NCBI GenBank assembly: GCA_022826905.1
Contig: JAJDUA010000039.1
Coordinates: forward strand, 1-32,656
DNA from: Candidatus Dadabacteria bacterium
GTDB lineage: Bacteria; Desulfobacterota_D; UBA1144; Nemesobacterales; Nemesobacteraceae
Direction: 5' to 3'
DNA length: 32,656 bases
The number at the start of each line of letters is the position of its first letter. Position 1 is the first letter of the stretch. This document shows positions 1 to 32,656 of the stretch, one piece after another. Below the pieces are notes generated by a model. It saw only the letters and a list, made by a program, of their open reading frames with translations, was not told the DNA's origin and ran no database searches. The translations under genes and the position numbers were made by a program.

Positions 1-96
1 TCACGTGCAACAAGTCTGTACACGTACTGCAAAAAATATCAGAATTTAAATGAAAACAGGTGGTTACGACTTGTCGCCATTGACAGGAACTTGTAA
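1..96 (+). CDS. Possible C-terminal end of the intron-encoded reverse transcriptase (partial)
   Basis: Frame 1 is open from the window edge to a TAA at 94-96 and encodes 31 residues (ending ...RLVAIDRNL), about 85 bases before domain V. This is where the maturase/reverse transcriptase ORF of such introns normally ends. No catalytic motif is inside the window, so the call rests on position only. It could equally be non-coding intron sequence. Confidence 0.3.
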   Translation, partial: SRATSLYTYCKKYQNLNENRWLRLVAIDRNL

Positions 97-254
97 GCTA
101 TGGCAAAATCAAGCGTGAAGACGGTAAACTCCCGCTAGGACTTGTTTCCTGCAGCCGGAATCAGTAGCTTAAATCCATCGAACCGCCACGTACGGACCCG
201 TACGCGTGGTGGTGTGGGAGGGGAGAAATCGCGAGGTTTCCCCCTATCCCGATT
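1..254 (+). mobile_element. Group II intron, 3' end (domains V and VI)
   Basis: The sequence folds into a domain-V-like hairpin at about 182-213. The lower stem pairs 182-189 with 206-213, a two-base bulge (GC) lies at 204-205, the upper stem pairs 190-194 with 199-203, and the loop is four bases. A second hairpin at about 220-244 (GGGG arm against CCCC arm, GCGA loop) fits domain VI, followed by a short tail ending near CCCGATT. The GTGGTGTGGGAGGGG segment after domain V is typical of bacterial introns that encode a reverse transcriptase. The 5' part lies outside the window. The exact 3' splice point (about 253-254) is inferred. The feature is intron RNA on the plus strand. Confidence 0.75.
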
Positions 255-282
255 GCTGTTTTAAAATTTTTTTAATTTTCCC

Positions 283-310
283 TTGACAGTTTAAGTAAAT
301 TACTTATATT
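283..310 (+). promoter_or_regulatory. Sigma70-type promoter downstream of the intron
   Basis: A perfect -35 TTGACA (283-288) and a -10 TATATT (305-310) are separated by 16 bp. Transcription would start near 317. The only element before the next gene is the terminator at 369-405, so the product would be a short RNA of about 90 nt unless the terminator is read through into the copper genes. Confidence 0.55.
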
Positions 311-368
311 TATAGCGTTGATTAGAAACATTGATCAATACTCATCCTTCATCCTCCTTTTTGTTATG

Positions 369-406
369 AAGAGCGCCTCGGCCCCCCTGAGGCGCTCTTT
401 TTTTGT
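369..406 (+). terminator. Strong intrinsic terminator
   Basis: An 11-bp perfect stem (AAGAGCGCCTC, 369-379, with GAGGCGCTCTT, 389-399) encloses a C-rich 9-nt loop and runs into an eight-T tract. It lies 57 bp before the SCO1 gene and would stop transcription coming from the intron side. Confidence 0.85.
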
Positions 407-462
407 CTAATCCTAAAGTTTATGTATATTTCCTGCCCTGATCTGTTACGGAGTCTCATGGA

Positions 463-1053
463 ATGAAACGGCACTACTGGCTTTTAACCACTTTGGCGCT
501 GATCGCTCTTGTGTGGGTTGCGGTTCTCGGGTTTCTTCGCACTGACAAGGGAAGCTTCCACGGGGATGAGTATCGCCGCCCCGCCTTTGATTTTTCCCTG
601 ACCGACCACCGGAACCGGGAGTTTTCTCTTTCCCATCACCCGGACAAGGTCATACTGCTTAACTTCGGCTTTACCAACTGTCCGGACATATGCCCCACCA
701 TTCTGGGGACGCTGGGAGAGGTGCTTGATCTGGTGGAAGACGAGAGGGCCACGGCACTTTTCATAACCGTTGACCCGCAGCGCGACACCGTGGCCAGGCT
801 CGGGGCCTACATTCCGTTTTTCCACGACCGAATAGTCGGTCTCACCGGTCCGGAGCAGATTATAAAGCAGGTAAACGACGCCTGCGGGACCTTTTATTCA
901 AAGGAGCGGGGAACCTCGGAATCGGACTATGGCATGGTTCATTCGCCCGCGGTTTACCTGATAGGTCCCGGCGGTGAGATGATGCTCCGCTACCCCGAGG
1001 AAAAACTTGACCCGAAGAAAATCGCAGGCGACGTAAAACGTCTTCTCCTGTAG
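463..1053 (+). CDS. SCO1/SenC-family copper chaperone
   Basis: This 196-aa membrane-anchored thioredoxin-fold protein delivers copper to the CuA centre of cytochrome c oxidase. One N-terminal membrane segment (about residues 6-25) precedes the periplasmic domain. The family copper site is complete: C73 and C77 in the CPDICP motif, and the distal H160 in the GMVHSPAVYLI segment. The ATG at 463 is chosen because an upstream ATG at 458 meets a stop at once and a GGAG sits 9 nt upstream. The PCuAC gene starts directly after its stop codon, so the two form an operon for oxidase copper insertion. Confidence 0.93.
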   Translation: MKRHYWLLTTLALIALVWVAVLGFLRTDKGSFHGDEYRRPAFDFSLTDHRNREFSLSHHPDKVILLNFGFTNCPDICPTILGTLGEVLDLVEDERATALFITVDPQRDTVARLGAYIPFFHDRIVGLTGPEQIIKQVNDACGTFYSKERGTSESDYGMVHSPAVYLIGPGGEMMLRYPEEKLDPKKIAGDVKRLLL

Positions 1054-1521
1054 GTGCCCATGAACGTTAGAAGAGTGCTGCTCGTTTTAGTTGTTTTCCT
1101 TCTTGTTGCTCCCCCGGCTTGGAGTAACGGGGAAATCTCCGTTAAGGACCCGTGGGTAAGGCAAAATCCCCCCGGGACTTCCGTAACCGCGGCCTACATG
1201 GTTATCGAGAATCTCTCTTCGGCGGGAGACGAACTTGTGGAGGCGGGCTGCAGCTGCTCCGCTTCGGCCTCGATTCACGTTACAGAGATGAGGGAAGATT
1301 CAATGGCAATGAAGAAGGTCGCTTCCATTGAGGTTCCGGCGGGCACGTCGGTTGCCCTCTCGCCGGGAGGCTATCACTTGATGCTCGAAGGCCTCTCGGG
1401 CGACATAAAAGAAAGCGTGATTCTGGAGTTAAAGTTCCGCTCGGGCGCGCGGATATCGGTTACGGCGCCTGTCCTTGATCCCCCGGAGGCAAGCCGCCGA
1501 AGCCACCACCACCATCACTAG
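1054..1521 (+). CDS. PCuAC-family periplasmic copper chaperone
   Basis: The 155-aa protein has a signal peptide (cleavage near PAWSNG) and a DUF461/PCuAC fold. It binds Cu(I) in the periplasm and works with SCO1 in oxidase metallation. The family copper ligands are visible as HVTEM and, further on, the GGYHLM pair. Two oddities are an extra CSCS cysteine cluster before the first histidine and a C-terminal tail ending in five consecutive histidines, which may be an additional metal site. The GTG at 1054 abuts the SCO1 stop; an ATG at 1060 is an alternative that gives a protein two residues shorter. The 3' end overlaps the convergent bactofilin gene by 4 nt. Confidence 0.9.
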   Translation: MPMNVRRVLLVLVVFLLVAPPAWSNGEISVKDPWVRQNPPGTSVTAAYMVIENLSSAGDELVEAGCSCSASASIHVTEMREDSMAMKKVASIEVPAGTSVALSPGGYHLMLEGLSGDIKESVILELKFRSGARISVTAPVLDPPEASRRSHHHHH

Positions 1522-1934
1522 GGTTTAGTGACTTGTGAGGGGCCGGGAACCTGGCCTTTATCCTTTGGGCTTTTCTGTGGGGGGCTTTTCATTTCGCACT
1601 TCGCCCTCATGATTCCTCCGGCCTCGGTTATCAGGGTCTCGATCAGGACTTCTCCGGTTATTTCCCCCGTGCTTTTGATCTCGAGCGCCTCGGCATCTAT
1701 CTTTCCGGTTACTTTCCCGAATATGATGACCTCTCTGGCGTTTATGTCCCCGGTCACCGAACCGTTAGGACCCACCACGATTGAGCTGGTGACTTTTATG
1801 TCTCCCTTGAGCTCGCCTTCAACCTTCATCGATCCCTCGCACGAGATGATTCCCTCGAACACCACGCCTTCGCCCAGAACCGTTTCCACGGCACCCGGGT
1901 TACCGCTTTTGTTCTTCTGCTTGCTGTTGTACAT
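1518..1934 (-). CDS. Bactofilin (DUF583) cytoskeletal protein
   Basis: This 138-aa protein is built almost entirely of the right-handed beta-helix repeat typical of bactofilins (VFEGIISCEGSMKVEGELKG, then further turns with I/V at regular spacing). The termini are short, disordered and lysine/proline rich. Bactofilins polymerise without nucleotide into membrane-associated filaments that localise cell-wall enzymes. It follows the LytM-peptidase gene by 12 nt on the same strand, a pairing common in Gram-negative bacteria and consistent with a shape or wall-remodelling module. There is no sign of truncation. Confidence 0.93.
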   Translation of the reverse strand: MYNSKQKNKSGNPGAVETVLGEGVVFEGIISCEGSMKVEGELKGDIKVTSSIVVGPNGSVTGDINAREVIIFGKVTGKIDAEALEIKSTGEITGEVLIETLITEAGGIMRAKCEMKSPPQKSPKDKGQVPGPSQVTKP

Positions 1935-1946
1935 GCGGGGTTTCCC

Positions 1947-2789
1947 TTATCTTACGTATTTTTCAGGGTTGATCCTTCTTCCGTGCCTTATTATCTCGTA
2001 GTGAAGATGCGGCCCGGTCGAGCGGCCTGTTGATCCTACTTCCCCTATCTTCTCTCCCGCTACGACCTTCTGGCCCTTGGTGACGCTTATCTTGGAGAGA
2101 TGTCCGTAGAGAGTCTTGTAACCTTTTTTGTGCCTGATAATAACGTGCTTTCCGTAGCCCTTATCGTACTTGGCCTTCTCAACCACCCCGTCCGCCGTTG
2201 CCGCGGCCGCGTCTCCTATCTTTCCCCTGAAATCTATTCCGCCGTGGAACTCCCTGGCCTCCGAGAAGGGAGATTTCCTGTAGCCGTAGCGCGAGGAGAT
2301 TCCTCCCCGGGTGGGCTTTCCGAGAGGAATGAAGTCCAGGACCTTGGCGAGGCGGTCTATGTCCTTCTCCACCGCGTCAAAGTAATCGTGACCGATATCG
2401 CTTGTCCGGAAGCCGCTCCCTCCCGCGGGGAGAGTTCTTCTCCGCTTTTTCTCAGAGAGCGTCCTCTCCATGGAGGCAAGTTTTTTCTCGAGACGAAGGA
2501 CCCTTTTTATGAACCTGTCCTCAAGTTTCTTGTCCCCGATTATGTCATGCGACATCGCCTCGACGGCGCTCAGCAGTTCGTCTATCTCGGCCTGCTTCTG
2601 CGCCCGGATATCCTGCGCGTCCCCGTAGAACTTGTATGAGAGAAAGAAGGAGAGAAGCGCGCCCAGCACGAAAACCCCAAGGGCGCCCAGCAGCAGCTGA
2701 AACCGTTCCCTGCCTATGCCCCAGGACCTGGTCCAGCCGAACTTGTTACAGCATACTATGAATGATAACCCGTCGTTTCTTTTCTCCAC
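1947..2789 (-). CDS. Membrane-anchored M23 (LytM-type) peptidase
   Basis: The 280-aa protein has a cytoplasmic N-tail, one membrane helix (about 31-52), a coiled-coil stretch (about 60-115) and a C-terminal M23 domain (about 163-268). The zinc ligands are present: H182 and D186 in HGGIDFRG, and H263 in HLHYE. An active peptidase cleaving peptidoglycan cross-links in the periplasm is therefore expected, not a degenerate activator. The GTG at 2789 follows a purine-rich GAAGG. The gene heads an operon with bactofilin, driven by the promoter at 2843-2870. Confidence 0.9.
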   Translation of the reverse strand: MEKRNDGLSFIVCCNKFGWTRSWGIGRERFQLLLGALGVFVLGALLSFFLSYKFYGDAQDIRAQKQAEIDELLSAVEAMSHDIIGDKKLEDRFIKRVLRLEKKLASMERTLSEKKRRRTLPAGGSGFRTSDIGHDYFDAVEKDIDRLAKVLDFIPLGKPTRGGISSRYGYRKSPFSEAREFHGGIDFRGKIGDAAAATADGVVEKAKYDKGYGKHVIIRHKKGYKTLYGHLSKISVTKGQKVVAGEKIGEVGSTGRSTGPHLHYEIIRHGRRINPEKYVR

Positions 2790-2842
2790 CCTTCACCCCG
2801 CTGCCGCCCGGTAGCGGCTCAATATAACGTGAATGCTAAGTA

Positions 2843-2870
2843 AGAATAATTGATAAAAGCCCCTTGTCAA
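2843..2870 (-). promoter_or_regulatory. Promoter of the peptidase-bactofilin operon
   Basis: On the minus strand a perfect TTGACA (complement of 2865-2870) is followed after 16 bp by TATTCT (complement of 2843-2848). The leader of about 50 nt contains a GCCGC/GCGGC hairpin just before the GTG start at 2789. Confidence 0.6.
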
Positions 2871-2911
2871 AGAAATAGCAAGTGATCGCAGCACCTTGTA
2901 GCGGGGAACTT

Positions 2912-3733
2912 TCACTTGCCCGAATAGCCCGAGATCCTCCCGAGCTGCTCGAGGCTCCTTACCCCCTCGTGGAACTCTCCGCCGATTTCCCAGGTAGGGT
3001 AGCTTTTTATGTTCTTGGCCGCGCAGAGGTCGGGGTCGGGGTCGGGACCGCTTCGGCTGCACTCTACGTAGGTTATGTAGCCGAAGGCCCCCCCGAAAAG
3101 CTCCTTCTGCTTCTCGCAGTGAACGCAGGTGTATGAGCCGTACATGGTCGCTCCGCGCTCCGAGAGGTATTTCGCAAGGCTTACCTGGTAGAAGGTGGCC
3201 GCGGACGGCGGGTCCTCCTGCGGGGCGGGGGAATGAATGGAGTAAGACGCGGCAAACACCAGGACAAACAGGGCCGCCGCTACGCCGAAAGACCTTATGA
3301 CGCCGCCGGTTGTTTGAGAGGCCGCCAGCAGAAACAGTGCTACCGCGATTGCGGCCGAGGCGACGCACCATGAGCAAAACGCCTCTATTATGAAAAGTTC
3401 GAGGTAGGTCAGGTAGGCTGAAAAACCGACGGCCGCAGCCGACAGCCAGAAAAGAAGGTTCCACCTTGTCCGCCGCCCAAGGCGCGAGACGGAAACGGCA
3501 GCCATGGCCGCATATCCCAAAACTCCGAGCAGCGAGACCGGAATGCCTCCGATGCTCGAGTACCGGCTCTCCCTCACCATGTCGCAGCCCTTGCCCGTGA
3601 GGCAGAGCTCCGTGCCCCCGAGCACGAAATCAGCCACAAGCAGGTATCCCGATACGAGCGTTCCAAGCGCGCAGAGAACGAATGCCGCTCCCGCATGATT
3701 GCCGAGAAAGCTCTTTTTCCGTCTCATAGTCAT
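2912..3733 (-). CDS. VKOR-thioredoxin fusion (disulfide-bond formation)
   Basis: This 273-aa protein joins a vitamin K epoxide reductase domain (four to five helices, about 12-165) to a periplasmic thioredoxin-like domain (about 180-270). VKOR features are the loop cysteines C44 and C50 and the CSWC redox pair (120-123). The thioredoxin motif is CVHC (203-206), with a cis-proline segment SYPTWEI. Such fusions replace DsbB plus DsbA: quinone oxidises the VKOR cysteines, which oxidise the thioredoxin domain, which oxidises exported proteins. The gene stands alone. A TATAAT lies 10 nt before the ATG at 3733; a second ATG is at 3727. Confidence 0.92.
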   Translation of the reverse strand: MTMRRKKSFLGNHAGAAFVLCALGTLVSGYLLVADFVLGGTELCLTGKGCDMVRESRYSSIGGIPVSLLGVLGYAAMAAVSVSRLGRRTRWNLLFWLSAAAVGFSAYLTYLELFIIEAFCSWCVASAAIAVALFLLAASQTTGGVIRSFGVAAALFVLVFAASYSIHSPAPQEDPPSAATFYQVSLAKYLSERGATMYGSYTCVHCEKQKELFGGAFGYITYVECSRSGPDPDPDLCAAKNIKSYPTWEIGGEFHEGVRSLEQLGRISGYSGK

Positions 3734-3743
3734 CCCGACCGGT

Positions 3744-3749
3744 ATTATA
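3744..3749 (-). promoter_or_regulatory. -10 element close to the VKOR start codon
   Basis: The complement of 3744-3749 is a perfect TATAAT exactly 10 nt upstream of the ATG at 3733. The -35 (TTCTAA, complement of 3767-3772) is weak. If used, the transcript would be nearly leaderless. Confidence 0.4.
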
Positions 3750-3904
3750 CAGATTATCCGCGGGTTTTAGAAACCTCCTTCCCCGCAACTTTAAGGCCGT
3801 GTTAACGGTTTTTAAAAGGGGAATTAAAAAACGCAAAACCTTCGGTTTACCCCTTGTTTTTTGCGCTCCATGCGGTTTTTATTTTATACAGGGTTTCTGG
3901 AAAG

Positions 3905-4531
3905 ATGATCAACAACGACAACATAGCTCAAAAGGTAACGTTTCCGCGCCCCGCCGAGGGCGGCAGGACCACGGGCGCGGCGAACTTCGTCTCCACCGTT
4001 TTCTCACCCCCGCTTGTGGTTTTCTACGCGGTGATTCTCTGCTCCTACTCGATCGACCACTCCTCCAAGTTCCTCTGGACCTCTTTTTTCGTGCTCCTCT
4101 TCGTGCTCGCCCCGACGGCCTATATCTTCTATCTCATGGGCCAGGGCAAGGTTACGGATTTCCACATGAGCGTGAGGGAGGAGCGTATAAGGCCCCTCAG
4201 CATTGTTTTCATCTACTCGGTATTCTCGCTTCTTATCTACGGTTTCGTCGGCGGCCCGGGCGCCCTTGTAACCTTCGGCTATTCGTGCCTGGCGCTTACG
4301 GGCCTCTGGATACTGGTGTCGCTTTACTGGAAGATAAGCGGTCACTGCGCCGCCATGGGCGCGCTCGGGGCTATGGTGTTTGCTCATCCGCACGAAACCT
4401 TGGTCTTCGTTATCCCTGTCCTTGCCCTGCTGGTCGCTTGGTCGAGGGTGAGGCTCGGATGCCACAGCCCGGCTCAGACCCTGGTCGGACTGGTTCTCGG
4501 GGTCGCGGTCTTCTGGCTTTTCCTTTCCTGA
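3905..4531 (+). CDS. PAP2-superfamily membrane phosphatase-like protein
   Basis: The 208-aa protein has about five membrane helices and recognisable PAP2 signatures: REERIRP (motif 1), SGHCAAMG (motif 2) and SRVRLGCHSPAQ (motif 3). The catalytic histidines of motifs 2 and 3 are present. The final aspartate usual in motif 3 is replaced by glutamine and motif 1 has arginine in place of lysine, so activity is plausible but not certain. The substrate is probably a lipid or isoprenoid phosphate in the membrane. The ATG at 3905 is preferred over an upstream TTG because it begins at a family-like soluble N-terminus; the upstream GGAAAG lies very close to it. The gene is convergent with the next one. 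Confidence 0.75.
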   Translation: MINNDNIAQKVTFPRPAEGGRTTGAANFVSTVFSPPLVVFYAVILCSYSIDHSSKFLWTSFFVLLFVLAPTAYIFYLMGQGKVTDFHMSVREERIRPLSIVFIYSVFSLLIYGFVGGPGALVTFGYSCLALTGLWILVSLYWKISGHCAAMGALGAMVFAHPHETLVFVIPVLALLVAWSRVRLGCHSPAQTLVGLVLGVAVFWLFLS

Positions 4532-4554
4532 TTTTCCCCACGGGGGCTTTTTTC

Positions 4555-5628
4555 TCAGAGAAAAAGATCAAGAAGCCCTTTCTGCTCGGCGTCTTCAATG
4601 GGGGAACCGGTCGGATGTCCGTATTCCTCTTCGCCCCCGTAGCGCTCGGCAAGGGCGAGAATGGTTTCCGATATGTCGGGAACGACATCCCTGTAGGACT
4701 CGGGCCTGGCCCGGGGAAGTGATACCCATCTCTCAAGTATGCTGTCGAAATCCCCGCCCACCTTGTGGAGCACCTCAAATCCCATCTCCTCAAGCGCCAC
4801 CGCGTTGCATTCCTGCTCGTACTGCCCCTTCATCGGCACCGCAAGCAGCTTCTTGCCGAGGAAAAGGGCCTCGGACGGCGTCTCGAACCCGGCGTTTGTG
4901 AGTATGCCCTCGCTTCCGGTGAAGCTTTCTATGAACTTCTCGTAGCTTACCGGGTACACGGTGACGTTTCCTTCGGTGTAGGTCTCTCCCTTGTAGTGTT
5001 TTGAGAAAAGTTCCCAGCGCACGTCGATTTTCCCGAGGTGACCGATCAGTTTCCTCTCGTCGAAGCTCGGCAGGTAGACCGTGTAGTGGCCGTTTCGGCG
5101 CACTTCGTAGCGGCGAAGCTCCTTTCTTATTATGGGGGTTTTTATGAAGTTGTCGTACTCGCGGAAATGAAGCCCGAGCGGTATGCACACCGGAGCGTAC
5201 CACTTTATTATGAATTCCATTATCTTGTTCGGCTTCCCGGGCCTCGGGGTCTTGGGCGAGGCGAACGAGGTCTGGTGGGAGAGAGACACGCAGGGCCTTT
5301 TCTTGAGGCGGCACGCCCACGAGGATATGGGCTCGAAGTCGCTTATCACCATGTCGTAGTCCCCGACAGGAAGATCGTTAACGTCGGCAAGCAGCTTGTC
5401 GAAGCGGGCCTTCTTTATGGAGGCGTAATAGTCGATTCCGCCGTTTTTCCCGAAAACGAACCCGAGTCCCCGCAGGTTGTACTTCACCTCGAAGCCGAGA
5501 TCTATCTCGTGCTGGCGCTCGCTTACCAGTATGTCGATCTCGGCCGACTTTCGAAGCTCGGCTATCACGTCTTTTGAGCGGCTTATGTGGCCGTTTCCGG
5601 TTCCCTGTATGGCGTAGAGTATCTTCAA
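4555..5628 (-). CDS. MJ1255/VC2487-type glycosyltransferase
   Basis: This protein of about 357 aa has a GT-B fold layout like the MurG/UGT group. The N-terminal glycine-rich loop (KILYAIQGTGNGHISR) binds the acceptor side. The C-terminal half contains the EGILTNAGFETPSEALFLGK nucleotide-sugar site, followed by PMKGQYEQECNA. It matches the family named after MJ1255; the sugar and acceptor are unknown. I place the start at the TTG at 5628, because AGGAGAAGAGG lies just upstream and the conserved domain starts there. A longer open frame to 5721 has no such support. Confidence 0.82.
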   Translation of the reverse strand: MKILYAIQGTGNGHISRSKDVIAELRKSAEIDILVSERQHEIDLGFEVKYNLRGLGFVFGKNGGIDYYASIKKARFDKLLADVNDLPVGDYDMVISDFEPISSWACRLKKRPCVSLSHQTSFASPKTPRPGKPNKIMEFIIKWYAPVCIPLGLHFREYDNFIKTPIIRKELRRYEVRRNGHYTVYLPSFDERKLIGHLGKIDVRWELFSKHYKGETYTEGNVTVYPVSYEKFIESFTGSEGILTNAGFETPSEALFLGKKLLAVPMKGQYEQECNAVALEEMGFEVLHKVGGDFDSILERWVSLPRARPESYRDVVPDISETILALAERYGGEEEYGHPTGSPIEDAEQKGLLDLFL

Positions 5629-5867
5629 ACCTCTTCTCCTCGTGCGTAGCGTAATTCTAAACAGTTTTGCGGGCGTTGTTAAACATACCCCCGGGCGCTG
5701 ATTATTCCCGATCTTCGTCAAAGCGGCGTAAAGCTCCCGTTAAGGGGCGGTTAACGCTTCCCGCGGGGGATTTTCCCGCACTGTAGAAGATCAAATTATT
5801 GTGACTAACTGCGGGATCATATTGACTGTTGACGTAACTAGTCAATATGATATGCTAGAACAGGTAA
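5629..5867. other. Intergenic region before higBA
   Basis: There is no gene here. The right end holds the higBA promoter/operator (5816-5851). The left part is the upstream region of the glycosyltransferase, in which I see no clear promoter. Confidence 0.5.
5816..5851 (+). promoter_or_regulatory. higBA operator and promoter
   Basis: A perfect 12-bp inverted repeat, ATCATATTGACT (5816-5827) and AGTCAATATGAT (5840-5851), is separated by 12 bp. The repeat arms contain the -35 (TTGACT, 5822-5827) and the -10 (TATGAT, 5846-5851; 18-bp spacing). A bound HigA-type dimer would therefore block RNA polymerase, as expected for toxin-antitoxin autoregulation. Confidence 0.75.
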
Positions 5868-6143
5868 ATGATAAAAAGCTTTAAATGTAAGAAAACAAAA
5901 CGCTTGTTCAATGGAGAACGTGTCTCCGATTTCTCGGGTTTTTCCAGACAAGCCGAGAAGCGGCTGAGGATGCTGGATGCTTCCGAGACGCTTGAAGATC
6001 TGAGGGCCTTGAGAAGCAATCGCCTTGAGGCATTATATGGTGACAGGACAGGGCAATACAGCATACGAATTAACAAACAATGGCGCGTATGTTTCAGATG
6101 GGAAAAAGGCGCCTGTGACGTGGAGATCGTAGATTATCATTAG
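5868..6143 (+). CDS. higB: HigB/RelE-family toxin
   Basis: This 91-aa RelE-fold mRNA interferase candidate has the family layout: the SFKCKKTKRLF N-terminus, the helical pair RQAEKRLRMLDASETLEDLR, and the core strands GDRTGQYSIRINKQWRVCFRW with C-terminal VEIVDYH. HigB proteins cleave mRNA on the ribosome and are neutralised by HigA. The basic residues of the active surface (R in SIRINKQWRVCF, terminal H) are kept, so it looks functional. It lies 35 bp upstream of the antitoxin gene, the toxin-first order typical of hig operons, under the palindromic operator at 5816-5851. Confidence 0.9.
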   Translation: MIKSFKCKKTKRLFNGERVSDFSGFSRQAEKRLRMLDASETLEDLRALRSNRLEALYGDRTGQYSIRINKQWRVCFRWEKGACDVEIVDYH

Positions 6144-6178
6144 ATCAATATAAAAACGAAAGGCAGGAGGTAACGGCA

Positions 6179-6481
6179 ATGGCCAGGGAACCTATTCACC
6201 CCGGTGAGTTTCTTATTGACGAACTTAGGGAAATCAAGGTGACGCCGACGGAGCTGTCTCGTCGTATCGGTGTGCCGCCAAATCGAATTTCCCAGATCGT
6301 TCGCGGGAAGCGGGATATAACGGTTGATACCGCCTTGCGGCTTGGGCAGTTTTTCGGTACCACGCCCGAACTCTGGATCAATCTGCAAAGAGATTATGAT
6401 CTTGACAAGGTGAGGGCTGAATCATGGCCGGAGATTCAAAAGATTCGCCGCTGGCAACCTGAAACCGGTTCGCATGGATAA
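6179..6481 (+). CDS. higA: HigA-family antitoxin (Xre-type HTH)
   Basis: The 100-aa protein begins with the family signature IHPGEFLIDEL and continues with a helix-turn-helix (VTPTELSRRIGVPPNRISQI, about 21-40), then the DTALRLGQFFGTTPELWINL segment typical of HigA. It binds HigB and represses the operon through the upstream inverted repeat. An AGGAGGT eight nucleotides before the ATG gives much stronger translation than the toxin start, which fits the need for antitoxin excess. It is complete. Confidence 0.93.
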   Translation: MAREPIHPGEFLIDELREIKVTPTELSRRIGVPPNRISQIVRGKRDITVDTALRLGQFFGTTPELWINLQRDYDLDKVRAESWPEIQKIRRWQPETGSHG

Positions 6482-6749
6482 TTTGCCTCGGGCCGGATAT
6501 TCACCGGGTTATAGCCGGCTGCGTTCAACAAAGGCAGTTTCTTTATGTGTCCGCTTTTGCTCTCGGACTACGTGACATGGACATGATTCTTCCAATACCA
6601 AGATGTCATAGCTGTTTCCTCGGAATTCATCCAGCCTCATACTTGCGGGGCTATGTGGATAACCGGGGGTTTCCGAGCTTGAATAGATGACTTCTTCAAG
6701 TTAACCTAAACGCTTCATTAGCACCCATCTATTCCTTGGAGGACCTTAC
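6482..6749. other. Intergenic region between higA and dapL
   Basis: This is 268 bp with no open frame or RNA gene that I recognise. Its right end carries GGAGG, the ribosome-binding site of dapL. Confidence 0.4.
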
Positions 6750-7916
6750 ATGGAAATCAAATGGGCAAAGAGGATCGAGGAACTTCCCCCCTATCTTTTC
6801 GCCGAGATCGACAGGAAAAAAAACGAGCTTGTCGAGCGCGGGGTCGACGTGATCGACCTCGGGGTGGGCGACCCGGACATACCGACGCCGGATCACATAG
6901 TGGAGTCGCTTCGCGAGGTGGCCGGGAATCCGGAGCACCACCGCTACCCGTCCTACGTGGGCATGCTGTCTTTTCGGGAAGCGGCTGCCGAGTGGTACCG
7001 AGAGCGCTTCGGGGTAAGCCTCGACCCCGCAAAGCAGGTAGTGACCCTTATAGGCTCCAAGGAAGGCGTAGCCCACGCGCCTTTAGCGTTTGTTGACCCG
7101 GGGGACGCGGTGCTCGTGCCAGACCCCGGATACCCCGTGTACCCGGTTTCGACCACGTTTGCCGGAGGGGTTCCCTACGCTATGCCGCTTCTTAAGGAAA
7201 ACGATTTTCTCCCGGACCTTGACGCCATTCCCGCTGAGGTGGCCAAGCGGGCCGTCATGATGTTTCTTAACTATCCGAACAATCCGACGACGGTTCTCGC
7301 CGACGAGAGGTTCTTTGGGGAAGTGGTCGATTTCGCCCGGGAAAACGAGATACTCATCTGCCACGACGCCGCCTACACGGAAATAGCGTTTTACGGAAAA
7401 AATCCCCTGAGCTTCCTCGAGATACCGGGGGCGATGGATGTGGGAATCGAGTTCCACTCGCTTTCAAAGACCTTCAGCATGACCGGGTGGCGCCTGGCCT
7501 TTGCCGCGGGGAACGAGAGGGCAATAGCGGGTCTCGGGAAGATAAAGACGAACATAGACTCGGGGGTTTTCCAGGCGGTCCAGGAGGCGGGCATAACGGC
7601 GCTTCGCAACAGTTCCATCGGGCTTGAGGAGAGAAAGGAAGTCTACAGGGAGCGCCTCGAGATATTCTGCCGCGGCCTTCGGGAAGCGGGCATAAGCTAT
7701 ACGCAGCCCGATGCTACCTTCTACGTGTGGTTCGAGGTTCCCGAGGGTATGACATCTTCAGAGTTCTCGGAGAGAATGCTCACCGAAGCCGGAGTGGTCG
7801 TAACTCCCGGAAACGGTTTCGGGGACTGCGGAGAGGGGTACGCCAGGGTGTCGGTGACGTTTGACACGCAGAGGATAGAGCAGGCGGCCGAGAGGATAGC
7901 TAAGTTCAAGCCGTAG
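6750..7916 (+). CDS. dapL: LL-diaminopimelate aminotransferase
   Basis: This 388-aa PLP enzyme of aminotransferase class I/II converts tetrahydrodipicolinate directly to LL-diaminopimelate, bypassing the succinylase or acetylase routes of lysine and peptidoglycan synthesis. Visible features are the substrate segment YPSYVGMLSFREA, PLP-phosphate residues in GSKEGVAH, NYPNNPTT (174-181), HDAAYTE with D206, and the Schiff-base lysine K240 in SLSKTFSMTGWR. The length fits the family. A GGAGG precedes the ATG. The gene is monocistronic or co-transcribed with the glycosyltransferase 37 bp downstream. Confidence 0.9.
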   Translation: MEIKWAKRIEELPPYLFAEIDRKKNELVERGVDVIDLGVGDPDIPTPDHIVESLREVAGNPEHHRYPSYVGMLSFREAAAEWYRERFGVSLDPAKQVVTLIGSKEGVAHAPLAFVDPGDAVLVPDPGYPVYPVSTTFAGGVPYAMPLLKENDFLPDLDAIPAEVAKRAVMMFLNYPNNPTTVLADERFFGEVVDFARENEILICHDAAYTEIAFYGKNPLSFLEIPGAMDVGIEFHSLSKTFSMTGWRLAFAAGNERAIAGLGKIKTNIDSGVFQAVQEAGITALRNSSIGLEERKEVYRERLEIFCRGLREAGISYTQPDATFYVWFEVPEGMTSSEFSERMLTEAGVVVTPGNGFGDCGEGYARVSVTFDTQRIEQAAERIAKFKP

Positions 7917-7953
7917 GGACGGCCGGGTCTTTAGAGATAAGAGGTTTTGAGAG

Positions 7954-9414
7954 TTGTTTGAATTCATAAAGTACTTCTGCACCCTGCTTTACATTATCTC
8001 CTCTGTTTTTCTCTGCATATTCGGCCTTCATCGCTACTACCTGGTACATCTTTACTCGAGGACAAAGGCGCGCCGCGTTGCGGCCCCGCAGGAACAGGGT
8101 CCCCTTCCGCGCGTCACGGTGCAGCTCCCCGTCTATAACGAGATGTACGTGACCGAGAGGCTCATACGCGCGGTCTGCGCGATCGACTACCCGAGGGACC
8201 TGCTCGAGGTGCAGGTGCTTGACGACTCAACGGACGGCACAAGCCGCATAGCGGCGGGCTGCACCGAGGAGCTCCGGGCCGCGGGGTTCGATATAAAGCA
8301 TATCCGGAGGGAGAACCGCGAGGGGTACAAGGCGGGGGCGCTTGCCGCGGGCTGCGCGCAGGCAAGCGGAGAGTTCCTTGCGGTTTTCGACGCGGACTTC
8401 GTTCCCCCCAGGGATTTTCTCCGAAGGACCGTGCCGTGCTTCGAGGACCCGGAGGTCGGAATAGTGCAGACGAGATGGGGACACCTTAACCGCGACTACT
8501 CCCTTCTCACGAAGGCCCAGTCGGTGCTTCTTGACGGACATTTCGTGGTGGAACAGGCCGCACGGCACTCAAACGGGCTTTTTCTTAACTTCAACGGCAC
8601 CGCCGGGGTGATCCGCAAGAAATGCATAGAACAGAGCGGGGGATGGCAGCACGACACCCTGACCGAGGATCTCGATCTGAGCTACAGGGCGCAGATAAAC
8701 GGGTGGCGCGCGGTCTACCTGCCCGACGTCATATCGGACGCCGAGCTTCCCGTTGACATGAACGCCTTTAAGATACAGCAGCACAGGTGGGTTAAGGGAG
8801 GGATCCAGACGGCGGGGAAGCTTCTGCCCTCGGTGCTTGGTGACTCCCAGATTCCGTTTAAGGTCAAGGCAGAGAGCATTTTCCACCTCCTCGGCAATTT
8901 CAGCTACCTGTTTCTGCTCGCCACGATAATTCTCATAATACCTATGAATTTCCTCTGGGAGCGGATCTGGCTTAACGACCTTTTCATAGCGAGCGTCACA
9001 GGGGTGGCGCTTGGCACTTTCGCCATAATAAGGTTCTACATACTGGCCGTAAGCGAGGCCCATGGCTCCCGGGCCCGGGAGTTCTACAAGTACATACCTG
9101 TTGCGCTAAGCGTCGGGGCGGGCATAGCGGTTAACAACGCCAAGGCCGTGCTTGAGGCGGTTCTGGGCAGGACGTCTGGTTTTGCGAGAACGCCCAAGTA
9201 CGCCGTCGTGGGCAGGAGGGACCGGTGGAGAACCTCGGCGTACGTTTCCTCAAAAGGGGTTACCACCTTTTTAGAAGTTGTCCTCTCGGTTTTCTTCACC
9301 TTCCAGGTGGCGTACGTCCTCTACATGGGATTTTTCATCTGGGTTCCCTTCCTGCTGCTGATGCAGTTCGGTTTCACGTACACCGCTTTTCTCTCGATAT
9401 ATCACGGTTCGTGA
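7954..9414 (+). CDS. Family-2 glycosyltransferase, cellulose-synthase-like membrane protein
   Basis: The 486-aa protein has an N-terminal membrane helix (about 5-30), a GT-A catalytic domain and a block of C-terminal helices. The processive GT2 residues are in place: D90/D91 in VLDDSTDG, DAD (146-148), TED (237-239) and QQHRW (275-279). It probably makes a beta-linked glycan or glycolipid at the inner membrane. The product cannot be told, because no PilZ or accessory bcs/alg gene is nearby. The TTG start at 7954 has GAGG 10 nt upstream, and no ATG offers the membrane helix. Confidence 0.87.
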   Translation: MFEFIKYFCTLLYIISSVFLCIFGLHRYYLVHLYSRTKARRVAAPQEQGPLPRVTVQLPVYNEMYVTERLIRAVCAIDYPRDLLEVQVLDDSTDGTSRIAAGCTEELRAAGFDIKHIRRENREGYKAGALAAGCAQASGEFLAVFDADFVPPRDFLRRTVPCFEDPEVGIVQTRWGHLNRDYSLLTKAQSVLLDGHFVVEQAARHSNGLFLNFNGTAGVIRKKCIEQSGGWQHDTLTEDLDLSYRAQINGWRAVYLPDVISDAELPVDMNAFKIQQHRWVKGGIQTAGKLLPSVLGDSQIPFKVKAESIFHLLGNFSYLFLLATIILIIPMNFLWERIWLNDLFIASVTGVALGTFAIIRFYILAVSEAHGSRAREFYKYIPVALSVGAGIAVNNAKAVLEAVLGRTSGFARTPKYAVVGRRDRWRTSAYVSSKGVTTFLEVVLSVFFTFQVAYVLYMGFFIWVPFLLLMQFGFTYTAFLSIYHGS

Positions 9415-9479
9415 AAGAAAGAATGCCTGCCGTCTGCTTCTCCTGCAATCGGTTGCTATTCAGTTAACCGTGATATATC
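9396..9479. repeat. 14-bp perfect inverted repeat at the glycosyltransferase 3' end
   Basis: GATATATCACGGTT (9396-9409), inside the last codons of the glycosyltransferase, is repeated inverted as AACCGTGATATATC (9466-9479). The spacing is 56 bp. There is no T-tract, so it is not a standard terminator. It marks the border between GC-rich core genes and the AT-richer DUF6338 pair. Confidence 0.6.
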
Positions 9480-9535
9480 CTGATTTGCCAACATGATTTT
9501 CACTTAAAAGTCTGATTGCAATCTGGAGACCTATT

Positions 9536-10261
9536 TTGCGATTTATACGAACAATCGTTGCCATGCAGACCATCTATTTTTTGGGTCTAATTTTGCTTGC
9601 AGTGTCTGCGACTAGTGGTTGGGCACAGTCATCCCCGCTTCTAGACTTTGAGCCAGAAAATTTTTACTCGATAATTGGATTCTTAGTTCCCGGTATGATT
9701 ATTCTATTTGTCCGCTCGCAGTTTGTAACTGGCAGATTCAATCCGCCACATCCCGTTTTGTCCTATTTAGCAGTTTCCGGTGTTTACTATGCACTGGTGT
9801 TACTTGTGATCAACCCCGTTCCGTATCTCCAAGGCCCCGAGCAAGGAAAACGGCTGGGTTGGCTTTTGCTTGTGTTTGTGCTGCCGGCAATTTCGGGATT
9901 TTTACTGGGGTACGATGTCCAGAAACAATTCTTTTATCGTTTTTTCAGGTGGGTCGGTAGACGTATTGGCTTGAACCCCGTACATGGTATGCCATCCGCA
10001 TGGGACCGGAAATTTGGCAACATGAATGAACAATGGGTTCTTGTAACCCTTAACGACGGAACTAGTTTCGGTGGTTTCTTGGGAGAAGACTCCTTCATGT
10101 CATCCGATCCGAACGAGCGAGATATTTATATCCAGTGGGTTTATGATATTGACGAAGACAACAACTGGTCTTCGCGGGGGGATAATGGTATTCTTATTGC
10201 TGCGAGTAAAATCAGAACGATGGAATTTTGGCCTTACGAGCCGAAGGAGACGAAAAAATGA
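9536..10261 (+). CDS. DUF6338-family membrane protein
   Basis: The 241-aa protein has an N-terminal hydrophobic segment (about 8-30) and two or three further helices (about 42-60, 76-95, 108-130). It ends in a soluble domain with the DUF6338 pattern NPVHGMPSAWDRKF...WVLVTLNDGTSFGGFLGEDSF and a strand-rich, acidic end. Function is unknown; the family is scattered in accessory regions, some next to defence genes. The TTG at 9536 has GGAG about 10 nt upstream; the ATG at 9563 is an alternative. Base use is clearly AT-richer than the preceding glycosyltransferase, which suggests acquisition. It overlaps the next small gene (ATGA). Confidence 0.75.
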   Translation: MRFIRTIVAMQTIYFLGLILLAVSATSGWAQSSPLLDFEPENFYSIIGFLVPGMIILFVRSQFVTGRFNPPHPVLSYLAVSGVYYALVLLVINPVPYLQGPEQGKRLGWLLLVFVLPAISGFLLGYDVQKQFFYRFFRWVGRRIGLNPVHGMPSAWDRKFGNMNEQWVLVTLNDGTSFGGFLGEDSFMSSDPNERDIYIQWVYDIDEDNNWSSRGDNGILIAASKIRTMEFWPYEPKETKK

Positions 10262-10428
10262 GTCAAAAGAAGAAATCAGGGACACGTAATATCAAAGGTA
10301 CGGATGGTAGATCTTTTAACGAGACACCCGGACCCATTACGCATTCGCACCAGCCAACTGCTAAGGGGACTCCGGCCGAGAAGCCACCGTCAAATCCGCC
10401 GAACAAGGATAGTGCGGGGAAGAAATAG
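10258..10428 (+). CDS. Small hydrophilic partner of the DUF6338 gene
   Basis: This 56-aa, lysine-, proline- and asparagine-rich protein has no predicted fold. Its ATG overlaps the stop of the DUF6338 gene by 4 nt, which indicates translational coupling. Small low-complexity proteins of this kind are often the next gene after DUF6338, so the pair is probably a functional unit. No function is known to me. Confidence 0.6.
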   Translation: MSQKKKSGTRNIKGTDGRSFNETPGPITHSHQPTAKGTPAEKPPSNPPNKDSAGKK

Positions 10429-10452
10429 CCCAAAAAATCCAATCCACCGCTA

Positions 10453-11145
10453 CTAAGCGGCTTGTTCCCGTAATTGACATCTGATTGCTTTTTCAATTTT
10501 TTCCTGACTGCATTCATAGTCCCCGGCCAGTTCTCTCATGGATTCCCCGGCTTTGTAACGTTCAACGATAATTTCTACCGGGATGCTTATGTCGGATAAG
10601 ATCGGGCGACCGAATGATATGTTGGGATCAATCAAGATTGATCTAGGTTCATCCGGTTTTCCGGTTCCTGAAAATGGGTAGAGCTTGCTGGGAAGACCGT
10701 GCGAGTCTCTTTCTATTCTTTGCATGTACCCTTTAATGATATCTTCCAATGCTGTCTGCCTGCTTCCTCTGGAAATGTCATGGACGAGACCTGACTTCCT
10801 TAAGAACATGGAGAGTCTGTCCGTCCCGAAATCCTTTTCGGCCAAGGGATTGTCGGAAGGGTGCATTTGCGATATGAAATCAAGACCTTTTCTGATCCTG
10901 TTCATGGGGAGCCTGCGTTCTCTGCGTATCGAGGCGAGTACATATGCTTCAACCAGGTTGATGAAAGACAGGGCCAAGGGTTTTTTCTGGGCGGGGGCAA
11001 TTAAAGGTTCGAAATTATTTTGCCTGGCGACCCACGCGCGCAAGGTGGACTTGGGAAGCCTTAAATATAAAGCTGCTTCGGGAACACTGTAAGAAGGCAG
11101 ATAGCGCACATCTTTCTTGGGGGTGGTTTGCCTATTATTATTCAA
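10453..11145 (-). CDS. DUF433 antitoxin-like protein with N-terminal HTH
   Basis: The 230-aa protein has a MerR/excisionase-like N-terminal HTH (YSVPEAALYLRLPKSTLRAW, about 18-37), a helical middle, and a C-terminal DUF433 domain (FGRPILSDISIPVEIIVERY...GESMRELAGDYECSQEKIEKAI, about 173-225). DUF433 proteins with this layout usually act as antitoxins and repressors, paired with a DUF5615/PIN-like RNase encoded directly downstream. Here only about 25 bp separate its stop from the convergent small gene, and no toxin gene is present. It is therefore either an orphan antitoxin or a stand-alone regulator. The promoter and repeats lie at 11193-11364. Confidence 0.75.
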   Translation of the reverse strand: MNNNRQTTPKKDVRYLPSYSVPEAALYLRLPKSTLRAWVARQNNFEPLIAPAQKKPLALSFINLVEAYVLASIRRERRLPMNRIRKGLDFISQMHPSDNPLAEKDFGTDRLSMFLRKSGLVHDISRGSRQTALEDIIKGYMQRIERDSHGLPSKLYPFSGTGKPDEPRSILIDPNISFGRPILSDISIPVEIIVERYKAGESMRELAGDYECSQEKIEKAIRCQLREQAA

Positions 11146-11192
11146 TTTGCTGAAACTGCTGTTTGACTCCCTATTTGAGCTTCCGGCCGGGC

Positions 11193-11222
11193 ATTATAAA
11201 CAGTTTATCCTTGGATTGCCAA
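11193..11222 (-). promoter_or_regulatory. Promoter of the DUF433 gene
   Basis: On the minus strand TTGGCA (complement of 11217-11222) and TATAAT (complement of 11193-11198) are 18 bp apart. A CAAGGATA element (complement of 11206-11213) lies in the spacer, where a repressor would act. Confidence 0.55.
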
Positions 11223-11364
11223 CATAAATCTGCAGGTGATCAATGTCGCGCGGAAATCTATCCTTGCTGGATTAGAAAATTCTCTTTTTTCTGGTTACAT
11301 ATGTAGACCCCAAGCCATTTATCCTTGCAAATCAAGCAATCATATGCATAATTTGCAAGGATAA
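11206..11364. repeat. TATCCTTG operator-like repeats
   Basis: TATCCTTG occurs at 11206-11213, 11259-11266 and 11320-11327, and inverted at 11356-11363. The last two are part of a perfect 14-bp inverted repeat, TTATCCTTGCAAAT (11319-11332) and ATTTGCAAGGATAA (11351-11364). The first copy sits in the spacer of the DUF433-gene promoter. The 308-bp region 11146-11453 otherwise holds no gene that I can see. Confidence 0.6.
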
Positions 11365-11453
11365 CGGAACTTCATGTTTCTTATCAAGCGGCAAGAGAAG
11401 TTCTGTACGACAGGCCGCCATGCATTTTACTCTTTCAAGGTGAGCCAGCTGGC

Positions 11454-12692
11454 TTACGACCGGTTCCAGACCGTTCCGAAAGGAACGGCCCACAGCCCGT
11501 CACCCATGGAACCCGCGAGTTCTCCCGAATAGAGTACGATCCCGGTGAATTTTCTGTCGCGCGCGATGTTTTTCTTAAACCAGCTGAGGCTCCTGAAATC
11601 GCTCGTTCCGATGGCCGAGCCCGCCTTGATCTCAATCCCGAGTAGCGCCGAGTCCTCCCTTTCGATCAGGAAGTCAATCTCGCGCTTTTCGCGGTCACGG
11701 TAATGAAACAGGCTGTATTTTCCGGCATTGGCGTCCGCCTGGGCGGCTATTTCGTTGAACATGAAGGTTTCAATCAGTTTGCCCGAGCGGTCCGCGTCCA
11801 TGCGAACCTGCTGCCTGTCGCAGTCGAGAATCGAAGACATAAGTCCCGAATCGGTCATAAACAGCTTGGGGCGGCTCCCCACCCGCGCGTAGTCCGTGCG
11901 TTTCCACGGCCTTATGCGCTCGACCACATACAGGGTTTCCAAGGCGTTTATATATGTCTCGACCGTGGAGCGGACGATGGAAAGTCCGGCGGCTATGGAT
12001 GAGATGTCCATGAATTTGCCCGACCATGCTGCCAGGGCATATATCAGTTCGCTCATGGCATCGCGTCGCTGGATACGCCCGAGATCCCTCAGGTCGCGCT
12101 CAAGAATCGCGTCCACATAGTCCCGATGCCATAGTCTTCGTTCTGCGTCTCCAAGCAGAATAGCTTCCGGGAAGCCGCCCCCAAAAGAGATGTCCAGCAT
12201 GGCGTCACGACCGTAAGCGCGGTCGGGATGCCCGAAGTCCTGTCCGAAAGCCCGGTCAAGGAAATCTGGAACCACCCCCAAAATCTCTCCCTGCGTGAGC
12301 GGACGCAGCCGTACCTTTCTTATACGTCCGGCGAGAGATTCCCGCACCCCTGGGGAAGACTGTATGTCGGCCGAACCTGTCAGCAGGTATTGTCCGGGCC
12401 TTGTATCTTCATCTACATTTATCTTGATCGCGGAAAGCAGATCGGGGGCACGCTGGACTTCGTCGATGATGAGGGCTTTTCCCGAGTGCCTAACGAAACC
12501 TCGGGGGTCGGTTTCGGCAATCTGCCGTACGGCCGGATCATCTAAAGTGCGGTAGGCGACATCATGTGAAACCAGTTCCTTGGCAAGAGTAGTCTTGCCG
12601 CATTGCCGCGCTCCGCAGAGCAACAGCACGCGGCGCGTTTCGAGAGCTTTTTCCAAAGTGTTCCGCTGCCAGCGGACATAAGAACGTGACAT
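11454..12692 (-). CDS. AAA_14/DUF4143 ATP-binding protein
   Basis: The 412-aa protein has a RecA-like AAA domain with Walker A GARQCGKTT (27-35) and Walker B LIIDE (74-78), a winged-helix middle, and a C-terminal DUF4143 domain with a nuclease-fold-like IEIKAG strand. This large family is scattered in bacteria and archaea, often as stand-alone genes in mobile regions; its cellular role is poorly defined. The ATG at 12692 has AGGAT just upstream. The gene is preceded by three phased repeats (12726-12788) and lies directly behind traG, on the same strand but with its own regulatory region. Confidence 0.85.
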   Translation of the reverse strand: MSRSYVRWQRNTLEKALETRRVLLLCGARQCGKTTLAKELVSHDVAYRTLDDPAVRQIAETDPRGFVRHSGKALIIDEVQRAPDLLSAIKINVDEDTRPGQYLLTGSADIQSSPGVRESLAGRIRKVRLRPLTQGEILGVVPDFLDRAFGQDFGHPDRAYGRDAMLDISFGGGFPEAILLGDAERRLWHRDYVDAILERDLRDLGRIQRRDAMSELIYALAAWSGKFMDISSIAAGLSIVRSTVETYINALETLYVVERIRPWKRTDYARVGSRPKLFMTDSGLMSSILDCDRQQVRMDADRSGKLIETFMFNEIAAQADANAGKYSLFHYRDREKREIDFLIEREDSALLGIEIKAGSAIGTSDFRSLSWFKKNIARDRKFTGIVLYSGELAGSMGDGLWAVPFGTVWNRS

Positions 12693-12725
12693 GATCCTAA
12701 ACTCGCTGTATTGTTATTTCCGTAT

Positions 12726-12788
12726 CCGCGTTTTTGCAAAAATCGCACCCGCGTTTTTATAGAAATTATACCCGCGTTTTTATAGAAA
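12726..12788. repeat. Three 23-bp-phased direct repeats upstream of the DUF4143 ATPase
   Basis: The core CCGCGTTTTT starts at 12726, 12749 and 12772, an exact 23-bp period (about two helical turns). Copies 2 and 3 are identical over ACCCGCGTTTTTATAGAAA (12747-12765 and 12770-12788); copy 1 diverges after the T run. They lie between traG and the ATPase start and look like a cooperative protein-binding array, perhaps for autoregulation. Confidence 0.7.
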
Positions 12789-12807
12789 ACAATGTTCCCA
12801 AGTCGTA

Positions 12808-15800
12808 TTATCCGGATCCGTCGTCTTTTTCCTGCTGCGCCCTGCTGCTCTCGATAGACTTTCTGATTTCAGACATTCCCTGTTCCCGGGAGGCGTCGTC
12901 CGATTTAGCGTTTTCAAGGCGCTCCCGCACCCCTCTGGTCGAGCGCCGCAGATCTTCCCCGCCCTGGCGTATCTCGCCCCGTCCCGCCCCGAAGTCTTCC
13001 GCGGTCTTCGTCTCTTCGGTCCCGATTCTCTCCCGGGCCCGCTCCCGCGCGCGGGACACCTGCTCCCTTATCGCCGCGGAATCCTCCTCTATCGAACTTT
13101 GCGTCTGCGCCACCCCGGCGCTGCCGCCCCCCGCGGCGGACTTCCTGTATTCCCCGAAGGACTGTTCCGCGTCGACCTCGAATCTGCGGACGTTGCCGAG
13201 GCCGTAGCCCTCCGCGGGCATCGCGGCGACAGATTCCCTGGTTCCCCTTCCCGCGCCGACAAGTTCCGAGAGGCCCGTTACCCTGTGTATCGATCCAGAG
13301 ACGGCTTCCGCTTCCTCGGTATCGTATCTTCCGTCGCGAAGGTCGGTAAGCCCCCTAGCCACGTAGCTGTCCGAATAGCCTTGCCCCCTCATGTCGGCAA
13401 ACACCGCCTGGGTGTACTCCCTCTCAAGACCCGCGCCGAAGGAACTCTCCCCCGAGAGCACTTCTGAGTAGGCCCTTGCCCTCTCCCTCTGGGAGGAGTA
13501 GTCCTGAAGGGAGCTTCTCGCGGAGCGAAGCTCGGCTCTTGCCTCCTCTGAGTCCCGGGCCGTGAACTGCAGGCTCTCGCGGGCCTCCTTTGAAGAAAGC
13601 GTGCTCTCAAGCTCGGAGAAGGCCGTTGAGAAATTCACCCGGGAATTGGAGCTCGAGGCAAACTCCCGGGCTTCCTCGTACCTCTCGGCGGCGCTCGTGT
13701 CGGTCTTGCGCGCTCCCCGCGCCTTTATTCCCGTACCGACCGATGCTCTGCCGAGGCCTCCGCCTACAATTCCCGCGGAGGCCCCAGCCCGCGCTCCCGC
13801 CTCGTAGACCATAGCCGTGTCCCACGACATCTTGAGCGATTCCTGGCGGGAGAGACCGAACCTTCTCTGAAGGCCCTCGGCCGTCTCGAGCACGGTCGCA
13901 AGATCCTTTTTCTCGCCCGTCGCGCTTGAGAGCCCGAGCACCTCGGAGTAGCTTCTCTCGTCCGCGGCCGCGCGCGAGGCCCCGACCATCCGCACGGACG
14001 CTGCCGCCGCGGAATCCGTTACCGCCTCCCTGCTTGCCTCCATGTTCCGCATGGTGTCGGCAAGCTCTTCTCTTGCCGCGAACCGGACGCCTTGCGTTCC
14101 CGTTATCCGCATCCCTCCCACGCTTGAGGCCGGCTGCTCGTGGACATTGTCATAGCGGCGGCTGAGGCTCCCAGTGACAGTCTCCCGCGCGACGTTGGAC
14201 TTGTTTGCCGTCACGGTGTCGTAGCGCCCCGTCGCGACCGACACGTTTCCAAGCGATATGTTTCCCGCGGCGTGGGCCCCGGCCGTCTGGGTCGAGATTG
14301 ACTGCGTGGGACCCATGAACTGCTGCACGGCCCCCACCACGGCGTGCTGGCTCGCCGAGACGACGTAGTAGGCGATCATGGGGACTATGGTGGCCGCGAG
14401 CCCCGCGACCGCCATGGCCATGTCGGACTCGTGGACGACGGATCCCCTCGAGATCACGGTGAGGGCGCCGTCCGTGTAGGGTTCAAGCGCCCTTGCGAGC
14501 TTCAGGCTCGAGAACAGGTTCACTATGGCGTATATGGGATTCCAGAGCTCGGTCCAGAGCATCGCGATCAGGTAGGCCGGGATTATCCGTGCTGCAAGCG
14601 GCGTCATCGCCAGGAAGATCACCGCCGGGAATATGCCGTAGAGCATCCCCTGGAGGAGCCCTCTTATGTAGGGGAGGGTGTGTCGGGCCATCTCCCCCAG
14701 CACAAGAAACGAGTTTTTCTGCCTCGCGCGCGCCTCGGCGATCGAGAGGCTGAGAAGCGAGGCCTCCGACCCTCCCGCTACCGCGAGCGACTTAATTGAG
14801 CGGGAGTAGCTGTTTATCAGGGCGTTCTGGATGATTATGTCTTTTGCCGACATCGAGATACCGGCAAGCTCCCTGTACGATTCCCGAAGCGCCTCCGTGA
14901 AACCGGCGGTGTTGACTGTGTTTGTCTGGCGGTTGACGAAACCGGACTCCTCGGCAAGTTCCGTCGTCCACCCGGGGTAGTAGGCGCTAAGGCAGGCATT
15001 TAGGCCCGCATGCGCTTCTCCGCAGTAGGCGAGTATGGGCCGTGCGGCCGCGGAGCAGTCCCCCGCGCTCGGCGGGGAGGCGTAGGCTCCCGCAGGCAGG
15101 GCGACGTTTGTGTGGAGTTCAACGAAGCGGTAGTTGGCCGTGCCCATCGAGGAGAAAAGATCGGCTGACTTCTCGAGGCTGTCCGGGCTCACAAGCCCCG
15201 AGGTTATGCTTTTCAGGCCGCACTCCCTCACAAACGAGTCAAGGGTGTTGGCGAGATGGGGCTCCGCGACCGCAAACGAGGTCGAGCGCTTTATGAGTTC
15301 GGCCCCGCGAAGCAGCCCGTTTTTCGAGTAGCGAAGCGCGCCCGGAAGCGAAAACGCTCCCTCCATAACCTTGGTAAGACCGCTTCCGACCCCCGAGGTC
15401 GCCCAGGCGAAAACCCCTACCCCGGCCGGCACCGACGATATCACTCTCGTGTACGAGGTCACCCTGTCGTAGACCGCCATGTCGACCTTCACGCCGAAGA
15501 GCATCATGTAGATGAGCAGGGAGAGCGCGAACTGGTGGCCCGGCGCCGTCCTTCCTCCGAAAAGCGAGGACATGACGGCGAGCAGTATGCCCGCCACGAG
15601 TCCCAGGCGTATGAGTCCCAGAAGGCCCGAGCCCGCCAGGATCGCGATGGAGTTCAGGACCTCGGCTATGAACTGCCCGTTTCCGTAGGTGTCTATCTGG
15701 AAGGCCCCCTGCGCTCCCGCCGTCTCCGGGAAAAGAAGGATCCCGCAGAGCACGGTCGCGGCGAGCGGCGGAAGGAACCTCGGGATTACGCGGAGCGCGT

Positions 15801-15813
15801 TTTTTCTGCCCAT
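12808..15813 (-). CDS. traG: F-type conjugation protein TraG (mating-pair assembly/stabilisation)
   Basis: This protein of about 1001 aa has hydrophobic segments in the first half (including the region around residues 25-120 and helices near 390-520), which form the TraG_N domain. The long hydrophilic C-terminal half is rich in S, A, R and E, is probably coiled coil, and would be periplasmic. In F-type systems the N-part is needed for pilus assembly and the C-part for mating-pair stabilisation and entry exclusion. I start it at the ATG at 15813, with GAGGAAGG overlapping the traH stop; a frame open to 15900 lies inside traH. The family order traF-traH-traG supports the call. Confidence 0.88.
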   Translation of the reverse strand: MGRKNALRVIPRFLPPLAATVLCGILLFPETAGAQGAFQIDTYGNGQFIAEVLNSIAILAGSGLLGLIRLGLVAGILLAVMSSLFGGRTAPGHQFALSLLIYMMLFGVKVDMAVYDRVTSYTRVISSVPAGVGVFAWATSGVGSGLTKVMEGAFSLPGALRYSKNGLLRGAELIKRSTSFAVAEPHLANTLDSFVRECGLKSITSGLVSPDSLEKSADLFSSMGTANYRFVELHTNVALPAGAYASPPSAGDCSAAARPILAYCGEAHAGLNACLSAYYPGWTTELAEESGFVNRQTNTVNTAGFTEALRESYRELAGISMSAKDIIIQNALINSYSRSIKSLAVAGGSEASLLSLSIAEARARQKNSFLVLGEMARHTLPYIRGLLQGMLYGIFPAVIFLAMTPLAARIIPAYLIAMLWTELWNPIYAIVNLFSSLKLARALEPYTDGALTVISRGSVVHESDMAMAVAGLAATIVPMIAYYVVSASQHAVVGAVQQFMGPTQSISTQTAGAHAAGNISLGNVSVATGRYDTVTANKSNVARETVTGSLSRRYDNVHEQPASSVGGMRITGTQGVRFAAREELADTMRNMEASREAVTDSAAAASVRMVGASRAAADERSYSEVLGLSSATGEKKDLATVLETAEGLQRRFGLSRQESLKMSWDTAMVYEAGARAGASAGIVGGGLGRASVGTGIKARGARKTDTSAAERYEEAREFASSSNSRVNFSTAFSELESTLSSKEARESLQFTARDSEEARAELRSARSSLQDYSSQRERARAYSEVLSGESSFGAGLEREYTQAVFADMRGQGYSDSYVARGLTDLRDGRYDTEEAEAVSGSIHRVTGLSELVGAGRGTRESVAAMPAEGYGLGNVRRFEVDAEQSFGEYRKSAAGGGSAGVAQTQSSIEEDSAAIREQVSRARERARERIGTEETKTAEDFGAGRGEIRQGGEDLRRSTRGVRERLENAKSDDASREQGMSEIRKSIESSRAQQEKDDGSG

Positions 15814-15820
15814 GCCTTCC

Positions 15821-17221
15821 TCAGTTAGCTCCCTGTATGACCTCGTCGCCCGCCTTGTGACGGCTTTTTCTCTCGAACACGACGGGGGACCGGGAGTCAA
15901 GGTGCTCTATTATCGAGAGGGCGTAGACAAGCTCCTCTATCTTGGTGTTTTCCTGCTCCATCATTAGCGAGACCTCCTCGCGCAGCATCTTCATCCTCTC
16001 GGCGATCTTCTTTCTGTCCATCGCCGAGAGCGTCCCCTTCCTCTCGGAGCTCCCGACGCCGCTCCAGAGGCTGCGTTCCGCCCGCTCAAGCCACGCCGCC
16101 ACGGAGAACACGGCTATCGGCCTCGCAAGCGCCGAGACGTAGGTTCCGCCTATCTCGGGATCCACGGCCCCGGCCGAGGAGAGAAGCTTCCACGCGGGAA
16201 AGGGCAGCGCGTCGAGGAACCTCACGGTGTCGTCCTGCGGGCGGCGGTTTCCGACTATGGCCGAGTGGGCCTCGAGCAGCTTCTCGGAGACAAGTTCCGA
16301 AAACGGCTTGAAGTTCGCCCCGACGGGAGCCGTGGCGGGCGCCGCGCAGTAGGGGTCCGCGCCGCAGTCGTACACTTTCCCCGCGCCGCCTCCGCCCGCC
16401 AGGTACTCGAGGCTTATGGTCGGGGGCTTGTACTCAGAACCCGCCTGCGTGATTATGAAGGTTCCCGTGACGCTCATCACCTGCTCTTTCTGCTCCTTCG
16501 AGAGGGTTCCCGGGGGAATGTCCCGAAGCGCTTCCCACACGGTGTTTCTCGTCGGCTTTACCAGTTCCTTGTCCTGCGCGACCGTGCCCGCGTTTATGTC
16601 CGCGACCGTGCTTGTTATTCCGCTTTGGGTGCGGCACTCGGAGAGCCCCTCCGCCGGATCGGTGAAAAGGGACTGCTTGACTCCCACGAACGCGCAACGC
16701 CCCGCCTGCTCTCCCCTGATTATTCCCCCTTGCCCGAATATTCCCTCGGCCAGGCTCTCTCCCGCCCTGCACGTGTCGACGCTTAGGGAGTTCGCGGCGC
16801 GCGAGGCGGCCTCGAGCTTTTCCATTATGTTCTCGCACGGGGAGCAAAGCGTCTTAAGCGCCATCATGAACGCGTAGCTAGCAAACGACGTCCCTATGGC
16901 CTTCATCTTCCGTATGAGGTCGTCCGCGCTTATGTAGGAGATCGCCCCCAGGAAAAGATCCACCCCTCCGCACCCCGAGCGCAGATGGGGCAGGCTCACG
17001 GAAAGCGGCTGTATGGTTTCGTTCGGGAGCCGGACCGACACCGAGCCTCCCGTGACGAACCCCCTTGACTGCCCCTCGTAGACCCCGGCCGCAGTGGCGG
17101 TCCCCGAGAGCCCGAGGCGGTTGAACATGCCGCGGACCTCGCTCCCGAGATCGGCCAGGCAGACCCGGGGCGAAAGAACCAGGGCGAAAACAAGTGCTGT
17201 CGCAAGGGATGTTTTTCTCAT
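15821..17221 (-). CDS. traH: F-type conjugation protein TraH (pilus assembly)
   Basis: The 466-aa protein has a signal peptide (about 1-23, ending RVCLA) and matches TraH in length and pattern: the cysteine-containing SGCGGVDLFLGAISYISADDL segment, the CSPCENIMEKLE segment, and a C-terminal helical region. TraH is a periplasmic protein that interacts with TraF, TraU and TraW in F-pilus extension and retraction. The start overlaps the traF stop (ATGA). Conserved cysteines imply dependence on a disulfide system. Confidence 0.92.
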   Translation of the reverse strand: MRKTSLATALVFALVLSPRVCLADLGSEVRGMFNRLGLSGTATAAGVYEGQSRGFVTGGSVSVRLPNETIQPLSVSLPHLRSGCGGVDLFLGAISYISADDLIRKMKAIGTSFASYAFMMALKTLCSPCENIMEKLEAASRAANSLSVDTCRAGESLAEGIFGQGGIIRGEQAGRCAFVGVKQSLFTDPAEGLSECRTQSGITSTVADINAGTVAQDKELVKPTRNTVWEALRDIPPGTLSKEQKEQVMSVTGTFIITQAGSEYKPPTISLEYLAGGGGAGKVYDCGADPYCAAPATAPVGANFKPFSELVSEKLLEAHSAIVGNRRPQDDTVRFLDALPFPAWKLLSSAGAVDPEIGGTYVSALARPIAVFSVAAWLERAERSLWSGVGSSERKGTLSAMDRKKIAERMKMLREEVSLMMEQENTKIEELVYALSIIEHLDSRSPVVFERKSRHKAGDEVIQGAN

Positions 17222-18018
17222 TTCCCCTCCCCTCCGAGCGTGAAAAGTTCTTTGTCTTTCTCCTGTCCCTCTCCGAGCACTTCCTCTCCCACCGCGTGGA
17301 GCCTCCGCCTTATTTCGCCCAGAGTAAGGTAGCCCGTGCCTATCCGGACGATCTTTCTCTGCGAGGGAACGAAAAGGAAAAGCGCCGGCACCCGCCGGAC
17401 GCCCAGGCGCGCGGCCTGCGCCGCGCCGTTTACGAAATGCGGGTAGAGAGGGTGAAGTCCCGTTCCGTCAAGGGATGCCGCCAGGACTCCGATCCCGTGT
17501 CTCCTCTCAAGGGTTTTTATGATCTCCGCCTGCCCGCGGCAAAACGGGCAGTCCGAGCGGAAAAAGAAAACGAGCTTTCCGACCCGGGATATTTTCTCGA
17601 TAACGCCCTCGCGGACGGTTTTCCGAAGGTTCCTCGATATCTCGGCGCCCGCCGCGCTTACGGGATTGTCGACCGTTGAGTCAAGCGCCGGGCTCTCCCA
17701 AAGGACCCGTTTCCAGACGCGCGCGAACTCCTCGCTTCGCTCAAGCACCCGCTTCTGGTGCTCCATGTACGTCCTCACGTTCTCCTTTGTCGGGGAGAGA
17801 AGGGCGGCCTCAAAAAGCCTCTCTCCCCTTTCCCTTATCTCCTTTACGGTTAAGCGCCTGCCTCCCCGGCTCTCGTGTCGCGTTTCCTCTTCTTGTCTCG
17901 GGAGAGGTTCATACCAGAACCAGCCCCGCTCCTTCTGGTCGAAGTAGGGCTCCGAAAGTGCCGTGTGCGCTGTCGAGAAAAGGAAAAACGCGGTGAAAAG
18001 GATCTTTCTTCGGGACAT
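17218..18018 (-). CDS. traF: F-type conjugation protein TraF (thioredoxin-fold)
   Basis: The protein of about 266 aa has a signal peptide (about 1-22), the family hallmark GWFWYE (32-37), a helical middle and a thioredoxin-like domain from about 145. It keeps a CPFC redox motif (157-160), unlike F-plasmid TraF, which has lost it, so it may act as an oxidoreductase as well as in pilus assembly and could cover the role of TrbB. The ATG at 18018 is chosen over a TTG at 18039 because the promoter motif at 18028-18056 ends just before it. No Shine-Dalgarno is visible. It heads the second tra segment. Confidence 0.9.
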   Translation of the reverse strand: MSRRKILFTAFFLFSTAHTALSEPYFDQKERGWFWYEPLPRQEEETRHESRGGRRLTVKEIRERGERLFEAALLSPTKENVRTYMEHQKRVLERSEEFARVWKRVLWESPALDSTVDNPVSAAGAEISRNLRKTVREGVIEKISRVGKLVFFFRSDCPFCRGQAEIIKTLERRHGIGVLAASLDGTGLHPLYPHFVNGAAQAARLGVRRVPALFLFVPSQRKIVRIGTGYLTLGEIRRRLHAVGEEVLGEGQEKDKELFTLGGEGK

Positions 18019-18027
18019 AACAGAGAT

Positions 18028-18056
18028 AATGTAATACAAAACCGTTAGAAAGGCAA
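18028..18056 (-). promoter_or_regulatory. Promoter in front of traF, matching that of traU
   Basis: On the minus strand TTGCCT (complement of 18051-18056), 17 bp, TACATT (complement of 18028-18033), then 9 nt to the ATG at 18018. The segment TTTTGTATTACATT is almost the same as that before traU. Transcripts would be essentially leaderless. Confidence 0.6.
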
Positions 18057-18301
18057 AGAAGGCCCGGTCAGCCTGCCGTCGCCGAGTTTCTTCCTGCTGA
18101 CAGAACGCATTTTGCGGAACTGGGGGAATTTACATTTATTCCGCAACTGCGGGTTTTCCGGGGGCAAAAAATATGGTCAGGAGCAGGTTAAGCGGCACAC
18201 TTTTCATATTGTCCGCTTCTATGATCGCCCGTTGTTTTAACCATGCGTGTGGGTTCAGTCTTGAGTGACGCTGAAAAAGCTATCGACGGGCGAGTTTAAG
18301 A
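18057..18301. other. Left border of the defence insertion
   Basis: There is no gene here. The region holds a perfect 8-bp inverted repeat, TTGCGGAA (18112-18119) and TTCCGCAA (18139-18146), a possible stem-loop without a T-tract. Somewhere here the GC-rich tra sequence gives way to the AT-richer island. Confidence 0.4.
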
Positions 18302-18748
18302 TTAGCTGGACTTCCCTTGTGTTTTTTCTGGCTCTTCGGTTTTCTTCGTAACTCTTTCTATCAGTTCCAGCAGGTCATCCGAAACGCCGGAGTGAACCGA
18401 GCCTCTGCCATGTCTCCGCAAAGCGCCGATTATGGCCGCATAGTAAACTTCTCCCCCTAGATCAATGCTGACTGAAATCACTTTTTCAGGGGACCGGTAC
18501 CATTCAAGAGTGATTGCTCCGTCAGGTTCGGCAGCTATTTGCGGCGGCTCAATGCCGGGGGGAAAGGATTGAAGGAAGGTTACGGAGCTTTGCAACACCT
18601 CTTTTGAGAGCGCCTTCGCTCTGTCGCCATCCCATCCGTCAGACGAGCATTCATCGAGGGTTTTTTCCAGTTCCCGGAAAACGTGTTTGTCCATGAGACT
18701 GTGCGTGTTGTTTTCGGTGTCTTGAGATTTTTCCGTAAGTTCGCGCAA
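18302..18748 (-). CDS. Hypothetical protein, EPDG-ITLEW type
   Basis: The 148-aa soluble protein is of unknown function. The pattern SSDGWDGDRAKALSKEVL followed by IAAEPDGAITLEWYRSPEK and short beta strands suggests a small alpha/beta domain found in many genomes as an uncharacterised gene. The TTG at 18748 has GGAAGGA about 11 nt upstream; an ATG at 18694 lacks a ribosome-binding site. It is divergent from the ATPase gene at 18914 with 165 bp between them, so the two may share a control region. The C-terminus is charged and probably disordered. Confidence 0.6.
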   Translation of the reverse strand: MRELTEKSQDTENNTHSLMDKHVFRELEKTLDECSSDGWDGDRAKALSKEVLQSSVTFLQSFPPGIEPPQIAAEPDGAITLEWYRSPEKVISVSIDLGGEVYYAAIIGALRRHGRGSVHSGVSDDLLELIERVTKKTEEPEKTQGKSS

Positions 18749-18913
18749 AAAGATATACTTCCTTCCAGAGTGTTTCTTACAAGCATGATAACGTATTCTC
18801 GTTTTTCTGCCCCTTTCTGTATTCTTCGTTGTATAATTATTATCGCCCTTTTAACTGAAGGCGATACTTGGTAATGGCATTTGGTTTGTGTAGATAGCTT
18901 TGGAGACAAGACC

Positions 18914-20098
18914 ATGGATGATTTATTAAAGGATCTTCGTTTTGAGATCAGGAATCTCGGCATTATCCGAGGTGGGGAATTCACTCAGAAACCACTGACC
19001 ATTTTCTGTGGTCCGAACAACAGCGGCAAAACATGGACCATGTACTCCCTCTACTATTTTCATATCTTGTTGTCTAAGTTCGCGGACCCTGAGAGGCGTA
19101 GAGAGAACCGAAATCCAAGGACGATTGTCAGTCTGGAAAAATTTAACGAGCATATGTCTGCCAACCTCCCCGATTTGTTTAACACATCTTCAGGAAAACT
19201 GGGCAATGCGACATTTCAGATTAAAGCCGACAATAACTGGCAACAGATTGTTGAAAAAGCTGTCGGCGCGCCGCATGTTTTTCTTATGCCCGCCGAACGC
19301 AGCGGGCTGCATCTTTTTTTTCGCGAACTTAGTACGCGACGGACTGCATTGCTGCATCACGCTTCCAAGGAAAAAATCAATATCACAGAGTTGCTGCGCG
19401 ACGTTATACATTCGCGTTATGCTCTTCCCATAGCCCATTATATCAACTGGCTGAATGATATGCCAGAGAGGCAAAAATTAAAGCCGGGGGGCCTTCACGA
19501 TTATGCAGAACTACTTAAAAGGAAACTGGTTGGAGGTGCCTACAGGGTTGATTCTCGCAGTGGTACCGTTGAGTTTAAGCCCTATCAGCCAAAACGTAAC
19601 GGGATAAAAACAAATTTTATGGGTTTGCATATGACTTCCAGCATGGTTAAAAGCCTTTTCGGACTCTGGTTTTATCTGGAAAACCAGGCAACCCGGGGCA
19701 GTGTTCTGATGATTGATGAACCGGAATTGAATATCCACCCTGTTAACCAGAGGGAAATAGCCAGGCTTCTTGCAAGACTCGTAAATGCCGGACTCAATAT
19801 CGTCATCAGTACGCACAGCGATTACATAGTGCGAGAATTCAATTCGTTGATCATGCTCAGTCGGGATAAAGACCAAAAGCTACAAAAAAGACATAAGTAC
19901 AATCAGGAAGAAATTCTCAGGCCCGAACAGGTAGGGGCTTATCTTTACAGTGACCAGGAAATTACTTCTTTTGAGATAACCCCGGAAGATGGAATTTACG
20001 CGACGACTTTTGATGAGGTGATCAGTGATATAAATACGACTAACGATGATATTTATTACAGTCTGCAGGAGCAAGGCGATATCCAGGGCGATGATTGA
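18914..20098 (+). CDS. ABC-type AAA ATPase of a two-gene candidate defence system
   Basis: This 394-aa protein of the AAA_15/AAA_21 (OLD-like, SMC-related) group has Walker A GPNNSGKT (33-40), a MPAERSGL segment (125-132), a signature-like SSMVKSL (242-248), Walker B VLMIDEPELNIHP (264-276) and the switch histidine in STHSDYI (299-305). Such ATPases act as sensors or regulators of a partner nuclease or RNase in Septu-, Gabija- and PARIS-like systems. The ATG at 18914 has GGAG 8 nt upstream. Its stop overlaps the start of the nuclease-like gene by 8 nt, so the two are co-translated. Confidence 0.85.
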   Translation: MDDLLKDLRFEIRNLGIIRGGEFTQKPLTIFCGPNNSGKTWTMYSLYYFHILLSKFADPERRRENRNPRTIVSLEKFNEHMSANLPDLFNTSSGKLGNATFQIKADNNWQQIVEKAVGAPHVFLMPAERSGLHLFFRELSTRRTALLHHASKEKINITELLRDVIHSRYALPIAHYINWLNDMPERQKLKPGGLHDYAELLKRKLVGGAYRVDSRSGTVEFKPYQPKRNGIKTNFMGLHMTSSMVKSLFGLWFYLENQATRGSVLMIDEPELNIHPVNQREIARLLARLVNAGLNIVISTHSDYIVREFNSLIMLSRDKDQKLQKRHKYNQEEILRPEQVGAYLYSDQEITSFEITPEDGIYATTFDEVISDINTTNDDIYYSLQEQGDIQGDD

Positions 20099-20612
20099 CG
20101 CAATAGAGAAAACTATCAATCAACACTACCACTTGCCAAGAGAAGGTCGCGACTGGTTTCTCTCCGACGACGTGAAGTTGCGCACTCCCGGCAGAAATTC
20201 TCTGGGTTTTTCGCTTGATGACGAGCGGAAGCCGCCATTTGTCTTTTTCGGAGGCAGCCCTCCTGCTCACATGGCAAAAATGTGCGACGCGATTGTTGCT
20301 CTTTCTTTTGAGCGGCGAATTTATCTGTTCATTATCGAGCAAAAAACGTCAAGCCCCGGTGATTACAAAAAGCAGACTGCAAACGGCAAATACTTCTGCG
20401 AGTGGCTGTTCTCCCTTTACAAAGAACATGGACACTGCTCTGCTGACCCGGTTTACATAGGACTGCTTGTTCGGAAGCCGCGTGCGGTTCCACGCAAGGG
20501 CGAGACTTCGCACAGCAACCCTGTGCGCAGAACGCATCATCGGTTTGAACATTTTTTCGAAGAGAAAAACACCCGGAACATTTACCTGCAGAAATTCATT
20601 CGGAGTTTGTGA
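20091..20612 (+). CDS. Putative PD-(D/E)xK nuclease, partner of the ATPase
   Basis: The 173-aa protein is of no family I can name. The segment CDAIVALSFERRIYLFIIEQK reads as a restriction-endonuclease-like core: D66, a beta hairpin, then E83-x-K85, with Q95 in the following helix (DYKKQ). The rest is short and basic, with a HHRFEHFF patch. I infer that it is the effector of the upstream ATPase because the genes overlap (ATGATTGA). The frame is open further upstream to 20046, but the ATG at 20091 gives the coupled start. Other possibilities are a DNA-binding or regulatory subunit. Confidence 0.6.
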   Translation: MIDAIEKTINQHYHLPREGRDWFLSDDVKLRTPGRNSLGFSLDDERKPPFVFFGGSPPAHMAKMCDAIVALSFERRIYLFIIEQKTSSPGDYKKQTANGKYFCEWLFSLYKEHGHCSADPVYIGLLVRKPRAVPRKGETSHSNPVRRTHHRFEHFFEEKNTRNIYLQKFIRSL

Positions 20613-20721
20613 GATTTATCCGCCGGGAGAGTTCTTCCTGAAATCAGCATATTTCATAGGGCGGGGGGAAAGATCACGGGCGCTGTGAAAAAACCGGCCT
20701 TGCCATTCTTGGAGGTTCTGA

Positions 20722-21221
20722 GTGATACGTGTCGACGTCAATCCTGAACTGCTGCGCTGGGCGCGTTTGCGTGCGCACATGGATGCTGACGCGCTGTTTC
20801 AAAAGTTTCCTAAGTACTGTGAGTGGGAGAGCGGGAAAGCTCAGCCGACATTCGGCGATTTCAGACAGTCATCCGGCTTCCGTCTCCCCACATGAGATTG
20901 AGGCTTGGTGCAACAAGGTTGCAGCTGAACTTCTTGTTCCACTTGCCGTACTGCGCAGGGAATACCGGAGAAACGAAGACCTCTCCCACGCCGTCGCTCG
21001 TTTGGGGCGCCGATTCAAGGTAAGCGGCCTTGTTATCCTCAGACGCATCCATGATGCCGGAGAGCTTTCGGCGAAGCAGTTCCGGGAAGCTTATGACGAC
21101 GAGCTTCTGAGCTTTGGGAACATCAAGAAAAGCAAAGGAGGAGATTTCGTTCCGACTGCTTGGATTCCGAAAAATAAAAACCTTTAACGAGATGGCGAAA
21201 AAGCTTGGAGTTTCTTTCTGA
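20722..21221 (+). pseudogene. Decayed ImmA/IrrE-type metallopeptidase with Xre HTH
   Basis: A GTG at 20722 with GGAGG upstream starts the typical N-terminus (VDVNPELLRWARLRA, then FPKYCEWESGKAQPTF) but stops at 20895. From about 20880 another frame encodes the C-terminal part (EIEAWCNKVAAELLVPLAVL to KGGDFVPTAWIP, stop 21187). A third piece, KTFNEMAKKLGVSF, ends at 21221. About 100 codons between the first two pieces, including the HExxH zinc site, are missing, as is a stretch before the last piece. In the intact family this protein is the antitoxin of a DUF4411 toxin, whose remains follow. Confidence 0.85.
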
Positions 21222-21226
21222 CCTCA

Positions 21227-21367
21227 CACCACCTCGACGCCGACCTGTTCATCCGGGCGAAAAACCTGCACTGCGGGTTTGGCCTCTGCCCGGCTTTCCG
21301 GGACTGGCTGATTGCAGCGGATGCCGCCGAAGAGAACGTGCTTCTCTTCCTATCTGAGATAAGATAG
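21227..21367 (+). pseudogene. Remnant of a DUF4411 (PIN-like) toxin
   Basis: The frame HHLDADLFIRAKNLHCGFGLCPAFRDWL..., ending at TAG 21365-21367, matches the start of DUF4411 proteins (LDANVFIQAKNLHYGFDFCPAFWDWL type), including the first acidic PIN-like residue. The start codon is lost and everything after about 45 residues is gone. It lies just behind the broken ImmA/IrrE-type gene, the standard order for this toxin-antitoxin pair, so the whole module is dead. Confidence 0.8.
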
Positions 21368-21467
21368 GCAGTTTAAAGAGATTTTTTCTCTTTCAAGCTG
21401 GTTTTTATGATTATTTTGTGTATATTAATGGTGTTTAATGAGTTGATATCATATAAGGAGACATCAA
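21368..21467 (+). promoter_or_regulatory. Upstream region of the rloA-type gene
   Basis: The region contains an AAAGAGA/TCTCTTT stem with a T loop (about 21375-21394), an AT-rich stretch with a TATATT (-10-like, about 21420-21425), and AAGGAGA 6-8 nt before the ATG. No convincing -35 can be given. Confidence 0.35.
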
Positions 21468-22790
21468 ATGATTATAAGCTTTTCAATAGAGAACTGGATG
21501 TCTTTCCGTGATTCCGTTTCTTTCTCAATGGTTGCCAGCCGGGAAAGACAACACGGAAGCCGGATTCCCAAGCTCGAAAAATACCAGATGAGGGTTTTGC
21601 CCGTGGCGGCGATCTATGGCGCTAACGCGTCGGGCAAAACGAATTTTTTCAGGGCTCTCATTTTTGTCCGAAATCTGGTTCTTCAGGGAACGGATCCTGA
21701 CAAGTTGATTCCCGTGGAACCGCATCGACTTGCCAATGGATACATGGAAAAGCCCTCCCGCTTCAGGATGGAACTGCTGATTGATGAAACGATCTATGAA
21801 TTCAGCTTCGCCGCGACCAGAAGGGCCATCGTCGAGGAGAAGCTTGTTCAGATTACCAGCGCAAGCGAGAAGACTCTCTATAACCGTCAGGGGAACGAAC
21901 CGAATCTTCACAGTTCGCTTAGCAGAAAAAAGTTTCTCCTTTTTGCTTTTCAGGGCACGAGGGACAACCAGTTGTTTCTCACGAACTCCGTATCTCAGAA
22001 GGTTGAAGACTTCAAGCCGGTTTATGACTGGTTCAAAGACTTCCTACAACTGGTTACTCCGTATTCGGTATACCAAAGATTTGAATATCTCCTTGATGAA
22101 AAGCATCCGATGAGTGACGCAACCAATAAAATGCTCTCTGATCTCGACACGGGCATTTCTCACCTAGGTTTTGAAGAAGTGCCCTTTGAAAGCATTCCTT
22201 TCTCAGAAAATTTAAAAAACGATCTGTACGAAAAAGTTGAAGAAGGCAAACATCTTGGATGGTTTTTGGGTAACGAACGTTTTGTTTTTACACGGACGGG
22301 CGGAGAAATTGTGGCAAAAAAGCTTGTCGCTTTTCATGCCAGACCTGACGGAACGGATGCGAAATTTGATCTTTATCAGGAATCAGAAGGCTCTCAAAGG
22401 GCAATTGACCTGCTGCCTTCCTTTCTGGGTGCACCTCCTCTCGGTCTGAATAGGGTATATGTCATTGACGAACTAGACCGTAGCCTGCACCCACTGCTTA
22501 CAAGGAAACTGATTGAAACTTACTTGGCCAGTTGCAATGCGCAGAGCCGTGCGCAGATGCTGTTCACCACACACGATGTTTCCCTCATGGATCAGCAGCT
22601 GTTTCGCCGTGATGAAATGTGGGCCACCGAGAAAAACTCCGAGGGAAATTGCGACCTTTTTTCCTTCAGCGACTACAAGGATATTCGCTATGACAAGGAT
22701 ATTCGCAAAAGCTACCTTCAGGGCCGTTTAGGCGGCGTTCCTCGGTTCTTTTTAAGCGGTGCCGAGATTAGTCGTGAGGATAGCGAATAA
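21468..22790 (+). CDS. RloA/AbiLi-like AAA ATPase
   Basis: This 440-aa ABC-type ATPase has the AAA_15 N-terminus (SFSIENWMSFRDSVSFSM), Walker A YGANASGKTN (50-59), an ABC-like signature ESEGSQRAIDLLP, Walker B VYVIDELDRSLHP, the switch TTHDVSLMD, and the closing motif DKDIRKSYLQGRLGGVP typical of RloA-type proteins. These act with RloB/AbiLii partners in abortive-infection-like defence. A strong AAGGAGA precedes the ATG. The stop and the start of the next gene share one base (TAATG), so translation is coupled. All motifs are intact. Confidence 0.9.
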   Translation: MIISFSIENWMSFRDSVSFSMVASRERQHGSRIPKLEKYQMRVLPVAAIYGANASGKTNFFRALIFVRNLVLQGTDPDKLIPVEPHRLANGYMEKPSRFRMELLIDETIYEFSFAATRRAIVEEKLVQITSASEKTLYNRQGNEPNLHSSLSRKKFLLFAFQGTRDNQLFLTNSVSQKVEDFKPVYDWFKDFLQLVTPYSVYQRFEYLLDEKHPMSDATNKMLSDLDTGISHLGFEEVPFESIPFSENLKNDLYEKVEEGKHLGWFLGNERFVFTRTGGEIVAKKLVAFHARPDGTDAKFDLYQESEGSQRAIDLLPSFLGAPPLGLNRVYVIDELDRSLHPLLTRKLIETYLASCNAQSRAQMLFTTHDVSLMDQQLFRRDEMWATEKNSEGNCDLFSFSDYKDIRYDKDIRKSYLQGRLGGVPRFFLSGAEISREDSE

Positions 22791-23410
22791 TGTCTCTCAG
22801 AAAACGGAGAAGATTTGTACGTCCGCAAGGCGAACGCCGTTACAGGAAAATGTTTGTGCTCGCTACGGAAGGCAGCAAAACGGAGTCGCAGTATTTTTCG
22901 ATTTTCAACGACAAGGACCTGACCGTTCATATCAAGTTTCTCAGAGGAAGGGACAGAAGTGCACCTGCGCAAGTGCTTAAAAGAATGAGGGACTATTTGA
23001 AGGAATTCAATCTTACAAGCTCGGACGAGGCCTGGCTTGTCGTGGATAAGGATCAATGGACAGATGAGCAGCTTCTGCAGCTTTACGAGTGGGCGAAAGA
23101 GGATGACAGTTACGGTTTTGCTTTGAGTAATCCCAAATTTGAACTCTGGCTGCTTCTGCACTTTGAAGATGGAAAAGGTGTCAGCAGTTCTCAGGTCTGC
23201 TCCGAGAGGCTGAAACGTTATATGCCTGATTATGACAAGGACATTAACAAAAGAAAGATATCCAGAACCATGATTGAAAAAGCTGTAAAGCGAGCAAAAG
23301 AACTGGATGCGCCAGCTTGCTCCGATTGGCCACGTAGTGCCGGGACGACTGTTTACAAATTGATTGAGAACATACTGAATGTGAATACGGCGGAGAAAAA
23401 GGGAAAATAA
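22790..23410 (+). CDS. RloB/AbiLii-like protein
   Basis: The 206-aa RloB-family protein has a Toprim-like layout: a basic N-terminus, VLATEGSKTESQYF (about 23-36) with the catalytic-type glutamate, VVDKDQW (about 84-90) with the DxD-like pair, and FALSNPKFELWLLLHF, the most conserved RloB block. It is the likely nuclease effector of the preceding ATPase; AbiL of lactococci has this two-gene composition. Its end is 36 bp from the convergent end of the methylase operon, so the two systems are packed back to back. Confidence 0.88.
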   Translation: MSLRKRRRFVRPQGERRYRKMFVLATEGSKTESQYFSIFNDKDLTVHIKFLRGRDRSAPAQVLKRMRDYLKEFNLTSSDEAWLVVDKDQWTDEQLLQLYEWAKEDDSYGFALSNPKFELWLLLHFEDGKGVSSSQVCSERLKRYMPDYDKDINKRKISRTMIEKAVKRAKELDAPACSDWPRSAGTTVYKLIENILNVNTAEKKGK

Positions 23411-23446
23411 ATCCGGACAAGGTGCAAATTCAGCTTCGAAGTGAGT

Positions 23447-24388
23447 TCATCTAGGCTTGCTGAAAGATGCATTTACCGTTTTTTTGGCCTCTAACATCCA
23501 GGTGCGGATATTGGACAGAATTTGTTCAGGCAAGCCGATGCAGTTTTCTACCAAGCGACATCGGTCAAAAACTATTCCGGCGTCAATATTGGTGTTTTTC
23601 CAATCGGACCTGTCCAGTGCTTCCGAAATGCAGAATATTCTCGTCGGGATGACAAGAAACGGCTCATGCATCCATTTGCTGACGAATTCTCCCGGTTGCA
23701 ACTGGGAAGTATCCTCCTTCCAATTCGTTCCTGTTTTGCATTGACCGAAGAAAACAATTTGGCCCGGCCTCCGGTCCGCAAACGGAATCCATGCTACGAC
23801 GTCAAGCATATCATCTTTCTTTTTGACGGTTTTTTTATCCAGGCTTCGAAACCCTGAACCTTCACCCAGCATACTGCAAAGTTTGTTGATTTTATTCTTG
23901 AAATTGCCTTCGTTAGATGTTCCGAAAACGAAGCATTGTGCCTTGTCCGGCCCGAGGTATGTCTTCAATGCGTGAGCGGACAGGCCTTCCAACAGATTCG
24001 TACCGTCAATTCCCACATATTTTCTGTTCTTTTTCATATTGAGGCGGGTGCTTAGCAGCAGATACAAGTAGACGATTGATTGCGTTTCTTCGGGTTCCTC
24101 TACCGGGCATCGCAGCACTGTTCCCTGTAGTTTGAAAGTAAACGGATAGCCGGAGGAGCATGCGCTTTCTCTGCGCTCGATTTCATTCATCACTTCATCA
24201 AGCAGCTCGGCGTTTTCATCGTCGCTATCCTCGCAACCTACATCGCTGTCGTTATCGTCAATGCGTCCCAGATACGCAGCTATTTCCCTGACAGAAGTGC
24301 TTGTATTGGCCCAGCACAGCAGTTCTGCGAAATCCGCCAGTTCAGTGATGTCCGCGTCTTGAGACGGCCAGTTGGGCAACTTGAACAG
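23447..24388 (-). CDS. Nuclease-like protein of the Dam-ParB operon (QxK core)
   Basis: The protein of about 310-313 aa has an acidic N-terminal half and a C-terminal segment that reads as a PD-(D/E)xK variant: DDMLDVVAWIPF (aspartate about residue 193), then IVFFGQCKTGTNW with QxK (213-215), as in Mrr-type enzymes. I infer a restriction-like or modification-dependent nuclease. The start is unusual: no ATG or GTG fits. CTG at 24388 has GGAGG at the ideal 8-nt distance, and TTG at 24379 is the fallback. It lies in the same frame as the ParB gene, separated only by a TAA and at most two codons. It is third in the operon. Confidence 0.65.
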   Translation of the reverse strand: MFKLPNWPSQDADITELADFAELLCWANTSTSVREIAAYLGRIDDNDSDVGCEDSDDENAELLDEVMNEIERRESACSSGYPFTFKLQGTVLRCPVEEPEETQSIVYLYLLLSTRLNMKKNRKYVGIDGTNLLEGLSAHALKTYLGPDKAQCFVFGTSNEGNFKNKINKLCSMLGEGSGFRSLDKKTVKKKDDMLDVVAWIPFADRRPGQIVFFGQCKTGTNWKEDTSQLQPGEFVSKWMHEPFLVIPTRIFCISEALDRSDWKNTNIDAGIVFDRCRLVENCIGLPEQILSNIRTWMLEAKKTVNASFSKPR

Positions 24389-24391
24389 GGT

Positions 24392-25510
24392 TTAATCCTC
24401 CGCAGTGCGAGCTTTATTCTTGGATGGATTTCTCCTGCGATTCCTTTTGCGTTCCATTTCAGAGTGTATATCCTCAGCCATTTCAACAACTGTTTCGGCG
24501 ATGAGCAACAGGTCTCTGGACCCGTCATAACCTGTTGTCAGATAAGCCCGGGCGTTCTGAAGTTCGCGTTTTGAATTCAGGAGTGCTTCTTCGAAGACAT
24601 CGGTTGGAAAACGACTTAACTCAAAAGCCACCGCCAGTTCTTTACCGGCTCTAAGCGCGGCAAGAGATTCCCTGTTTTTCAGAACCTGATTAAGTTGCCT
24701 GAGATGAGGATTCTGGGTTTCTACAACGGGTGGCTTGTTCTCTTTTTTGTCTCCGTAAAGCCAGACGCAAAGCTCACCAAGCTTTTTTATGGTTTTGCTA
24801 GGCACGGGTGTTCTGGTCTCGGCGTCTGCGGATCTCAAGGACAGAAAATTGCTGATCCCGTCGTAGTCAAGACCGGTATAGAGGTGAGAAAAGGCAAATC
24901 TCTGGCGGAACCTGTTCTCCCTGTCATAGACTCCTTTTTTCTCCGCCTGTTCTATGACCATCAGCCCACGGTAAAGACGTTGCACTGTTTTGTGGCGGTC
25001 GCCGATCTGTTCCGCGATGTCTTCAAGCGATATCCGATATTTTCTGTGGATGTCGGCGATATATTTGGCCTTCGCGTAACTGCTCCACTTGGCGGGCCCG
25101 TTTACATGCTTGAATCCTATGTAGCGCCAGAATTTTTCGCGGGTGGAAGTTTTTACCGGAAGGGTCTCAAGTTCTTTGAGTTTCGCTTTTTTAAGGGTTG
25201 GAACATCCCAGCCTTTTTCCTTGGTGAGTTCGGGGTCAAGGAGCGCCTTTACGGCCGCAAGCCGCCGGTTTCCTTCAATGACGACCTTTCTGCCACCTTC
25301 CTCAGCGACTATCAGGGGTTCGTGCTCAAAATACCCGCTGGCGGCGATGGACTGTACCAACTCCTTAATATCCATTGCATCCCACAGGAGGGAGATGACT
25401 TCATCGTCCTTTGCCGTTTTAGAGATTCCGTATTCTGCGAGCCGGGGGTTTTCCCTGTCGAAGTGAAGAGAAGAGGTCTCCAGCCAGTTGATATCTTTCG
25501 TTTCTGCCAT
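24392..25510 (-). CDS. ParB N-domain protein associated with the Dam methylase
   Basis: The 372-aa protein has a ParB/Srx-like N-terminal domain (FEHEPLIVAEEG and VIEGNRRLAAVKAL, about 61-90), an HTH-like segment (ISLEDIAEQIGDRHKTVQRLYRG), and a helical, charged C-terminus. Chromosome-partition ParB proteins are CTPases; stand-alone versions beside methylases and nucleases are probably DNA-binding specificity or nuclease subunits. The ATG at 25510 has AGGAAAG in the 13-bp gap after the methylase stop; the frame open to 25585 overlaps that gene and is not used. It is the middle gene of the triad. Confidence 0.8.
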   Translation of the reverse strand: MAETKDINWLETSSLHFDRENPRLAEYGISKTAKDDEVISLLWDAMDIKELVQSIAASGYFEHEPLIVAEEGGRKVVIEGNRRLAAVKALLDPELTKEKGWDVPTLKKAKLKELETLPVKTSTREKFWRYIGFKHVNGPAKWSSYAKAKYIADIHRKYRISLEDIAEQIGDRHKTVQRLYRGLMVIEQAEKKGVYDRENRFRQRFAFSHLYTGLDYDGISNFLSLRSADAETRTPVPSKTIKKLGELCVWLYGDKKENKPPVVETQNPHLRQLNQVLKNRESLAALRAGKELAVAFELSRFPTDVFEEALLNSKRELQNARAYLTTGYDGSRDLLLIAETVVEMAEDIHSEMERKRNRRRNPSKNKARTAED

Positions 25511-25523
25511 AGGTTCTTTCCTG

Positions 25524-26420
25524 TCAGGCGATTTTTCGCAAAATGTTCTCGTTTCGTCCCATGCGGCATGCTGGTGGAATGTCAATGTTGTCGGGCGCGA
25601 TTATCAATTCCCCCGCACAGTGTTTTACCTGTAAACTATACCGGATCGGCAACATGGCCATTTTGCATTCACCGTAAAGTTCCCGTATCAGATCGCTGTC
25701 ATCATAGGACATGATCCAGGGCAGTTTTTTCTGAGCACTTACGTACTTCGCCAATACGCGGTGGTCTTTCGGTTCATACGCGTTCAGGTAAAGTCGTCGG
25801 CCGTTGTTTACGTAGGGTGGATCCATATATACAAATACCCGGCCTCTTCCCAGTCCCTTGGGAAGGTGGTGCCTGAGGAAGTCAACGGCATCCCTATTAA
25901 ACACCTCTATGCGCTCGCGATGTCTTCCGAGCGACAACAGGCGTTTTGCGAGGTTCTTCCGGTTAAAACGGGCATCCATTCTCCACGCGCCTTTTTGTCC
26001 GTGGCCCCCGATCGGGCCGGCACCCGTCAATATCCCGGACCTGTTGCAGCGGTTCATGTAGAAAGTCGCAAAGCCCAGAGCGAAGAAGTCGTGGTCCCCA
26101 GGATGGGCGCAGACTTCTCTTTGGTTTTTCCACTCCCCGATTGTAAGAGGTACTTCTTCCACACGCTGCGCAAAAAGTTCTGAGTACTCAAGGGCAGCGC
26201 GCCAAAATGCGTAAATCCGGGGATCCGCGTCGTTCAGCCGAATCTTGGAAACAACCCCGGCATTGAGCAATGCCAATGCAGCTCCCGCACCTCCCGCATA
26301 GGGTTCGAAGAACGTGCATCCCCGCAGGTCATTGAGGTCAATGACATCGGCCAGGAACCCGGAAAGAATCGCTTTTCCTCCAGGGTAACGGAGTGGGCTG
26401 AAATGTTTTATCGTACACAT
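25524..26420 (-). CDS. D12-class (Dam-type) adenine-N6 DNA methyltransferase
   Basis: The 298-aa enzyme has the D12 layout: LRYPGGKAIL at the N-terminus, SAM-binding FFEPYAGGAGAAL (37-49), the NDADPRIYAFW segment, and catalytic DPPY (200-203). It would methylate adenine in a short site; the site is unknown and the target-recognition part is not alike enough to Dam for me to say GATC. It is the first gene of the operon and has its own promoter. GGAAAAGG/GGAAGG abuts the ATG, an unusually tight ribosome-binding site. All catalytic motifs are intact. Confidence 0.9.
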   Translation of the reverse strand: MCTIKHFSPLRYPGGKAILSGFLADVIDLNDLRGCTFFEPYAGGAGAALALLNAGVVSKIRLNDADPRIYAFWRAALEYSELFAQRVEEVPLTIGEWKNQREVCAHPGDHDFFALGFATFYMNRCNRSGILTGAGPIGGHGQKGAWRMDARFNRKNLAKRLLSLGRHRERIEVFNRDAVDFLRHHLPKGLGRGRVFVYMDPPYVNNGRRLYLNAYEPKDHRVLAKYVSAQKKLPWIMSYDDSDLIRELYGECKMAMLPIRYSLQVKHCAGELIIAPDNIDIPPACRMGRNENILRKIA

Positions 26421-26568
26421 CCTTCCTTTTCCTTATATATTGAAGTATGCACTCTAGCATTTACATGGTCAACTTTGGATTATCGTATCGAATTACCGCG
26501 GAACTATCTCTTTTACCTGAGTTTTCTGCCTTTTTGCTCTAGAAGCGACGGCACTCTTTCGACCCCTC
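26421..26568 (-). promoter_or_regulatory. Promoter region of the methylase operon; right border of the island
   Basis: On the minus strand TTGACC (complement of 26467-26472) and CATACT (complement of 26444-26449) are 17 bp apart, about 24 nt before the methylase ATG. The remainder up to 26568 is non-coding, AT-rich sequence between the island and the traN stop. Confidence 0.5.
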
Positions 26569-28293
26569 TCACTGCTCTCCCTCCCCGCCGCAGTCAAGCG
26601 ACCCCTCCGGGCAGATATCCTCTATATCCTCTTCCGCACTCTCCGTCGAGTCCGTAAGGTCGGGGATATCGGCGGCATCAACGAGATCTGCGTAGATCTC
26701 TGAGAAATCAACCGCCCCGAAGTCTATTTCCTGGAGCTGCTCCGCGGTCATCCCTCCGCAGCGGGGATTCTTCGGCCTGCCCCAGCCGCCGTTTCGGGCC
26801 GTGGGCCACAGGCCTTTTTCTATGAGCTGCCCCCTTGTCTGCTCGTGGACCACCCTTGCCATCCTGGAATTAAAGCAGCAGTAAACCTTTCTTTTTTTGA
26901 GCGTCACTCCCAGCACCTTCTTCTTGTGTATCCCGACGTAATGGCAGGCCCCCGCGTCGTCCCTTCTCGCGCGAAGCTCCTTGGTGCTCTGGGGGCACGC
27001 GCCCGAGAAAAGCCCTTTTTTCCTGCAGCAGTTCTGTATGAATCCCGTGAGATTGAGATCGCAGCGGTAGCGCTTTCCCTTGAATATCGTCACTCCCCCG
27101 CCCGAGACATCCGCGCAGTCGATCGGTCCCGCGGTCGTCCCCGTAGTCTCGTCCACCTCGATGGGTCCGTATCCCTCGGCGGAACTCTCGCCGTCTGCGG
27201 TCGTCGCGAGGCAGCGCTCCATGTCGGCGAGCATGGCCATGCGCGAGGCCACTTCGGGAAAATCCGTGTTCTGCTCCGTCTGCGTATCGAAGCAGTCATC
27301 CCCCGAGGTGCAGCGGATTTCCCCGTCGCACTCATACGTGACGCTTTTTTCCCGGCAGAGGCTTACGCTTTTCTGGCAGTCGTAGGCGTTTTCCTGGATA
27401 AGGCATACCCCGAGGTTCGTCCCCGGCGGGTCAGGGAACTCGGGATGCTCGCGGAACCGCATGACGCAGCGCGCCCCGGTCTGATGGCAGCCCTCGGCGC
27501 GCAGCTGAGGGCAGTCGGGGTCTTCCACCAGGGGGCTCGCGCAGAGGTAGTTGTATTCCCTGTCTGTGCAGGCGGTTTCTCCGTCCGGAGTCTCGGTGCT
27601 CTGAAGGCAGCGGTTGCTGAAGGTTTCGCAGTTTCCCGCCGCTTTGTACCCCCCGCAGCCGTCTTCGGTTTCGATGTGGATTTCGTATGTGGTTTCGGTG
27701 TCCGTGTCCGAGGCTCTCCGCCGGGACTCGGTACCAAGGGGGGTAACGGTAACGGTCTTTTTCACGTTGCAGTAATGTCTGCTGAGCGTCGCCTGTTCGT
27801 AGCACTCCTTTGGTTCGTTCCAGGAGTTCTCCGCGTACTCGGTGCACACCTCCTGTTTCTCGCATGAGGACAAGGGGGCCTCGATCGCATCCTTGGAGCT
27901 TGCGATCATGGGGTCCGTTTCAGGGTCTACGGTGAACGCGGGGCGCTGCGCGGAGCTTTGCCTGAGGAATCCGGGAGCATCCGAGGTGGCCGGGTTCCCG
28001 CCCTGTACGGCGCCCTCCGCCTCCGTTTTCATCCCCCCGGGATCCCCGGTCCACCGCGCCCCCTCGCTTCTGAGTTCCTCGAGGGTCTCCGTACCGTAGC
28101 CCGGAAGCGTTTCTGTTTCAACTGCTGACGGCTTCAGGGCTTGCGAGTGGCGAGACAGCATTTCAGTCCCGTGGAGACGTCCTTCCCGGAGGCCCGCCTC
28201 GAAATCCTCCCCGGCGCCGGGCACCGGTACAAGCAGGAGGCTAATTGTCACTAAAGCCGCTTTTTTCAAGGCGCCTTCTAAACACCCCGGCAT
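26569..28293 (-). CDS. traN: F-type conjugation protein TraN (mating-pair stabilisation)
   Basis: The 574-aa cysteine-rich protein has a signal peptide (about 10-28) and a C-terminal TraN-type region (CCRKKGLFSGACPQSTKELR, then KVYCCFNSRMARVVHEQTRG, then WGRPKNPRCGGMTAEQL). TraN sits in the outer membrane of the donor and contacts a recipient receptor; the variable middle sets host specificity. More than 20 cysteines imply many disulfides. The start overlaps the trbC end by 53 nt with GGAGGA upstream, so trbC and traN are coupled. It is the last gene before the defence island. Confidence 0.92.
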   Translation of the reverse strand: MPGCLEGALKKAALVTISLLLVPVPGAGEDFEAGLREGRLHGTEMLSRHSQALKPSAVETETLPGYGTETLEELRSEGARWTGDPGGMKTEAEGAVQGGNPATSDAPGFLRQSSAQRPAFTVDPETDPMIASSKDAIEAPLSSCEKQEVCTEYAENSWNEPKECYEQATLSRHYCNVKKTVTVTPLGTESRRRASDTDTETTYEIHIETEDGCGGYKAAGNCETFSNRCLQSTETPDGETACTDREYNYLCASPLVEDPDCPQLRAEGCHQTGARCVMRFREHPEFPDPPGTNLGVCLIQENAYDCQKSVSLCREKSVTYECDGEIRCTSGDDCFDTQTEQNTDFPEVASRMAMLADMERCLATTADGESSAEGYGPIEVDETTGTTAGPIDCADVSGGGVTIFKGKRYRCDLNLTGFIQNCCRKKGLFSGACPQSTKELRARRDDAGACHYVGIHKKKVLGVTLKKRKVYCCFNSRMARVVHEQTRGQLIEKGLWPTARNGGWGRPKNPRCGGMTAEQLQEIDFGAVDFSEIYADLVDAADIPDLTDSTESAEEDIEDICPEGSLDCGGEGEQ

Positions 28294-28957
28294 TTGCGTC
28301 CTCCTTTTCCATGAGCCCGAGAGCGTAGGGAAGCGATACGTCCCCCGAAACCTTTACGTGGGTAAGCTCCTCGCAGTCCGCGCCCGGCAGGTAGCCGTAG
28401 GCAAGCACAAGTTGCGGCACCGCCCCGACCGAGAAGCATTCGAAAAGAACTGGGTCTATCCAGACCTCGGCCCCGGTTCTCCCGATCAAGCCTGATATCC
28501 GCGAGGCGGTCTCCCCGAGGTCCTCTCCCGAAAGTCCCCGAAGAACCATCACCGCGCCCCCGGCCGCGCTCTCCCGTGCCGCCTCCCGAAGAGAGGAGCG
28601 CGGCATAGAGAACGAGAAAAAGTAAAAAAGCTCGGGCGTCCCGTCCTCCGTGCTTGCGTTTTTTCCGGGGAAAGCCCGAGAAGGCGGGGGTTTTACCGAC
28701 AGCAGTTCCATTACTTCCTCGGTTTCTTCCGCTCCGGGGGAGTTTGCTTCAGAAAGTGTTTTCTCCGCCCCCTCGATGTCGGGCGAGAGCATCTCTCCGA
28801 GCAGTTCCCTCGCGCGGGAGATATCCGCTTCGCCGGGTTCGATCCTTACTTCCCCGAGCGAAACGGGATTCTCTTCAGGTGAAGCGGCTGCCCCCGCGGC
28901 AACGAGCACAGCCGCGATCAGAGCAGGCAGCAGTCTTTTTTTCTCCATAGCACCCAT
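28241..28957 (-). CDS. trbC: F-type pilin-assembly protein TrbC
   Basis: The protein of about 238 aa has a signal peptide (about 1-25, ending AGAAAS), an acidic linker and the TrbC core: ELFYFFSFSMPRSSL, VMVLRGLSGEDL, and GAEVWIDPVLFECFSVGAVP with the conserved DP..F....VP pattern. In the F system it is a periplasmic protein needed for pilus assembly, acting with TraU and TraW. The ATG at 28957 with GGAGAGGA is preferred; a longer frame to 29107 lies inside traU. It overlaps traU by 40 nt and traN by 53 nt. Confidence 0.9.
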   Translation of the reverse strand: MGAMEKKRLLPALIAAVLVAAGAAASPEENPVSLGEVRIEPGEADISRARELLGEMLSPDIEGAEKTLSEANSPGAEETEEVMELLSVKPPPSRAFPGKNASTEDGTPELFYFFSFSMPRSSLREAARESAAGGAVMVLRGLSGEDLGETASRISGLIGRTGAEVWIDPVLFECFSVGAVPQLVLAYGYLPGADCEELTHVKVSGDVSLPYALGLMEKEDANAGVFRRRLEKSGFSDN

Positions 28958-29907
28958 ACCCAGTCCTCTCCCTGCGCGGGATACCACTTGCCGGGGGCCC
29001 AGCGCGCAGTAGTCCTTCCTATCGGGAACGCTTGCGTGTTCTTCGGAAAGACGAGCTGAAGCTTGTACTGGTCTTTCACTATGACCCTGTGGGGCCGGGG
29101 CGCGCACAGGGAACCCTCTCCCGTGGTCTTAAAAGCCAGAAGCTCGTTATGCAGCTTCGCGAGCAGTTTCACGGCCGAAAGCGCGTAGACGGCCGGGAGG
29201 TCTCCCGTCGCCCCGTTGTTTCCCGTGTGGGGGTAGACGCTCCCCCACGACCCGGCGCACCAGAAAAGCTCGTTAAGCGCAAAGCCCCCCGCGGCGGCCA
29301 CGGCGTCCGCGGCGCACGAGGCCTGCGCCACGGGGTTCGCCACGAGCGCTATTTCGGGGTGGAGCAGAAAAGAGAGTTCGTCGTTGCTCCAGAGGGGATC
29401 AAACGCAGTCATGTAGGCGAGGTCGAATCCTCCCCGGGTCATGCACCCGAAACTTGAAAAAAGGCTCAGCACGGAGAACACCGGGTAGAGGAAGTGGTGG
29501 ACGTGGAGAAACGAAGTCCTGTCCCCACGCTGCCCTCCTCCCTCCCCGTATGCCCCCGCCATGGCGAAGGATGGAAGGGGAAGCTTCCTGCCCCCGAGCG
29601 AAGGGAAGCACCCGGGGTGCCTTACGACCTCGATCAGTTTCACCGGCTCCCAGAAGGAAACCTTTATGCCGACCCTGGGGACCGGCGACCCGCAGAAACA
29701 GAGCGGGAAATGGCTTACGGTTTGGGTTCCCTTTCCGGGCGTTACCGCCACTCCCCCTATCTTTATCGGGAACATCGCCCTCCAGTCAACGTCCGTGAGC
29801 GGGTTAAAAAACCTGCCGCCGCACTTGGGCGACGCCACGGCCTCCCTTGCGGGACCGGTGAACAGGGCGGCGAGCAGAAATGCGAAGAGTATCCTTTTTC
29901 CGTGCAT
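28918..29907 (-). CDS. traU: F-type conjugation protein TraU
   Basis: The 329-aa periplasmic protein has a signal peptide (about 1-25, ending AVAS), then the TraU hallmark FNPLTDVDWRAMFPI near the N-terminus, HFPLCFCGSPVPRVGI, VRHPGCFPSLGG, and the C-terminal WRKKDCC. It is needed for DNA transfer and, in part, for pilus assembly in F-type systems. The length and cysteines match the family. The ATG at 29907 has no Shine-Dalgarno but is preceded by a promoter motif identical in layout to that of traF. It heads the traU-trbC-traN segment. Confidence 0.94.
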   Translation of the reverse strand: MHGKRILFAFLLAALFTGPAREAVASPKCGGRFFNPLTDVDWRAMFPIKIGGVAVTPGKGTQTVSHFPLCFCGSPVPRVGIKVSFWEPVKLIEVVRHPGCFPSLGGRKLPLPSFAMAGAYGEGGGQRGDRTSFLHVHHFLYPVFSVLSLFSSFGCMTRGGFDLAYMTAFDPLWSNDELSFLLHPEIALVANPVAQASCAADAVAAAGGFALNELFWCAGSWGSVYPHTGNNGATGDLPAVYALSAVKLLAKLHNELLAFKTTGEGSLCAPRPHRVIVKDQYKLQLVFPKNTQAFPIGRTTARWAPGKWYPAQGEDWVWVLWRKKDCCLL

Positions 29908-29916
29908 TTAAATAAC

Positions 29917-29945
29917 AATGTATTACAAAAAGGAGAATAAGGCAA
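29917..29945 (-). promoter_or_regulatory. Promoter in front of traU
   Basis: On the minus strand TTGCCT (complement of 29940-29945), 17 bp, TACATT (complement of 29917-29922), then 9 nt to the ATG at 29907. The layout and both hexamers are identical to the traF promoter, with a shared TTTTGTAWTACATT core. Confidence 0.6.
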
Positions 29946-30010
29946 GCAGAATCCGCCTGGGCGACGAGGATTCACTCTGGCTTGAGTCTGTGATTTGCGG
30001 GAAGTTCTTT

Positions 30011-32140
30011 TTATTTGCCGTCGCTGCGATACTTACGGGAGAGAAGGGGCAGCAGGGCGGCTGTGCCCAGAAGCAGGCGCGCAAGCTCAGTCTTCGCGTG
30101 ACCCGCTCTTTTGCCCGCGGCGATTGAGCACCCTCCTCCACCAGAGGAGTCGCCGCTTCCCGGCGACGGGCGTTTTTCTTCCGGAGGCTCCATCGAGGGC
30201 GGTTTTTCCTCTTCCTGAGGCTCCTCCACGGGCGGTGACGACGGCTCGGGGTCTGGTGTCGGTGTCGGATTCGGGGCGGGTGTTGGTGTCGGATTCGGGG
30301 CAGGTGCCGGAGGTCTTGTCGGCGGCGGCTGTTCATCATCCCTTATGGTTCCAGTTGCGCGACTTCGCCTGATCTGAGCGTTTTGCGGATTCAGAAGCTC
30401 AACGATGAATGTTTCAGTTCCTTCCCGGGTTGAATCATCCGTCAGGGACACACTGACAGTCTTCTGCGTTTCGCATGGGGCAAAGGTGATCGGCGAAGGC
30501 CGCCCGCCTGTGTAATCGGAACCTTCTTCTGCCGTTCTGTCCGTTATTGAGTATTCAACGGTTACTGACTGATCAGCCCTGGGAGAGACAAGGTTTACGG
30601 TGAATTCAATACTGCCGTCTCCTTCTCCGGCGTCTGAGTCTTCAATTGAAAGCCTCGGGGCAGCAGGATGGTTCTCAAGGGAGAGCGTTTTGGGAACGGG
30701 TTCAAATCCGCTGTAGAACCTGTCGCTGCTCTGCGCCGGGCCTATACGTATTTCGTAGTTTGTTACCCCGTCGCAGCTTCCGTCATCAACTCCCCTCACC
30801 GTCACTTCCCGCGGAGTGTTCCAGCTCGAAGGGGTGAATGTAACTACGCTCGAGACCTCACCCTCCGAAGGGGTATCGCTTGTCAGGGGTATTGTGACGT
30901 TTCCAGAGGGTTTTGACTCAAGTTTTATCTCGAATTTTGCGGTTCCGCCGCTCTCGGTCGTCACAAGCTGCTGTGACAATGGTCTTACTGAGATACCCGT
31001 TGGCATGCAGTCCGGGGCAAGTCCGCTTACGCTCCAGCCTATATCGCTCAGTATGCCGAGCGAGAGATCCATGTTTCTCGGGGACGGGGCGAAGGCTTCC
31101 ATGGTATCTCCGGCGGAAGAAAAGACGTGGGAGACGGATGAGGTGCTGTCAAAAGACGAGGGAGCGTGGAGAAGCGGTTTTCCGTCATCTGATTTTGCGG
31201 AAGGGTGCGTAAGCTCCGCCATCTTCACCCCGTAGCTGCAGCTCCCGCTGCGCCCGTATGTGCCCTCCCAGAGAAGTCCTGTTTCAGATGTCATCGCCGC
31301 CTCCCGCTGCGCCCGGGTGATGTCCGGAAAAGATGCGTCTTCTGCCTCCGAGTAAAGCTGCTCGTCGTAAACTGACCGCGAAACTATATTGACATTGCCT
31401 GAGAAAGGCATGCCGCCGCACACCGTTCCGCTTACCATCAGAGTTTTTGGAGGAAATGCGCCGTCACCTTCTATTGTAGTGAGGAACCCGATCCCGTGCA
31501 TGATCTCATGGATTACGAGCTGGATGAAGTCAACTCTGTCTGAGGGATCAGTTCCGGTGATCCCGTAGTAATAGGGAACGCATTTGCTGAGTTGAATACG
31601 TATGTCGTCATCCTGTCCGTTAATATCCGTATTTCCTGGTATAGCTTCGAAAAGGGCGTAAGGGTAAGCCGTTTGAAGCGGCGGATCGCCTGTCTGCATC
31701 GGTGTGAGCGAAGAGCAGTCAAACTGTATCCTAAGATTATAGGCGTAACCGGTAGGCCCGGCGAAACCGACAGTGGTGAGTGACGGAAGCGGATTGTTGC
31801 AGTGCCCCGGCCTGAGTAGATCCTCCTGACCGTCAAAAAACACGAATTCGGCTCTTATCCTTATGGTGCTTTGATTGCCGAGCCTTCCCTCAAGGATGGA
31901 AATCGCGTGTCGAAAAGCGTTTTTCCTGGCCTCTCCCAGAGTCTGGGCGTTGTTTCCACGTGAGGAAAGAAGATTCCTTTGTTCCTGCGAAAGAGGGGTC
32001 GGATCATTAAACCCTTCGTTTAAGGCGTCTGTGTACGTTACATCAATCGTTACCGAAGCGCCCGGGGGCGTCGCCGCAAACAGCGCGGTGAGCATAAGGA
32101 GAATTATGAGGGGGTGGGCCGCCGGGCCTAGTGATCGCAT
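30011..32140 (-). CDS. Secreted metallopeptidase-like protein with Calx-beta domain and sorting tail
   Basis: The 709-aa protein has a signal peptide (about 1-28), a metallopeptidase-like domain with HEIMHGIGF (211-219; zinc motif HExxHxxGF), a Calx-beta domain (about 495-605, SIEDSDAGEGDGSIEFTV), and a proline-rich linker with PTPTP repeats. The C-terminal tail carries GGGGCSIA, a membrane segment and a basic end. The tail resembles CTERM-type signals recognised by rhombosortase-like proteases, which would anchor the protein at the surface. It sits on the tra strand between a small secreted protein and traU, a position where F-type clusters have traW. The ATG at 32140 overlaps the upstream gene by 13 nt. 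Confidence 0.75.
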   Translation of the reverse strand: MRSLGPAAHPLIILLMLTALFAATPPGASVTIDVTYTDALNEGFNDPTPLSQEQRNLLSSRGNNAQTLGEARKNAFRHAISILEGRLGNQSTIRIRAEFVFFDGQEDLLRPGHCNNPLPSLTTVGFAGPTGYAYNLRIQFDCSSLTPMQTGDPPLQTAYPYALFEAIPGNTDINGQDDDIRIQLSKCVPYYYGITGTDPSDRVDFIQLVIHEIMHGIGFLTTIEGDGAFPPKTLMVSGTVCGGMPFSGNVNIVSRSVYDEQLYSEAEDASFPDITRAQREAAMTSETGLLWEGTYGRSGSCSYGVKMAELTHPSAKSDDGKPLLHAPSSFDSTSSVSHVFSSAGDTMEAFAPSPRNMDLSLGILSDIGWSVSGLAPDCMPTGISVRPLSQQLVTTESGGTAKFEIKLESKPSGNVTIPLTSDTPSEGEVSSVVTFTPSSWNTPREVTVRGVDDGSCDGVTNYEIRIGPAQSSDRFYSGFEPVPKTLSLENHPAAPRLSIEDSDAGEGDGSIEFTVNLVSPRADQSVTVEYSITDRTAEEGSDYTGGRPSPITFAPCETQKTVSVSLTDDSTREGTETFIVELLNPQNAQIRRSRATGTIRDDEQPPPTRPPAPAPNPTPTPAPNPTPTPDPEPSSPPVEEPQEEEKPPSMEPPEEKRPSPGSGDSSGGGGCSIAAGKRAGHAKTELARLLLGTAALLPLLSRKYRSDGK
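30261..30308 (-). repeat. 24-bp tandem repeat in the peptidase proline linker
   Basis: Two near-identical 24-bp units (30261-30284 and 30285-30308) encode the PNPTPTPA repeats of the linker. The length is likely to vary between strains by slippage or recombination. Confidence 0.7.
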
Positions 32141-32499
32141 TCTAAACGGGGCTTGCCGTCCTCATCGAACCGCACTTGCGTGTGGACTCCGTGAGACTCG
32201 GGCATGTCGACAACTATCAAGTAATCTCCGTTTCCAAGCTCCACCAGCCTGCCCTCAAGCGGGGCTTGGGGTCTCTGTTTTTCCGGGGCGCGGCCTTGCG
32301 GGAGGGATCGCTCCCCGGGCCTCTCATCCTCAATGCCGAGGTCAAGCCACTGCTCGCGGGTAAGTATCTCTCCGGTGTCCGGATGTATGAAGATTTTCAC
32401 TCCCGCGCCTTCGGGGGAGTCGGCGCGCGCGTCGGCGGCGAGGGCTCCCGCCGGGCAGAGACAGAAAGAAAGCGCAACAGCCAGAAAAAGCATCTTCAT
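32128..32499 (-). CDS. Small secreted protein of unknown function
   Basis: The 123-aa protein has a clear signal peptide (MKMLFLAVALSFCLCPAGALA) and a short mature part: KIFIHPDTGEILTREQW (about 37-53), a charged middle, and GNGDYLIVVDMPESHGVHTQ near the end. I do not recognise a named family. The ATG at 32499 is chosen because of the signal peptide and a TATAAT 10 nt upstream. The same frame stays open upstream to the window edge (32655), so an N-terminally longer protein cannot be excluded. It overlaps the peptidase gene and probably is co-transcribed with it. Confidence 0.6.
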   Translation of the reverse strand: MKMLFLAVALSFCLCPAGALAADARADSPEGAGVKIFIHPDTGEILTREQWLDLGIEDERPGERSLPQGRAPEKQRPQAPLEGRLVELGNGDYLIVVDMPESHGVHTQVRFDEDGKPRLECDH

Positions 32500-32509
32500 C
32501 TTAATCACA

Positions 32510-32515
32510 ATTATA
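32510..32515 (-). promoter_or_regulatory. -10 element close to the small secreted protein start
   Basis: The complement of 32510-32515 is a perfect TATAAT, 10 nt upstream of the ATG at 32499. No good -35 is visible. Confidence 0.35.
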
Positions 32516-32656
32516 AGAACCTCTTGCAAAATTATTGAATCAAGGGTCTCCCTGAAGAATCTTACCACCTCCATAAGGCAAAGTGCAAGAAGAAACCGGT
32601 TTACGTCTGTTTCTGGAACAAATTTGCCGCAATTACGGATAGCCCAAGCACCAGAG

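Follow-up and report, generated by a model that had tools for sequence, protein, structure and literature searches.

A methylase-ParB-nuclease module in a conjugation operon of Candidatus Dadabacteria: a probable restriction-modification-like system with a ParB-nuclease restriction cassette

What is the role of a three-gene cluster that encodes a DNA methylase, a ParB-like protein and a putative nuclease, and that lies inside a conjugation operon? The cluster was noticed in a stretch of 32,656 nucleotides of Candidatus Dadabacteria DNA (contig JAJDUA010000039.1; hereafter, the window), belonging to a genome of 1.78 Mb in 69 contigs. An earlier note, made from the letters of the window alone, had described a D12 methylase, a ParB-domain protein and a nuclease-like protein encoded side by side in an operon with its own promoter, and had proposed a restriction-modification-like system in which a ParB-type switch replaces the usual specificity subunit. 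An ORF check of the window confirmed the three genes, which are all intact and lie on the minus strand, the methylase gene first, that of ParB second and that of the nuclease last. The features are the following.

25524..26420, minus strand: D12 (alpha-type) N6-adenine DNA methyltransferase of 298 aa with intact catalytic motifs; start codon ATG, with RBS-like AAGGAAGG
24392..25510, minus strand: ParB-like protein of 372 aa (counted from ATG 25510), made of a ParB/Srx domain with the invariant EGNRR, a helix-turn-helix and a helical C-terminal region, in this order
23447..24379, minus strand: protein of the nuclease family, 310 aa, for which a winged helix (about 11-90) and a PD-(D/E)XK domain with D189, D193, Q213 and K215 are predicted
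26444..26472, minus strand: TTGACC-17-CATACT, a possible promoter of sigma-70-like type upstream of the methylase gene, not above chance
17994..26566, no strand assigned: defence island that interrupts an F-type T4SS operon between its traF and traN genes, holding the module together with PD-T4-4-like and AbiL/RloB-like genes

The start of the ParB gene should be placed at ATG 25510 rather than at the listed TTG 25585, since residues 1-25 are disordered in the AF2 model and the homologues begin at this ATG. The overlap with the methylase gene therefore disappears, and the gaps within the cluster are 13 and 12 bp. The nuclease gene starts at TTG 24379 or possibly at CTG 24388; the only good Shine-Dalgarno sequence (GGAGGA) sits too far 5' of the TTG, and the in-frame CTG is better spaced. 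The promoter was not established: the site at 26472-26444 scores 9/12, and the scan gave 4 sites as compared to 2.8 ± 1.8 in shuffles. The stop codon of traN is 148 bp upstream of the methylase gene, a distance that makes read-through from traN possible.

The surroundings of the cluster are an F-type conjugation operon, in which TraN, TraF, TraH and TraG were recognised by profile and which, from the gene order and our own reading, presumably also contains TraU- and TrbC-like genes. In three relatives of the genus, whose TraN proteins are 80-85% identical, traN and traF overlap by 4 bp; in the window about 8.6 kb separate the two genes. Homology to these uninterrupted relatives ends at 26567 and restarts at 17993, and the GC content of the inserted DNA is 44-53%, as compared to 58-64% for the tra genes. 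Because this segment is inserted between traN and traF, has a lower GC content and carries further defence-like genes, 17994-26566 is evidently an acquired defence island. In a search of 58 genomes of the host phylum, no relative of ParB or of the nuclease was found in the 57 other than the window's own, and therefore the module has probably been imported into this phylum only recently. A search for repeats or an integrase at the island borders gave no convincing pair.

Other genes of the region were also recorded. In the same island, positions 18881-20098 and 20046-20612 encode a PD-T4-4_A-like AAA ATPase (PADLOC profile, 1.9e-96) and an overlapping second ORF, respectively, and positions 21468-22790 and 22790-23410 an AbiL-like pair, convergent with the module, made of an AAA_21 ATPase (AbiLi, 5.6e-81) and RloB (PF13707, 1.5e-36). 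Overlapping short ORFs at 20722-21187 match Peptidase_M78/IrrE weakly and are possibly what is left of a frameshifted gene. At 17994-18039 the TraF N-terminus seems to have been rebuilt by the insertion, its first ~20 residues being unlike those of the relatives in which traF and traN overlap. An AAA_14/DUF4143 ATPase (PADLOC PDC-S01, 1.9e-136) is encoded at 11454-12692, adjoining the end of TraG, and two relatives (L183 and L184) have ORFs of a similar kind at the same place.

Is the third protein a nuclease? It gave no Pfam, PADLOC or NCBIfam match, and matched only phage families of unknown function. Its AF2 model (pLDDT 94.0) has a winged-helix-like part at the N-terminus and, after it, a PD-(D/E)XK-like domain. 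Among solved structures, Foldseek ranked MspJI first (E 5.9e-3, prob 0.99), with EcoT38I next by probability, and the match is modest, with a TM of 0.30. An alignment of 93 homologues shows D189 and D193 in every member and Q213 in 88; the QxK core reported earlier, which is QCK at residues 213-215, belongs to this family-wide signature. The active-site lysine occupies position 215 in 43 homologues and position 223 in 48; 2 homologues have a lysine at both positions, and 0 lack it at both. The lysine-215 form reads QCK, as in the window, and the lysine-223 form reads QC[AG]..GxxWxxK. A lysine that moves between two places yet is never lost is known behaviour in PD-(D/E)XK enzymes. Since here too it migrates and is never absent, the alignment provides strong evidence that the family is catalytically active.

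The third protein is predicted to be a PD-(D/E)XK nuclease, with the D ... (D/E/Q)xK core and the migrating lysine in its sequence and the alpha/beta core in the AF2 and Foldseek results, and no profile appeared that would assign it to a non-nuclease family, which the earlier note would have taken as a refutation. With Mrr/MspJI-type nucleases it shares the D-x(n)-QxK core and, in MspJI, the nearest solved fold; the arrangement of a winged helix and a nuclease domain is also known in Mrr. It differs from them in its family-specific migrating lysine and in escaping detection by Mrr_cat or any other Pfam profile. In fact, a Pfam scan of the 93 homologues gave no consistent family, the best single E value being that of Mrr_cat, seen once at 0.058, and the nuclease profile gave only chance matches against the PDB.

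The ParB-like protein matches phrog_3694 over its full length (9.2e-79). Its AF2 model (pLDDT 90.7) resembles CTP/CDP-bound ParB, KorB and Noc in Foldseek (E about 1e-6, prob 1.00), helix-turn-helix included, so that the N-domain and helix-turn-helix fold of ParB partition proteins is present. However, the score against NCBIfam parB_part (TIGR00180) is 25.9 bits, below the family cut-off of 58.45. In 68 aligned sequences, the invariant residues are E104-G-N-R-R-L109, H160, W167, K172 and G195. The P-motif-1-like GNRR shared with the CTP-switch DNA clamps ParB, Noc and KorB is therefore invariant. The canonical P-motif 2 of ParB is ENxxR, which is not conserved here but replaced by a KH, or invariant-histidine, motif; for this reason, the use of CTP by the module ParB is uncertain. 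A further difference from ParB, Noc and KorB loci is that no partition genes were noticed nearby.

The neighbourhood of these genes was then analyzed in other genomes. With ParB as the sole query, we took the 80 best loci out of at least 547 in GTDB genomes and the 80 best out of 131 in IMG/VR, and nuclease and methylase profiles were iterated within this set. The 171 sources, nearly all obtained in this way, include the window and earlier loci; since the choice was made by similarity to the window's ParB, distant branches are under-sampled. Among the matches listed, an ORF of the nuclease family follows ParB on the same strand in 163 of the 171 loci. Removal of near-copies left 122 non-redundant ParB-nuclease pairs, from at least 18 phyla plus phages, and the junction between the two genes measures from -130 to +15 bp in 119 of the 122 listed. 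A methylase is found within 400 bp in 112/122 pairs among the matches listed and belongs to the D12 (65), C5 (27) or PF01555 (SPPY; 20) family, and no recognisable methylase was seen near 4 of these 122. Methylase density is 0.40 per kb of flank, as compared to 0.014 per kb farther out. This fixed neighbourhood excludes a random gene order, which would have spoken against the earlier proposal; judging from these loci, the methylase-ParB-nuclease module recurs in at least 18 bacterial phyla and in many phages. A phage contig from human faeces (L005, 3614-8453) carries two convergent ParB-nuclease pairs, whose nuclease genes lie on the inside; a C5 methylase and a large Z1-like ORF are found close by.

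Three unrelated methylase families fill the slot beside the ParB-nuclease pair. On the ParB tree, which comes from a quick search and has several long branches, the methylase class changes 8 times, as compared to 41.9 in shuffles, and at least 6 changes are forced by supported branches; the methylase has apparently been replaced several times, yet it is clade-stable. The pairwise identities of ParB and nuclease correlate with Spearman coefficients of 0.93 and 0.78 in D12 and C5 loci, respectively. The corresponding values for methylase and ParB are 0.63 and 0.20, and the two track each other well only in the upstream-D12 group (0.85), which includes the window. In P2-like prophages of E. coli, methylases that are 97.8% identical adjoin ParB and nuclease proteins that are 32% and 24% identical, respectively. 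Because the identities co-vary and because of these prophages, ParB and nuclease form one cassette that evolves as a unit, and the methylase is another that is exchanged. The prophage pairing is compatible with restriction halves that have a single site in common, and equally with a restriction half that depends on its site only loosely. The copies concerned are L189 and L190 (both 1402-4438) as compared to L004 (228-3266), where the 97.8% identical C5 methylase lies at the same P2 prophage site and the cassette is exchanged.

The C5 version is present at ≥99% identity in 103 of 5,426 complete E. coli genomes, including the lab strain W, where it sits in the Wphi prophage as gp98, gp96 and mth (NC_017664, 4335184-4338222). 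The kinship of this methylase with M.HaeIII predicts that it methylates GGCC. An IS5-type element was found in three E. coli prophage copies among those listed (L186-L188), always in the nuclease gene and with ParB and methylase intact, a small count, as one insertion site may be common to two of them. The direction of these insertions is the one predicted by addiction to the methylase.

We propose, with a probability of about 0.72, that the module is a restriction-modification-like defence with a ParB-nuclease restriction cassette, which most likely marks the DNA of its host cell and destroys invading DNA that is unmarked. The methylase would mark, and so protect, a short sequence in the resident DNA, and ParB and nuclease, probably in a physical complex, would jointly represent the restriction half. 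ParB would touch DNA via its helix-turn-helix, and its pocket (EGNRR) would bind a nucleotide and serve as a switch, probably as a DNA clamp, although to the clamp step in particular we give somewhat less than an even chance. ParB would recruit or license the winged-helix PD-(D/E)XK nuclease, which would cut DNA that does not carry the mark. This reading also draws support from the location in a defence island and from the resemblance of two of the parts to PD-λ-5, a system tested as anti-phage (PMC9519451).

As in Type II restriction-modification, a methylase gene adjoins that of a predicted PD-(D/E)XK nuclease (in the 112 of 122 listed non-redundant loci), and the methylase is conserved while the restriction side diverges; the restriction-enzyme fold and active site are predictions from the AF2 model, the Foldseek matches to MspJI and EcoT38I and the migrating lysine. 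What sets the module apart from Type II systems is a third, ParB-like component that is conserved and goes with the nuclease, and the fact that ParB is kept and co-diverges with the nuclease suggests a subunit beyond the Type II set. The restriction-modification-like part of the earlier proposal is thus well supported by the gene order and the predicted nuclease, but the replacement of the specificity subunit by ParB is doubtful. All three methylase classes are families that normally have their own recognition domains. For this reason, and because a 97.8% identical methylase occurs with divergent ParB and nuclease and the recognition-helix residues of the helix-turn-helix are common to D12 and PF01555 loci, ParB hardly fits as the specificity subunit of the methylase; its partner seems to be the nuclease and not the methylase. 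We also rejected the idea that the helix-turn-helix reads the methylase's mark, given these shared residues and one C5 locus of the same clade that keeps them. Some points weigh against restriction-modification itself: a strict shared-specificity model must explain how one methylase (97.8%) occurs with very different ParB-nuclease pairs, the nuclease has no relative that sequence searches detect in Pfam, the PDB or PADLOC and its fold match only a TM of 0.30, and 4/122 pairs are without a methylase.

How close is the module to PD-λ-5? The methylase, with motifs X (RYPGGK), I (FEPYAGGAG) and DPPY, matches PF02086 at 6.8e-13 in Pfam and PADLOC PD-Lambda-5_B at 1.5e-98, with residues 5-286 on positions 3-280 of the 291 of the profile, and is a full-length D12 methylase of the same subfamily as the B component. 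The first protein of PD-λ-5 opens with a homologous ParB-like domain (EGNRRLAA), and both systems are associated with phages and prophages. However, only residues 35-195 of our ParB match the PADLOC profile PD-Lambda-5_A (positions 14-176 of 473), whereas true PD-Lambda-5_A proteins, of about 430-600 aa, match it end to end (e.g., 4e-183 in L060). PD-λ-5 has two genes, and its A protein has another C-terminal part, no nuclease partner and no similarity to the nuclease profile; the module has a separate nuclease gene, kept in the 163/171 loci listed, and a methylase that across the family is D12, C5 or PF01555. Because the likeness of PD-λ-5_A is confined to the ParB N-domain and does not extend to the nuclease, the module is, by these comparisons, a relative and not a member of PD-λ-5. 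In agreement with the earlier note, no named ParB-nuclease-methylase system was found in the literature searched (mostly outside subscription journals and preprints), although two of the three parts match PD-λ-5 components. At three loci, a complete PD-λ-5_A gene neighbours the ParB-nuclease module: in L060 (1987-6536) a single D12 methylase lies between the two, and in L057 (3606-8041) and L058 (4513-8948) a full-length PD-λ-5_A adjoins the module.

PD-λ-5, whose anti-phage action was tested in a host from which the mrr region had been deleted, has been termed a compacted RM+Abi system (Vassallo et al., 2022; PMC9519451). The module might likewise combine restriction with abortive infection, as a three-gene relative of PD-λ-5 in which ParB and nuclease are a suicide effector, released when an invader blocks the methylase or its mark. 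The PD-Lambda-5_B match of the methylase, the homology of the ParB N-terminus to PD-Lambda-5_A and the presence of PD-λ-5_A, D12 methylase, ParB and nuclease together in L060, and of both systems in L057 and L058, are in line with this possibility. We consider it rather unlikely, as nothing in PD-λ-5_A corresponds to the nuclease, the C5 and PF01555 versions bear no relation to PD-λ-5_B, and the enzyme, being a predicted DNase, would suit direct restriction just as well.

ParB might also be a mere transcriptional regulator, similar to a controller protein, of a two-gene restriction-modification system. ParB and KorB proteins can be repressors, the family has a clear helix-turn-helix and its recognition residues are those common to D12 and PF01555 loci; but ParB diverges in step with the nuclease and not with the methylase, is a protein of some 370 aa with a conserved nucleotide pocket, and in convergent C5 loci lies upstream of the nuclease gene only, all of which makes this role improbable.

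Still less probable is a type IV-like, modification-dependent system, in which ParB and nuclease would attack foreign-modified DNA as GmrSD does and the methylase would have another role. The best fold match, MspJI, is a modification-dependent enzyme, and GmrS also has a ParB/Srx fold (PMC4619093), so that a nucleotide module of this fold coupled to a DNase is common to GmrSD/BrxU-like enzymes and to our module. The former, however, have an HNH nuclease, a DUF262 domain with DGQQR and no methylase, and the latter a PD-(D/E)XK nuclease, EGNRR and a methylase that adjoins in 112/122 listed pairs; no DUF262 or HNH/DUF1524 match was found with Pfam. Finally, a partition or stability module of a mobile element, with a third protein that is not a nuclease, would agree with the ParB fold and the location in a conjugation operon but is extremely unlikely, given that the nuclease signature is invariant, that a look without profiles noticed no partition ATPase gene adjoining the ParB-nuclease pairs, and that the tra operon is common within the genus whereas the module is absent from the relatives. 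These readings overlap with the restriction-modification one and are not exclusive, and the confidences do not sum to one.

If the module is a restriction-modification-like defence, a common phylum-wide defence module has been overlooked by current profile libraries; the nuclease is annotated as "hypothetical protein" even for 100% identical copies across E. coli genomes. ParB-fold switches would gain a restriction role, the relatedness of PD-λ-5 would be explained, and the prophages would offer a natural case of one methylase paired with very different restriction cassettes. More speculatively, and on balance unlikely, the module could represent a distinct class of restriction-modification, in which an exchangeable cassette, made of a nucleotide-switched ParB-type clamp and a nuclease of the PD-(D/E)XK type, can couple to methylases of different chemistry, the clamp scanning DNA in place of the ATP-driven motors of type I, type III and BREX systems. 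Since E. coli W carries the C5 version in its Wphi prophage, the function of the module is directly testable in E. coli.
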